Positions 1 to 64,000 of a stretch of 64,000 nt of DNA are shown piece after piece. A model generated the notes under the pieces. The model had not been told where the DNA came from and did not search any database. It was given only the letters and a program-made list of their open reading frames with translations. The position numbers and the translations under genes are program-made. Numbering within the stretch: position 1 is the stretch's first letter; each line of letters opens with the position of its first letter. Source of the DNA: Propionibacteriaceae bacterium (lineage in GTDB: Bacteria > Actinomycetota > Actinomycetes > Propionibacteriales > Propionibacteriaceae); contig JAISJO010000091.1 in assembly GCA_031261485.1 (NCBI GenBank), positions 1 through 64,000 of the forward strand, given 5' to 3'.

Positions 1-198
1 CACGACCATGACGAAGAAGGCCGCCACTTGCCCGTCGAGGATTCCCCAGACGTCGGACATGGCCACGAGCATGAGGTTCGAGGCGTTGAGCATCAATTCC
101 ACACACATGAAGATGACCAAGGCGTTGCGACGCACGAGGAATCCGACCAGCCCAATGGCGAACAGGATGACCGCAAGAACGGGATACAAATTACTCAT
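1..198 (-). CDS. nuoK: NADH-quinone oxidoreductase subunit K, partial (C-terminus beyond left edge)
   Basis: Minus-strand translation [48 protein letters not shown] is NuoK-like; ATG overlaps the nuoJ end; operon context. Confidence 0.93.
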
Positions 199-1231
199 TG
201 TCTCCTCCCTCCTTGTCTTCGCTTTCTTCCGTGGCCTCAGCCGCAGGCTCATCCTCTGGCTCGGTCTCAGCCTCGGACTCAGCTTCGACCTCGGACTCAG
301 TTTCGGTCCCGGTGTCTGGCGGACTTTCTGGTTCAGCGCCAGCATCAAAGGTTCCATCGTCACCTTCGACCGAGTCGACCTCAGTCACTTCGACAACCTC
401 GACCTCGATATCGTCGTCGTTTTCAGCATCCAGCACGTCCTCAATCTCCAGTAGGTCTTCGCCCTCCATTGCCATCAGCACCTCGTCATGGGGTGCCCAT
501 AGATCGTCGGCACTGGCGATGGCCACACGGTCAGCCAGGACCTTCGACACCGACTTCTCGGCGATGGACCCATCAGGCAAGAGAGCCGGGGTGGCAATGG
601 AGTTGTGACGAGCGAAAATACCCGAGTTCGGGCGCGGGCCGGGATGTGCGCCCGTGGCCGCGTATGCGTCCAACCGGGCCTGCGCCTTCTCGGTCTGGGA
701 GACCTTGGGCTTGAGTCGCTCAGGATGGGCGAGCACCATGGCTGCAACGGCAGCGGTAATGAGCAGAGCCGCCGTGGCTTCGAAGGCGATGACGTATTTC
801 GAGAAGAGAATCGCCGCGATGCCCTCGACGTTGCCGTCCGCATTCGCCGCGTCCAAACCGACGGGAGCAGTGATCACGCCTTGGACGACCGCCAGAATCA
901 GCAGGGCAAGGACACCCAAACCAACAATGGCTGAGGCCACCCTGTGACCCCGAAGCCCATCGACGAAGGAGTCTTTCGCATCCACTCCGACGAGCATGAT
1001 GACGAAGAGGAAGAGCATGAGGACCGCACCGGTGTACACGATGATCTGCACGGCGAAAAGGAAGGGAGCGTTGAGGCTCGCGTAAATCACGGCCAAGGAG
1101 ACCATGACCAGTGCCAGCCACAGTGCGGAATACACGGGTTTGCTAGACACCACCAAACCGACCGCTCCTGCGATGGCAAGGACGGCGCATATCCAGAAGG
1201 TGATATTCACCCCTGTCACAAGGAGAATCAT
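191..1231 (-). CDS. nuoJ: NADH-quinone oxidoreductase subunit J with long acidic C-terminal tail
   Basis: Multi-TM NuoJ-like N-terminus ([24 protein letters not shown]); operon position. Confidence 0.95.
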
Positions 1232-1776
1232 GCCTCGGCCCCCTTTCGAGCGACGCGGTTGTCAGGCCCCGAATCGGGCAGGCCCAAGAAGTACGCCGTC
1301 TCATCGTCGCCCAGATAACGCGGATGTGGCGGTTCCTCCATGCCCTCGACCAGAGGCGCGAGCAACTCTTCCTTGGTGAAGATGAGCGATTCCCGCGAGC
1401 GGTCAGCCAACTTGAACTCATTGGTCATTGTGAGCGCCCGTGTCGGACACGCCTCAATGCACATCCCGCAGAAGATGCAGCGCAGGTAGTTGATTTCGTA
1501 CACCTTGCCGTAACGTTCGCCGGGGCTGTACCTCTCGTCGTCGGTGTTGGCGCCGGCCTCGACGTAGATGGCATCCGCAGGACAAGCCCACGCGCACAAC
1601 TCGCAGCCGACGCATTTCTCCAAGCCATCGGGCCAACGGTTGAGTTGGTGACGGCCATGGAACCTCGGCTCGGTGACCTTCTCCTTACCTTTTTCCGGGT
1701 AACCCTGGGTGAAGGTCTTGCGGAACATGGTGGCGAAGGTGATACCGAATCCCTTCCATCCATCGAGGAATGCCAT
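1228..1776 (-). CDS. nuoI: NADH-quinone oxidoreductase subunit I (2x 4Fe-4S)
   Basis: Two CxxCxxCxxxCP motifs ([24 protein letters not shown]); operon position. Confidence 0.97.
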
Positions 1777-1778
1777 GC

Positions 1779-3170
1779 TTACTCCTCTCCCTCAGACTCG
1801 GCAACGGGCGTGTCGGCCTCAATGAGGTCGCCGTCAGGCCCAACAAGCACATCTGCGAACTCGGGCAGAATCTGGCCTGCCATGGGTGGCACCGGATAGC
1901 CTCCCGCGAAGGGGTCGAAGACACCTTGAGGCACCTTCGGGATGCGGCTCACTTCGGAACGCGCCTCCTCCTTCTTCTCGGGGATGAACAAAATCACGAG
2001 GAGCACCACGACGACGACCGCAGCAGCGATGCCCATGACCCTCGCCGAGACAGCACCTTCAGCGCTGGCGACACGCAGGCCGGCGACGAGCACGATCCAC
2101 ACCAGGTTGATGGGGATGAGCGCCTTCCACCCGAGGTGCATGAATTGGTCGTACCTCAGTCTGGGCAGAGTCCCGCGCAACCACACGAAGAGGAAGATGA
2201 AGCCGAGGACCTTGGCGAGGAACCACACTGGCCCCATCCAGCCCGAATCTATCCAGGCCAGGGCGTCGAACCTTGTCAGAAGGTTGAGAGGCCACGGGAT
2301 ATGATACCCACCAAGGAACAATGTCGTCGCAATCCCGGAAACGGTGGCCATGTTGATGTATTCAGCGAGGAAGTAAATGGCGTACCGGAACCCGGAATAG
2401 TCGGTGAGGTAACCAGAGACCAACTCCTGCTCGCATTCGACCAGGTCAAAGGGGGCGCGGTTGGTCTCGGCGACCATGGAGATGACGTAAATCACGAAAC
2501 TCGGGAAGAGCAGAAGCCAGTACCAACCGGGGATGTGCAGGATGTTCACCCATGACAGCCAGCCACCCAGTTGGATGTCAGCGGATTGGGCGACGACGAT
2601 GTCGTTGGTGGACATCGACCCTGCGTACATGAAGACAGCCACCAGGGACAACCCCATGGCGATCTCATACGAAATCATCTGCGCGGTGGAACGGATGCCG
2701 CCGACCAGGGAGTACTCCGACGTCGAGGCCCAGCCAGCGAGCACGACTCCGTAGATGCCCACGGCCGCAACCGACAAGACAAAGAGCACACCCATGGGCA
2801 GGTCGGTGAGTTGGAGGTGTGTCTTCACGCCGAACATGGAGACCTCGCCGCCCAGTGGGATGACCGACCAGGCGGTGAAGGCGGCAGTGCCGGTGAGGAT
2901 GGGGGCCAAGGTGAAGACGACGCGGTCGGCGCCTTTGGGGCGGAAGTCCTCTTTGAGAAGCAGTTTTGTTCCGTCAGCGAGCGCCTGGGCGAGTCCCAGC
3001 GGACCGTTCATGATGGGGCCCTTGCGCTGCTGCATCTTGCCCACGACACGGCGCTCGAACCATACATTGAAAATCGTGAACACAAGGAGGAATACCACGA
3101 TGCCAACGACTTTGATGAGAATGATCCACCAAGGATCAGTCCCGAACACGGCAGTGTCAAGCAACATCAC
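1779..3170 (-). CDS. nuoH: NADH-quinone oxidoreductase subunit H
   Basis: NuoH hallmark residues ([35 protein letters not shown]). Confidence 0.97.
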
Positions 3171-5554
3171 TCACCTTCTTTCGTCGGGGCGGGAGCGGCG
3201 GCAAGGATGACATTCGCACCCACGCCCAGTCCCGTCTGATTGAGTCGCCACGAATGGGGGTTGAACGGCACCCAGATGGCGCCGTCGACCATAGTCGGCT
3301 CGACGCGGATGGGATACACCACCGAGCCTTTCGTGCCTGTCAGACGGACGTACGTGCTCGTCGCAAGGCCTTCATCGCGCAGGGTTTGCGGCGATATGCG
3401 GGCGACGACTTCTCGCGCAGTGGCGAGTAGAGCGTCAGCGCCATCGAGGCAGCGGGAGTCATCCAGCAATTCGCGCCATGTCACCAATTGGATGGACCTG
3501 CCCGGTTCAAGGGCCGCGACCGGGGTCATCGGCTCACGAGGCCCTGTCCACGTGGGCAGTGATGCGAGTTCGATACGAGCGGCGGCGGCTGTGCGGAATC
3601 CCAGGTCCTTACCCAGACCCTCGGCGAGCGCAGCCAGGACACGGATATCAGTCATCGCGGCTCTCGGGTTGGGCACTGCCTCGTCGACCGGGCACACTCG
3701 ATGCTCCCAGTTGAGGAAGGTGCCCTCGGTGGTCTCTAGCAAGTCCACGGGGAGGACGACGTTGGCCAAGGCGGCCACATCGGACATCCGGTTCTCCAGA
3801 GATACAACAAAGGCTTTCTCGAAACCAGCCAGGGCCGCGTCGGGGTCGAGGAAATCGCGCGCCTCAATTCCTGCGGTGACAAGGGCCTTGATATTACCTT
3901 CGCTGGCCGCCTGGAGGAGTTCGAGTGCCGATAGGCCGGGGGTCGAGGGAAGGCGACTGCCCCAGACTTCGCTCATCTCATCGCGGGAAGCATCGTCAGA
4001 CACGAGATGCCCCGACGGAAGCAGCGTCGGCAGGCATCCTGCTTCGAGAGCGCCGATTTCTCCAGCGCGGCGCGGCACCCAAGCCAAACGCGCGCCAGAC
4101 TCGGCGACCTTGTCAGCCAGCGCGGTGAACGACCCAGGAATCTGTGTCAGCGGCACACCGGCCAAAATGATGGCGTCCTTGTCGATATCCAGGTCACGGA
4201 TGGCTTGGGGAACGTCGCTCGGACGCGCGGGAATCAGTTCAGCGCCCATCTTGGCCGCCCCACGCGAGGCATAAGCGGCGATGGTCACAATCTTGAGGCC
4301 CTTCTTGCGGTTGGCTTTGCGCAACCTCAGGAAGACCATGGGCGACTCGTCTTCAGGCTCGAAAGAAACCAGGACAACTTTACTTGCCTTCTCCAGGTCT
4401 GCGTACGTCACGCAATCTTGTCCGGCCCGACCTGCGACGTGCTGGGCGAGGAACTGTGCCTCTTCCGCTGATTGGGAACGCGAGCGGAAATCGATGGAGT
4501 TCGTGTGCAGGACGGCTCGTGCGAAACGGGAGTAAGCGTAATTCGTCTCCACTGTGAGTCGCCCGCCTGTGAGGACGCCCACGTCGAGGCGGGCCCTCTT
4601 GAGGCCTGTCACAGCGGCTTCGATAGCCTCGGGCCAACTCACGGGAACCAATTCGCCGCTCTTGCGCACCATTGGCCTTGTCAGACGGTCTTTCTGGTGG
4701 CCGGACACGAAACCGAAACGGCCCCTGTCGCAGCTCCACTCCTCGTTGACTTCTGCGTTCTCGCCTGCCAAGCGACGGCGAACCACACCACGGCGAGCGT
4801 CCACACGGATCTGGCACCCACTCGCGCAGTTCTCGCAGGTCGTCACTGTCGACGTCAGGTCGAAGGGACGAGCAGAGAAACGGTAATCAGCACTTGTCAA
4901 CGCGCCGACTGGGCAAATCTGTGTGACATTGCCGGAGAAGTATGAGTCATAGGGCTCGTCGGGGTAGATGCCGATCTGGGACTTGGCTCCCCGCTCGACC
5001 AGGTTGATCATGGGGTCGCCGGAAATCTGGTCGGAGAAGCGTGTACACCGAGCGCACAAGACGCAACGTTCACGATCCAAGAGGATCAAGTCGGACAGCG
5101 GTATGGGCTTCGGATACGTCCGCTTCACACCATCGAAACGGGTATTGGCACGTCCATCGGCCAGAGCCTGATTCTGCAAGGGGCATTCGCCGCCCTTGTC
5201 GCAGATGGGGCAATCCAGCGGGTGGTTGAGCAAGAGCAATTCCAGAATCTGCTCTTGGGCGTCCTTGGCCATCTGGGAGGTGGCTTGGGTCTTGATGACC
5301 ATGCCGTTGGCAGCCTCGGTTGTACAGGAGGGCTGCGGTTTGGGGAAACCCCGCCCATTGCCCGCATCGGGGATCTCCACGAGGCACTGGCGACACGCGC
5401 CCGCAGGGTCGAGCAGAGGGTGATCGCAGAAGCGCGGGATGGCAACCCCTGCGGCCTCGGCAGCCCGAATGGCCAGCGTTCCCTTGGGCACGCTCACCTG
5501 GGCGCCGTCGATGGTGAGGGTAATCATCTCAGCCATGGAAATGGGCTCGCTCAT
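3167..5554 (-). CDS. nuoG: NADH-quinone oxidoreductase subunit G
   Basis: 2Fe-2S and 4Fe-4S N-terminal motifs, molybdopterin-type body; operon position. Confidence 0.96.
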   Translation of the reverse strand: MSEPISMAEMITLTIDGAQVSVPKGTLAIRAAEAAGVAIPRFCDHPLLDPAGACRQCLVEIPDAGNGRGFPKPQPSCTTEAANGMVIKTQATSQMAKDAQEQILELLLLNHPLDCPICDKGGECPLQNQALADGRANTRFDGVKRTYPKPIPLSDLILLDRERCVLCARCTRFSDQISGDPMINLVERGAKSQIGIYPDEPYDSYFSGNVTQICPVGALTSADYRFSARPFDLTSTVTTCENCASGCQIRVDARRGVVRRRLAGENAEVNEEWSCDRGRFGFVSGHQKDRLTRPMVRKSGELVPVSWPEAIEAAVTGLKRARLDVGVLTGGRLTVETNYAYSRFARAVLHTNSIDFRSRSQSAEEAQFLAQHVAGRAGQDCVTYADLEKASKVVLVSFEPEDESPMVFLRLRKANRKKGLKIVTIAAYASRGAAKMGAELIPARPSDVPQAIRDLDIDKDAIILAGVPLTQIPGSFTALADKVAESGARLAWVPRRAGEIGALEAGCLPTLLPSGHLVSDDASRDEMSEVWGSRLPSTPGLSALELLQAASEGNIKALVTAGIEARDFLDPDAALAGFEKAFVVSLENRMSDVAALANVVLPVDLLETTEGTFLNWEHRVCPVDEAVPNPRAAMTDIRVLAALAEGLGKDLGFRTAAAARIELASLPTWTGPREPMTPVAALEPGRSIQLVTWRELLDDSRCLDGADALLATAREVVARISPQTLRDEGLATSTYVRLTGTKGSVVYPIRVEPTMVDGAIWVPFNPHSWRLNQTGLGVGANVILAAAPAPTKEGE

Positions 5555-6876
5555 GCGCGTACCTCCAAGTCATCCTGGGCAACGGGGAACAGAGCGGACT
5601 TGGCATAGGGCAAGTACTCCCATGCCGGAGTGTGGTAGCCCACCTCGAACTCCTCTCGGAAGTTCCTGACCGCGCTCGTGACACAAGCGACAGCCCCTTC
5701 GGCCAATGTGCAGAAACTCTTGCCGGTTATGTCGTCGCAGACACTGAGGAGCTTGTCCACATCGCCCTCGTGAGCGGTGCCTTCCTCGAAGCGGGCGAGC
5801 AGCTGGGCCAGCCACCACGTCCCTTCACGGCACGGTGTACATTTTCCGCACGATTCGTGCTTGTAAAACTCCACCCAACGCCGCGTCGTGCGCACAATGG
5901 ATGTCGTCTCATCGAATATCTGCATGGCCTTGGTCCCCAACATGGTACCCGCAGCAGCCAGACCCTCGAAGTCCATGACTGTGTCCAAGGCGTCAGGGGT
6001 CAGAATCGGAGTGGAGGACCCGCCAGGGGTGAAGAACTTGAGTTGATGCCCTTCGCGGATGCCGCCAGCCAAGTCGATGAGTTCGCGCATCGTGATACCC
6101 ATGGGCGCCTCGTACTGGCCGGGGTGGGCCACGTGTCCGGACAAGGAGTAAATCGTGAACCCCTTGGACTTCTCGGTCCCCATCGAGGTGAACCAGTCTT
6201 TACCATAGGCCAGAATCGACGGGACTGTGGAGATGGATTCGACATTGTTGACCACAGTCGGCGAAGCGTACAAACCAGCGACAGCAGGGAAAGGTGGACG
6301 CAATCGAGGTTGCCCACGCAAACCCTCCAGAGAGTTCAGCAGAGCAGTTTCCTCACCGCAGATGTACGCACCGGCACCCGAATGCACGATGACGTCCAAG
6401 TCGTAGCCAGAGCCCAGAATGTCCTTGCCCAGCAGCCCAGCGTCGTACGCCTCCTGCACAGCCTTGCGGACTCTGCGGATGGGGTGGACGACCTCGCCGC
6501 GAATGTAAATGAAGGCGGTGTGCGCATTGATGGCGTAGCTGGAGATGATGACGCCCTCGACGAGAGTGTGCGGGCTGGCCATGAGCAGCGGGATGTCCTT
6601 GCACGTCCCCGGCTCGGATTCGTCGCCGTTGACCACGAGGTATTTCGGGTTGGGGTTGTCTTGGGGGACGAAGGACCACTTCATGCCCGTCGGGAACCCG
6701 GCGCCGCCCCTGCCTCGCAGGTTGGCGTCTTTGACCTCGTTCATGACCTCGGTCGGGGTCATCGTCAGGGCTTTCTTGAGTCCTTCGTAGCCGCCTTGGG
6801 CGCGGTATTCATCCAGGACCCATGAGCGGGGTTGTCCCCAGTTGCGTGTCAGAACGGGGGTGAGCGTGTCCGTCAT
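5551..6876 (-). CDS. nuoF: NADH-quinone oxidoreductase subunit F
   Basis: LRGRGGAGFPTGMKW and ESCGKCTPCREG motifs. Confidence 0.98.
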   Translation of the reverse strand: MTDTLTPVLTRNWGQPRSWVLDEYRAQGGYEGLKKALTMTPTEVMNEVKDANLRGRGGAGFPTGMKWSFVPQDNPNPKYLVVNGDESEPGTCKDIPLLMASPHTLVEGVIISSYAINAHTAFIYIRGEVVHPIRRVRKAVQEAYDAGLLGKDILGSGYDLDVIVHSGAGAYICGEETALLNSLEGLRGQPRLRPPFPAVAGLYASPTVVNNVESISTVPSILAYGKDWFTSMGTEKSKGFTIYSLSGHVAHPGQYEAPMGITMRELIDLAGGIREGHQLKFFTPGGSSTPILTPDALDTVMDFEGLAAAGTMLGTKAMQIFDETTSIVRTTRRWVEFYKHESCGKCTPCREGTWWLAQLLARFEEGTAHEGDVDKLLSVCDDITGKSFCTLAEGAVACVTSAVRNFREEFEVGYHTPAWEYLPYAKSALFPVAQDDLEVRA

Positions 6877-7685
6877 TTCTTCCCCTTCTTGCCCTTGGCA
6901 GCGCCTGGCTTACTGGCCTTCTCAGGCTCGGAGGGCTCAGCAGATCCAGCGGGACTCGGCTTGGGCAAAGCCGCCAACCCAGGAGTTCCCTTCGGCACGC
7001 CTGACCAACCCTTCTCAGCAGCAATTTCCACACCACGCAGCGAAGCGGGACCGGCGGAGGGTCCTTCGTCGGCCAACCCGTCGTCGATTCCTGCGAGTGC
7101 CATCTCGGTGTCGCGCCATCCGGTCAGCTTCGGTCCGCGGGTGGAGTACACGTCCCGTTCATCCGCCAAGTCATCCAGAAGCTGTTTTGCCTTGTCAGGA
7201 GTCATATTGTCCATGAACTCCCAGTTGACCATCATGACGGGCGCGAAGTCGCACGCGGCATTGCATTCGATTCTCTCCAGAGAGAACAGGCCGTCAGCGG
7301 TGGTTTGTTCAGGGGCGATGCCCAACTCCTTCTCGACAGTCTCCAGCAAGATGTCGCCACCCATGACCGCGCACAAGGCTGTTGTACAGACCCCGATGTG
7401 GTGGGTGCCAGCCGGGCGGCGCTTGTACATGGTGTAAAACGTCGCCACACCGGAGACTTGCGCAGGGGTGATCTCAAGGATCTGGGCGATGACCTCGATA
7501 CCGCGAGGACTGACTCGCCCATCCACCGACTGCACATAGTGAAGCATGGGCATGAGCGCCGAACGCTTCAGAGGGTAACGGTCGGCCAAGGATTGCAGAA
7601 CCTCAATAGTCGATTTATCGATATTGGTTGCCCTCTCGGACATGTCGACCGACCCAGTGTGTTCGAAATAGGTCTCGTCGCTCAT
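6873..7685 (-). CDS. nuoE: NADH-quinone oxidoreductase subunit E
   Basis: Thioredoxin-like 2Fe-2S subunit ([31 protein letters not shown]); Lys-rich C-terminal tail. Confidence 0.96.
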
Positions 7686-9031
7686 CGGTCAACACCTCCC
7701 AGCACGGGATCCAAGCTGGCCACGGCCACGACGACATCGGACAACATGCCCCCTTCGCACAGGGTGGGTACGGATTGCAGATGGTGGAAGCCAGGGTCAC
7801 GGAAGTGAACCCTGTACGGCTGGGTCCCACCGTCGGAGACAACGTGGCAGCCCAACTCGCCCTTGGGCGATTCGATGGCTTGGTAAGCCTGGCCGGCCGG
7901 GACTGAGAAGCCTTCGGTGACCAGCTTGAAGTGGTGGATGAGCGCTTCCATCGATTGGCCCATCACTTCCTTGACATGGGGGAAGGAGTTGCCTTGACCG
8001 TCCGAGCCCAAGGTCAGCGCCCCCGGCATGGCGATCTTGGCGTCCTCGACCATGTGCGGTTGGCCAGCGGTGGATTCGAGCTTGTCATAGCACTGTTCCA
8101 CGATCTTGAGTGACTCCCACATCTCCTGGAGCCTGACCCTGAAACGCCCGTAAGCATCGCAGGTGTCCCAGGTGGGAACCTCGAAATCGTAGTCTTCGTA
8201 TCCGCTGTACGGCTGCTTTTTGCGCAAGTCCCAGGCGTACCCCGTGGCACGCAGGGGCGGCCCGGTGACACCGAGGGCCATCGCCTGCGACAGTGTGAGG
8301 GTTGCCACATCGCACATGCGGCCCTTGAAGATGGGGTTTTCGTTGCAGAAACCCGCATATTCGGGGAGGTGCTTGTGCAGCCATTCGATGACTGTGCGCA
8401 GCCTGGCCAAACCGTCGTCGGGAAGGTCGATGCTGACCCCGCCTGGGCGGACATAAGCGTGGTTCATGCGGGTGCCGCACAACGACTCGAAGAAGTCAAG
8501 AATCATTTCGCGTTCACGGAAACCGATGGTCATCACGGTCAGTGCGCCCAGTTCCATGCCGCCTGTGCCGATAGCCACCAGATGGGAAGCGATACGGTTC
8601 AATTCCATGACCAGCACACGCAGAATCTGCGCCCGCTGCGGCACTTCGATGCCCATGGCCTTCTCGACGGCCAGGGCATATGCCGTCTCGTTGAACATCG
8701 GCATGACGTAATCCATGCGCGTGACGTACGTCGAGCACTGCGACCAGGTGCGGAACTCCATCGACTTCTCGATGCCCGTGTGGAGGAAGCCGATGCCGGG
8801 GCGGATGGACGTGACTGTCTCTCCGTCCAACTCGACCTCCAGGCGCAGGACACCGTGGGTGGAGGGATGCTGCGGGCCCATGTTGATGACGATGGTTTCA
8901 TCGCCCTTTTCACGAGCCGCTGCCACGATTTCGTCGAAGTCCCCGCCTTGGGTCAGGTATTCGGTCGGCACAGACTTCGCTGGCGTGTCGACGGAGACAT
9001 GAAGACTTTCGTCTTGGCGTTCTTCGGACAT
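7682..9031 (-). CDS. nuoD: NADH-quinone oxidoreductase subunit D
   Basis: [15 protein letters not shown] motif; start placed at internal ATG 9031 (MSEERQDES) rather than 9133. Confidence 0.96.
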
Positions 9032-9690
9032 CAGTATGACCTCCTCTGGTCGGGCGGAGGCACCTGCGCGCCCTTGAACTCCACCGGTATCCCGCCCAGC
9101 GCGTAATCCTTGCGCTGAGGATGACCGTCCCAATCGTCGGGCATGAGGATGCGGGTGAGCGCTGGGTGGTCGTCGAAGACGATACCGAACATGTCCCAGG
9201 TTTCGCGCTCATGCCAATCAGTGTGCGGATAAACACCAGTCACCGAAGGGATGAAGGGGTCGTCGTCGGGAGCGGTGACCTCCAAACGGATACGTCGGTT
9301 GTGCGTCATCGAGAGCAGGTGGTACACGACGTGCAGTTCCGCGCCTTCTTCGTCGGGATAGTGGACCCCCGACACTGACTGGCATGTCTCGAAGCGCAGG
9401 TACGCATCGTCGCGGCACGCGCGTACAACTTCCAGCAAGCGCTCCCGCGGGATGTAGAAAGTCAACTCACCATGTTCGGTGTTTACCTCGTCGGCCAGAC
9501 CGGGAACGAGGGATTCCAGCTTGTCAGCGACCTCATCGAACCAGGAACCGAAGGGTCTCGAAGCGCGCACGTGCCGCACAATCGGACGGGAGATGCCGCC
9601 GAACCCGGACACGTCGCCGGGGCCCGAGCCCCACATGCCTTGGCGGGTGAGGACTGGTGTCGGTTTGGGTGTGATCTCAATGTCGGTCAT
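9031..9690 (-). CDS. nuoC: NADH-quinone oxidoreductase subunit C
   Basis: [36 protein letters not shown] motif. Confidence 0.96.
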
Positions 9691-10241
9691 CGCATCAACC
9701 CCCTCTGCTCCAACGTCGTCGGGGCTTCGAGAAGGGCGTCCTCGCGGGAATCGGCCTGCTCGGTGATGTGCTTGCCGATGGGGGCGTGCATGACCTCGCG
9801 CTTACGCAACTTGAAAATCGCGTCAATGAGCTGGTCAGGACGCGGAGGGCAACCAGGAATGTACACATCCACAGGCACGATGTGGTCGCAGCCCTGGACG
9901 ATGGCGTAGTTGTTGAATATGCCACCCGACGACGCGCACGCACCCATGGAGATGACCCACTTGGGCTCGGGCATCTGGTCGTACACCTGTCTCACCACAG
10001 GGGCCATCTTGTGCGAAAGCCGCCCGGAGACGATGAGAAGGTCCGCCTGACGAGGGGAAGCGCGGAATACCTCCATGCCCCAGCGTCCGGAGTCGAAACG
10101 AGGCGCGCCAAATGCCATCATCTCGATGGCGCAGCACGCCAATCCCATAGTCGCTGGCCAGAACGACGCCTGCCGCAGCCATCCGAACACGGACTCCACC
10201 GTGGTCAAAAGAACCCCGGGAATCTTGTCCTCTACACCCAT
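9687..10241 (-). CDS. nuoB: NADH-quinone oxidoreductase subunit B
   Basis: [10 protein letters not shown] and [19 protein letters not shown] motifs. Confidence 0.98.
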
Positions 10242-10248
10242 CTTTGCC

Positions 10249-10608
10249 TCAATCCCAGTTCAACCCGCCACGGCGGAAGACGTACATATATGCGATGAAT
10301 ACGGTGACAATGAAGAGCACCATCTCAATCAACGCGAACAGGCCCATCTTGTCGAAGGACACCGCCCACGGGTAAAGGAAGACGATTTCAATGTCGAAGA
10401 CGATATAGAGCATCGCCGTGATGTAGTACTTGACTGGGACACGCCCACCCTCAGCCGGTTGGGGGGTCGCTTCAATGCCGCACTCGTACGGGTCGTACTT
10501 GGCTCGGTTCTTTCGCGCTGGTCCCACAATCTTGGAGAGACCGATAGCCAGAGCCATGAACGCGGCAGCGAGTGCTAGCAACCCCACGACTGGTGTGTAT
10601 ATGTTCAT
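10249..10608 (-). CDS. nuoA: NADH-quinone oxidoreductase subunit A
   Basis: [12 protein letters not shown]...[27 protein letters not shown]; start chosen at ATG 10608. Confidence 0.95.
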
Positions 10609-10743
10609 CCTCAGTCCTTCTCGTGTGGTCCGACCCCCACGCATGAGGGCACCTAATGATACTAGTGCATGGCGAGAGAGGATACCTATGAGCGAAGGGT
10701 TCCAGAAAGGAAAAACTCATGCCAGTCCACGGCCAGGGGCGGT

Positions 10744-11712
10744 TCAGAAGTAATACGGAAAGTCGGACCAGTCGGGGTCGCGCTTCTCCAGGAAGGAATC
10801 ACGGCCCTCTCGGGCTTCGTCGGTCATGTACGCGAGGCGCGTGGTCTCCCCGGCGAAAATCTGCTGTCCGACAAGGCCATCGTCTATGGCATTGAAGGCA
10901 TATTTCAACATCCGAATGGCCGTGGGCGACTTTCCAGCGATGAGTGACGCCCATTCCAAACCGACTGTCTCAAGCTCGCCGTGCGGCACGACCGCGTTGA
11001 CTGTGCCCATTTCGTACCCTTTGGCGCCGTCGTAGGTTTGGCCCAGGAAGAATATCTCGCGGGCGAACTTCTGTCCCACCTGACGAGCGAGGTACGCGGA
11101 ACCGAACCCTGCATCGAAGGACCCCACATCGGCGTCAGTTTGCTTGAAACGGGCGTGCTCGCGGGAGGCCAGGGTCAGGTCGCACACCACCGCGAGGGAG
11201 TGCCCGCCACCAGCCGCCCACCCGTTGACAAGGGCAATCACCGGCTTTGGCATGAATCTGATGAGACGTTGTACTTCCAGAATGTGCAGTCGGCCCAGCT
11301 TGGCGCGCTCATGTACGGATGGTTCGGCCGGTACAGTCTCGCCACTTGTCCCGGTTGCCCGCTCATGTACGGATGGTTCGGCCGGTCCGTCCTCAGTTTG
11401 GCGGTCGACGTACTCATATCCCTGCCGTCCACGTACACGCTGGTCGCCGCCGGAACAGAAGGCCCAACCGCCATCCTTGGGCGAGGGACCGTTCCCGGTG
11501 AGCAGGACACAGGCGATGTCTGGGCTCATCCGGGCGTGGTCCAAAGCGGTGTACAACTCATCCACCGTGTGGGGGCGGAAGGCATTGCGGACCTCGGGAC
11601 GGTCTATCGCCACTCGTACAGCCCGGACGTGCTTGGCGCGATGGTACGTGATGTCTGTGAAAGAAAATCCGGGAACTTCGTCCCACTCTTCGGGGTGAAA
11701 AGGTTGCTCCAT
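10744..11712 (-). CDS. menB: 1,4-dihydroxy-2-naphthoyl-CoA synthase, with an internal repeat-bearing insertion
   Basis: Crotonase fold, GGDQRVRGR...FMPKPVIALVNGWAAGGGHSL...KQTDADVGSFDAGFGSAYLARQVGQKFAREIFFLG. Confidence 0.95.
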   Translation of the reverse strand: MEQPFHPEEWDEVPGFSFTDITYHRAKHVRAVRVAIDRPEVRNAFRPHTVDELYTALDHARMSPDIACVLLTGNGPSPKDGGWAFCSGGDQRVRGRQGYEYVDRQTEDGPAEPSVHERATGTSGETVPAEPSVHERAKLGRLHILEVQRLIRFMPKPVIALVNGWAAGGGHSLAVVCDLTLASREHARFKQTDADVGSFDAGFGSAYLARQVGQKFAREIFFLGQTYDGAKGYEMGTVNAVVPHGELETVGLEWASLIAGKSPTAIRMLKYAFNAIDDGLVGQQIFAGETTRLAYMTDEAREGRDSFLEKRDPDWSDFPYYF

Positions 11713-11779
11713 GAGTTCAGGCTAGCGTGTTTGCACCTCACACCATCGGCACGCCCCGTGTTGCGACCCCTCTCCAGCC

Positions 11780-12574
11780 TCAGTCCAGACCAAGCGCCTC
11801 GATGCGGGCACGCACACGGTCGGGGTAGTTGGTGATGATCCCGTCGACTTCTTGACGCAGCATCGCGTCAATGTCCTCGACCTCGTTGACCGTCCACGCA
11901 TTGACCTCCAACAAGGAGTTATGGGCCTCGGCGATGAGGTTGTCCACTGCCTTGACGTACTCAATCGGGGGATGCAGAGCGGTGGCCCACAGTTGATGCG
12001 CATAGTTCCACGGCTCGTACAAGACGTCCTGGAAAAGCACACCCGTGGACACCAGCGACCCGACCTGGCGAATGTGCGCCAAGGTCATGTGGTTGAAGCT
12101 GGAGATCACGGTTCGATACTCCCAATCGCGGTCGTCGACGAGGTCGAGCACCTTCTCCGCGATCCCTGGATAGTCGACCACAGAGTCTTTGATTTCCACG
12201 TTGATCAGCATCGACGTGCCGGACAATAGGTCGAAGACCTCGCCCAGCGTCGGTACCTTTTCACCAGGGTATTGCTCATTGCCCAGAGAAGCGTCAAGCG
12301 TCTTGATTTGGTCCAGCGTGTGGTCTTTTACCCAACCATGCCCCGATGTCGTGCGGTCGAGAGTCTCGTCATGGATGACAATCAGTTCGCCGTCCGCGCT
12401 CAACTGCACATCCAATTCGACGCCATCAGCCAACTGATCATGGGCTAGGGAGAAAGCAGCCAATGTGTTCTCTGGTGCATAGCCACTGGCCCCCCGATGA
12501 GCCCAAATCCTTGTCATGACAATCCCCTTACTCAGGACAGCAGCCACACTGCCGCCTAACTCAGAGTACCCCAA
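11780..12574 (-). CDS. Glycerophosphodiester phosphodiesterase
   Basis: IWAHRGASGYAPENTLAAF, GVELDVQLSADGELIVIHDETLDRTTSG. Confidence 0.93.
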   Translation of the reverse strand: MGYSELGGSVAAVLSKGIVMTRIWAHRGASGYAPENTLAAFSLAHDQLADGVELDVQLSADGELIVIHDETLDRTTSGHGWVKDHTLDQIKTLDASLGNEQYPGEKVPTLGEVFDLLSGTSMLINVEIKDSVVDYPGIAEKVLDLVDDRDWEYRTVISSFNHMTLAHIRQVGSLVSTGVLFQDVLYEPWNYAHQLWATALHPPIEYVKAVDNLIAEAHNSLLEVNAWTVNEVEDIDAMLRQEVDGIITNYPDRVRARIEALGLD

Positions 12575-12579
12575 CTATT

Positions 12580-13878
12580 TCATGGGCGGTAGGGGTTGGA
12601 CTCGTGTGGATCCTCGATGACCAAATGTGGCGGGAAGCCCTCAATATGCGCACTCATGTGCCAGTTGCGATGTATCCACATCAGCGCTCCACACGCCACC
12701 AGGATGGCCGCAGCCGCGCCGACACCGATGGCCCATCGAGTTCCGACGCTTTCGGCAATCCACCCAATAATGGGTGAACCAATGGGAGTTGCGCCTTGGT
12801 TGATCAGCATGTACAGCGCGATGACGCGCCCACGCATTGCCGGTTCTGTGGAAATCTGAATGGTGGAATTGGCGGCTGTCAGAAGAGTCAGAGTAAAGAT
12901 ACCGACGAAGATGCCCGCCAATCCGAACGTGAGGTACGTGGGCATGACCGCCGAGACGGCCGAGGCGATCCCAAATCCCATAGCCGCACCCACAATGAGC
13001 CGAACTCTGGGACGTGGTCGATGTGCCGCCATGAGAGCGCCGATGAGCGCGCCTCCACCGAACATCGACGAGAGGAGCCCGAACTGACCCGCCTGCCTGT
13101 CGAATACCTGCGTGGCCATCATGGCGATGGTCAGTTGGGAGTTGAAGCCGAGGCACGACACGGCACAAATGATGACAAGGATGATTTTGAGGTCCGAGCG
13201 GTTGCGGATGTACGCGAATGCCTCGCGTATCGAACCCTTGGCTCGCCGAGCCGACTCAACAATGTGAAGCTCTGCTCGACGCATGATGCTCAGCGCCACA
13301 ATGGTGGCCGCGAAAGTGACGCCATTGATGAGGAAGGCCCACCCCGTCCCAAAGGCTTGGATGAGGAACCCGGCCAAGGCAGGCCCAACCAGACGCGACG
13401 AGTTGAAGGAAGCGGAGTTCAGCCCCACAGCGTTGGGCAGGTTGTCGAGGGGTACCATTTCGGCAACGAAGGTTTGACGGACAGGGCCGTCGATGGCCGT
13501 GACGCAGCCCAGCAGGAACGCGAAGACGTACACATGCCAAAGCTGGGCGTGGCCCGTCAAGACGATAGCGCCCAATCCGAAGGCCAAAACCCCTTGGCCC
13601 GCCTGAGTGGCGATAAGCAACTTGCGTCGTGGCAGCCGGTCAGCGACTACTCCCGCCCATGCCGAAAGGGCAAGGACAGGCGCAAACTGGAGAGCTGTCA
13701 CCACACCTGCGGCCAGACCGGAATTATCGGTCAGCTCCTTGAGAACCAACCAATCCTGGCCGATGCGCTGCACCCACGCGCCCATATTGGAAATGAGCGC
13801 GCCACAAAACCACAAACGGTAATTGAAGAACTTCAGAGAAGTGAAAGTGGCGAGAAAGCTACGCCACACCTTCCGCAT
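12580..13878 (-). CDS. MFS transporter
   Basis: 12-TM pattern; MFS_3/enterobactin-exporter-like sequence. Confidence 0.88.
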   Translation of the reverse strand: MRKVWRSFLATFTSLKFFNYRLWFCGALISNMGAWVQRIGQDWLVLKELTDNSGLAAGVVTALQFAPVLALSAWAGVVADRLPRRKLLIATQAGQGVLAFGLGAIVLTGHAQLWHVYVFAFLLGCVTAIDGPVRQTFVAEMVPLDNLPNAVGLNSASFNSSRLVGPALAGFLIQAFGTGWAFLINGVTFAATIVALSIMRRAELHIVESARRAKGSIREAFAYIRNRSDLKIILVIICAVSCLGFNSQLTIAMMATQVFDRQAGQFGLLSSMFGGGALIGALMAAHRPRPRVRLIVGAAMGFGIASAVSAVMPTYLTFGLAGIFVGIFTLTLLTAANSTIQISTEPAMRGRVIALYMLINQGATPIGSPIIGWIAESVGTRWAIGVGAAAAILVACGALMWIHRNWHMSAHIEGFPPHLVIEDPHESNPYRP

Positions 13879-13911
13879 CCCTGCTCCTTCACACCTCAGT
13901 CATTGAGGAGT

Positions 13912-14094
13912 TTACTTGTCGACCTCGACAATGGTCGCGTCCTCGGCCGCGCGCTGCACAGCTTCGCACCCCTTGAGTGCCGCCGACTTGGATTCGTAGG
14001 CCTCGCCGCTCGCCACGACCTGACCGTTGCCTGCCTTCAAGCGGAAGCGGAACTTGCCAGCCTTGTCTTCGTATACTTCAAACTTGCCCGCCAT
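13912..14094 (-). CDS. DUF1508 (YegP-type) domain protein
   Basis: GKFEVYEDKAGKFRFRLKAGNGQVVASGEAYESKSAALKGCEAVQ. Confidence 0.88.
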   Translation of the reverse strand: MAGKFEVYEDKAGKFRFRLKAGNGQVVASGEAYESKSAALKGCEAVQRAAEDATIVEVDK

Positions 14095-14140
14095 GTCTGC
14101 CTTTCTGTGCGACCCCATTGTTCGCACAGACACATTCTAG

Positions 14141-15313
14141 TCATTCCACGCGAGTTGCTGGGCCCGCTGCCACCGCGTGAATGAACTGGGGAACGGCGAA
14201 TCCGTGAGCAGTAAAGGAAGTGGAAATGGCTTTTTCTGTCGCCGCGAGAGCTTCGGTATAAACCAGAGCCATGGCCGATCCGCCGAAACCGCCGCCAGTC
14301 ATACGGGCCCCGAGCGCTCCGGACTCCAGAGAAGAGGTAACCGCGCAATCCAGTTCTGCGCAGGATATCTCGTAGTCATCCCGCATAGAAGCATGAGAAT
14401 CCACGAACAACCGACCCAACTCGGCGAAATCATCGTTGTTGAGGGCTGTGGCTGCGAGGCGTACACGCGCTATCTCCGTGACAATATGACGCACTCTCTT
14501 GCGCAGGCGCTCCGCCCCGAAACCAGTCAGGCGTGCCAGACTCGCATCCAGAGCGGTGGGTTCGATTTCTCGCAGAGAAGAGATACCCAACTTGTCGCAG
14601 GCCTTCTCGCAGTCCGCGCGCCGCTTGCCATATTGTCCGTCCGAGTTCTTGTGCTCTGCGCGAGTGTCGATGACCAGGAGGGTCAAACCGTGGTCCTCCA
14701 GGGTGAAAGGCACATGGGTCACGGAACCGTCGCGGCAGTCGAGGTACAAGGCATGTCCGGCCTCAGCTCGAAGACTGGCTGCCTGGTCCATGCCGCCCGT
14801 GGGTGCCCCGGCGATGTCGTTCTCCGCCTTCTGGCACAAGCCAGCTAGGGTTGCCCGTCCTTGGTCGTCCGCGAGCAGGTCGAAACCGAACAGGTCGGAG
14901 GCCGCAGCGCCGATGGCCCCTTCGATGGCGGCAGAACTCGACAACCCGGAACCGATGGGCACCTCGGAGACGAAGGCCACGTCCAGTCCGCCCACCTGGT
15001 AGTTGGCGCCCAAGGCCCATAGGACCCCGGCGGGATACCGTGTCCAATCGGTTGGTCGTCCAGGAGCAATGGTGCTGAGTTCCATCTGCTTGACGGGGCC
15101 CATACCGCTTGAAACCATGCGTAACCCCAAGTCATCGCGCCTTCTCACCGCCGCATATGTCCGCTGAGGCAAAGCAATGGGCAAGACTAGTCCAGAATTG
15201 TAGTCGGTGTGCTCCCCTATCAGGTTGACCCGCCCAGGCGCTGCCCAAACCCCTTCAGGTGCTGAACCGTATGCCTTCTGAAACTCGACGGCCACCGCCT
15301 CGCGCGCTTCCAT
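14141..15313 (-). CDS. galK: Galactokinase
   Basis: APGRVNLIGEHTDYN and GSGLSSSAAIEGA; start at 15313 (MEAREAVAV). Confidence 0.95.
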   Translation of the reverse strand: MEAREAVAVEFQKAYGSAPEGVWAAPGRVNLIGEHTDYNSGLVLPIALPQRTYAAVRRRDDLGLRMVSSGMGPVKQMELSTIAPGRPTDWTRYPAGVLWALGANYQVGGLDVAFVSEVPIGSGLSSSAAIEGAIGAAASDLFGFDLLADDQGRATLAGLCQKAENDIAGAPTGGMDQAASLRAEAGHALYLDCRDGSVTHVPFTLEDHGLTLLVIDTRAEHKNSDGQYGKRRADCEKACDKLGISSLREIEPTALDASLARLTGFGAERLRKRVRHIVTEIARVRLAATALNNDDFAELGRLFVDSHASMRDDYEISCAELDCAVTSSLESGALGARMTGGGFGGSAMALVYTEALAATEKAISTSFTAHGFAVPQFIHAVAAGPATRVE

Positions 15314-15448
15314 GAAACCTCCTTGCGCCCTGATTCTCCCATATGCGCGCAAACTCTGGCACACATTGGCGGGCGTTGTCGGCAATCGATCAGGTAAGTG
15401 CTCATTTGCGCTGTGCTGGCGGCGGGGAAGCACTGACTAGTCCATCCC

Positions 15449-15476
15449 GTCATTCTGCCCGAAGTCGCAGAATGAC
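15449..15476. repeat. Dispersed short palindrome GTCATTCTGC-N8-GCAGAATGAC
   Basis: Perfect 10 bp inverted repeat; related sequences near 24792, 44801 and 62601. Confidence 0.75.
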
Positions 15477-15504
15477 AGAGAACATGACGGCATTCAGTGG
15501 TTCT

Positions 15505-16578
15505 TTACGTCTCTTCGTCCGTCGGTTCTGGGGTGGGCGTGGGCGTGGGAGTGGGAATTGGGGGCAGACTCGGTGTGGGTAGGTTCTTCGGGGTGTAATA
15601 GAAGCCGTCGCCGGGCAGTGCGCCGCCCACCAACTCGGGGTTGACATCGTACAATGCTTTCAGGTAGCCCGACACTTGTTTCTTCATGTCCTCGCCGTCG
15701 ATGTACACAATGTTGCTCTTCGGTATGGCTGCGATCGCCAACTCTTCAGAGCCAAGGACGCCGAGCCTGACAATGAGTGGGGCTGCTAGTTCAGGGGTGT
15801 TGTTCGTGTAGTCGATGGACCGTTTGTACGCCGCCAGGAGGGTGGCCATCCAGTCCGCGCGCTTGGTGACGTCCTTGCGGGCCACCATGACTCCGCTGAC
15901 CACGGGAGCCCCAGTTGCTTGCTGGAAAAGGGCTCCCAGGTCGAGAGCGACCGTGATGGATGGGTCTTGGCTTATCAGAGCCGTGATGTACGGTTCGGGC
16001 AGGACCGCGACGCCAGTTTCGACGGCTGAAAGTTGGGCGGCAGCCTCGGTCGGCTTGGAGTAATACTGCACATTCACCTTGCCTGTGAGGTCGTTGGCCG
16101 CGAGCACTGCAACCATGACCGCCTCGGGGGTGCCCCCTTTACCCGTGGAGAATACAGTCATGCCCTCTAGGTCGGCGATGCTTTCGACTGTGACACCCTT
16201 TGTGACAATGTACAATACTGAGAGTGTATTGATAGCAACGACCTGAATCGTGTCAGGTGTCTCTTTGTTCAAGATGGCGGCGAGGTTGGCAGGAATCATG
16301 GCGACATCCGTTGTGCCGTCGGCGATGCCGGTGGCGATGGGGTCGGTCGTTGATTCGATACCGTAGTAGAGCGCCCCCGGCCCGCCATCTGTCTCAGGCA
16401 GTGAAGTGATATCCCTCATCAACTCAACCATCCCCATGGTGGATGGCCCGCTGAGTGCGGCGACATCCACATTGTGGTTTGCGGTCGCGTCGCCCGAGTC
16501 AACAGGGAAAATGAGCGAGCACGATGCCAAGGTGGCAAGCGCCACAGCAGCAGCCAGGACCGCATACCCTCTCTTCAT
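15505..16578 (-). CDS. Substrate-binding lipoprotein (NMT1/SsuA-like), Pro-Thr-rich C-terminus
   Basis: Lipobox LASC; periplasmic binding-protein-like sequence; PTPTPTPTPEP tail. Confidence 0.75.
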   Translation of the reverse strand: MKRGYAVLAAAVALATLASCSLIFPVDSGDATANHNVDVAALSGPSTMGMVELMRDITSLPETDGGPGALYYGIESTTDPIATGIADGTTDVAMIPANLAAILNKETPDTIQVVAINTLSVLYIVTKGVTVESIADLEGMTVFSTGKGGTPEAVMVAVLAANDLTGKVNVQYYSKPTEAAAQLSAVETGVAVLPEPYITALISQDPSITVALDLGALFQQATGAPVVSGVMVARKDVTKRADWMATLLAAYKRSIDYTNNTPELAAPLIVRLGVLGSEELAIAAIPKSNIVYIDGEDMKKQVSGYLKALYDVNPELVGGALPGDGFYYTPKNLPTPSLPPIPTPTPTPTPEPTDEET

Positions 16579-16734
16579 GGCTTCTCCTTCACCACATTCT
16601 TGTGGATTCACTCTACCGTGGTGGGACGTGGGTCTTCATCGTCCCGACGAGACTCGGGTCACGTGCCCGCGTGGTGGGTCATCTGCTGCATTCGGCGACG
16701 GGTTCGTCTTGGAAACTTATTGGATTCGTTCTAG

Positions 16735-16749
16735 ACTAATGCTATTAGT
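16735..16749. promoter_or_regulatory. Putative TetR operator ACTAAT-GCT-ATTAGT
   Basis: Perfect 6-3-6 palindrome 21 bp upstream of a tetR-family gene. Confidence 0.5.
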
Positions 16750-16770
16750 TAGGAATCAAGGAGAACCACT

Positions 16771-17340
16771 GTGCCTCAGAAGAGGAACCTGACACCGGAA
16801 ATCATCCGGCGAGCGGCAGTTGAGATTATCGAAATGAACGGTGCTCAAGCGCTGACGATGCATTCTTTGGCGGACGCCCTCGGTGTGAAGTCGCCCTCGC
16901 TGTACAACCATGTTTCGGGTCTGCGCGAGGTGTGGACCATGCTGGCAGACGAAGGGTTGAAGCAGGTCATCGCTGCTGTTCGCGGCGCGGCTATCGGGCG
17001 CTCGGCTGACACTGCCCTGCGCGAGATCGCCTACGCTTACCGGTCGTTCGGACTCACTCGGCCGCACTTGTACGCCGCGTTCGACTCCCTGCCTAGGCTC
17101 GACAGCAAAGAGGTGCGCGCGGCCTCGTCTGAACTGGTCGGCGTGCTGGGTCAGGTCTTGGCGGTCTACCATCTGGAGGCGGAGGAACAAACCAATATCA
17201 TTCGTGTTCTTCTTGTCGGTCTGCACGGCTTCGTGTCCAGGGAGAATGCCGGTTTTTTCACTGGCCCCATCCCGGCAGACACCACCTTCGAGCGGCTGAT
17301 CGACTCATGGTTGGCTCTGCTTCCCAGGAGGCAGGCATGA
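16771..17340 (+). CDS. TetR family regulator (WHG-type)
   Basis: N-terminal HTH (LTMHSLADALGVKSPSLYNHVSGL); GTG start with AAGGAG upstream. Confidence 0.9.
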   Translation: MPQKRNLTPEIIRRAAVEIIEMNGAQALTMHSLADALGVKSPSLYNHVSGLREVWTMLADEGLKQVIAAVRGAAIGRSADTALREIAYAYRSFGLTRPHLYAAFDSLPRLDSKEVRAASSELVGVLGQVLAVYHLEAEEQTNIIRVLLVGLHGFVSRENAGFFTGPIPADTTFERLIDSWLALLPRRQA

Positions 17341-18743
17341 ACATCTGGCAAATATGCTGGGCGGGCGTGAAGAGCAATTTCACTTCCGTTGTACGGGTGA
17401 TCACCCTGATTTGTATAGCCATTGTCCCGGTCCTGTACCCGCTGTTTTATCTCCAGGCATTCTGGGATCCCTATGGCAATTTGGAGCATCTGCCCGTGGC
17501 GATGGTCAACCTCGACACCGGTTCTGGCTCTGTCAATCTCGGTGCCAATCTGGTGACTAGCCTGCAGGACAGCCACGACATTGAATGGCACTTTGTGGAC
17601 CTTGAGACCGCCGACTCTGGTCTGGTTGATATGACGTATTACGCCGAGTTCGTCATACCCTCCGACTTCAGCACAACGCTGGAAGCAGTCAAGGACGGGC
17701 ATCCCCAAACAGCGCACATTGAACTGCGCACCAACTCGAAGAATAGTTTCATGTCTTCCTTGCTGGCTCAGCAGGTCGAGACCCGTCTGCAAACCAAGTT
17801 ATCGCAGCAGGTGGCAACGACGTACCTCACCGCGATGTTGGACTCCCTGGCGCAAGGTTCCGGCAAGTTGGCTGCCGGGGCAGGGCTGGCTGACCCGACC
17901 GGCAAGTCCCCCCTTACCCAAGGCACACAGGCATTCGCCGCTCAAGTCGAAGCCCTGAGCCAGGCCGGTATCGCGGACTTCGTCGCCAACCCCATTGACG
18001 CCGTCGTGACTGACACGAACCCTGTGCCCAACTACGGCACTGGCTTCGCGCCCTACTTCTTGTCCTTGTCAGGCTGGATTGGCGCCCTGCTCATCACCTT
18101 GACCATCGGCAGTCGGTTGCGCCGTGTGCCCACCAAGGCGGGCCCGGTGCGAACAGTCATCGGGCGGTATCTGGCCTGTGCGGTGGTCGGCGCCATCCAG
18201 TCTGTCCTCATGGTCGGCGTCATCGCCCTGGTCGGCATCGAGCCCAAGAGTTGGGCCGGCCTGCTCGGTGTCCTGCTCGCCAGTTCGTTCGCCTCAGTCG
18301 CCATTGTCTCCACCCTGGTGGCGCTGCTTGGCCGCCTAGGACAGTTGTTCGCCATGATCATCCTGGTTTTCCAACTGACCGGCTGCGGCGGCACCTTCCC
18401 CACCCCGCTGACCAACGGTACTTTCTTCACCGACATCCACCCGTACGTCTCGTTCACCTACTCGATTCGAGCCTTGCGTGAGGTCATCTCCGCCCAAACC
18501 ATCAACGTTGGTGGAGTCTGGAAGGCAGTCGGGTTCCTGGCGGTGTACATCGTGGCGTCCCTAGTCATCAATGTCGCCCTGTACCCCCTGCTCAACCGAG
18601 TGAAAAAGCGTGTCATGTCCCGATCCGAAGAGTCAGCCGACGGCTCTGTTGGGGAAGCCAACACCAAAATGCAAACGCAGGGCGAACCCGCCGAGGTCCT
18701 GGCGGCAGACATGGCAGTACCGGTAGGGGCTGGCACAAATTGA
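17337..18743 (+). CDS. YhgE/Pip-like ABC-2 type membrane protein
   Basis: N-terminal TM, large extracytoplasmic domain, C-terminal TM cluster; ATGA overlap with tetR. Confidence 0.85.
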   Translation: MNIWQICWAGVKSNFTSVVRVITLICIAIVPVLYPLFYLQAFWDPYGNLEHLPVAMVNLDTGSGSVNLGANLVTSLQDSHDIEWHFVDLETADSGLVDMTYYAEFVIPSDFSTTLEAVKDGHPQTAHIELRTNSKNSFMSSLLAQQVETRLQTKLSQQVATTYLTAMLDSLAQGSGKLAAGAGLADPTGKSPLTQGTQAFAAQVEALSQAGIADFVANPIDAVVTDTNPVPNYGTGFAPYFLSLSGWIGALLITLTIGSRLRRVPTKAGPVRTVIGRYLACAVVGAIQSVLMVGVIALVGIEPKSWAGLLGVLLASSFASVAIVSTLVALLGRLGQLFAMIILVFQLTGCGGTFPTPLTNGTFFTDIHPYVSFTYSIRALREVISAQTINVGGVWKAVGFLAVYIVASLVINVALYPLLNRVKKRVMSRSEESADGSVGEANTKMQTQGEPAEVLAADMAVPVGAGTN

Positions 18744-18808
18744 TGCTACCGGCAGGTTAATTCTGCTGCTGTTGGTGGATTGGTGGTGCCGCCGTCCTGG
18801 AAGGTCAA

Positions 18809-18946
18809 AACCCATCCGCAAACGGCCTGGTTTGGGGGTACTGGGACGCTTGAGGATGGGTAATGTCGGATTTCAAGCCATTTTGGCGACATTTCCCATC
18901 CGGAAACGTTCGGAAGTGCCTGAACCACCCCGTTTGCGGATGGGTT
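18809..18946. repeat. Nested inverted-repeat element (17 bp perfect outer arms, 15 bp near-perfect inner arms)
   Basis: AACCCATCCGCAAACGG ... CCGTTTGCGGATGGGTT; inner GGATGGGTAATGTCG ... CGACATTTCCCATCC. Confidence 0.85.
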
Positions 18947-19124
18947 ATTTGGGTCCTCAGAGATGGGATTCCCCGTCCAGGGGCGCCTTGCCCCACACCC
19001 GAGTCTGCCAAGAGGACCCGCTCAATGTCTCGCGAACAACACGTCACGATGAGCCACATCTCCACTAGACTGACAAACGTTTGCTTACCGTGCGCTTGTG
19101 GCGCAGAGTTTGGGGAGGTCCGCT

Positions 19125-19901
19125 GTGGATGGAATCTTCAATATCCTCTTCACGCAGCAGGTGCCCGAGTCGACCTTATGGACGCCGTGGGATCCCATGC
19201 AATGGGTTTACCTCGTCCTCGGAATCCTTGGCATTGTTCTGGTCCTTCGCTGGATGACGCATGTCGCCCCGGAAAAGCAGAGTCGAGTTGTCGCGTTTGT
19301 CGCCGCCGTGGTCTTCTCGATGTGGATCATCCCACCGGTGTTGCAGTGCATCACTGACACGGGCGAGCGCTGGATTGACCATATCCCACTGCACTTGTGC
19401 TCGTCCGCCTGCATTCTCATCCCCATCGGATTGCTGGCCCGCAACAAGCCGCTGATGAATTACGCCTATGGTTTGTGCTTGGCCGGGGCGGTCGCGGCGG
19501 TCGTTTTCCCCGGTGAGCTCTACCGGCGACTCAGCACTTACTCCTTCCACTTCTTCCTTTTCAACTTCTCGCACATGTGTATCATTGTCGCCTGTCTCGC
19601 CCCAATCGCCTTGGGATTCTTCCGTCCGCAGTGGCGTTATTACTTGTCATCGGTCGGTATCGGCATCGCGCTGATGGGAATCGCGTACCCCATAAACAAG
19701 GTCCTCGGGTCCAACTACTTCTTCGTCAACTGGCCCGAGAAGGGCACGATTCTAGAGTCCTTCGCCAACATCGCCGGGCGGGCCATGTACATCCCTGTCC
19801 TCATCGTGGTAGCAGGTATTGTCATTGCCCTCCTCTTTGCGATCTGGACCGTCATTACAAGAGTAAGAAAACCCGCTGCCGCGATACCCGTGGCCGGCTG
19901 A
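19125..19901 (+). CDS. YwaF/TIGR02206-like integral membrane protein
   Basis: Multi-TM, DHIPLHLCSSACILIPIG and NYFFVNWPEKGTILE; GTG 19125 follows GGGGAGG. Confidence 0.75.
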   Translation: MDGIFNILFTQQVPESTLWTPWDPMQWVYLVLGILGIVLVLRWMTHVAPEKQSRVVAFVAAVVFSMWIIPPVLQCITDTGERWIDHIPLHLCSSACILIPIGLLARNKPLMNYAYGLCLAGAVAAVVFPGELYRRLSTYSFHFFLFNFSHMCIIVACLAPIALGFFRPQWRYYLSSVGIGIALMGIAYPINKVLGSNYFFVNWPEKGTILESFANIAGRAMYIPVLIVVAGIVIALLFAIWTVITRVRKPAAAIPVAG

Positions 19902-19951
19902 TTCATTCTGTGGCAGTCGCAAGCGCTGCCAACCAATCTCAAGGAGAAGAA

Positions 19952-20155
19952 ATGACCACTATCGACACCAGCAGGTACCGCTACATTCCCGGTGTCAGCG
20001 AAGTCGGGGACATCGATCTCGACGTGACTGTCATCCATGACCAAAGTGGGCGAAGGGTGACCGAGGCCGATGCCCGCCGCGACAGCCAGGAAGCCGAACG
20101 CCGCTATCGTGCCGGACTAGTCCCCGGAAGCAAGCCCCCTCGGCAGGAAAGCTGA
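19952..20155 (+). CDS. Hypothetical 67 aa protein
   Basis: ORF MTTIDTSRYRYIPGVSEVGDIDLDV..., AAGGAGAAGAA upstream of ATG. Confidence 0.6.
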   Translation: MTTIDTSRYRYIPGVSEVGDIDLDVTVIHDQSGRRVTEADARRDSQEAERRYRAGLVPGSKPPRQES

Positions 20156-20165
20156 CAGGTAACCC

Positions 20166-21596
20166 TTACTTCTGTGGGCTGAAACCAAGGTGTGACACAA
20201 AGCGCATTATCGCCTGTTTGGCATCTGTGTACGGCGGGTACACAATCCCCAGCGTGTCAGGGTGCAGCGGTTTGGAGACCACGGGTTTGTCGTGCGTGAA
20301 GGTGTCGAAACTGCGGCGACCATGGTAATTGCCCATGCCGCTGTTTCCTGTACCCCCAAAAGGCAAGCGAGACGAAACTAAATGCCCATTTGTCATGCCG
20401 AAAACCAAGGCCCCGGAGTTCGTCTGGTACTGGAACTGCGCCCGCACCCTCCGAGAGGAAGAAAAGACATACAGCGCCAGAGGCCGGGGCCGCGCGTTGA
20501 TGAAGGCGATGGCTTCGCTGGCGTTCTTGACGGCCAATATCGGAAGGACCGGCCCGAAAATCTCCTCGCCCATCACCGGATCATCGCCGGACACACCGCC
20601 AAGCATGGTTGGCTCAATGTAACGGGTCTTGGCGTCGCGCCTGCCGCCATGAAGGATTGTCCCAGAAGAATCGATCAGCCCTGTGACGCGCTCGAAGTGG
20701 CGGTCATTGACGATACGTGAGTAGTCGGGGCTCTTCGATGGGTCCTCGCCGTACATCCGAGTCGCCGCCCTATGAAGCTCATCGGCCAGCGGACGTACAA
20801 GGTTTTCCGTTGTCAGAATGTAATCGGGAGAAACGCAGGTTTGGCCGGAGTTGGTGAATCGCCCCCACGCTATCCGGTCGGCAGTGACCCCCAGGTCCAC
20901 CGACGAGTCCACAAAGACAGGTGATTTCCCGCCCAATTCCAGCGTCACAGGAGTCAAGTGTTGAGCCGCAGCACTCATGACTGTGCGCGCCAAAGCGGGA
21001 GAGCCAGTGAAGAAGATATGGTCGAACTCTTGCTCCAAAATGGCCGTGTTCATTGCCGAGCCGCCGTTGAGAATCTGGACGGTGTCCGAATCCAGATAGC
21101 GCGGAATGAGCTTGGTGATGAGCTCCGACGTGTTCGGTGAATGGTTGCTTGGCTTGAGCAATACTCGATTGCCGGCGGCGAGTGCGCCAGCAAGAGGCTC
21201 AAGGAGCAATAACACAGGGTAGTTCCAAGGAGCAATGATGAGTACGACGCCCTTGGGTTCCTTCACGACCTTGCCCGACGCGGGAAGCAGCAGAAACGGC
21301 AGAGCCACCGGGCGAGAGGTCATCCAACCACGGAGGCGGTGAAGGATGAAATCGATCTCAGAGATGGCCAGGTTGATTTCCATCAGGAACGTCTCAGAAG
21401 GGGCCTTACCAGTGTCGTCATGTACAGCGGCGGCTAGATCGTCGGCGTTGTCAGCCAGTAAGTGTCGTAGTGCCCTCAGGTTGCGCACACGCTGGCGATG
21501 GCTCGGATAGGGATGCTTGCCATAGGCGTCTCGTAGGGTTGTTACCGCTTGCTGTGCGGCAAATCGCGTGTCCTCTGGAACGTGCATGTCCGTCAT
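20166..21596 (-). CDS. Aldehyde dehydrogenase family protein
   Basis: LELGGKSPVFVD, SGQTCVSPDY, EEIFGPVLPI motifs. Confidence 0.95.
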   Translation of the reverse strand: MTDMHVPEDTRFAAQQAVTTLRDAYGKHPYPSHRQRVRNLRALRHLLADNADDLAAAVHDDTGKAPSETFLMEINLAISEIDFILHRLRGWMTSRPVALPFLLLPASGKVVKEPKGVVLIIAPWNYPVLLLLEPLAGALAAGNRVLLKPSNHSPNTSELITKLIPRYLDSDTVQILNGGSAMNTAILEQEFDHIFFTGSPALARTVMSAAAQHLTPVTLELGGKSPVFVDSSVDLGVTADRIAWGRFTNSGQTCVSPDYILTTENLVRPLADELHRAATRMYGEDPSKSPDYSRIVNDRHFERVTGLIDSSGTILHGGRRDAKTRYIEPTMLGGVSGDDPVMGEEIFGPVLPILAVKNASEAIAFINARPRPLALYVFSSSRRVRAQFQYQTNSGALVFGMTNGHLVSSRLPFGGTGNSGMGNYHGRRSFDTFTHDKPVVSKPLHPDTLGIVYPPYTDAKQAIMRFVSHLGFSPQK

Positions 21597-22426
21597 TTTT
21601 CAACCTTACCTTGGCGTCCTTGGAAATTGTCCATGGCGTGGTTCAGACCAAGGAAATTCAGAACATGGTCGGAGACAATGGGCGGGCTGAGCTTGGCCAA
21701 GGCGGTCAGAACGATGAAACGAGGCATCATCAGTCGTTGCCGGTCGCATTCAATGAAGCGCAGGATGCGCTTGACCGCGTACTCGGGAGACAGAATAGGC
21801 AACAGTGCCGGGAACTTGGTTGTGACTCCGTCGAACATGCCGGTGCTGATGTAATACGGGGTGACCGTCAGCGTGGAGATGTCGGCCGCACCATTCTCTT
21901 TGTGGTCGCGTGTGAGTTCGGCCCGCAGCGCGTCCATGAAGCCGACGGCCGCGAACTTGCTCGCCGAATAGTCAGTCATGCTGGCTGGGGCGATGAGCCC
22001 GGCAGCAGAGGCAGTGGTCACAATCTTGGCCCGCGAACGCTTCCGCAAATAGGGCAGGAACGCCCGAGTCACCCAAAACAGCGAGAGAGTATTCACTCCC
22101 AATGTTCGTTCAATCTGTTCGTCCGTGAGCTCGCTCAGGGGACGACCGGACACGACTCCAGCATTGTTGATAATGATGTCAACGCGCCCAAAATCAGCCG
22201 CCACCTGGTCAGCGGCTTTCTTAACCGCTTCCTTGTCGGTCACGTCTACCTGGTAGAAACGGGCCTGATCCCCGACTTCGGCTCGAACCGATTCCCCGTT
22301 GACGGCATCGATATCCCATATGGCGACCCGCGCACCCCGCTGTGCCGCGCCTATCGCCAGGAGTCGTCCCATGCCCAAGCCAGCGCCAGTGATGACAACG
22401 ACTTTGTTCACAAATGATGTACTCAT
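21593..22426 (-). CDS. SDR family oxidoreductase
   Basis: TGAGLGMGR and YSASKFAAVGF motifs; 4 bp overlap with the aldehyde dehydrogenase gene. Confidence 0.93.
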   Translation of the reverse strand: MSTSFVNKVVVITGAGLGMGRLLAIGAAQRGARVAIWDIDAVNGESVRAEVGDQARFYQVDVTDKEAVKKAADQVAADFGRVDIIINNAGVVSGRPLSELTDEQIERTLGVNTLSLFWVTRAFLPYLRKRSRAKIVTTASAAGLIAPASMTDYSASKFAAVGFMDALRAELTRDHKENGAADISTLTVTPYYISTGMFDGVTTKFPALLPILSPEYAVKRILRFIECDRQRLMMPRFIVLTALAKLSPPIVSDHVLNFLGLNHAMDNFQGRQGKVEK

Positions 22427-22555
22427 CCATTCCTCTCCTGCACAACCAGGGTACGGCAATACTGGGTCCCCGCTTTCCCCGACTCAGCCTCTACTAATTC
22501 TACCTGGGGAGAGGTGTCTTCGAGGGGAGTGATAGTTGCTCGTCAGATGGGGCAA

Positions 22556-24709
22556 CTACCACGTACCTCCGCCGGAACCGGAGGAACCGCCGCCCGAACT
22601 GCCGGAGGAACCTGAACCGCCGGAACCGCCAGATGACGAACTTGAGGAGCCACCGCCCGAGGACGTGCTCCAGATTCCACCAGACCCACTCGACCACGTT
22701 GAAGGTTTGTAGCGCGCGGACTCGGAGATGGAGTGCATCGACCGTGTGAACTCCCCGGCATTGAACGTTCCGCCCCCAGACCCATACCAGACAGAGGTGG
22801 CGGTCGTCAGGCCTTTGCCCAGGGCCTCTTGGAAGACCTTCGCCCAGCGGTCCACGCAATCGAAGCCGATGGCGTAAGGCAGGTAGCGCGAGAAAATGTC
22901 ACTTCGCTCTTCCCATGCGATTTGGTCGGCTTCAGCAGTTGCTAAATACTTCTTGAAGCCCAGCACTTGTGCCGCCATTGCTGAGCCAGCGGGGGTACGG
23001 ACAGGCATCCTTGGCGCTATGACGATGCAGCCTACGCCGAAGGCCGCGACTCCCAACCCGACCAGTCCCCATCCTGCGTGCCCGAAGTACCCCATGACAA
23101 GGCCAATAAGCAAGGAGACTGGAAGCGCCAGCCAGATCATCTTCCGCCCAAGGCTCCTCCACCAGGCCGGAATCTTCTCCGGGGTCTTCTTGTAATAGCC
23201 CTCTTTGACAAGCATGGTGTTGATTTGTCCGACAACGATTGATAGTTTCGGGCCGACTACGGAATCGACGAGTTCGTGTGCCTGGGCGGTTGCCTCTGAT
23301 TCGCGCCGACGTTTTGCCGCGAAGACAAAGCCCAGAACAATACAAACAATGGCGAGTGTGAGCGGCACGAGGAAGAGCCAGATCCACCCTGGCGCGCGAT
23401 ACGTGAGGATGCCGCCGAGGATCAGGAAGGGAATGACCAGGAGCATCAACCAGGCAGCGGCGAGGTTCCATCGGGAACGCACTGTGCGTGGTCCGTCTTT
23501 GGACGCGACAAGGGGGTACGCTTTCCCGCCCGACCTGAAGAGAGCATTGAGAACGGCAGTCTCGTGCTTCTCCAGGCCCACCCACGGTCGCGTGGTGAGA
23601 TGGAGGGTGAAGTCCTTGCCCCCATCAATCGGCGTGATGGTGAGGTAATTCCTCACGGCGAGGTCAACAATGGTTGCTGTCACATCCCGCATATCGGCCT
23701 TTTCCCTAGCCAAGGCACATGCGAGCGCCGGGGAGATATCCTGCGGCGGCGTGAAGAACACTGGCGGGTTTCGCGTCTCCTTTCGCACAATCGCGGCGTC
23801 TCCGGTCGATGTGGAGTCCTTCTCACGGAAAGGCGCCTGACCTGGGACTTCTCCGGCATACTGCTGGTCGCGCCCGCGTCGGGCCAGGAGAACGGCGCCG
23901 ACGACCGCAAGAAGCACAGACAATGCTCCGGCGCCATATCCGACAGGGTCCGGTTTCCAGGCGAGCTTGCCGGGAAGTGTGGCCCGCAAGACCGCCGGGC
24001 TATCTGGGAAAGTGTCTGCGGGGAAACCAAGGAACACGGTCAGGTTGCCGTATGCCGGCAATGTGTCAGTGTGAAAGAACGTCGCGGGTCCGTCAGTGTG
24101 GAAGTCGGCACACTCGTCGTCGGACCCGACCCCACCGGTCATCCAGCAATTGGTCGCAGTCGCAACCATGGGAGTGGTTTGGATGACGACGCTCAGGTTC
24201 TGAATCTCCATGGCCCAACCCGCGCCCGATCCCCCCAGGATGTTCCAATACAGCTCGTCAAGTCCCGATTCCGGGTTGCGTGTGTTCATCACGTCGGCGA
24301 TGGTGTACTCCACGTTGTACGTCTGCGTGCCCGAGACCAGGGTGTCGGGATCACCCACCCTGACTCGCAAGATCCCATTCGAGACGGTCTGTGTGAAATC
24401 TGTCGGCGCACCAGTGTCCGATGTGACCGAGACAATGTCATAGTCGTACTTCCGAATCCAGCCAGCATCAAAGTCCGTGCCCTCGTAAGGCTGAGAGACG
24501 ACAAAGCTCAGGTAAGGTCCGTGCCCCTGCGTGGCGTAGGCCACGTCGAAGCTATTGACCACGCTGACCGTCCCCTTGGCATTCACGAAAGCAGAAATGT
24601 CCATCCGCGTGATCTGGTCGTGGGCGTCCGCATTCGCAGCGGGAACCGTGAGAAATCCTAGGAAGAGAGAAGCAAACACAGCGATTGTTCTGGACAGTCG
24701 TTTAGCCAT
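22556..24709 (-). CDS. DUF2207 domain-containing membrane protein with Gly/Ser-rich C-terminus
   Basis: Signal peptide, beta-rich extracellular N-terminus, TMs, GSGSSGSSGGGSSGSGGGTW end. Confidence 0.88.
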   Translation of the reverse strand: MAKRLSRTIAVFASLFLGFLTVPAANADAHDQITRMDISAFVNAKGTVSVVNSFDVAYATQGHGPYLSFVVSQPYEGTDFDAGWIRKYDYDIVSVTSDTGAPTDFTQTVSNGILRVRVGDPDTLVSGTQTYNVEYTIADVMNTRNPESGLDELYWNILGGSGAGWAMEIQNLSVVIQTTPMVATATNCWMTGGVGSDDECADFHTDGPATFFHTDTLPAYGNLTVFLGFPADTFPDSPAVLRATLPGKLAWKPDPVGYGAGALSVLLAVVGAVLLARRGRDQQYAGEVPGQAPFREKDSTSTGDAAIVRKETRNPPVFFTPPQDISPALACALAREKADMRDVTATIVDLAVRNYLTITPIDGGKDFTLHLTTRPWVGLEKHETAVLNALFRSGGKAYPLVASKDGPRTVRSRWNLAAAWLMLLVIPFLILGGILTYRAPGWIWLFLVPLTLAIVCIVLGFVFAAKRRRESEATAQAHELVDSVVGPKLSIVVGQINTMLVKEGYYKKTPEKIPAWWRSLGRKMIWLALPVSLLIGLVMGYFGHAGWGLVGLGVAAFGVGCIVIAPRMPVRTPAGSAMAAQVLGFKKYLATAEADQIAWEERSDIFSRYLPYAIGFDCVDRWAKVFQEALGKGLTTATSVWYGSGGGTFNAGEFTRSMHSISESARYKPSTWSSGSGGIWSTSSGGGSSSSSSGGSGGSGSSGSSGGGSSGSGGGTW

Positions 24710-24791
24710 GCCTCCAGTGTAAGGGGTCATCGCGCGCGCCTTGTCACTCCTGTTTGGGGCAGGGAGGTGCTGATTGTCGACCAGATTTCCT

Positions 24792-24863
24792 GTCATCCTG
24801 CGCCCGTCAGATGGATTCTGCGACCGAGCCTGTGCTGCGCGAAGCCGCAGTGCGCAGAATGAC
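24792..24863. repeat. Dispersed imperfect palindromic repeat (GTCATCCTGCGC ... GCGCAGAATGAC)
   Basis: Inverted ends; shares CAGATGGATTCTGCGAC with the copy near 44795. Confidence 0.65.
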
Positions 24864-24909
24864 GGCAGGTGTCAATCAGTCTTTCCCAGGGATTCTGCGA
24901 AGGTGGGGC

Positions 24910-25536
24910 TCACTTGGCCGGACGCTGGTACAACTGCTTCGTTGTCAGACCATGCTTCTTGGCCAGTTTCCGCCACTCGCTATGGGCCGATAATTGGTAG
25001 ACGAACCGAGGCAGGTTCGAGGTGATGAACACGTCTTCACCGATGGCGCCCTTCGCCACGGCATCAGCAAAGTCATCTAGCGCCTTGTCGAGTGGGCGCA
25101 GCGGCCACGAGTCCATGGGCACAGCGGTGATCACTCCACCCGCGCCAACGCCCAAGCCTTGCCCCCATGTCAGGCCGTACCGAGCGCAGAAGTTTCGCAG
25201 TATCTCCAGGGCAACCGCGTTCTGACGCCCTTCGTAAAAACCATTGTTCACGACGGCATAGACCTTTGCCCCTGGCGCGGCAGCCGACAGGGCCCCGCCT
25301 TGCGTGTCCAGGAGGCGCAGTAAGTGTGAAGGGATACTGTCAACATACAGGGGAAAGACCAAGACAATGGCATCACTCATGGTTGCGGTCTCGACCACTT
25401 TCGGGCCAGCCCACAAGGCCGCATGGCACACCGTACACTCCGCATTGGGGCCCAGTTTGCTCTGAAAAGCCTTGATGATGAGTTCGGAGGCGCTGCCCCT
25501 GGCCTTGGGACTGCCGTTGATGATGGTGATTTTCAT
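24910..25536 (-). CDS. Flavodoxin-like NAD(P)H-dependent oxidoreductase
   Basis: MKITIINGSPKARGSASELIIKAF flavodoxin-like N-terminus. Confidence 0.8.
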   Translation of the reverse strand: MKITIINGSPKARGSASELIIKAFQSKLGPNAECTVCHAALWAGPKVVETATMSDAIVLVFPLYVDSIPSHLLRLLDTQGGALSAAAPGAKVYAVVNNGFYEGRQNAVALEILRNFCARYGLTWGQGLGVGAGGVITAVPMDSWPLRPLDKALDDFADAVAKGAIGEDVFITSNLPRFVYQLSAHSEWRKLAKKHGLTTKQLYQRPAK

Positions 25537-26057
25537 GGCAAAGCCCCAACAGCTTCTTGGGGTGAGCCATAGAAGTCAACGGAGTAGTTCTCGGGTTCGA
25601 AATTGATCATGTTTGCTCTTACCAACTTGCGGGCAGTCGCCACTTCTTGCTCGGTCGCGTCCCCATAGAAGAGGTAATGGAAGTCTGGTCGCTTGTCGTA
25701 GCGCAACCCATGATGCATTTCCTTGTGCGTGGTTCTGAAGAACGGCAGGAGGATGCCGATGCTGCGGTCCAATACCGCCTTGACATCGGGAGACAGACCG
25801 CCGAAAACCAGGCGGCTGACAACATAGAAGTTCTCATGCCTGGAGAACAGTCCCGCGAATTCACTGCCGCGATCCTTCAGAACGCATGTGCCCGGGGTTC
25901 TCAGCCAACACCCAAAACAACCCATACAGTAGTGAACGGCAGGCAATGCTGAAAACACCGCGAAAGAAGCCGAGTCGCCGGGCAGAAGATCAGCCGCCTG
26001 AAGAGCAGGCAGGTCGTGCAGAACCAGCGTGCTTTTCGTCTGTGCTCCTTCGCCCAT
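25533..26057 (-). CDS. Flavodoxin-like/NADPH-dependent FMN reductase with Cys motif
   Basis: YCMGCFGCWLRTPGTCVLKD; overlaps the adjacent flavodoxin-like gene by 4 bp. Confidence 0.7.
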   Translation of the reverse strand: MGEGAQTKSTLVLHDLPALQAADLLPGDSASFAVFSALPAVHYCMGCFGCWLRTPGTCVLKDRGSEFAGLFSRHENFYVVSRLVFGGLSPDVKAVLDRSIGILLPFFRTTHKEMHHGLRYDKRPDFHYLFYGDATEQEVATARKLVRANMINFEPENYSVDFYGSPQEAVGALP

Positions 26058-26138
26058 GTATGAATCATGCCACAACGAAGCCAGTTGCGTTCAGTTCGGC
26101 CTCCACGACTGCCTGTATCCTGTTGATAAGGAGGAACA

Positions 26139-26696
26139 GTGATGTCTCGTTCTCGCACGTGGGTGATCCCGATTGTGCTCTTGGTGGGCGTGGCCGTGGT
26201 CGCGGCAGTAGCTGCCTACAACTTCCGAGACCGAATCCACTTCGGCACGGACAGCCGCACAGTTGACCGAGTGTACGTTTCTTACAATGATGGCTCTGCG
26301 AACTGTGAGTCTTACCCCTTTTACCGCATCGACTTGACCGACGCGACTTTCTGGGACGGTACCTGCCCTGACGGCGAGTGGCGGCATATCGACGTCGATA
26401 CCTCCGCTGGCTCGTCGGCCGAGACGGAAGGGTTCTTGTATGGGCGGGCCCTTTCGGATGATGAAGTGGCGGCCTTCCGGGCGGCTCTTCAGGGGGCCCA
26501 TGTGAACGCCTGGAAACCGCAGTACGGCAACTGCCAGGACGGCGGAGGGTGGCGGATGGAGTTTGTCTATACCAATGGCGATGTGGAATCAACGGGTGTG
26601 GAGTATTGCTCCACTAACGAGCATCCCCATAGCGACTACGAACCTCCCAATAGCGCCACCGTGCATGCGGCGATCAGGGCCATAACTGGCCCCTGA
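26139..26696 (+). CDS. Hypothetical membrane-anchored secreted protein
   Basis: N-terminal TM (WVIPIVLLVGVAVVAAVAAY) and Cys-containing extracellular domain. Confidence 0.65.
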   Translation: MMSRSRTWVIPIVLLVGVAVVAAVAAYNFRDRIHFGTDSRTVDRVYVSYNDGSANCESYPFYRIDLTDATFWDGTCPDGEWRHIDVDTSAGSSAETEGFLYGRALSDDEVAAFRAALQGAHVNAWKPQYGNCQDGGGWRMEFVYTNGDVESTGVEYCSTNEHPHSDYEPPNSATVHAAIRAITGP

Positions 26697-26714
26697 GTTC
26701 GCGCACGTTCGGAC

Positions 26715-27194
26715 CTAGTCCTGAAGCAGTTTTTCGATGTCCGCCGTCATGGCCTCTGGCGTCTTCGTAGAACCAAACCGCTTGACGACCTCGCCGCTTG
26801 GATTGACAAGGAACTTTGTGAAGTTCCATTTGATGTTCGGGTTGCCGACGCCGCCGCGCTGAGCCTTGAGGTACGTGTACAGCGGGCTCTCGTTGTCCCC
26901 GTTGACGTCGATTTTCCCGAACTGCGGGAAGGTCGTGTGGAATTTCGCTGAGCAGAACTCGTGTATCTCGGCATTCGTGCCCGGCGCCTGCTGACCAAAC
27001 TGGTTGCAGGGGAAGGCCAGTATCTCGAAGCCTTTGTCCCGGTACGTGTCATACAACTGTTGCAACCCGGCAAGCTGCGGAGTGAAACCACAGTGTGTTG
27101 CGATGTTGACGATCAGGAGCACCTTGCCAGCGTATTCCGAGAGCGAAACCTCCCGCTCGTCCACGTCCTTGACCGTAAAATCGTAAATGTTCAT
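26715..27194 (-). CDS. Glutathione peroxidase (Cys type)
   Basis: GKVLLIVNIATHCGFTPQL, FPCNQFGQQAPG, KWNFTKFLV. Confidence 0.95.
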   Translation of the reverse strand: MNIYDFTVKDVDEREVSLSEYAGKVLLIVNIATHCGFTPQLAGLQQLYDTYRDKGFEILAFPCNQFGQQAPGTNAEIHEFCSAKFHTTFPQFGKIDVNGDNESPLYTYLKAQRGGVGNPNIKWNFTKFLVNPSGEVVKRFGSTKTPEAMTADIEKLLQD

Positions 27195-27270
27195 ATCACT
27201 CTCCTTTTGAATAGCCATTCGTGATGCACTCTCTCAATTATAGAACTTCCCCTCCGAGGCGAGTGTCTGA

Positions 27271-27535
27271 TTATGCGAGGTCGGCTGGCGGGTGGAGGAG
27301 GAACTCGTCAAGGGACAGGTGTCGTGCGCCGTCGCGGTCTTGGGTGATGGGGTCCATGCTGATGACAAAACGAGGGTAGCCGTCAGTCAAGGTGGAAAAG
27401 GCCCCAAACTCGCGGGTGGCGACATCGGATGTGGCGATCAGATAGGCGACCTGGATGTAACGGGGACTTCCATCTTTGACCGCGATGAAGTCGATTTCAC
27501 CCGTCGGATCAGAGCCGTGTCCCCCGTCCTAGCAA
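27271..27535 (-). pseudogene. 3' remnant of a DUF4143-type AAA ATPase gene
   Basis: Minus-strand GEIDFIAVKDGSPRYIQVAYLIATSDVATREFGAFSTLTDGYPRFVISMDPITQDRDGARHLSLDEFLLHPPADLA*; no N-terminal ATPase domain. Confidence 0.75.
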
Positions 27536-27539
27536 CTCC

Positions 27540-27595
27540 TTCCATTACGCTGGAAGAATGTGCCCAAACGAGGAAGTTCTTCCAGCGTAGTGGAA
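27540..27595. repeat. 19 bp inverted repeat TTCCATTACGCTGGAAGAA / TTCTTCCAGCGTAGTGGAA
   Basis: 18/19 complementarity. Confidence 0.85.
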
Positions 27596-27616
27596 TTATC
27601 GTGCGGTCATCGGACT

Positions 27617-27638
27617 TTCTTCCAACACGATGGAAGAA
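27617..27638. repeat. Palindrome TTCTTCCA-ACACGA-TGGAAGAA
   Basis: Perfect 8 bp arms, same TTCTTCCA/TGGAAGAA core as the preceding repeat. Confidence 0.85.
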
Positions 27639-27668
27639 TCCATGGCAAGTGTGAGGCGACCCAGTAGA

Positions 27669-27686
27669 TTGACTGAACTCATTCAA
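27669..27686. promoter_or_regulatory. Putative TetR operator O1 TTGACTGAACTCATTCAA
   Basis: 15/18 identity to the palindrome at 28364 in front of the ABC genes. Confidence 0.6.
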
Positions 27687-27728
27687 TGACTTACACTCGA
27701 AATATGCCCACAGAGAGGGGACGCGACT

Positions 27729-28313
27729 GTGTCAAGAGTGACTAAGCCAGTTGAGGAGCGTCGGCAAGAGATAATCGACACTGCGCAACGTCTGTTCAAG
27801 GCCAACGGCTTCGACAAGACGCAGGTGGCAGACATTTCCAAAGCCATGAACACCGCCCAGGGACTCGTTTACCATTACTTCAAGTCAAAAACAGACATTC
27901 TCTATGCAGTTATCGATGCAATGGCGGCGGAACAGTCTCTCAAGACGAGCAAGATATTGTCTCAAAGCGACGGTTCCGCGCTTGAGAAGATGACACTGCT
28001 CTTCAACACCAGGCCCGATTTTGAGGACCTCGACACCTTGGTCTCAAGCCTCAAGAGCGACAGGGCCGTCCTCGAGTATTGCTCGAACAAGATGACGGCG
28101 TCCGCCATGCCGGTTCTGCTCTCGCTCATCGAGTCTGGGAATGAAGACGGATCCTGGACCTGTGAATACCCGAGAGAGACCGCTGTGTTCATTCTGCAAG
28201 GGCTTTCCGGGTTGGTTGAACTCATCTACTCTTCGACAAAAGACGACTCCAGGGTGAAGACCTTCACAAACTTCATTTTCCGCATCCTCGACTCGGGAGC
28301 ATCCCCGAAGTAA
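27729..28313 (+). CDS. TetR family regulator
   Basis: RRQEIIDTAQRLFKANGFDKTQVADISKAMNTAQGLVYHYFKSK. Confidence 0.94.
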   Translation: MSRVTKPVEERRQEIIDTAQRLFKANGFDKTQVADISKAMNTAQGLVYHYFKSKTDILYAVIDAMAAEQSLKTSKILSQSDGSALEKMTLLFNTRPDFEDLDTLVSSLKSDRAVLEYCSNKMTASAMPVLLSLIESGNEDGSWTCEYPRETAVFILQGLSGLVELIYSSTKDDSRVKTFTNFIFRILDSGASPK

Positions 28314-28363
28314 GCACGCAAGTCTAGGCACGATGGCCGAGACGGTTCTCGCGTGCCAAGACT

Positions 28364-28381
28364 TTGAATGAATTCAATCAA
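28364..28381. promoter_or_regulatory. Putative TetR operator O2 TTGAATGAATTCAATCAA
   Basis: Near-perfect palindrome 27 bp upstream of the first ABC ATPase. Confidence 0.6.
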
Positions 28382-28407
28382 ACCATCAACTAGTAGGAGA
28401 CTCGGCA

Positions 28408-29349
28408 ATGTCGGTTTTACAGATTGAGCACCTGACCAAGGATTATGGGTCGGGGCGCGGGGTGTTCGACGTGTCTTTCGAGGTCAACCAAGGAGAGGTA
28501 TTCGGTTTTCTCGGGCCGAATGGCGCAGGGAAGACCACCACCATCCGACATATCATGGGCTTTTCTCGACCGCAGCATGGCACGACATCCGTCAACGGAC
28601 TGGACAGTTGGAAGGACCATTACATCATTCACAAGGACGTGGGCTACCTCCCCGGCGAAATCGCTTTGCCAGAAGCACTGACGGGGACTCAGTTCATTTC
28701 CATGATGGCGGAACTGCGCCATATCACTGACATGACGCACACCGATTACCTCATTGAGAAGTTCGCACTGGAACCTTCAGGCGGGCTGAAGCGGATGTCA
28801 CTTGGGATGAAACGAACGCTGGCGATTGTCACTGCCTTCATGCACGATCCACAGATTCTTGTCCTCGACGAACCGACGAGTGGGCTGGACCCCATGATGC
28901 AAGATATCTTTATCGGTTTCTTGAATGAGGAAAAGGCGCGTGGGAAGACAATACTGTTGTCCAGCCATATCTTCTCCGAAGTGGACGCCACCTGCGACAG
29001 AATCGCCATCATCAAGGATGGCCGTCTCGTTTCGACCTTTGTGGCAGACGACTTGCGCCACAACGAATCGAAGACCTTCAAGATTGAGTTCGCTTCCAAG
29101 GAGGACTTCGAACGATTCCGCACAGAAGTGGAGTATCCCCAGAAACTCAATGTCATCTCGGTGAAGAGGCACCGCAACCAGGCGAGAGTGCTCATCGATG
29201 ACAAGGACGTCAATAGCCTCATTGCGATTCTGTCGGACTATCACTTGAACTTCTTCACAGAAATCAAATTCACGCTGGAGGACTATTTCATGAAGTTTTA
29301 TGACGAGAATCAGAGTGTGGAAGAAGGCGTCGAAAATGCCGCTCATTGA
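28408..29349 (+). CDS. ABC transporter ATP-binding protein
   Basis: Walker A GPNGAGKTTT, LSLGMKR-like signature (RMSLGMKRTLAI), LVLDEPTSGLDP. Confidence 0.95.
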   Translation: MSVLQIEHLTKDYGSGRGVFDVSFEVNQGEVFGFLGPNGAGKTTTIRHIMGFSRPQHGTTSVNGLDSWKDHYIIHKDVGYLPGEIALPEALTGTQFISMMAELRHITDMTHTDYLIEKFALEPSGGLKRMSLGMKRTLAIVTAFMHDPQILVLDEPTSGLDPMMQDIFIGFLNEEKARGKTILLSSHIFSEVDATCDRIAIIKDGRLVSTFVADDLRHNESKTFKIEFASKEDFERFRTEVEYPQKLNVISVKRHRNQARVLIDDKDVNSLIAILSDYHLNFFTEIKFTLEDYFMKFYDENQSVEEGVENAAH

Positions 29350-30217
29350 AATCGAGAGTGTGACAAAAGACTACGGCGAAGGGCGTGGCAATTTTGATGT
29401 CAGCCTTTCCATTGAGAAGGGCGAAGTCTTCGGTTTTGTCGGCACAAACGGCGCTGGAAAGACGACACTGATTCGCCAGATGATGGGATTTCTCAAGTCA
29501 GACAAAGGCCACATAAGGATCAATGGTCTAGATGCTTGGTCCCAGTCTGCCGACATCAAGAAGCTGGTTGGGTATGTCCCTGGTGAGATCGCGTTCCCCG
29601 ATGCGCCAACGGGAACCGAGTTCCTGCGCCGCCAAGCGGAACTCTTGGGGCTCACGGACATGACCTACGCGGACTACGTCACGGCGAAGCTACAGCTTGA
29701 CCCTACGGCCAACCTCAAACGCATGTCCAAAGGCATGAAACAGAAGACCGCCATCGTCGCCGCATTCATGGCTGACTCCGAAATTCTGATCATGGACGAG
29801 CCCACAACTGGTCTCGATCCACTCATGCGAGCCGAGTTTGTGGACATCCTTACTGACGAAAAGGCCAAGGGCAAGACAATGTTCATGTCTAGCCACATGT
29901 TCGAGGAGGTGGAGGACACGTGCGACAAGGTTGCACTCATCAAGGACGGCAGAATCATCGCCGTCAAGTCGACTCTTGAGATCAGGCACAACCAGGACAA
30001 AGTGTACAAAGTCGAGTTCACCTCAGCCGAGGACTACAAACTCTTCTTAGCCGAGGCGTTTGAGTACTCCGAACAACGAGAAGACCAGAACCAAGTGCTG
30101 GTCAATGTGCACGACAGAGACATTGACCGCTTCCTACACGTCCTCAAGGACTATCACATCAAGTTTATTACTGAAATCAAATACTCTCTTGAAAAGTATT
30201 TCAAGAGCCTTTATTAA
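29336..30217 (+). CDS. ABC transporter ATP-binding protein (paralog of preceding gene)
   Basis: GTNGAGKTTL, LIMDEPTTGLDP; start at 29336 (MPLIEIESVTKDYG). Confidence 0.95.
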   Translation: MPLIEIESVTKDYGEGRGNFDVSLSIEKGEVFGFVGTNGAGKTTLIRQMMGFLKSDKGHIRINGLDAWSQSADIKKLVGYVPGEIAFPDAPTGTEFLRRQAELLGLTDMTYADYVTAKLQLDPTANLKRMSKGMKQKTAIVAAFMADSEILIMDEPTTGLDPLMRAEFVDILTDEKAKGKTMFMSSHMFEEVEDTCDKVALIKDGRIIAVKSTLEIRHNQDKVYKVEFTSAEDYKLFLAEAFEYSEQREDQNQVLVNVHDRDIDRFLHVLKDYHIKFITEIKYSLEKYFKSLY

Positions 30218-30231
30218 GAAGGAACCGCGCA

Positions 30232-31476
30232 ATGTTTAGCAAGACGATTTTCAAACAGACGCTCAAATCCAACTGGAAGCTGTGGGCCGTCTTCACGGGG
30301 ATCATGGCTGTGATGAGCGCCCTTGTCATCGCGGTGTTCGACCGCAAGATGATTTCTTCCATGATGAATATGGTCAAAAACATGCCAGGCATCGCCGATA
30401 TCATCGGCGACCGGATGGACTCGATGACCTCGGTTCTCGGCCTGCTCGGGCAGAGTTTCTACTCACTGCAAGGCATCATCCTGGGGCTCATCTTCGTCAT
30501 CATGACAGCGAATTCGCTGGTCGCCTCGCAGGTCGACAAAGGCTCCATGGCGTACCTGCTGTCCACCCCGATCAAGCGTAGCAAGGTCGTCCGCACACAG
30601 GCTCTCTACCTGATTTCGAGCGTCTTGTGCATGTTCCTCATCGTCACCTCGGTCGGGCTTGTCACTGTGCAAGTCGCTCATCATGGCTTGTGGGCTGAGG
30701 AATACACTGCCGACGTGAAAGCCGCTGCGCAGGTCCTGGACCTCAGTGACGAGACTGTGGCGGGCGACCTCACGCTCATCCTCGCTGACGATGATGCGGT
30801 GACCTCTGGAGCCGAAGCTCGCGGCATCGACAAGGATGTCTACACAACATATCTTGGGCTCAAGATGGCGGAGAACGCCGGCGTTGAACAGCCGGGGATA
30901 CCTGCTGACCAGATGGAGAAAATACAGGCCAGTTTCATGGCAGGCATCACTGCTGCGGCGGAGGTCTTGGATGTCGATGCCTCGGACCTGGCCACAGACA
31001 TGGGGAAGATCAAGAACAGCGACGCTGCGATGACTGCCGCTGTTGACGCATCCGGCCTCCCCAAAGAGCTCTTCGTCACCATTGTCAACGGACAGCTTGC
31101 GAACGACGAACTCACTCTTGACCAGGGAATTGAGTTCAGCGTGAAGGACTATTTACTGCTCAACCTCGGCGCGTTCCTGCTGTTGTTTGCTCTGTCCAGT
31201 ATCTCCTTCCTCTTCTCTTGCGTGTTCAACCTGTCCAAGAACTCGCTGATGCTGGGCGCCGGAATCCCGATTGCGTTCTTCCTTTTCCAGATTATGTCGC
31301 AGGTCGGAAGCAGTTTGGAGGACTTCAAGTACGTGTCGCTGAACACGCTGTTCGCGCCCGGCGACATCACTGGTGGCGGTACCTTCTGGCCGCAGTTCGC
31401 TGTCTTGGCGGCCCTGGGTGTGGTTCTTTACACGGTTGGTGTCGAGGTCTTCAAGGAGAAGGACCTGCCGCTGTAA
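30232..31476 (+). CDS. ABC transporter permease
   Basis: Multi-TM ABC-2-like permease with large extracytoplasmic insert. Confidence 0.87.
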   Translation: MFSKTIFKQTLKSNWKLWAVFTGIMAVMSALVIAVFDRKMISSMMNMVKNMPGIADIIGDRMDSMTSVLGLLGQSFYSLQGIILGLIFVIMTANSLVASQVDKGSMAYLLSTPIKRSKVVRTQALYLISSVLCMFLIVTSVGLVTVQVAHHGLWAEEYTADVKAAAQVLDLSDETVAGDLTLILADDDAVTSGAEARGIDKDVYTTYLGLKMAENAGVEQPGIPADQMEKIQASFMAGITAAAEVLDVDASDLATDMGKIKNSDAAMTAAVDASGLPKELFVTIVNGQLANDELTLDQGIEFSVKDYLLLNLGAFLLLFALSSISFLFSCVFNLSKNSLMLGAGIPIAFFLFQIMSQVGSSLEDFKYVSLNTLFAPGDITGGGTFWPQFAVLAALGVVLYTVGVEVFKEKDLPL

Positions 31477-31553
31477 CTTGGGTAGCGCACAGGTATCATT
31501 GTGTCTATTCTCGTCGGGGTATGGTGGGTTTGACGAACTCGGCAGCAACCTTA

Positions 31554-32423
31554 CTAGTTCTGTAATCCGATGTAGTTTCTGACTTCTCGGTTCCAGGCTA
31601 GGCGGAGGACAACGACCAGGACCACGGCGACGGCAACTGACACTAGCGGTAGCCACCAGGAGGACCAGCCGAAGAACACCCGCGACGGGACGGTGGTGAT
31701 CAGGACGACGGGGAAGATGGACGACAGGAAGATGCGGAGAATGGGGCCGTACATGTCGACGGGCATGCGGCCGAGGTTGTGCATGGCGTTGAGGGCGACT
31801 GTGCCGTCGAACTCGCGCAGCGTCATGACTTTGTACGACGAAAAGACGGCGACGCACCAGAAGATGACTGACGCTGCCAGCAGACAGACGATGAAGGCCA
31901 AAATCGACCACAGCCCACCGGGCATTGCCCCTGCCCAGATGGCATATCCTCCCAGGGCCAGCGCGATGACGACCTTGGGCAGGTCTTGTACAGACAAGTG
32001 CCCCAGCATCGTCCGAGCCAGCGAACTGGTGGGTAGGAGGAGTTGCCCATCGAGGGTGCCAACTCGTACATCCTCGGCCAGGCGTTGGATCGAGCCGAAG
32101 CAGAAGACCCACATGATGGCGTCCATCCAGTACCAGATAGCCTGAAGGAACAATAGTCGAGGCTGAGTCCAGCCGTCGCCATCGCCTAGGAACTTGCCCG
32201 CCACTAGGACAGGAGCAATGGCGAAGAACAGCCAGATGATGTTGACGCCTGTTCCGATGACCATGTCGAAACGGAACTTTACTGCTGCTTTGAAATCCAA
32301 GACCCAGCAGGCTCTCAGTGTCCGCCAGGTGTGGAGAGTCCCGCCCACACGGCCCATGCCCCTTGTTTTCTTGTATGGTGCCGACGGCACGAGGAGGGGC
32401 GATGATGACTCGACTGCGCTCAT
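31554..32423 (-). CDS. ABC-2 type permease (DUF990-like)
   Basis: Multi-TM; gene order permease-permease-ATPase. Confidence 0.83.
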   Translation of the reverse strand: MSAVESSSPLLVPSAPYKKTRGMGRVGGTLHTWRTLRACWVLDFKAAVKFRFDMVIGTGVNIIWLFFAIAPVLVAGKFLGDGDGWTQPRLLFLQAIWYWMDAIMWVFCFGSIQRLAEDVRVGTLDGQLLLPTSSLARTMLGHLSVQDLPKVVIALALGGYAIWAGAMPGGLWSILAFIVCLLAASVIFWCVAVFSSYKVMTLREFDGTVALNAMHNLGRMPVDMYGPILRIFLSSIFPVVLITTVPSRVFFGWSSWWLPLVSVAVAVVLVVVLRLAWNREVRNYIGLQN

Positions 32424-33205
32424 ATGCCCACCGCCTCAAACCGACGCATGGCCCTCGGCCAGGCCAGTCGGAAGAGCAGTCCCAGCACCACAATCCAACC
32501 CACTGCAGACACCGGCATCCACCACTGCAAAGCCATCACGCCGGCGAGCAGTTCCCCCATACCGCCTTCGGCAAGCCAAAACGGCGAGAGCCTCATACAC
32601 CAGGCCAGCCATGTCGGCATGAAAGCGCTGGGGGCGACCAGCCCGCCCAAGACCCACTGGACCCCGGACAACAGCCCCATGATGCCGTTCCATTTGCCCA
32701 CCCAGAGGGCGGCCAAGGCGTAAAGCCAAGAGAACGCCACGGTGGAAATCCAGCCCAAGAGCCCCAGCCCGACAGCAGCAGCAATGACCAGTGGGTCCCG
32801 AGTGAAACTGGCATTCATAGCTATTGCCATCAGTGGAATGATGACGACAAGTGGCAAGGAGCGGATGACTGCGGTTACAACCGGGCGTGCCAGAATCACC
32901 AACACAGACGAGTACGGCATCATCAGCAGAGTGGACAACTCGCCGGAATAGACCATCGGCCCGAAGCTGAAGATGATATCTCCCGAGATACCAAAGTTCG
33001 TGGCGACGAGGAGAACGATGTAGTACGCCGTGGATTGCCCGCTCGTCATCACACCTGAATTGCTGGCTGCGGTGTTCCACAGGGCCATGAAGGCCAGCGG
33101 CACAACCCAGCCGAACAACGAAAGGAACAATTGGACGCGGTAGGCGGCTACGGCTGTGCCCTCAAGGCGCACCCAGGCACCATACTTGCGCACGGCGGCA
33201 ATCAC
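32420..33205 (-). CDS. ABC-2 type permease
   Basis: Multi-TM; overlaps neighbours by 4 bp. Confidence 0.83.
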   Translation of the reverse strand: MIAAVRKYGAWVRLEGTAVAAYRVQLFLSLFGWVVPLAFMALWNTAASNSGVMTSGQSTAYYIVLLVATNFGISGDIIFSFGPMVYSGELSTLLMMPYSSVLVILARPVVTAVIRSLPLVVIIPLMAIAMNASFTRDPLVIAAAVGLGLLGWISTVAFSWLYALAALWVGKWNGIMGLLSGVQWVLGGLVAPSAFMPTWLAWCMRLSPFWLAEGGMGELLAGVMALQWWMPVSAVGWIVVLGLLFRLAWPRAMRRFEAVGI

Positions 33206-34227
33206 GGTATCTGCTCCGCGTCGGCTTCCGACGAGACGGTGGCGTATATCTGCGACAGGGCCGTCTCCAGTGGAGGGTCAGACAACGACAGGGCGCTGAC
33301 ACCGGACAATGCACCCACTTGTGCCAAGATGTGCGGCGCTTCGTCACGGAGCACTTCCAGGTGTATCTCCCCCGGCTTGGGTTCGGTGACTTTGTCCTCC
33401 CAAGAGAACTGGCTGAAATCGGGTCTGACTTCGGTGTACTGGATGGTGATGAGCTGATGCCCGCCGTCCATGTGCCTCAGTTCGGCCAGAGAGCCGGTGA
33501 AGGCAATATGTCCCTTGGCCATGACGATGACCCGGCCCGCCAGTGCCTCGATGTCCGCCAGATAGTGCGAGGTGAGCAGGACGGTGGCGTGATGTGCCCG
33601 GACGTACCCCTCGACGAAACGGCGAATGCTTGCTTGCGCGTCGAAATCCAGGCCAATGGTCGGTTCGTCCAGCAAGACCAAGCTGGGCCGATGCAGCAGG
33701 GCCGCCGCGAACTCGCAGCGCATCCGCTGCCCCAGACTGAGTTGGCGCACCGGCGCGTCACCGAATTCCGCCAAGCCCAAGAGCTCAGTCAATTCGTTCA
33801 AGGAGGCCTGGTAATCATCGTCAGACAAAGAATAAATGACTTTGCGTAATTGCAGGGAATCGAAGACCGACACGTCGGGGTGGAGCTGGCTGCGTTGACC
33901 CATGATGAACCCAATACGCCGCAAGAACTCGGGATCGCGCTCATGCGGGGTGAACCCCATCACGTCCACCTTGCCTGAAGTCGGCGTCAGCAATCCAGAG
34001 ATGCATTTCAGCGTGGTGGTCTTGCCGGAACCATTCGGCCCGAGCACACCCAGTATTTCCCCCGAACACGCAGTGAAAGCCACGTTACTGATTGCTGGAA
34101 TCTGTGTGTACTTCCGGTGAAAGAAGCCCCTTACCGTGTCCCCAAATCCGACCGTCCGCTCGGCCACCTTGAAGGTGCGGGTCACGTTGTCAAGGGTGAC
34201 AACACTATCTTCGTCAATGGATGCCAT
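33202..34227 (-). CDS. ABC transporter ATP-binding protein
   Basis: GPNGSGKTTTLKCI, LSLGQRMRCEFAAALLHRPSLVLLDEPTIGLD; start at 34227. Confidence 0.93.
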   Translation of the reverse strand: MASIDEDSVVTLDNVTRTFKVAERTVGFGDTVRGFFHRKYTQIPAISNVAFTACSGEILGVLGPNGSGKTTTLKCISGLLTPTSGKVDVMGFTPHERDPEFLRRIGFIMGQRSQLHPDVSVFDSLQLRKVIYSLSDDDYQASLNELTELLGLAEFGDAPVRQLSLGQRMRCEFAAALLHRPSLVLLDEPTIGLDFDAQASIRRFVEGYVRAHHATVLLTSHYLADIEALAGRVIVMAKGHIAFTGSLAELRHMDGGHQLITIQYTEVRPDFSQFSWEDKVTEPKPGEIHLEVLRDEAPHILAQVGALSGVSALSLSDPPLETALSQIYATVSSEADAEQIP

Positions 34228-34411
34228 GGCGGTGTCCTTGAATATGCCGTGGGCGAGGTCCCACACAAGAGTAACACCTTGCTGCTCTGAATCTGGATGC
34301 ACGTCGACAGTTCCCCACAATCTCCCGGCAATTACCGGCATTCCTGACCATCACAGGCAGGAGAGCCACGGCCAAGGGTAGCCTTGTCCTCGTGTATGTG
34401 CGAGAACGACT

Positions 34412-35281
34412 GTGAAGAAAGCCCTCCTCTTGGTCTTGGGTTCCATCGTGTCCGTGCAACTCGGAGCGGCGGCGGCCAAGTCACTCTTTCCCGAAGTCGG
34501 GCCACTGGCAATGGCATGGCTGCGTTTCACAGGTGCGACGGTCATCCTGGTCTTTGTGGGGCGCATCTCGTTCCGGGGCCATTCTCGCCGTGCTTGGCTG
34601 GACCTGCTGGTGTACTGTGCGTCGCTGGCATGTATGAATGTTTTGTTCTATCAGGGGGTCGCGCGCATCCCCCTTGGGTTGGCTGTCACCATCGAGTTTC
34701 TCGGACCGCTGGGGGTCGCCCTCGCCAAGACCCGTCGGGCACGCGACCTTCTCTGGGTGGTATTGGCCGGGGCCGGAGTCGCCCTCCTTGGTTGGTCGCC
34801 CGGGTCACTGAATTGGGCAGGGGTCGGGTTCATCCTCGGAGCGGCGGTGTGCTGGACCACGTACATCCTTGTCACTCCTCGCGTCGGCAAACAGTGGGGA
34901 GGTGCACAAGCCGTCACCTACGCCAACATACTGGGTGCGTTGTCCCTTGTCATCCCCGTCTTGATGTGGCATAGGCAAGGTCTCGGCTCGTGGCACATTT
35001 GGGTTCTCGGTTTGGTCGTCGGGCTGCTTTCTTCAGTTGTGCCGTACGTCTTCGAATTACAGGCGCTCAAGACCATCGAACCGCGTATCTTCTCCATCCT
35101 GATGAGCGCCGAACCCGCGATGGCCGCATTGGCGGGGCTGGTCATTCTGGGTGAGCACTTGTCCGCCACAGATGTTGTGGCGATGGGGTGTGTCGTGGCT
35201 GCGTCTGTTGGGGTGACATGGACGGCTACTCGGGGAAAACCCAAGATATCTAGCGGAGCGGTCGAGCCGTCGCAGGAGTAA
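34412..35281 (+). CDS. EamA family transporter (RhtA-like)
   Basis: 10-TM EamA pattern, LGLAVTIEFLGPLGVAL. Confidence 0.88.
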   Translation: MKKALLLVLGSIVSVQLGAAAAKSLFPEVGPLAMAWLRFTGATVILVFVGRISFRGHSRRAWLDLLVYCASLACMNVLFYQGVARIPLGLAVTIEFLGPLGVALAKTRRARDLLWVVLAGAGVALLGWSPGSLNWAGVGFILGAAVCWTTYILVTPRVGKQWGGAQAVTYANILGALSLVIPVLMWHRQGLGSWHIWVLGLVVGLLSSVVPYVFELQALKTIEPRIFSILMSAEPAMAALAGLVILGEHLSATDVVAMGCVVAASVGVTWTATRGKPKISSGAVEPSQE

Positions 35282-35491
35282 ATGAGTAGGGGGCGTTTCT
35301 TCTTCCACCGTTCATTTTCCAACTCCCCGACCTGCCTCGGCTAACCCCCACACATCCTCGGGCGGCCCAGCCTTGGGCGCACTAGATATTGCGCGGCCGT
35401 CCTCCGGTATGTGGGGCCCCCCGCGCCGGGCGCGGCGGGGTTGGAAAGTGACACGTTTTGTCCGACATCACCTGACATCTTCGTCAGATCA

Positions 35492-38062
35492 TCAAGACCT
35501 GCTACTGCGTCTACGAACCGCTCCCCAGATCAGAAGGACTATCCCTCCAATGAGTAGTGCTCCTGCCATACCTGAGGCTGCCCAGACATACCACCTAATA
35601 GGCTCAACCACCCGAATTGGGATCTCAAACTCGACCGCTGTCCAGTTTTCATCGAATCCGGACACCACGATGGTGTGCAATCCGGGAGAGAGGTCCGGGG
35701 GTATTGTGAATGTGAGGTTCGCCACTCCATCTTCGCCCACCAGGAACTGGCCTAGCCGCACCGGCGTTGAGTGCAGGTCCACATAGACGTAGCTCCCGAC
35801 CACCATGTCTCGCACATTCATCTGGATTTTGTCGCATGTGGCAATATCTGGACGTGATGACTCGGTGATGGTTGCGTTCTCAGAGCCCGAGAGATCCTTC
35901 AGCGTCTTCGCGGGAGAGCTGGTGCAGATTCGTTGTCTCCACACCTGTCCTGAAACATACGGCCCTGGTGCGGAGAATGCGTTCGTGAACTCCGGCGAGG
36001 ACAGGTATCCACGCAGAGCCGTCCCCTCTGCTTTGTAGCCATCAATTGTGGGATGGGCACTTTCTGGGTCAAGCGAAATCTTGTTGATCCAGGCTTGGTC
36101 TTCGGACCTACATATGGAGTGGCCAAGAGTCGCATAGTGCACAGGGTTTGCAAAGAAGATAGCGTAGCTGAGGCTACCGTCAAACCGAGCTTCGGCGGCA
36201 GCCTCGACTTCCACTCTGATAACGCCATTAAGAGTTGCTTCCAGGTCATTGAGCCTGACAACGTCGGATGCTGACAAGGCATACGTTGGTCCACCCATGC
36301 CACAACTCTGATTGCCACTTTGGGCGATCACTGGATAGGGCAAGACCACAACTGGCGCGTATTCGTTGGCCCCCTCATCAAGCCTTGCTTGTCGATACGC
36401 GGCCGTATTCGCAGCATGCCAAATTGCTCTGTAGGCCGCAGCCAGCCGCCCCGAGGCAACAGAACCATTGACAGCACCTGACTGCAGTCGGACCATGTCT
36501 TGAAATGCCTTGTAGATCGGCGATTCTCGGTCGTCTGCGCTAGGGCATTTGTTTGTCCTAAACGGATTGGGGCTAGCTTCAAATGGATTGACACAAGAAC
36601 TGATGATGTTCGCAAAACCAATGTCATTGCCTCCCAGGGTCAGAAACACAATCCGAGGGGCGGTCTCTAACTGCGCCAATTTGTCCAACTGCGCATCAGC
36701 GTCGGTGTGAGTATTGTCATCCGTTTGCCGAGTTATCAGGTTCTGAATGACTGCCCCGCTGCACGCAAGATTCTTCGCCTCATACATCGGATATTCCCCG
36801 CTATGCCAGTCTTCACCAATTTTGGGGATGAACGCATAGCTCTTGTGGGAAGTATGACACCCGTTGTCCACGATGTAGTATTCGGGAATCACTCCATCCC
36901 TCCAGTCCATGTACTCGAACGTACCCTGGCCCGACGAATATGAATCTCCCATGATGACGATCTGGTTATTTCCGTCGATGGTAATTGGTCCCCAATCATT
37001 AGGGCCGACATCGGTCCCCTGAACCATTATTGTGCCGTCGACAGGTTCGCCGTATGCTCCTTTCCCATAGGCGAAGACTCGGTAATTCAGTTGCTTAGAA
37101 CCGCTGTCCAGACCAGCCAAAGAGAGCGTCCAGGAGGCCACGAGCGTGCCGTCTGGGCTGATAGCGCCGAGGCTCTTGCGAGGAGGCACCACGGCAGGAA
37201 GAGAATCCGAGCCAGCAGTAAACGTCAATGTGACATTCACTTTTTCGATAAGGAAGGCTGCCGGGTTGTGAATCGTGGCAGTGACAGTCACATCCCCGCC
37301 CGCCACAACAGTTTGCGGGGAAGTGGTCACCGAGACATTGAGCGCCCCACTGGTCGCGTCTGCAATTTCTTCGATGAGTTCTTCCCCATCTTCAGCATCA
37401 ACATACTTCCCCTCGGTTGCAGCCGCAATACACTGCAGTTCGGTGCGACCTTTGTCAGATATCTGGAATCCGATGGTGTTGACCGTGATAGCGAAACCTT
37501 TGGCAGCCAGTTCCTTGGCAACTTCGCATGGCGTTTTCGGCGGGCTGCAATTCGATTCACCATCCGACACAAGGATAATTGATGCCCCATAGTCACCGTC
37601 AGCAATGAGTCGCTCCCCTAGAGCTTCCAATGCTTGTGCCGTGGGAGTATTGCCGTTTGCCTGCAGGTTTGTGATTGTCGCATGGAGTTTGGGTGCGTCC
37701 GCATTGTCAGCGGGAGTGACAACGTACTGTCCAGCGCCGCAATTGCCGTCGTTGGGAAAGGTCCAGACTCCCACATCGCGCAGTCCTAGACTTGTGGAGA
37801 TGGCGTCATTCATACCCTGTTTGGCAGAGTCGAGTTTGGTCAGGCCACCGCTCGCTTGCCCGTCCATCGAACTTGACAAATCGATAAGGAGAACAATTGG
37901 CGCGCCTGGGTTTCTGGGGGCCGCGACGGCAGGTGCCACTGAAAGAGAAGTTGGGATGGATGCCATCATCGCCGCAGCAAGAATGGCAGTTATCAAGGTC
38001 ATCGGTCGAAAACCTATCGACGCCAAGCAGTCAGACTGGTCGCCATGCTCTTTCCTGGACAC
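35492..38062 (-). CDS. Membrane-anchored VWA domain plus SGNH/GDSL hydrolase fusion protein
   Basis: MIDAS motif DLSSS; SGNH blocks GDSYSSG, GGNDIG and a C-terminal HPT; C-terminal TM followed by RRRSSRS. Confidence 0.85.
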   Translation of the reverse strand: MSRKEHGDQSDCLASIGFRPMTLITAILAAAMMASIPTSLSVAPAVAAPRNPGAPIVLLIDLSSSMDGQASGGLTKLDSAKQGMNDAISTSLGLRDVGVWTFPNDGNCGAGQYVVTPADNADAPKLHATITNLQANGNTPTAQALEALGERLIADGDYGASIILVSDGESNCSPPKTPCEVAKELAAKGFAITVNTIGFQISDKGRTELQCIAAATEGKYVDAEDGEELIEEIADATSGALNVSVTTSPQTVVAGGDVTVTATIHNPAAFLIEKVNVTLTFTAGSDSLPAVVPPRKSLGAISPDGTLVASWTLSLAGLDSGSKQLNYRVFAYGKGAYGEPVDGTIMVQGTDVGPNDWGPITIDGNNQIVIMGDSYSSGQGTFEYMDWRDGVIPEYYIVDNGCHTSHKSYAFIPKIGEDWHSGEYPMYEAKNLACSGAVIQNLITRQTDDNTHTDADAQLDKLAQLETAPRIVFLTLGGNDIGFANIISSCVNPFEASPNPFRTNKCPSADDRESPIYKAFQDMVRLQSGAVNGSVASGRLAAAYRAIWHAANTAAYRQARLDEGANEYAPVVVLPYPVIAQSGNQSCGMGGPTYALSASDVVRLNDLEATLNGVIRVEVEAAAEARFDGSLSYAIFFANPVHYATLGHSICRSEDQAWINKISLDPESAHPTIDGYKAEGTALRGYLSSPEFTNAFSAPGPYVSGQVWRQRICTSSPAKTLKDLSGSENATITESSRPDIATCDKIQMNVRDMVVGSYVYVDLHSTPVRLGQFLVGEDGVANLTFTIPPDLSPGLHTIVVSGFDENWTAVEFEIPIRVVEPIRWYVWAASGMAGALLIGGIVLLIWGAVRRRSSRS

Positions 38063-38077
38063 TGCGTGGTCCTTTCT

Positions 38078-39481
38078 TCAGTTCTGCAGGAGTTCGTCCA
38101 TGGCAGTCGCGGAGCCAACGACTCGAGCGTCACCCAGACCGAACATTGTTGTGAGGTTAGCTCCATTCGGAGTGTTGCGTAGCTGAACCCAGATTTCAAA
38201 GCGATTGACACCCGTTACGTCTAGATCAACGTCCACAGGCGCATTGTAGATTGCCTCGAATTCGCCCACTGTCACGCCATCTGCCTTGAATATCACATGG
38301 ACTGCTCCCCCGGTATCTGTCACGTCATCGGGAATGCCGAATACCGCCTGGAAACGGTTCGCTTTCACCCCCAACAAGTATGTCCACGCGGCCCAATCAT
38401 CTGGCTTTCTTGAATCGAACTGGACACGCCCGGTGACCGAGTTTGTGAAACTTTGACCATGCAAGAGCAAATCTTTGGAAACGCTCATTGACCCTCCGAC
38501 TGACTTCAGCTGGCCCACATAAATCCCAGTTCCTGATTCGGCAACGGTGACTGTCACTTCACTGGGAAGAGGTTTGCCGACATCCGGATCGACGGAAAGG
38601 ATTGAACCTGGCGCTGCCAATGGGTCGTACGCATAGACGACACGGACATTTGCACCTAGGTCGCGCACGCGCGTCGTGAGGTCATTGAGCGTGAGCCCTG
38701 ATGGATCTGGGACGGTCGCCGGAATGGATAAAGTGAGTGCGATTGTTCCTACGTTCGTCACTCCCGATGATGGAGACTGCGCCACAACAACATTGGCTTC
38801 ACCTGCAAACGGTTCCTTGGTAAGAATCACTTTCGTGGGATCCCAGCCTTGATCAGCGATGACCTGCAGTGCCTCATCCTTGCTCAAACCACGCACGTCG
38901 GGCATACGCAGGGTCGTGGGCTCGTCGGGGTGGAGGGTGACTGTGATGACCTCTGGCGTAATATCCGATCCCGATTGAAGAGACAAGTCATAGTTGCGTG
39001 TAATCCAGCCTGCAACAAATCCCCCCACCACGAGTGCCAGGAGCAAGAGACCAATCCCAGCAACGAAAAGTAGTCTGTGACGTTTCTTGGACTCTCCTGA
39101 AGGAGTTGAGTGACGTGTGAACCGAGCTTTCGATGGTTTGGATGCCGACTGTGTCGCAGCATCCACCTGTGGCTCGTCCGGGGCGCTGGCACTGCTCGAC
39201 ATGTCTGTTGGCGGCTTTGACTCGCCTTCCTCTGCAGAGTTGGCTCCCTCTGGGGCGGACACGTTCTGAGGCTCCGTCTGAGATGGATCGTCAGCAGATG
39301 TCGGATGGGTTTGGGTGTTCTGCGCCTCGGCCGCCGCAATCCAGTCAATTAGCCCCTGATAGGCGGCAGGATGAGAAGCAACCGCAGAGCGAAGATCGGG
39401 AAATTGCTGAGCAATCTGGGCCAGTGTTGTCGGTGTCGTCGCAGAGTCTGCGAGAGCTTCTTGAGCGGCAATCTCGTCCAT
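38078..39481 (-). CDS. LRV-like N-terminal domain, TM, two PASTA-like repeats, NPCBM-like C-terminal domain
   Basis: ALADSATTPTTLAQIAQQFPDLRSAVASHPAAYQGLIDW; TM LLFVAGIGLLLLALVVGGFVAGW; PDVRGLSKDEALQVIADQGW and PDPSGLTLNDLTTRVRDLG. Confidence 0.78.
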   Translation of the reverse strand: MDEIAAQEALADSATTPTTLAQIAQQFPDLRSAVASHPAAYQGLIDWIAAAEAQNTQTHPTSADDPSQTEPQNVSAPEGANSAEEGESKPPTDMSSSASAPDEPQVDAATQSASKPSKARFTRHSTPSGESKKRHRLLFVAGIGLLLLALVVGGFVAGWITRNYDLSLQSGSDITPEVITVTLHPDEPTTLRMPDVRGLSKDEALQVIADQGWDPTKVILTKEPFAGEANVVVAQSPSSGVTNVGTIALTLSIPATVPDPSGLTLNDLTTRVRDLGANVRVVYAYDPLAAPGSILSVDPDVGKPLPSEVTVTVAESGTGIYVGQLKSVGGSMSVSKDLLLHGQSFTNSVTGRVQFDSRKPDDWAAWTYLLGVKANRFQAVFGIPDDVTDTGGAVHVIFKADGVTVGEFEAIYNAPVDVDLDVTGVNRFEIWVQLRNTPNGANLTTMFGLGDARVVGSATAMDELLQN

Positions 39482-39553
39482 GATGATTCTCGTTATCGTC
39501 CCGTGGCCGCATGGCGGCATCAACCTGTTGCGAGTCACACTATCAGTTGCGCT

Positions 39554-41047
39554 CTACGCCGTCGATGGTTCCCTATTCGCCGAAGGACCCAGAGTCCCGC
39601 AGGCTCCAGGACTCCGCAGGACCCCCGACTGTCTGGCGGCCCACCACTCCAGCAACTCCTTGGTTGCTTCTTCTTCGCCAACCGGGCCACGGTCCAGGCG
39701 GCGCTCCAGCAGGAATGCGTACGCCTGACCTACCGTCTTGCTCGGGCCGATGTTCAGTAGGGCCATGATCTGGTTGCCGTCGAGGTCGGGGCGGATGGCG
39801 TCGAGCTCCTCTCGGGTGGCAAGGTCGTCGATGCGCCATTCGAGTTCTTCGTACGTCACTGCCAGACGGTCAGCCTTCTTCTTGTTGCGGGTCGTGCAAT
39901 CCGCCCTTGTCAGCATGTGCAAACGCTCCAGCTCCGGGCCAGCGTCTCGTACATAGCGGCGCACGGCCGAGTCCGTCCAGCCGGATTCGCCGTACCCATG
40001 GAAGCGCAGATGTAACTCGATGAGTTTCGCCACAGAGTCGACGACGTCTTTGGGGTACTTCATGGCCGTCAGGCGTTTGCGAGCCATCCTTGAGCCGACG
40101 AGGTCATGGTTGTGGAAACTTACCTTGCCTCCGGCCTCGTGGCGTTTGGTCTTCGGCTTGCCGATGTCGTGGAGAAGAGCGGCGAGGCGGTTCACGAGGT
40201 CGGGTTCGTGGTTGCGGGCCTTCTCCAGGGCAATGGCCTGGTCGAGGACGGTCAGCGAATGCTCGTACACGTCCTTGTGCCGGTGGTGCTCGTCAATCTC
40301 CAACTGGAGGGCGGGTAATTCGGGAATGAACTGGTCGGCCAACCCCGTCTTGACAAGCATATCCACACCGATGCGCGGCTCATCGCACATCAGGAGTTTG
40401 GAGAACTCGTCGCGGATGCGCTCTTCGGAAACGATGGCGAGGCGACCGTTCATGTCCATCATGGCCTTGATGACTTCGGGAGTCGGCTTGAACTGGAAGC
40501 GCGCGGCGAAACGGGCGGCCCGCATCATGCGCAGGGGGTCGTCGGAGAAGGACTGTTCGGCGGTGGCGGGTGTACGAATGACCCCTTCCTCCAGATCGAC
40601 TTGCCCTCGATACGGGTCTACAAAGAGACTTGTAGATAAGTCGATAGCCATCGCATTGATGGTGAAGTCACGGCGGACCAAGTCCCCCTCGATGGTGTCA
40701 CCGAAACGTACCTCCGGTTTGCGGGAGTCTGGGTCGTAAGAGTCGGCACGGAACGTCGTGACCTCGACGGTCCACTCCTGCCCGCCCTTGCGCAGGACAG
40801 TCCCGATAGTGCCGAACTCGCGCCCCATGTCCCAGATGGGACCCTTCAGTGTGCGCAGAATCGCCTCGATGTCATCGGGACGAGCCGAGGTCGTGAAGTC
40901 CAAGTCATGTGCCGGGATTTCCAAGAGGGCGTCGCGCACAGGCCCCCCAACAAGGTACAATGAATGTCCAGCCGCCGCAAAGGCACGCTCCAGCGGCCTT
41001 GTCACAGGTTCGAGGGACTCCAGTGCATTTTCGATGTTCATTGGCAT
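39554..41047 (-). CDS. cca: CCA tRNA nucleotidyltransferase
   Basis: LVGGPVRDALL, HDLDFTTSARPDDIE, C-terminal HD motif LLHDIGKPKT. Confidence 0.95.
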   Translation of the reverse strand: MPMNIENALESLEPVTRPLERAFAAAGHSLYLVGGPVRDALLEIPAHDLDFTTSARPDDIEAILRTLKGPIWDMGREFGTIGTVLRKGGQEWTVEVTTFRADSYDPDSRKPEVRFGDTIEGDLVRRDFTINAMAIDLSTSLFVDPYRGQVDLEEGVIRTPATAEQSFSDDPLRMMRAARFAARFQFKPTPEVIKAMMDMNGRLAIVSEERIRDEFSKLLMCDEPRIGVDMLVKTGLADQFIPELPALQLEIDEHHRHKDVYEHSLTVLDQAIALEKARNHEPDLVNRLAALLHDIGKPKTKRHEAGGKVSFHNHDLVGSRMARKRLTAMKYPKDVVDSVAKLIELHLRFHGYGESGWTDSAVRRYVRDAGPELERLHMLTRADCTTRNKKKADRLAVTYEELEWRIDDLATREELDAIRPDLDGNQIMALLNIGPSKTVGQAYAFLLERRLDRGPVGEEEATKELLEWWAARQSGVLRSPGACGTLGPSANREPSTA

Positions 41048-41224
41048 AGCTCAGCCATTCTACTGGAGATGCCGAAAACACCTTTCAGCGGGGCGAGTCG
41101 TAGTGTCGAAATCCTTGCATCACAACGAAGCCACGAGTCAATGGCAAGTTGTCCGAGCGACTGCCGCTCTCGGAGGTAGTTCTCCGCCCAGAGGAAGAAA
41201 TGCGTGATGATTATCACAGAATTA

Positions 41225-41260
41225 TGTATAATTACGTGAGAACTACCACACGATTATACA
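41225..41260. promoter_or_regulatory. Inverted repeat TGTATAAT ... ATTATACA upstream of the DUF4143-type ATPase
   Basis: Perfect 8 bp arms, A/T-rich, just upstream of AAGGAGG and the GTG start. Confidence 0.5.
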
Positions 41261-41271
41261 AGGAGGTCGGC

Positions 41272-42606
41272 GTGGACCGCGACGCGATGAGAAAGCTCGT
41301 ACAGTGGCAGCAGTCGCCTCGGCGCAAGCCGTTGGTGGTGCAGGGCATTCGCCAGTGTGGGAAGACGTGGCTGCTCAAAGAGTTCGGGCGGACCCGCTTC
41401 CGCTCTACTGCCTATGTCAGCTTTGATGAGAACCCTGAATATGAAGAGTTCTTTGCTGTCAAGGATGTCGAACGTATCGTCGAGAATCTGTCTCTGGTGA
41501 CCGGTGTGCCAATTACCGGCCCGGACTCTCTGCTCATCCTCGACGAGATCCAGAATTGCCCAGCGGCTCTGAACTCACTGAAGTATTTTCACGAGAATCG
41601 ACCTGACCTGCCTGTCGCCGCTGCCGGGTCGCTGCTGGGCATCAGCCTGGCCGGGTCAGGATTTCCCGTCGGGCAAGTGGACTTCCTGAAGATGTACCCT
41701 CTGACCTTCGGCGAGTTTCTGCGAGCCAACGGGGCTGACACCCTGGCCGACTACGCTGAACAGGTTAGCCGTCTTGAACCTGTACCAGCAGCCTTCCTCA
41801 ACCCACTCGACGAGCAACTGAAGACTTATCTTGTCACTGGTGGGATGCCGGAACCGATAAGGGCATGGGCCGAAGAGCGTGACTTGTCGCTGGTGGAAAC
41901 AGCCTTGTCGCAGATACTTCGGGCGTATGAACTGGACTTCGCCAAACATGCCAAACCGACTGATTTCCCCAAGATCTCCCTAATCTGGGCGTCGCTGCCT
42001 TCTCAGTTGAGCCGCGAGAACAAGAAGTTTCTTTATCAGAGCGTCAAGCCTGGGGCACGAGCCCGAGAATACGAAGATGCGCTGCAGTGGCTGATTGGGG
42101 CAGACTTGGTCACCAAGGTTTTCCGCTCGACCGCTCCGGGCTTGCCCATCAGCGCTTACGACGACCTCGGAGCCTTCAAGATCTATCTCGCAGACGTTGG
42201 TCTGCTGCGTCGTCTGGCGCGTCTGACCCCGAGCGCGGTCCTGGAGCAAGACCAGAACCTCACTGAGTTTCGTGGGGCCATGACAGAAAACTATGTCCTA
42301 CAATCCTTGCTTCCACAATTGGATGGTGTTCCGCGCTATTGGTCCCAAAGCAATCCTCCCTACGAAGTCGATTTCCTTGTCCAACACGAAAACCGGGTGC
42401 TCCCCGTTGAGGTGAAGTCAGGGAAAGCCGTGGCGAGTCGCAGTTTGACGAAGTTCTCGACGGTATTTCCTGGACAGACTCCGCTTCGGGTCAGGTTTTC
42501 AGCGCAGAATCTGCGCCTCGACTCTGACGTGCTCAATATCCCGCTGAGTCTTGCACACCAGGGTAACCGCCTGATTTCTCTGGCGTTGGCGCAGCTGCAT
42601 CAGTGA
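41272..42606 (+). CDS. ATP-binding protein, AAA_14/DUF4143 family
   Basis: Walker A QGIRQCGKTWLLKEF, C-terminal YEVDFLVQHENRVLPVEVKSGK; GTG 41272 preceded by AAGGAGG. Confidence 0.92.
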   Translation: MDRDAMRKLVQWQQSPRRKPLVVQGIRQCGKTWLLKEFGRTRFRSTAYVSFDENPEYEEFFAVKDVERIVENLSLVTGVPITGPDSLLILDEIQNCPAALNSLKYFHENRPDLPVAAAGSLLGISLAGSGFPVGQVDFLKMYPLTFGEFLRANGADTLADYAEQVSRLEPVPAAFLNPLDEQLKTYLVTGGMPEPIRAWAEERDLSLVETALSQILRAYELDFAKHAKPTDFPKISLIWASLPSQLSRENKKFLYQSVKPGARAREYEDALQWLIGADLVTKVFRSTAPGLPISAYDDLGAFKIYLADVGLLRRLARLTPSAVLEQDQNLTEFRGAMTENYVLQSLLPQLDGVPRYWSQSNPPYEVDFLVQHENRVLPVEVKSGKAVASRSLTKFSTVFPGQTPLRVRFSAQNLRLDSDVLNIPLSLAHQGNRLISLALAQLHQ

Positions 42607-42694
42607 GGTTTCACCATGGGCTGGAGGTACCGAAGAGTGCCTTGAGCCTCCCGTTGAGCGGATGCCACGACAATACCCTTGTCACCCCGAAGCT

Positions 42695-42809
42695 CGGCAA
42701 ATCGGGGAACTTGCTCCCGGCAGATTACGGGATAAGCCATCGGCAGATTGTCGAATAGAGTTCCGGCAGATTGTCGAATAGAACGGCGGCAGATTGGGGA
42801 CTACACCGG
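42695..42809. repeat. Five iteron-like direct repeats, exact 23 bp period
   Basis: CGGCARATY cores start at 42695, 42718, 42741, 42764 and 42787; two central units share CGGCAGATTGTCGAATAGA. Confidence 0.9.
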
Positions 42810-42929
42810 AGGTTTGCGTCAAAGGGGCGGCACAACAAGCCACCAATCGTGCCCAAATCAGTAGAAAGTGCTACAGGTACAGCCCACCCGTTGCGTTATC
42901 TGCTGCAGCCCACGGTGGCGAACACGAGA

Positions 42930-42960
42930 AAGAGGGGCAGCACAATGTACTGCCCCTCTT
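42930..42960 (-). terminator. Rho-independent terminator downstream of rplI
   Basis: AAGAGGGGCAG/CTGCCCCTCTT 11 bp stem followed by T-rich run on the minus strand. Confidence 0.88.
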
Positions 42961-42978
42961 GCCTAACGCTGAGGTTTT

Positions 42979-43434
42979 CTAGCCAGCGACAACTTCGACC
43001 GGGATGTGTGCGGTCACTGCGTCGTGCAGTTTGATGCCGACGGTGTGGGTGCCCAAGGTCTTGATGGGCTTGACGAGCACAATCGAACGCTTGTCCACCG
43101 ACGGGCCACCGGCTGCTTTGACCGCGAGGGCCAGGGCGGCAGTGGTCACAGCGCCGAACAGGGTTCCGGACTCGCCTGCGTGGGCCTTGACCGACACGTT
43201 CAGAGTTTCAAGCTGTGTGCGCAACTGATTGGCGTGGTCCACGCCACGCACCTCGCGGGCGTCACGAGCACGCTGAATGCCTTCGATTTGCTTCTCGGAA
43301 CCCTTGGTCCACGCAATGGCATGGCCCTGGGGCAGGAGGAAGTTGCGGCCATAGCCGGGACGAACGTCGACGATGTCCCCAGCGATGCCGAGGTTGGCGA
43401 CAGTGGTGGTCAGAATGAGTTTCATTGGTATCAC
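42979..43434 (-). CDS. rplI: 50S ribosomal protein L9
   Basis: MKLILTTTVANLGIAGDIVDVRPGYGRNFLLPQGHA. Confidence 0.98.
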   Translation of the reverse strand: MIPMKLILTTTVANLGIAGDIVDVRPGYGRNFLLPQGHAIAWTKGSEKQIEGIQRARDAREVRGVDHANQLRTQLETLNVSVKAHAGESGTLFGAVTTAALALAVKAAGGPSVDKRSIVLVKPIKTLGTHTVGIKLHDAVTAHIPVEVVAG

Positions 43435-43440
43435 TCCTTA

Positions 43441-43674
43441 TCAGCGGCCCGAAGTCGCGTAGGGCAGCAGGGCCACTTCGCGGGCGTTCTTGATGGCTTG
43501 GGCGACCTTGCGCTGATCCTGGACAGTCAGCCCGGTCACGCGGCGCGAACGAATCTTGCCACGGTCGGAGATGAACTTGCGCAGCAGCGCGGTGTCTTTG
43601 TAATCGACGGCCCCGATGTGAATTGTCTTCACCGGGACGATCTTCTTCTTCATGATTGGCTTACGTGCGGCCAT
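43441..43674 (-). CDS. rpsR: 30S ribosomal protein S18
   Basis: [49 protein letters not shown]. Confidence 0.98.
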
Positions 43675-43755
43675 TTCGGTGCTCCCTTTCTTGAGCCCAG
43701 CTTTCGCTGGAATGCGCCTTGCCCTTGCGGGCGGTTATTGGTTGTGGGCCGTCGA

Positions 43756-44232
43756 TCAGAACGGCGGTTCATCGGATTGAGCGGACGCCCAGGGGTCGGC
43801 TGCGGGAGCCGACGACTGCGGGGCCGATGACCATCCCGCACTCCCCCCTTGCTGGAACCCACCCGAAGATGGGTTGCGCGTGACCTTGGCCGACGCATAT
43901 TTCAGCGCTGGCCCGACCTCGTCCACGTCGACCTCGAAAACCACCCGACGCTCGCCGGACTGGGTTTCGTAGGAGCGCGACTTGAGGCGGCCCTGGACAA
44001 TGACCCTCATCCCCTTGGTCAGCGACTCGGCCACGTTTTCCGCGACCTGGCGCCACACCGCGCAGTTGAGGAACATGGCCTCCCCGTCTTTCCATTCGTT
44101 CGAGTTACGGTCGAATGTTCTCGGTGTTGAGGCCACGGTGAAATTGGCCACGGCAGCCCCTGAGGGCGTGAACCGAAGCTCGGGGTCGGCTGTCAGGTTG
44201 CCGACGATGGTGATGATTGTGTCGCCTGCCAT
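43756..44232 (-). CDS. ssb: Single-stranded DNA-binding protein
   Basis: OB-fold SSB sequence, acidic tail SDEPPF. Confidence 0.97.
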
Positions 44233-44270
44233 GTGTCTTCCTTCTCTTGTGCCTCTAGTGTCTCAGACAC

Positions 44271-44690
44271 CTACGACACTTTTGAGCCCTTGGCTTCAGG
44301 AGCTTTGGGGGTCTTCTCTTCAGACTCGTCGGAGGGCTTTACTTCCTCGGGGCGGAAAACCTTGGCGCGCATGACCTTCTCATCAATGGAGAGCCTACGG
44401 TCGAACTCCTTGACAACGGCCGGTTCGCAGTCCAAATTGACCACAATGTACGTTCCCTCAGACTTCTTGTTGATGTCATACGCAAGACGGCGGCGACCTA
44501 GGATTTCGAGGTTGGTCACCTTCGCTCCAGCCTTTGTGACGGGCTTGAGGTGAGCATCGATCAGGGGTTGCACTTGGCGGTCATCAACGTCGGGGTCAAC
44601 GATGATCATGACTTCATAACTACGCATTCGCGTCGTCTCCTCTGGACTATCGGCTGTGGGGAGGTCCCGCAGCAGGAGTTGTGCGCACAC
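44271..44690 (-). CDS. rpsF: 30S ribosomal protein S6
   Basis: MRSYEVMIIVDPDVDDRQVQPLID; likely start at internal ATG (MRSYEVM). Confidence 0.96.
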   Translation of the reverse strand: MCAQLLLRDLPTADSPEETTRMRSYEVMIIVDPDVDDRQVQPLIDAHLKPVTKAGAKVTNLEILGRRRLAYDINKKSEGTYIVVNLDCEPAVVKEFDRRLSIDEKVMRAKVFRPEEVKPSDESEEKTPKAPEAKGSKVS

Positions 44691-44800
44691 CCAAGGGGCG
44701 AAGCGCCAAGGGGATACTTTACCGTGTGAAGCCCAGTCGTGTCACTTTCACATCCGAACGTGCTCGGCGCTGGGGCAGAAGACCTACGCCTGCCAGATGG

Positions 44801-44825
44801 ATTCTGCGACTCCGCGCAGAATGAC
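44801..44825. repeat. Dispersed palindrome ATTCTGCGAC-TCC-GCGCAGAATGAC
   Basis: Same family as the repeats at 15449 and 24792. Confidence 0.65.
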
Positions 44826-44857
44826 GATGTGGTGGGTTACCGAGGCAGGCCGGTGTC

Positions 44858-46495
44858 CTACTCCTCTATCTGCGCTTGGATGGCGGTGATGGCGACTGTG
44901 TTGACGATATCGTCCACAAGGGCGCCGCGCGACAAGTCGTTGACCGGCTTGCGCAGACCTTGGAGGATGGGACCGATGGCGATGGCTTTGGCTGTCCGCT
45001 GAACGGCTTTGTATGTTGTATTGCCCGTGTTCAAGCTGGGGAAAATGAACACTGTCGCATGGCCGGCGACGGGAGAATCAGGCCGCTTCGTCTTCGCCAC
45101 GACCGGGTCGACAGCGGCGTCGAATTGGATGGGGCCCTCGGAGGGTAATTCCGGTGCCCTCTCGCGCAAGATCCGAGTGGCCTCGACGGCAGCGTCCACA
45201 TCCGGGCCAGTCCCAGACGTACCTGTGGAGTAAGACAGTATTGCCACCTTGGGGTCGATATTGAACGTGCGAGCTGTTTCCGCCGACGCGATGGCGATGT
45301 CGGCCAACTGGTCGGGGGTGGGGTTGGTGTTGACCGCGCAGTCGGCGAAGACGTACACCCTGTCGGACAGGCACATGAGGAAGTAACCCGACACGATGGC
45401 CGCACCAGGCTTGGTCTTGATGAACTCCAACGCAGGACGAATGGTATTTGCTGTTGTATGAACCGCGCCGGAAACCATGCCGTCAGCCAGACCAAAGTGA
45501 ATCATCATGGTCCCGAAGTACGACAAGTCTTTGAGCGTCTCGCGGGCCTGCTCGACTGTCACACCCTTCTTCGCGCGAAGTTTCGCATACTCCTCAGCGA
45601 AAGTCCCCAGGAGTTCAGGCTCGTCGGGGTTCTGGATGGTGACACCACTCAAGTCCAACCCCAGTTCGTCCGCACGAGCCAGAATGGTCGCCTCGTCACC
45701 CAGCAAAATGAGGTTGGCGATGCCGCGCTGCTTGATGATGGCCGCCGACGTCAAGATTCGGTCGTCGTCGGCTTCGGGCAGGACCACGGTTCGCAGGTCC
45801 GCGCCCGCCCTTGTCATCAGCTCGTATTGGAACCTCAGCGGTGTACACACGTTGGACTCGGCCGCCTGGACAGCGTCAACGAAGGCATCAGGCAATACAA
45901 CTTCAGAGGACACTCGCCCTGGAATGGCCAGTGTCCAGTCGATGCCATGGCAGTCGAGGGCTTTGCGGTAATTGACGGCGTCCTCCGGGTCGATGTTGAC
46001 CCCGATGACTCCCATGGGAGCAGCATGTCTCTTGCGCAACTCGGCAAGACAGAAGTCAGCCGCATAACGCAGGTCGTCGGGGGATTCGTTGCCTTCGAGG
46101 ACGAGCAGCGCGGGTGTGTTCAGGTTTGCGGCGATCTCGGCATTGAGAGAGAACTCGATGGGGTTGATGACGTCGGAGTAATCGGAACCGACGATGACAA
46201 CCACGTCACACGCCGCCGCGACCTGCTGGTAGCGCCCGATGATGTCGGTGATGGCACCGTCACGGTCTTCGCGCACTCGCGCGTACGTCACGCCGTAGGC
46301 CTGGTCGTATTCCTGGTCCGCAGTGGCTGCAGGAAGCAGAGATTCAAGGATCTGGTCGACGCTGTTTGTGGAGATGATAGGGCGGAACACGCCAACGCGG
46401 GGGAACGCGCCGCGCAGCGCCTCAAGAGCGCCAAAGGCAATTGCTGATTTACCGAGAAGAGAGTCGGGAGCGACGATGTACACACTTTTAGCCAT
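44858..46495 (-). CDS. pta: Phosphate acetyltransferase
   Basis: DRATGG-type N-terminal domain plus PTA_PTB C-terminal domain (YFLMCLSDRVYVFADCAVNTNPT, ATVFIFPSLNTGNTTYKAVQR). Confidence 0.95.
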   Translation of the reverse strand: MAKSVYIVAPDSLLGKSAIAFGALEALRGAFPRVGVFRPIISTNSVDQILESLLPAATADQEYDQAYGVTYARVREDRDGAITDIIGRYQQVAAACDVVVIVGSDYSDVINPIEFSLNAEIAANLNTPALLVLEGNESPDDLRYAADFCLAELRKRHAAPMGVIGVNIDPEDAVNYRKALDCHGIDWTLAIPGRVSSEVVLPDAFVDAVQAAESNVCTPLRFQYELMTRAGADLRTVVLPEADDDRILTSAAIIKQRGIANLILLGDEATILARADELGLDLSGVTIQNPDEPELLGTFAEEYAKLRAKKGVTVEQARETLKDLSYFGTMMIHFGLADGMVSGAVHTTANTIRPALEFIKTKPGAAIVSGYFLMCLSDRVYVFADCAVNTNPTPDQLADIAIASAETARTFNIDPKVAILSYSTGTSGTGPDVDAAVEATRILRERAPELPSEGPIQFDAAVDPVVAKTKRPDSPVAGHATVFIFPSLNTGNTTYKAVQRTAKAIAIGPILQGLRKPVNDLSRGALVDDIVNTVAITAIQAQIEE

Positions 46496-46766
46496 AACTG
46501 GAGTCTATCTGATTTGGCCTGTGCACAGGCGCGCCTGCTTGTGCGAGGGGCACATCGTTGCGGGGGCAGGATTCGGATGTGTCGGACTCCGACGCCGAAC
46601 TAAGATTGGCCCAAACTGGCTTCCCGTCTGACTTGCATCAAGTCACGCTGGGACGTACCCTAGTAAAGCTTCAATTGCACAATCCTCCCGCCTGACTCAG
46701 GACAGCTATGTCCGGAGCTGGGTGGTGCGCGTACACACCGCGTAAACAATTACAGAGAGGGATTGT

Positions 46767-47057
46767 GTGATTACTACAGAACTACCGGGGGTTGTCACCC
46801 GGCGAATGGCTCAGGACCCGGACATGCGCAGGCGGGTCATCCGGGCAGTCGATACCGCGTTCCGCGACGTACACACCAGGCGCATGGCGCAATGGGCAAC
46901 CGACGACTCCGTGCCGATGCCCACCAGGGACGAGTCCCGGCGCATCGCCGAACACGAGGTGGGCGCACTCATCAGGGCGCTCGGACCGCTCGCCGCCTGG
47001 AAGCCTGAGCGGTACGACCAGGAGCGGTCCTGGGTCGCTGAACGTTTGGCGGCGTGA
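46767..47057 (+). CDS. Hypothetical protein
   Basis: GTG start with AGAGAGGGA upstream; acceptable codon pattern. Confidence 0.55.
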   Translation: MITTELPGVVTRRMAQDPDMRRRVIRAVDTAFRDVHTRRMAQWATDDSVPMPTRDESRRIAEHEVGALIRALGPLAAWKPERYDQERSWVAERLAA

Positions 47058-47097
47058 GCGCCCGAGGGATGGGGGGACGAGGGGTGGGAGCAATCCC

Positions 47098-47137
47098 GCC
47101 CCTCACCACGACGTGGGTGCCAGTCGGCCCTCATCGA
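47098..47137. repeat. Distal copy of the guaB1 3' end (imperfect direct repeat)
   Basis: 36/40 identity to 47815..47854; minus-strand frame DEGRLAPTSW* matches [10 protein letters not shown]. Confidence 0.85.
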
Positions 47138-47263
47138 GCGAGTTTCCGCTTACATAACCCTTCAGAGATGCCGTGGACAAGTATCTCGCCACAGTCTGAA
47201 CTAGCGATACCCCTCCTACTCCAGAGAACTAGCTGTCGCCATGCTGCTCATCGCGCAAGAACA

Positions 47264-47758
47264 CTAGAAAGACCATTTTGTCAGCGCAGATTCAATGAGG
47301 GAAGCCAGTGTGGCGAATTCACATCCCTCACCGAGGCTAGTATTGCCCGCATCGCCTAGGCAGTACTTGCCATTGACCCACCGCACAATGTCATCATCCT
47401 TGGTCGCTAGCCAGAGGGACTTTTCGCTGTCCCACCACTCATACAAAATGTCGTCATCACATTGATGGAAATCAAGACTGTTGAGACAAGGCACTCCGTT
47501 GGTGAGCCTATAGAAGCAAGTCAGCTCGTCTATCGCCTGTTCAGAGATGCCATGGAGTCTCGCTTTCCGCGCGAATGCAGTGATCTTTACTTCCGACGGC
47601 GGTTGCATTGTCACTTCGTAATCGTCAAACAGCGGTTGGAGCAGAGCACGGATTTTCTCTTGGTCCGCTGTACTCTTCATACGCTCGCCAGAAAGGCTTT
47701 CGTCCGTAGTGGTCGCATCTTTCTTTCCAAACAGCTTTCCCAATACGCTCATGTTCAT
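47264..47758 (-). CDS. SMI1/KNR4 (SUKH)-like protein
   Basis: ISEQAIDELTCFYRLTNGVPCLNSLDFHQCDDDILYEWWDSEKSLWLATKDDDIVRWV. Confidence 0.6.
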   Translation of the reverse strand: MNMSVLGKLFGKKDATTTDESLSGERMKSTADQEKIRALLQPLFDDYEVTMQPPSEVKITAFARKARLHGISEQAIDELTCFYRLTNGVPCLNSLDFHQCDDDILYEWWDSEKSLWLATKDDDIVRWVNGKYCLGDAGNTSLGEGCEFATLASLIESALTKWSF

Positions 47759-47819
47759 ACCTGCCTTCTCGAGAAATCGACGGTTACGGTGTGGTGGAGT
47801 TGTGCAGTCTCGCTGCCCC

Positions 47820-49364
<1,545 letters not shown>

Positions 49365-49465
49365 TCAGACTTGTGTACCAAGAACGTGCTCTTTCCCAAC
49401 CGATTCCCTTACGAAACTGATACACAAGTCGATGCAGCGGGTGGGAAAGCCCCCAGAACGCGCAA

Positions 49466-49489
49466 AGTGCCCCTCCGAAGAGGGGCACT
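49466..49489 (-). terminator. Terminator-like hairpin downstream of glpK
   Basis: AGTGCCCCTC-CGAA-GAGGGGCACT perfect 10 bp stem. Confidence 0.75.
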
Positions 49490-49506
49490 CGCACTTGAGT
49501 CAGGAA

Positions 49507-51024
49507 TTACTCCGTGGGGACGTCAGCATCGACCCAGTCGAAGGTCTTGGTGACGGCTTTCTTCCAGTTGCGGTACTGACGAGCGCTCTCGGCGGGATCG
49601 GAAGCGGGCACCCAACGCTTGTCTTCTGCCCAGTTGTCGATGACGTCCTGCTCGCCATTCCAGAAGCCCACCGCGATACCGGCTGCGTAGGCCGCACCCA
49701 GAGCAGTCGTCTCAGCGACGACGGGGAGGATGACGGGCACGCCGACCTGGTCGGCCTGGAACTGCATGAGGGTGTTGTTAGCGGTCATGCCGCCGTCAAC
49801 CTTGAGACCAGCGAGCTTGGCGCCGGAGTCGGCTTCCATAGCATCGAGGACTTCGCGGGTCTGGTAAGCCGTGGCTTCCAGTGCCGCACGCGCGATGTGG
49901 CCGCGATTGACGTACCTTGTCAGGCCGACAATTGCGCCGCGAGCATCGCCACGCCAATACGGAGCGAACAGGCCGGAGAACGCAGGCACGAAGTACGCAC
50001 CACCGTTGTCGTCGACCGATGCGGCAAGGGCCTCGACATCAGGAGATGTCTCGATGATCTTGAGGTTGTCGCGCAGCCACTGGATGAGCGAGCCGGTCAC
50101 CGCGATGGAGCCTTCGAGTGCGTACACCGCAGGCGCGTCGCCAATCTTGTAGCACAAGGTGGTGAGCAGACCGTTCTTGGAGAAGACGGGCTCGGTGCCG
50201 GTGTTCATGAGCATGAAGCAGCCGGTGCCGTACGTGTTCTTCGCCATGCCAATGTCGAAGCATGCCTGGCCGAATGTCGCGGCCTGCTGGTCGCCCAAGT
50301 CGCCCGCGATAGGCAGACCCTCGACGACTGGCTCCTTGGCCAAGCCATAGACCTCGGAGGAGCTCTTGATGGCGGGGAGCATGGACAGCGGGATTGTCAT
50401 GTCAGCAGCAATGGACGGATCCCATGCGAGCGTCTTGACATCCATGAGCATGGTGCGGGAAGCGTTGGTCACGTCGGTAACGTGCACGCCACCGTCGACG
50501 CCGCCGGTCAGGTTCCAGATGAGCCACGAGTCAACGGTGCCCATGAGGAGCTTGCCCTCTTCGGCAGCCGCGCGAGTGCCCTCGACGTTTTCGAGGATCC
50601 ACTTGACCTTGGGGCCGCAGAAGTACGTTGCCAGAGGCAGACCTACGCGCGAAGCGTACTTGTTCTGGTCGCCGCCGCCGAGCTCGTCGACGATGGCCTG
50701 GGTGCGGGTGTCCTGCCACACAATGGCGTTGTACACCGGCTTGCCAGTCGTCTTGTCCCACACAATGGTGGTTTCGCGCTGGTTGGTGATACCGATTGCT
50801 TCAATGTCATCTTTGGTGACGGAAGCGGCGTTGAGGGCCCCGGTGATGACCTGAACCGTGCGGGTCCAAATCTCAATGGGGTCATGCTCGACCCAGCCAG
50901 CCTTCGGGAAGATCTGCTCGTGCTCGAGTTGATGAGAGCCGACGATACGGCCCGAGTGGTTGAAGACGATGGCCCTGGAGCTCGTGGTGCCAGAGTCGAT
51001 AGCGAGAATGTATTTTTCAGTCAT
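49507..51024 (-). CDS. glpK: Glycerol kinase
   Basis: [43 protein letters not shown]. Confidence 0.97.
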
Positions 51025-51167
51025 GATTTCCTTCACATCTTTGGGAGTGGGTTGGTTTGCCCCGCTTGGGCTATGCGCTAGTCAGCGCACGCAAACCGAG
51101 GGCGGCAAGCGGAGTTGGGCCATGCCGACGGTTGAATAGAAAGTTGCGTACTTAGTTGTTGGGGAGC

Positions 51168-51193
51168 ACGGCCAGCCCCGATGGGCTGGCCGT
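51168..51193 (-). terminator. Terminator-like hairpin downstream of glpF
   Basis: ACGGCCAGCCC-CGAT-GGGCTGGCCGT perfect 11 bp stem. Confidence 0.75.
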
Positions 51194-51206
51194 ACCCTTG
51201 AGTTCT

Positions 51207-51968
51207 TTAGGCGTACACGGACTTCGTGACGATGAAGACCAGAGCTGCGACGATAGCGCCGAGGATCGGGCCGACAACGGGAATCCAGGAGTAACCCCAG
51301 TTGTTGCCATCCTTGCCGGGGCAAGGCATAACGGCATGCCACAGACGAGGTCCGAGGTCACGAGCTGGGTTGATGGCGTATCCAGTGGGGCCACCGAGCG
51401 AAGCGCCGATGCCGACAATCAGGATGGCCACGCCGAGTGCGTTCAACCAACCGAGGTTGGAAGCGTTGCCCTGGTAACCGGAGATGAGGACCACGAAGAC
51501 GAGCACGAAGGTGCCAATTGCTTCTGTAACGAGGTTCCAACCAGTCGAACGAACTTCAGGACCTGTGGAGAACACGCCCAAGCGGACGCCATTATCCTGG
51601 TTCTCGTCGAACTGCTTCTTGTAAGCCAGCCACACCAAAGCAGCGCCGATGAAGGCGCCGATGAACTGTGCAACGATGTACCCAACGGCCTCGCCGTAGT
51701 AAGCGCCACCTGCACTAGCGGCCACTCCGCCGATGTCCTTCTGGGCGACCAGCATGCCGACTGTGACGGCCGGGTTCAGATGTCCGCCGGACTTCGCAGC
51801 GACCAAGACGCCAGAGAAAACCGCGATACCCCAGCCCCAGTTCACTGTAAGCCACCCGGCTCCCTTCGACTTGGACTTGTTGAGGCTTGCACCAGCATTC
51901 ACTCCGCAGCCCATGAGGATAAGGACGCACGTTCCCAGAGCCTCCAAGATGATATGTGTCCAATTCAT
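51207..51968 (-). CDS. glpF: Glycerol facilitator / MIP family aquaporin
   Basis: Two NPA-type motifs (HLNPAVTVGM, AINPARDLGPR). Confidence 0.95.
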   Translation of the reverse strand: MNWTHIILEALGTCVLILMGCGVNAGASLNKSKSKGAGWLTVNWGWGIAVFSGVLVAAKSGGHLNPAVTVGMLVAQKDIGGVAASAGGAYYGEAVGYIVAQFIGAFIGAALVWLAYKKQFDENQDNGVRLGVFSTGPEVRSTGWNLVTEAIGTFVLVFVVLISGYQGNASNLGWLNALGVAILIVGIGASLGGPTGYAINPARDLGPRLWHAVMPCPGKDGNNWGYSWIPVVGPILGAIVAALVFIVTKSVYA

Positions 51969-52084
51969 TGAATGTCTCTCTTTCTGGCATCCACACCGAT
52001 GCCTTTTGTCGATAGGGTCCATCTTGCCGAATCCTGAACATTCTTGCTACCGTTTGGGAGAACGTGCAAGCAAGGAGGCGAAGA

Positions 52085-53041
52085 GTGCACGACCGATACG
52101 ACGAGATGTACGAGGCGTGTGTGCGCTATTACGTACAGAGCGAAACAATGGAATCCATTGCGAGGCATTTGAAGCTGTCACGGTCTTCGGTGTCGCGGGT
52201 GCTGGCAGAGGCAAAGAAGTCTGGAATGGTGCGGATTTCCCTGGTCACTCCGAAGGGTTCCCAATCTCCGGTTGCGCGGAAGTTGGCGAATGTCTTCGGC
52301 ATCAGGGTTCATATCTCCACTGTGGGGGATTCTGCGCCCATTACCACCCGATTTGAGAGAGTGTCACGCCTTGCCGCGACCCTATTGACTGACTCGGTCA
52401 AGGACGGTGATCTGATTGGCGCTGCCTGGGGCGTGACATTGTCTAATGTCGTTCCATATTTGGAACCCAAGCCACTCCACGATGCCACCATTGTCCAGAT
52501 GAACGGAGGGACGAATGCGCTGGACACGTCGGCGAGTCACATGACCTCGATTTTGCAGGCCCTATCTCGCAACTTCGATGCGGCAGTTGTGCAATTCCCT
52601 GTGCCGGCGTTCTTCGATTACTCCGAAACAAAACAAGCAATGTGGCGTGAGCGCTCAGTGAAATCTGTCTTGGAACTTCACGACAAGTTGGATGTGTCGA
52701 TCTTTGGGATTGGTTCGATATACGGCAAAGTCCCTAGTCATGTGTATTCCGCAGGGTACTTGGACCAGGCGGAGATGATGGCGCTCAAGGAACAAGGAGT
52801 TGTGGGAGACGTGTGTACTGTCCTCTTGCGCGAGGATGGGACGTACGAGGATTTGGAAATCAACCAGAGGGCTAGTGGGTTGACACCCGCCGAGTCGAAA
52901 CGTATTCCCATACGTATTGGCGTGGTGGCCGACCCTGCGCGTGCATCGGCACTCTTGGGTGCGTTGCGAGCCGGGTCCATCACAGACTTGGTGTGCGATG
53001 ACACGACGGCTCGGGCCGTTATCGAGTTGATAGATAGGTAA
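52085..53041 (+). CDS. Sugar-binding transcriptional regulator, SorC/DeoR family
   Basis: HTH MESIARHLKLSRSSVSRVLAEAKKSG; SorC-type effector domain; GTG 52085. Confidence 0.88.
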   Translation: MHDRYDEMYEACVRYYVQSETMESIARHLKLSRSSVSRVLAEAKKSGMVRISLVTPKGSQSPVARKLANVFGIRVHISTVGDSAPITTRFERVSRLAATLLTDSVKDGDLIGAAWGVTLSNVVPYLEPKPLHDATIVQMNGGTNALDTSASHMTSILQALSRNFDAAVVQFPVPAFFDYSETKQAMWRERSVKSVLELHDKLDVSIFGIGSIYGKVPSHVYSAGYLDQAEMMALKEQGVVGDVCTVLLREDGTYEDLEINQRASGLTPAESKRIPIRIGVVADPARASALLGALRAGSITDLVCDDTTARAVIELIDR

Positions 53042-53064
53042 GGACGCTGGGCTGTTTGGGCTAA

Positions 53065-53706
53065 CTACTCGGCGAGGCCATAGAGGCGGTCGCCTGCATC
53101 GCCGAGGCCGGGGACGATGTACCCGTGTTCGTTGAGGTGGTCGTCCAGGGCGGCGAGTACCAAGGTGAAGGGCACGTCGAGGTCTTTGGTGAGGTCCTTG
53201 ATGTGCTCGATACCTTCGGGGGCGCCAATGAGGCACACAGCCGTGATGTCAGTGGCGCCACGGTCGCGCAGGAATTGCACCGCGCCACCCAGGGAACCGC
53301 CGGTGGCGAGCATGGGGTCGAGGACGTAGCATTGGCGGCCGGAGAGGTCCTTGGGGAGGCGCTCGGCGTACGTGAAAGGTTTGAGAGTTGTCTCGTCACG
53401 CACCATGCCGACAAACCCGACTTCAGCAGATGGCATGAGTCGTGTCATGCCTTCGAGCATGCCCAAACCGGCGCGCAAAATGGGTACGACAAGGGGTTTC
53501 GGTTGCGTCAGACGGACACCTATCGTTTCAGCCACTGGCGTCGAAATGGGGCAGGGTTCCACGCGCACATCGCGCGTTGCTTCATACGCAAGAAGTGTTA
53601 CCAATTCCTCAACCAACTGGCGAAAGAGCGGGGAAGGTGTGTCGAGAGAACGGAGGAGGGAGATTTTATGTGCCACGAGGGGGTGATCAATTACGCGAAG
53701 TTCCAC
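53065..53706 (-). CDS. upp: Uracil phosphoribosyltransferase
   Basis: [34 protein letters not shown] 53706 gives a normal-length 213 aa protein. Confidence 0.95.
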
Positions 53707-53863
53707 GCCACAAGCCTTGCACAACCAGGCGGCTGAGGCGAACCTGTGAGGCATCGTTGGCAGAAGTCTTGAGTGCGGTTGTGACCAAATCGTTACCAAA
53801 CGCACTTGCCCCAAGCGGGTTCGTGGGGGAGGATGGATGGGCACGCGACAACTTGGAGGCGAC

Positions 53864-54538
53864 ATGGCATGGGAGTCTGAAGAAGGCACGGTCGGCGATG
53901 CCCTCGAAGAGTTGGATGCCCCGCCGCAGACCGGCTTGGACGAGCTCGACGATGATGACGTGGACGAGTTGATCGACGACGACGTGGACGACCTGGGCGA
54001 CGACGACCTGGACGCGGAGGACGACTTGGAAGACGCGGAGGAAGAGGAAATCGACTTCTGCGTGGGGTTGTACCGCGAGGACGGCGAGCCAACAGGTGTG
54101 GCTTTGGACCCGGAACTGGCCAATGATTTCGAGGAATTGATCGCGCAGTTGCAGCGGGTGCCAGGGGATGCTGGGGCTATTGGCCTTGTTTCATTGGACT
54201 CCGAAGTACTTGTTGCCGCGCGGGTACGCGGGCCGCGGCATGTGCAAGTGTTCGTGTCGGATGCGTACCACTATGACACATGGCCGCTGGTACGCGATGC
54301 CATCGACTTCCTCGGTTTGGAACCAGGCGTGGACGATGCGCCCGAGGACGGTGCTATCGGCGACCTCAACATTTTCGCGGACCAGGGCTTGTCAGAGATG
54401 GCGCTAGAAGCAATGTGTATGGATGAGGAAGAGGTAACGAGCGAAGAACTAGCCACTCGTATTGCCAAAGCCATCCGCTTCGAAACCCCGTTCCGCAAAG
54501 CAGTCGAGGATTACTGGGACGTGGAAGACGTCGACTGA
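53864..54538 (+). CDS. tRNA adenosine deaminase-associated protein (acidic N-terminus)
   Basis: [35 protein letters not shown]...[20 protein letters not shown]. Confidence 0.8.
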
Positions 54539-54694
54539 GCGGTCGACTGGGGCCTGAGGTAGGGCCATCGGATTGGGCGAGGATTCGCATCGTGGGATAG
54601 ACTGATCTGCGGTTTGAGTGGCTCTGCGAGCAAACCCGATTCGCAGAATGGCCCTCATATCGGGGGTGCCTCACGACACTCCCTCCTCACACCT

Positions 54695-54815
<121 letters not shown>

Positions 54816-54914
54816 AATAGGGCGCAAGCCCGAGTACCCCGACGCAGACTGAGAGTGGTGCGAGTTTATTCGCACTGCCGAAGCCAAGGAAGGGGTCGTA
54901 GGGCAAAGCCCGAA

Positions 54915-54960
54915 CACCCCGACAACGAGAATCAACGAACTCGCTCGATTGATTCGAGGC
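54915..54960. repeat. Partial internal copy of the tRNA-Pro flank repeat
   Basis: CACCCCGACAACGAGAATCAACGAACTCGCTCGATTGATTCGAGGC. Confidence 0.9.
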
Positions 54961-55105
54961 CGGAACTAATGATGACTTCTTCGAAGATCTCCAGAAGATA
55001 GTGATCCAAGAGGGAGTCTACGTTCCGGTAGAAGGTGATCAGGCTCTTGTGCTGCTGACCTAACATGAGTTGGGGCACAATTCTCAGGATTGATACGACA
55101 CAGTG

Positions 55106-55125
55106 CTAGGATAGATTCAACCTAG
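55106..55125. promoter_or_regulatory. Putative Phd operator CTAGG-N10-CCTAG
   Basis: Inverted repeat overlapping the -10 region upstream of phd. Confidence 0.45.
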
Positions 55126-55141
55126 ATAACGGAGGCAACCG

Positions 55142-55381
55142 ATGCTAGTTGATACCCAAAATCTGGTCTCACTTACTGAGGCGAATCAGAACTTTTCGCG
55201 CGTCGCGCGGCTTGTGGATGAACGCGGATCAGTTGTCATCTTACGCAACAATGTTCCGCGCTACGTTGTGCTGGATTACCGTCAGGTTGAAGCAGAACAA
55301 ACCACAGACGATGAAGTGGCTACTGCCGGACGCCACTGGATCGCCAAGCACCTAGCAGCCTTTGAAGAACTGGCACAGTGA
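55142..55381 (+). CDS. Phd/YefM-like antitoxin
   Basis: NLVSLTEANQNFSRVARLVDERGSVVILRNNVPRYVVLDY. Confidence 0.93.
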   Translation: MLVDTQNLVSLTEANQNFSRVARLVDERGSVVILRNNVPRYVVLDYRQVEAEQTTDDEVATAGRHWIAKHLAAFEELAQ

Positions 55382-55758
55382 AACACTTGAACAAGCGCCA
55401 AGTGTTGCTGCTACATGCGCAACTGTTGGCAGAGACAGGTGGCGCAGATGGCGTTCGAGATGAGGGGCTCTTGGAGTCTGCGCTTGATTCTCCGTACTCA
55501 GGTTTCGGTGGTCAGGAGTTCTACCCAAGTATCGAGTCGAAAGCAGCACGCTTAGCATTTGGATTAGTGAAGAACCATCCGTTCGTTGACGGCAACAAAC
55601 GAATCGGCCTTCTGGCGATGCTCGTCCTGCTCGACATCAATGGCGTTAGCATCGAAGTCGAAAACGCTGAACTCGTGGCACTAGGTCTGAGGCTAGCCAA
55701 AGGTGCAACGGATGCTGAAGCAGTGGAACAGTGGATCATCGACCACACGATTGGCTAG
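55378..55758 (+). CDS. Doc/Fic-like death-on-curing toxin
   Basis: Motif HPFVDGNKRIGLLAML; 4 bp overlap with the antitoxin. Confidence 0.95.
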   Translation: MKHLNKRQVLLLHAQLLAETGGADGVRDEGLLESALDSPYSGFGGQEFYPSIESKAARLAFGLVKNHPFVDGNKRIGLLAMLVLLDINGVSIEVENAELVALGLRLAKGATDAEAVEQWIIDHTIG

Positions 55759-55805
55759 AACCCTCCTGGGTTCACAAGAAGTACTCGAAACCCCCGTTGC
55801 CTGAT

Positions 55806-56537
55806 TCAGGACCATCCCCCTTGTAATGCGCACTCATCACACAGGGTCTTGTACCAGCTCCGTCGGCTCTTCATCGAACCGGTTTGCCCGCACAACTCGC
55901 AAGTAGTTGCCGATGCTTCTTCAGCAGTACGGATCAGTTCGGTGAATCTGGGCTGAAGAGCCTCGTGCCGCGTTACCCAAGAATCATAAGCAGCATCCAT
56001 TAACGCCATGTGCTCCGGTGTCTCATCATGCATTTCAAACAAGACGATCCACTCGTCGAGTGCCGCTCTATCCTCCTGATTCGGACGAGGATGCTCTACC
56101 TTCCAGTGCTCGCAACACTGGGGATCGGCCACCGATGGCAGTTCAGCGTAGTAACGCAACGTCCCGAATTTCTCCTTCACTTGGTGAACCACGTAATCCG
56201 GTGCCAAGGCTGCGAGGTCAGCATCTAGCTTGGTTATCAGCGGGTACCACCCAGCATCACAACTGAGCCACCTACCCCAGCTGTCTGGAATGCGCAGCAA
56301 TATCGCTGTGATCGACTCCCCATACTCGCCGGCATCCTCAGGAACATGCAGCGAGTCAAGAATTCGAGCAGTGTCGATCTTCACCTGCTTGAGTTGGTTG
56401 AGTCCTGCCTCAAGTGACGTTTCAGTCAATGTGCCCTCAACAATCTCATCGGCTATGGCACGAATGCCGGAACAGACGACATCCCACCTTGCCTGTTCTG
56501 TCTCCGACAGCACCGGAATATGCTTATCATCCGTCAT
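55806..56537 (-). CDS. Hypothetical island protein with KEKFGTLRYY motif and C-terminal CxxC pairs
   Basis: YVVHQVKEKFGTLRYYAEL and CELCGQTG...CDECALQGGWS. Confidence 0.7.
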   Translation of the reverse strand: MTDDKHIPVLSETEQARWDVVCSGIRAIADEIVEGTLTETSLEAGLNQLKQVKIDTARILDSLHVPEDAGEYGESITAILLRIPDSWGRWLSCDAGWYPLITKLDADLAALAPDYVVHQVKEKFGTLRYYAELPSVADPQCCEHWKVEHPRPNQEDRAALDEWIVLFEMHDETPEHMALMDAAYDSWVTRHEALQPRFTELIRTAEEASATTCELCGQTGSMKSRRSWYKTLCDECALQGGWS

Positions 56538-56744
56538 GATGTCTCCCTTCATCTGAAGTCCATGTTGTCATGCCGGTACGACATTTTTGAGGTCACCGGA
56601 TTGCCACCAAAATCACTCCCAGCTAACCCCAAGTAACCGGCCATAATCAGAACTGGTCGAGCACCTGATTTCCCTAGTCAACCCGGGAATCCTCCACCAA
56701 CAAGAGGGTTCTGGAGACAACCAGAGAGCAGCCCGATCCGCGAT

Positions 56745-56822
56745 GAGGTCGCAGGTTCAAGTCCTGTCGCCCCGACAACGAGAATCAACGAGCTCGCTCG
56801 ATTGATTCGAGGCGGAAGGGGT
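56745..56822. repeat. attR-like direct repeat: partial tRNA-Pro 3' end
   Basis: 78 bp, 3 mismatches to 54738..54815; no acceptor 5' half. Confidence 0.92.
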
Positions 56823-57002
56823 CGGAGGGCAAAGCCCAAATATCCCGACAAAATGCAAGCCACCCGAACATATTGGGCTCCGCTCGCAAGCCACCAATGC
56901 ACACGGCCACACAGCGGCGCAATGGACATACGTCTTTGGTGGTGCCCCCAGTGTACTCCCGGTGTATAGTTTGTATCAGTTCTAGTTACAAGGAGGCATT
57001 GA

Positions 57003-57800
57003 GTGACACGTTCGATTAGTCCGTCTATGGCTCCTGTGCTGGAGCGGCTGGAGCTTGACCGACCGGAGGTGGTGACAACCGCTTCCCTGGCGGCCCTGCT
57101 TGATGAGGCGCACCTGGCGACGCCGACTCGGGTGGTGGCTTCGCGGTTGCGGGAGTCTGGGTGGCTGTTGGCGACGAGCCAGCGGGGGGTGTGGGAATTC
57201 GTTCCTGCAGAGGTTGCGGGGCCGTACTCGCGGCATGACCCGGTGATGCCGTTGAAGGCATTTCTCGTTGCGCACCCCTCTGACAGCGCAGCACTGACGT
57301 TCCAGGCCGCAGCTTGGGCACACGGTTTGGCCGACCGAGTGCCTGCGCGGCTGGAGGTGGCCGTCCCGAGTGGTTTGGTGTCTCGTCGCCTGCCGAATGC
57401 GCTGGCACCATCCGTGTTCGTGCCTGCACTACCCACTGTTGGGTTGCGTGGCGTGCCGACGCTCAGGGTCGAGTCAATTCTCGCCCACATGGCTGCCAAG
57501 CCCAACCACGTGCGTTCGTGGACGAGCGCCGCCGAGTGGCTGCCGGATGTTGCTGCGGCGGCGACTTGGGACAACCTCTTTCCAGAGCTTCAGAGTCGTC
57601 CCCAGTCTGTGGCCGCGCGGGCCGGGCATCTGCTACAAGGTTGGCGTCCTGACCTAGCCGACCAGATCGAGTCGTCGTTCCCGGTATCGAGTCGGACCTG
57701 GTTTGGGCCGCGTGGCAAGATGCTCCGTCATGATGCCCGCTGGCAGGTCGCGGACACGTTGCTGCCGTTCGACCCGCGCCAGATGGGAGCCGTCTCATGA
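57003..57800 (+). CDS. AbiEi-like type IV antitoxin
   Basis: N-terminal wHTH (VVASRLRESGWLLATSQRGVWEFVPAEVAG), AbiEi-type C-terminus; GTG with AAGGAGG. Confidence 0.85.
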   Translation: MTRSISPSMAPVLERLELDRPEVVTTASLAALLDEAHLATPTRVVASRLRESGWLLATSQRGVWEFVPAEVAGPYSRHDPVMPLKAFLVAHPSDSAALTFQAAAWAHGLADRVPARLEVAVPSGLVSRRLPNALAPSVFVPALPTVGLRGVPTLRVESILAHMAAKPNHVRSWTSAAEWLPDVAAAATWDNLFPELQSRPQSVAARAGHLLQGWRPDLADQIESSFPVSSRTWFGPRGKMLRHDARWQVADTLLPFDPRQMGAVS

Positions 57801-57964
57801 GTGAGATCAGGATCAATCCAGGACATCTCGCCCGTCACACTCCTCCAGGTGCTGGGGCGCAAGGACGGGATGCTGCCATCGTGGATATCGCCCAAGACCT
57901 GCTGCTGCGATACCTGCTCGCGGAACTGCCTGGAGGGCGCATGAACGGCATCGGTCTCTACTAG
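57797..57964 (+). pseudogene. 5' fragment of an AbiEii-like nucleotidyltransferase toxin gene
   Basis: MSEIRINPGHLARHTPPGAGAQGRDAAIVDIAQDLLLRYLLAELPGGRMNGIGLY*, ATGA-coupled to AbiEi; catalytic domain missing. Confidence 0.7.
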
Positions 57965-58168
57965 CCTCGGCCTGCAGTCCGGGGCCACAAGGTGTTTCCC
58001 GCAGCGGGGAACAGGCGTTTTCAGTGGATCTCGGTTACCCAGTCGCCACTGTCAGTTCTGGTTGTACTTGGTCTATGTGCGCCAATTGCGGCTTCCATTG
58101 ACAGTTGGCTGCTCGGGGATCATGCGAGCATCTTCCTACCGCGTCCTAGGACGTACCATGATGGTTAG

Positions 58169-58961
58169 ATGACGATGATTATGACGGAGGAACTGGGGTT
58201 GGTCGTTGCCCGGCTTCGCCTGAGTGCGGCTGAGCCGACCGCAGTCGAGGCGAAGTCTGCGGTCGGGAAGCTACCGAATTCGATGCCGGAAACGTTGAGC
58301 GCGTTCGCTAACGGCTCGGGCGGGGTGGTCATTCTTGGCCTAGATGAGCGCACCCGCTTCCACCCCGCTCAGGGCTTCCAGGCGGCTCCAATGCGTGACG
58401 CTCTGGCGGGCGCGTGCGCGGATCGACTGCAGCCGCCGTTGCGTCCTATCCTGGCGAGTCGAAAGCGGCAGTCATCGAAGACGGCGACCGGCTGCTGGAC
58501 TCGGCGTCCTTCGTCGGGCCGATTCCGGCACTGATTCGTGACGCCACGTCGGCGGTCATCCGCAACGCCCGTATGGCGGGCCGGATGAACGGAGTATTCC
58601 GTCGGGAGGTGCCCGAGTATCCACTGGCTGCGGTGCGCGAGGCAATCACAAACGCGCTTATGCACCGCGACTACTCGCCGTTGGCGTGCGGCACTCAAGT
58701 GCAGGTCAACTTGTTCACTGACCGACTGGAAATCCTCAACCCAGGTGGTCTGTTCGGCGCCGTCGCCCTGGCCAAACTCGGAAGTCCAGGGCTGTCTTCG
58801 GCGCGGAACCAGCATCCCAGATCGCTGAGGCGACCCGGGTGAGTCGTCCCGCCGTGGCCAAACACCTGCGGAAGTTCTTGGATGCGGGAACAATTGTTAG
58901 GACCCAACCCGCGCGAAGCAAGCTCCAGCGGTACCGCTGGCTCGGCGACCCGGCGGAGTAG
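58169..58961 (+). pseudogene. Frameshifted AlbA_2/schlafen-like ATP-binding protein with C-terminal wHTH
   Basis: EAKSAVGKLPNSMPETLSAFANGSGGVVILG in one frame, EYPLAAVREAITNALMHRDYSP...VQVNLFTDRLEILNPGGL in another, SQIAEATRVSRPAVAKHLRKFLDAGTIVRT in a third segment. Confidence 0.75.
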
Positions 58962-59063
58962 TTTCTTCGAACCACAAGCGCCGTGCAACAATTCCCGCAA
59001 TCTGTTGCGCCAACTTGCTGCGTGGCTCTAGCCAGACAACGTGACCACTGCTAGCGTGGTTGC

Positions 59064-61499
59064 ATGACTGTTTCCATCCCACCGCTGACCAAGGTCGAAC
59101 TGGACAAGATCGACGCTTGGTGGCGCGCATGTAATTACCTCACCATCGGCCAGATTTATCTGCAGGACAACCCGTTGCTGCGTCGTCCCTTGTCAGTCGA
59201 TGATATTAAGCCTCGCCTCCTCGGGCATTGGGGCACTTCAGCGGGTCTCGGTTTCATCTATTCCCATCTCAACCGACTCATCCGCGAAACCGGGCAAGAC
59301 GCCCTGTACATCGCAGGCCCCGGCCATGGCGGCCCAGCACTTGTTGCTGCAAGCTACCTTGAGGGGTACTACACCGATTGCTTCCCCAAGGTCACCACAG
59401 ATGACGAGGGTATGAAACTGCTCTTCCGCCAATTCTCCGCGCCGGGCGGCATCCCCTCCCACGCCTCGGTGACCACCCCCGGGTCCATCCACGAGGGTGG
59501 CGAACTCGGTTACGCACTCTCCCACGCTTTCGGCGCAGCCTTCGACAATCCAGACTTGCTCGTTGTCGCGGTTGTCGGCGATGGCGAGGCTGAGACCGGC
59601 CCGCTGGAGGGCGGTTGGAAGGGTATCTCCTTCCTCAACCCGCGCCACGACGGCGCCGTCTTGCCCATCCTCCACCTGAACGGCGCCAAGATTGCTGGCC
59701 CAACGATCCTTGCGCGCAAGGACCCCGAGTTGCTCCAGGAGCTCTTCGAGGGCCACGGGTACGAGGTTCTCTGGGTCGAGGGCGACGACTTGCCCTGGAT
59801 GCACGAGCGTTTCGCCGACACCTTGGCTTACGCCTGGACTCGCATCCAAGAGATACAAGAAGCCGCCCGCGCTGGCGATTCCTGGGATGGCGACATGCCG
59901 CAATGGCCAATGATCATCCTCCGCTCCCCCAAGGGTTGGACTGGCCCGAAGCTCGTGGACGGCCAGGTTGTCGAAGGCACATGGCGCGCCCACCAGGTCC
60001 CGCTGTCCGGCGTCAAGGAGAATCCCGATCACCTCAAGATTCTCGAGGATTGGCTGCGCTCTTACCGTATCGACGAGATTTTCGCCGCAGACGGAGCACC
60101 ATCTGCCCTTGTCAAGTCCAATAACCCGTCTGGCTCTAAGCGTATGAGTGCAAGCCCCTACGCAAATGGCGGACTCCTGACCGAAGAACTGGACCTGCCT
60201 GACTTCCGCGATTACGGCGTGGAGGTCTCCCCAGAAACGAGGGCGACCACGCACCTGGAATCCACGGGTCGCTTGGGCTTGTTCATGCGCGACATTTACA
60301 AGCGTAATCCGAACAATTTCCGCTTGTTCTGCCCTGATGAGACCAACTCCAACCGTCTCGGCGCGGTGTTCGAGGTCTCCGACCGTACATTCATGGAACC
60401 GACCAATGCCATCGACGTGAAAATCGGCAAGAATGGTCGTGTCATGGAGGTACTCTCTGAGCACAACTGTCATGGTTGGCTCGATGGGTACACCCTGACG
60501 GGCCGCCACGGAATGTTCGCCACCTATGAGGCGTTCGCCATGGTGAGTGCGTCGATGACCATGCAGCAGGCCAAGTGGCTCGACGAGGCCAACCATCTGG
60601 AATGGCGGGCCAAGGTCCCGAGCACGAACATTTTGCTGAGTTCGACTTGCTGGCGCAATGACCATAATGGGTTCTCGCACCAATCGCCCATGCTCATTCA
60701 GGTCGTTCTGAACATGCGCGGCGAAGTGTCCCGTGTGTACATGCCGCCGGACGCCAACTGCCTTGTCGAAGTGGCCGACCACTGCTTCAAGTCCCGCAAT
60801 TACGTCAACCTCATCGTGCAAGACAAGCAACCTCAACCCCAGTGGCTCACCATGGATGAGGCCATCGAACATTGCACACGCGGTTACGGCATTTGGGAAT
60901 GGGCCGGCACTGACGGTCTCGGAACCAAGAAGCCCGACATTGTCCTGGCTTGCGCTGGCGATGTCGTGACAATGGAAGCTGTGGCTGCCGCTGAGATCCT
61001 CAAGACGTATCTGCCGGAACTCAAGGTTCGCGTGGTCAACGTGGTCGATCTCATGACCTTGTACCGCCCGAAGGACCACCCGCACGGCATGTCCGCCAAG
61101 GCCTTCGCCGACACCTTCACCGACGACGTGGATGTTGTCTTCGCCTTCCATGGCTACCCAGGCGGCATCCACCAGTTGGTCCATGGCCGTCCAGATGCTG
61201 ACCGTTTCCGTGCTCGCGGATTCGTTGAGCAAGGCACGACGACAACCCCGTTCGACATGGTGGTACGCAACAAGGTGGACAGGTACCACCTCGTCATGGA
61301 CGCTATCAACAATGCTGCGGTCTCACCGAAGGGCGCACATGAGTTGTACCAATGGTGCGAAGGCAAGCTCGCCAAGCACGCGGAGTACATCGTGGAGTAT
61401 CTGGAGGACATCCCCGAAGTCCGCGAATGGGTGCTCGGCGCCGACCTCGGCCCGATGACCTCGCCCAAGGCCGCGAAGAAGCCCGCCAAGAAAGCGTAA
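59064..61499 (+). CDS. xfp: Phosphoketolase (xylulose-5-P/fructose-6-P)
   Basis: GPGHGGPALVAASYLEGYYTD, GDGEAETGPLEGGWKG, NIFHGYPG-like FAFHGYPGGIHQLVHGR. Confidence 0.97.
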   Translation: MTVSIPPLTKVELDKIDAWWRACNYLTIGQIYLQDNPLLRRPLSVDDIKPRLLGHWGTSAGLGFIYSHLNRLIRETGQDALYIAGPGHGGPALVAASYLEGYYTDCFPKVTTDDEGMKLLFRQFSAPGGIPSHASVTTPGSIHEGGELGYALSHAFGAAFDNPDLLVVAVVGDGEAETGPLEGGWKGISFLNPRHDGAVLPILHLNGAKIAGPTILARKDPELLQELFEGHGYEVLWVEGDDLPWMHERFADTLAYAWTRIQEIQEAARAGDSWDGDMPQWPMIILRSPKGWTGPKLVDGQVVEGTWRAHQVPLSGVKENPDHLKILEDWLRSYRIDEIFAADGAPSALVKSNNPSGSKRMSASPYANGGLLTEELDLPDFRDYGVEVSPETRATTHLESTGRLGLFMRDIYKRNPNNFRLFCPDETNSNRLGAVFEVSDRTFMEPTNAIDVKIGKNGRVMEVLSEHNCHGWLDGYTLTGRHGMFATYEAFAMVSASMTMQQAKWLDEANHLEWRAKVPSTNILLSSTCWRNDHNGFSHQSPMLIQVVLNMRGEVSRVYMPPDANCLVEVADHCFKSRNYVNLIVQDKQPQPQWLTMDEAIEHCTRGYGIWEWAGTDGLGTKKPDIVLACAGDVVTMEAVAAAEILKTYLPELKVRVVNVVDLMTLYRPKDHPHGMSAKAFADTFTDDVDVVFAFHGYPGGIHQLVHGRPDADRFRARGFVEQGTTTTPFDMVVRNKVDRYHLVMDAINNAAVSPKGAHELYQWCEGKLAKHAEYIVEYLEDIPEVREWVLGADLGPMTSPKAAKKPAKKA

Positions 61500-61515
61500 G
61501 GGTACGCTGAAGGCC

Positions 61516-62403
61516 ATGTTCGCCTGTCCGGTGTGTGGCCTGTCGCTCATGCCCAGGGCCGGTTCGTCCGACTCTGCGGCATGGGCTGGGGCTCGCCCCG
61601 GCGCTTTGGTTTGCGCCGCCGGGCACAGTTTCGACGTGGCGAAACAGGGGTATGTATCGCTTGTCACAGGTGACTCGCACATCGTGGGCGACACATCCGA
61701 CATGGTACAAGCCCGTGCGTCTTTCCTTGCCACAGGGGTGTACGAGCCAATAGTGAGTGCCCTGGTCGAGATGTTGGCGTCCTTCGACGGTCGGCTCCCA
61801 GTCGGCGAAGAACGAGCAATGTCTGAATCGGTTGGCATCCGGCCTCTCACCTTCGCCGACCTGGGCGGTGGCACAGGGTATTACTCGGCAAGCATCCTGG
61901 ACGCACTCCCCGCCTGGGACGGCGTGCTCCTAGACGTGTCGAAACATGCTGCCAAGCTAGCCGCCCGCGCCCACCGCAGGTTGAAGGTGGCGACCGCAGA
62001 CCTGCGAACGACCATCCCGCTCATCACCGCCTCGATGGACGCAGCCTTAGTTGTTTTCGCCCCCCGCAACGCAGCGGAAATACGCCGGATTCTGGCCCCC
62101 GGTGGAGTGTGCGTGGTGGTGACCCCGACCGAGCGCCATCTGCAAGAGTTGCGAGCCACCCAACACATGCTCGATATCGACCCCGACAAAGAAGACCGCC
62201 TGACAAGGCAGTTCGCTGACTTCAACCTTATGGAGCAACGACAGATCGAATGGCAGACAGACCTGACACAGCAGCAAGTGCAATGGGTCGTGGGCATGGG
62301 CCCAAGCGCCTTCCACACCGAATCAACAGACCGAGCAAGCCACATTCAAGACCCGGTCAACACAACAGTTTCCGTCACAGTTCGCGCATTTCAACCGAAG
62401 TAG
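61516..62403 (+). CDS. RlmA-type 23S rRNA (guanine-N1) methyltransferase
   Basis: N-terminal Zn motif FACPVCGLSL...LVCAAGHSFDVAKQGYVSL, SAM site DLGGGTGYYS. Confidence 0.88.
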   Translation: MFACPVCGLSLMPRAGSSDSAAWAGARPGALVCAAGHSFDVAKQGYVSLVTGDSHIVGDTSDMVQARASFLATGVYEPIVSALVEMLASFDGRLPVGEERAMSESVGIRPLTFADLGGGTGYYSASILDALPAWDGVLLDVSKHAAKLAARAHRRLKVATADLRTTIPLITASMDAALVVFAPRNAAEIRRILAPGGVCVVVTPTERHLQELRATQHMLDIDPDKEDRLTRQFADFNLMEQRQIEWQTDLTQQQVQWVVGMGPSAFHTESTDRASHIQDPVNTTVSVTVRAFQPK

Positions 62404-62517
62404 ATCCCAAGCACCCCGAAGCACAGTAACGCTCCCCAAAGGTGCGGGGAGTTCTGCATGTGCAGGCTTGGGCTCAAATCGTCCCACCGATTTGGGGCGC
62501 CCATAGTGCAGCGAGTC

Positions 62518-62737
62518 GGTAAAGTGGCGCAGCCACCGCCTCGCGGAACGACCTGCACATGCAGCACTCCCCACACCAACCCACATGAGGCAACTCAACA
62601 ATCCTAGATACTGCGACTTCGCGCAGCATGACAACCGACAGGTAAAGTGGCGCAGCCACCGCCTCGCAGAACGACCTGCACATGCAGCACTCCCCACACC
62701 GCCCCACATGAGGCAACTCAACAATCCTGGATACTGC
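62518..62737. repeat. Two-copy tandem repeat, ~97 bp unit at 123 bp period
   Basis: 62518..62614 and 62641..62737 nearly identical (GGTAAAGTGGCGCAGCCACCGCCTCGC...CAACAATCCTRGATACTGC). Confidence 0.92.
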
Positions 62738-62802
62738 ATCCTTCAACTGTCGTGCAAGACACCGCGCTCGGGCTCATACACACTGTGGCATGATAGGTCT
62801 TC

Positions 62803-63165
62803 ATGAGCGACAATGTCATGACCACTGTCGATGAATACATCGCGTCGTACCCGCCCGAGCAGCAAGCCGTCATGGAAAAGGTACGCGCCATCATCTTGGC
62901 TTCCACTCCCGGAGTCATTGAACGTATCGCCTGGCAAATGCCGAGTTACAAGCTGAAACGCCCACTCATCCACTTTGCCGCAACCAAGAAACATCTTGGC
63001 ATATACCCTGGCACGGTGCTCCCCGAAATATGGGGTGACATGCTCAAAGAGTACGACACATCCAAGGGGACCATCCGCTTCCCCTGGAACAAACCCATCC
63101 CCTACGACCTCATCGAACAGATTGTCGCCGCGCGCGTCCTCATGCTCCAAGGCGATGTCGAATAA
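62803..63165 (+). CDS. DUF1801 domain-containing protein
   Basis: VDEYIASYPPEQQAVMEKVRAIILASTPGVIERIAWQMPSYKLKRPLIHFAATKKHLGIYP. Confidence 0.9.
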   Translation: MSDNVMTTVDEYIASYPPEQQAVMEKVRAIILASTPGVIERIAWQMPSYKLKRPLIHFAATKKHLGIYPGTVLPEIWGDMLKEYDTSKGTIRFPWNKPIPYDLIEQIVAARVLMLQGDVE

Positions 63166-63298
63166 GGAGAACATGGCCAGGCGACACCCAGTTCTTCGCG
63201 GTGAGGGAACCACTGCCCAATCGTGCACTTCCTCCCAGGGGGGAGACACACCACGACTGAACGTGGGAGAATAGTTCGGCACCTAGTTGGGAGAAACC

Positions 63299-64000
63299 AT
63301 GGTTGATTGGAATGACAGGCCCGTTGCGAAGGCAGCGCTCGCAGATCCGACGACGTCTGCCGACGACCTGGCGGACATCGCTGGGGAGCAGCCTAGTCTG
63401 TGGCCGGATGTCGCCGCACATCCGAATGCCTATGCGGCGTTGTTGGACTGGTTAGATGCCCAGGGCGTGCCCGAAGTCAGTGCGGCTGTCGCTGCTCGCC
63501 GTCGCGCTGATGAAGGTCGTCTGGAACCCTCACCGGCAACCGAGACAGTGCTCATGATAACCGGCAATACCGAAACCACAAAGTATGACCCACAGGACGC
63601 CTTTGCAACCGCACCGTATTCTTATGGAGGCACCCCGCTGACAGCGGCATCCGAGGGCGGCCATGGCGCAACGACCAAGCTCGCCTCTGTGGAGAACCCA
63701 TTCTCCGATGAAGACCCTGACGAGCCAAAATCGCGCAAGCCGCTCATCATTGGACTGTGCGTGGCCTTGGGCGTCGTCCTGCTTGTGGCTGGAGCATTGG
63801 CGTATTACTTCGCCGTCGCGCGTCCCTTGTCTTCCGCGCAGGAAACCTACGACACCGCGGCAGCGAACCTGCAGTCCGCTCAAGACGATCTGAGCGAGTC
63901 AATAGACGAGGCCAACCGTATTTCAACTTCCACATCCACCCTCGTCCCCAGCGACATACGCGACAGTCTTTCTTCCTCAATCGAGACCGCACGCCCTCTG
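63299..64000 (+). CDS. LRV-like N-terminal domain membrane protein, truncated by right window edge
   Basis: MVDWNDRPVAKAALADPTTSADDLADIAGEQPSLWPDVAAHPNAYAALLDWLDAQG; TM PLIIGLCVALGVVLLVAGALAYYF; open to window end. Confidence 0.8.
   Translation, partial: MVDWNDRPVAKAALADPTTSADDLADIAGEQPSLWPDVAAHPNAYAALLDWLDAQGVPEVSAAVAARRRADEGRLEPSPATETVLMITGNTETTKYDPQDAFATAPYSYGGTPLTAASEGGHGATTKLASVENPFSDEDPDEPKSRKPLIIGLCVALGVVLLVAGALAYYFAVARPLSSAQETYDTAAANLQSAQDDLSESIDEANRISTSTSTLVPSDIRDSLSSSIETARPL

Follow-up and report, generated by a model that had tools for sequence, protein, structure and literature searches.

The SGNH lipases and phospholipases A1 (PLA1) of Streptomyces, among them the S. rimosus lipase SrL (5mal), SaPLA1 (4hyq) and SsEst (1esc), are secreted enzymes with one domain and a length of about 230-300 residues. 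Replacement of Ser10, Asn82 or His216 of SrL by alanine abolishes activity, and mutation of Gly54 does not (PMC10779480). PASTA kinases of the PknB/PrkC/StkP type carry a PASTA ectodomain on a single transmembrane (TM) helix, and known CBM51/NPCBM modules are joined to a glycoside hydrolase or peptidase (GH95 and ZmpB of C. perfringens). Actinobacteria, including Streptomyces and Corynebacterium, encode membrane proteins with a single VWA domain, a signal peptide and a C-terminal TM helix (L002-L017, L101-L115). VWA parts, in some cases with PASTA domains, also occur in the mobile and patchily distributed MoxR-vWA ternary conflict systems (PMC7159879). A description of a PASTA-NPCBM protein paired with a VWA-SGNH protein was not found in the open-licence papers covered, and annotated plasmid records give only the generic names 'VWA domain-containing' and 'PASTA domain-containing'.

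Such a pair was located in a 64,000-nucleotide stretch of a Propionibacteriaceae contig (JAISJO010000091.1, positions 1 to 64,000; hereafter the window). It comprises a partner gene (cassette gene 1; 38078..39538) and, downstream of it, a VWA-SGNH fusion gene (cassette gene 2; 35492..38062); all window coordinates given here are on the minus strand. The fusion gene is a single intact ORF of 856 codons with homologues elsewhere, and its GTG start is preceded by a Shine-Dalgarno-like AAAGGA motif. The original prediction had placed a signal-like N-terminus, a VWA domain with an intact MIDAS, a beta-sandwich-like linker, an SGNH hydrolase and a C-terminal TM helix in this one ORF, and each of these parts was recovered.

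The fused protein was modelled with AlphaFold2 from a 27-row alignment (mean pLDDT 76.6). Its signal peptide region (residues 1-48; 37919..38062) has a hydrophobic core at 21-48 ending in AVAAP, with a modelled helix at 20-34. This is followed by the VWA domain (residues ~53-240; 37343..37906), which is alpha/beta in the model, and by a CARDB/Big-like beta-sandwich linker (residues 241-350; 37013..37342), predicted all-beta over 239-348 and matched by Pfam CARDB in two of the 27 homologues. The C-terminal half consists of the alpha/beta SGNH hydrolase domain (residues ~364-690; 35993..36973), an Ig-like stalk of beta strands (residues ~740-820; 35603..35845) that the original prediction had not included, and a TM helix evident in both sequence and model (824-848, modelled as 824-854; 35519..35593), which precedes a basic RRRSSRS tail. 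No LPXTG sortase signal was found before the TM helix in the protein sequence. Sortase anchoring, as in VWA adhesins and pilins, was therefore ruled out, and the protein is TM-anchored. Separately, stalk-TM segments like this one end other proteins of the genus at their C-termini, and residues ~750-853 are similar to stretches of some very long open frames in genomes of the same genus (L019, L022, L024, L028 and others; the longest has 6,123 codons); the segment is apparently a shared surface-anchor module.

Residues 56-232 were matched by Pfam VWA_2 (36.8 bits) and VWA (29.2 bits), both above the curated cut-offs. The MIDAS is complete (DxSxS, T, D): in the DLSSS motif (residues 61-65; 37868..37882) D61, S63 and S65 are kept in all 27 homologues, as is D167 (37562-37564), and T141 (37640-37642) is kept in 26. 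Four cysteines (C108, C172, C179 and C211) are likewise invariant across the 27. With a fold match and a complete MIDAS, the protein is assigned to the VWA domain family at the level of sequence. The single-VWA membrane proteins mentioned above are ~35-40% identical to it in this domain and share its signal peptide and C-terminal TM helix, but lack the SGNH domain and the PASTA-NPCBM neighbour.

For the SGNH part, Lipase_GDSL_2 stayed below threshold with the single window protein (22.9 bits against a cut-off of 32.9). Among 27 full or partial homologues, however, Lipase_GDSL_2 matched 25 and Lipase_GDSL 18 at E<=1e-3, so the domain search that had been proposed as a check supported an SGNH fold. 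The family profile matched the solved structures 4hyq (phospholipase A1; 1.7e-34), 5mal (S. rimosus lipase; 1.9e-28) and 1esc (5.7e-12), and a Foldseek search with the modelled domain returned 5mal (TMt 0.73). Alignment with 5mal placed S374, G436, N479 and H670 on Ser10, Gly54, Asn82 and His216 of SrL. S374, the nucleophile in block I (GDSYSSG; 36929..36949), G436, and the oxyanion residue N479 in block III (GGND; 36623..36634) are conserved in 27/27 homologues; the catalytic histidine of block V, H670 (E-x-x-H-P; 36053..36055), is conserved in all 25 that cover it. Three residues before this histidine, classical triads have Asp and SrL a dispensable Asn, whereas the VWA-SGNH family has Glu (23 of the 25). 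The SGNH part thus sits in the Streptomyces lipase/PLA1 group of the SGNH/GDSL superfamily, with the same fold, block I/II/III/V residues and conserved cysteines. It differs from those enzymes in lying between a VWA-linker and a stalk-TM segment, and in its Glu for Asn at the His-3 position. Its esterase function is putative. Related SGNH domains were also seen inside other large same-genus proteins (L032:4975-12240, L033:3033-7406, L034:1208-5443), in the company of PKD/cadherin-like, Golvesin_C or BACON/SLH domains, and a same-genus genome (G006; L112/L031) encodes an SGNH-stalk-TM protein close to a contig end that has neither VWA domain nor partner.

About 35 loci spread over Actinomycetota show the same domain order, with protein identities of ~30%. 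Four other Propionibacteriaceae genomes carry it (28-31% identity across the aligned proteins), with Arachnia propionica and Tessaracoccus rhinocerotis among these relatives and one copy (G069) frame-split near its end. A scan of GTDB contigs, in which a single-protein query gave no match and an alignment-based profile did, added ~30 loci in Actinomyces, Schaalia, Buchananella, Gordonia, Williamsia, Pseudonocardia, Nesterenkonia, Leucobacter, Mycolicibacterium, Blastococcus, Agreia, Pseudarthrobacter, Actinotalea and others. Three Rhodococcus plasmids, including complete plasmids, also carry the cassette. A full-length protein was present in 4 of 395 sampled genomes of the class, the window genome counted. 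The architecture had been called unusual; it is rare (~1% of the sampled class genomes), yet it is a conserved and recurrent family and no one-off. Two long versions from Bifidobacteriaceae MAGs (L098:2797-7590, L099:2339-7801) have hundreds to more than 1,000 extra residues between start and VWA domain, and in both the partner gene still directly precedes the fused gene.

At 30 of the 31 loci testable in one scan, in which L096 was truncated, the partner gene directly precedes the fused gene; the exception is an Acidimicrobiaceae locus (L109). The partner gene was also immediately upstream in the four Propionibacteriaceae genomes, in the three Rhodococcus plasmids and in three class-level genomes (L162, L164 and L165, with L162 perhaps a duplicate record of L087). 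Spacing was between -4 and +5 bp in 29 of 30 pairs, with a 4-bp stop/start overlap in 21; fused-gene starts were picked by closeness to the partner stop, so this overlap is partly a choice. In the window the gap is 15 bp. No partner was found beside VWA-only or SGNH-only relatives (0/31 loci), and all-against-all clustering of the flanks gave no further widely shared gene family, which rules out a larger operon. Among 198 Propionibacteriaceae genomes, six encode the full-length partner, and these are exactly the genomes with the fused gene (the G093 copy being frame-split). The two genes are inherited together: the distance matrices of their proteins were correlated (Mantel r 0.69, p 1e-4). 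Promoter and terminator signals showed no excess over shuffles. Given the conserved adjacency, the partner's absence beside relatives and the lack of any other conserved neighbour, the functional unit is a two-gene cassette, and the single-gene view of the original prediction, which had missed the nearly constant upstream gene, was set aside. Conserved adjacency does not prove a physical complex.

The partner (486 residues) has a cytoplasmic N-terminus with an LRV_2 match (residues 25-74; 39317..39466; Pfam 6.4e-15), one TM helix (~155-180; 38999..39076) of probable N-in/C-out topology, two PASTA domains (211-335; 38534..38908; 7.5e-16) and an NPCBM/CBM51 domain (340-475; 38114..38521; 1.4e-5), the last scoring 25.6 bits against a Pfam cut-off of 23.9. 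PASTA was found in all of 21 homologues, NPCBM in 19 and LRV_2 in two. Foldseek searches with the partner model returned PrkC/PknB PASTA ectodomains and the CBM51 structure 2vmg (TMt 0.70). By Pfam and predicted fold the partner is thus a member of the CBM51/NPCBM family with putative sugar binding; the CBM51 and PASTA specificities considered here are transferred from distant relatives. Two NPCBM cysteines that are near-invariant in other partners are missing from the window partner, and its sugar site may therefore differ. Fold and Pfam family are shared with the C. perfringens modules, but in the partner CBM51 is joined to PASTA on a membrane protein. A single TM helix and a PASTA ectodomain are common to the partner and the PASTA kinases; unlike these, the partner has a cytoplasmic part that is LRV_2 or disordered, and the domain search found no kinase domain. 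A kinase-PASTA-NPCBM protein is encoded in G093 (L160:3447-5336, plus strand), which suggests that the partner could descend from a PASTA kinase by loss of the kinase domain. G067 encodes a lone PASTA-NPCBM lipoprotein.

Several observations point to horizontal transfer. The cassette is rare, and GC3 of both its genes is 0.56-0.58, compared with 0.61-0.76 in 15 other window ORFs. The interval between the CCA-tRNA nucleotidyltransferase and eamA genes is short and cassette-free in four same-genus relatives; the two intervals inspected each held one small membrane-protein-like ORF. The closest copy is in a Bifidobacteriaceae MAG, which we take to be from a termite gut: in trees of both proteins the window copy grouped with it (100/100 and 99/99; L072 pairing), away from other Propionibacteriaceae. 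That both proteins group in this way supports co-transfer of the two genes, although that MAG could be mis-binned. Elsewhere, GC3 was low against the flanks in the Arachnia copy and two Buchananella copies, and most other copies matched their flanks. No tRNA was found near the cassette site, and flanking repeats were limited to weak, chance-like pairs. Carriage by phage was rejected, the single match being VWA-only.

The predicted topology (VWA-SGNH protein type I, partner N-in/C-out) would put the PASTA, CBM51, VWA and SGNH domains on the outer face. With both ectodomains then directed toward the cell wall, the two products could form one envelope complex. From domain knowledge, PASTA would dock this complex on peptidoglycan or its precursors and CBM51 would bind a wall glycan of the galactose/GlcNAc type. 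Through its MIDAS, the VWA domain may contact the partner or a substrate carrier in a metal-dependent way. The SGNH domain (Ser374 and His670, with Gly436 and Asn479 as oxyanion residues) would cleave the acyl ester bond of an envelope glycan or lipid near the membrane. Binding and deacylation of a surface glycan or lipid by the fused protein, as first proposed, remains plausible and now has a firmer footing, since the SGNH domain groups with lipases/PLA1 and since PASTA and CBM51 domains are encoded next door. The reading we lean towards is that of a conserved, horizontally transferred cassette whose products form an esterase complex docked in the envelope on peptidoglycan and wall glycan. 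A fuller version is offered tentatively: a kinase-free PASTA-CBM51 receptor may position or gate a VWA-regulated, membrane-tethered acyl-ester hydrolase where the wall is being made or has been damaged, as a mobile two-protein complex spread between families by horizontal transfer and possibly serving wall modification or inter-microbial conflict.

The cassette might instead serve external substrates as a surface adhesin-esterase, with VWA and CBM51 holding acylated glycans (plant, fungal, mucin or termite-gut) whose deacylation feeds the cell. Adhesins commonly contain VWA domains, the Clostridium and Akkermansia CBM51 modules returned by Foldseek act on host glycans, and the nearest relative is in the presumed termite-gut MAG. 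This explanation is nonetheless unlikely: the family is also present in soil Rhodococcus, Gordonia, Mycolicibacterium and Actinomyces, genes for sugar uptake or glycosidases are not conserved around the cassette, and the PASTA domains argue for the bacterium's own wall as the target.

Somewhat less likely still is a conflict or defence module, in which a mobile envelope phospholipase complex would sense wall perturbation by phage or a competitor and act on the membrane. A PLA1-like catalytic domain, patchy transferred distribution, plasmid copies and the foreign composition of some copies are in keeping with such a role, as are TIR-domain genes near the Tessaracoccus copy (L082:8244-9776) and one Rhodococcus plasmid copy (L223:1840-4470, 11031-11822). 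The neighbours, however, are often metabolic and no defence gene is common to the loci. PADLOC gave no match for the VWA-SGNH protein and only a weak PD-T4-6 match, confined to the PASTA part, for the partner; membership of known anti-phage systems was rejected. The MoxR-vWA systems have VWA, in some cases PASTA, and mobile patchy spread in common with the cassette, in which by contrast the VWA domain is extracellular and fused to SGNH. No MoxR AAA+ gene or third component was a conserved neighbour at the cassette loci.

SGNH domains are non-enzymatic in some cases, and both folds could serve for binding only, without catalysis; this is very improbable when Ser374, Gly436, Asn479 and His670 are invariant wherever covered at a mean pairwise SGNH identity of ~32%. 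That two genes were joined by chance or by an artefact can be dismissed because the same fusion recurs in some 35 loci, in independent genomes and complete plasmids, even though two copies are frame-split (L070 within SGNH/stalk and L110 within the linker, by decay or sequencing error).

An odd single-gene fusion has thus become a defined two-gene unit with testable residues, and cultured hosts of the cassette are available (e.g. Rhodococcus, Actinomyces, Arachnia, Gordonia and Mycolicibacterium). If the envelope-complex model is true, recognition of peptidoglycan by PASTA and of glycan by CBM51 would be tied directly to an ester hydrolase, with no kinase signalling, and the cassette would represent a novel mode of positioning esterases in the envelope.
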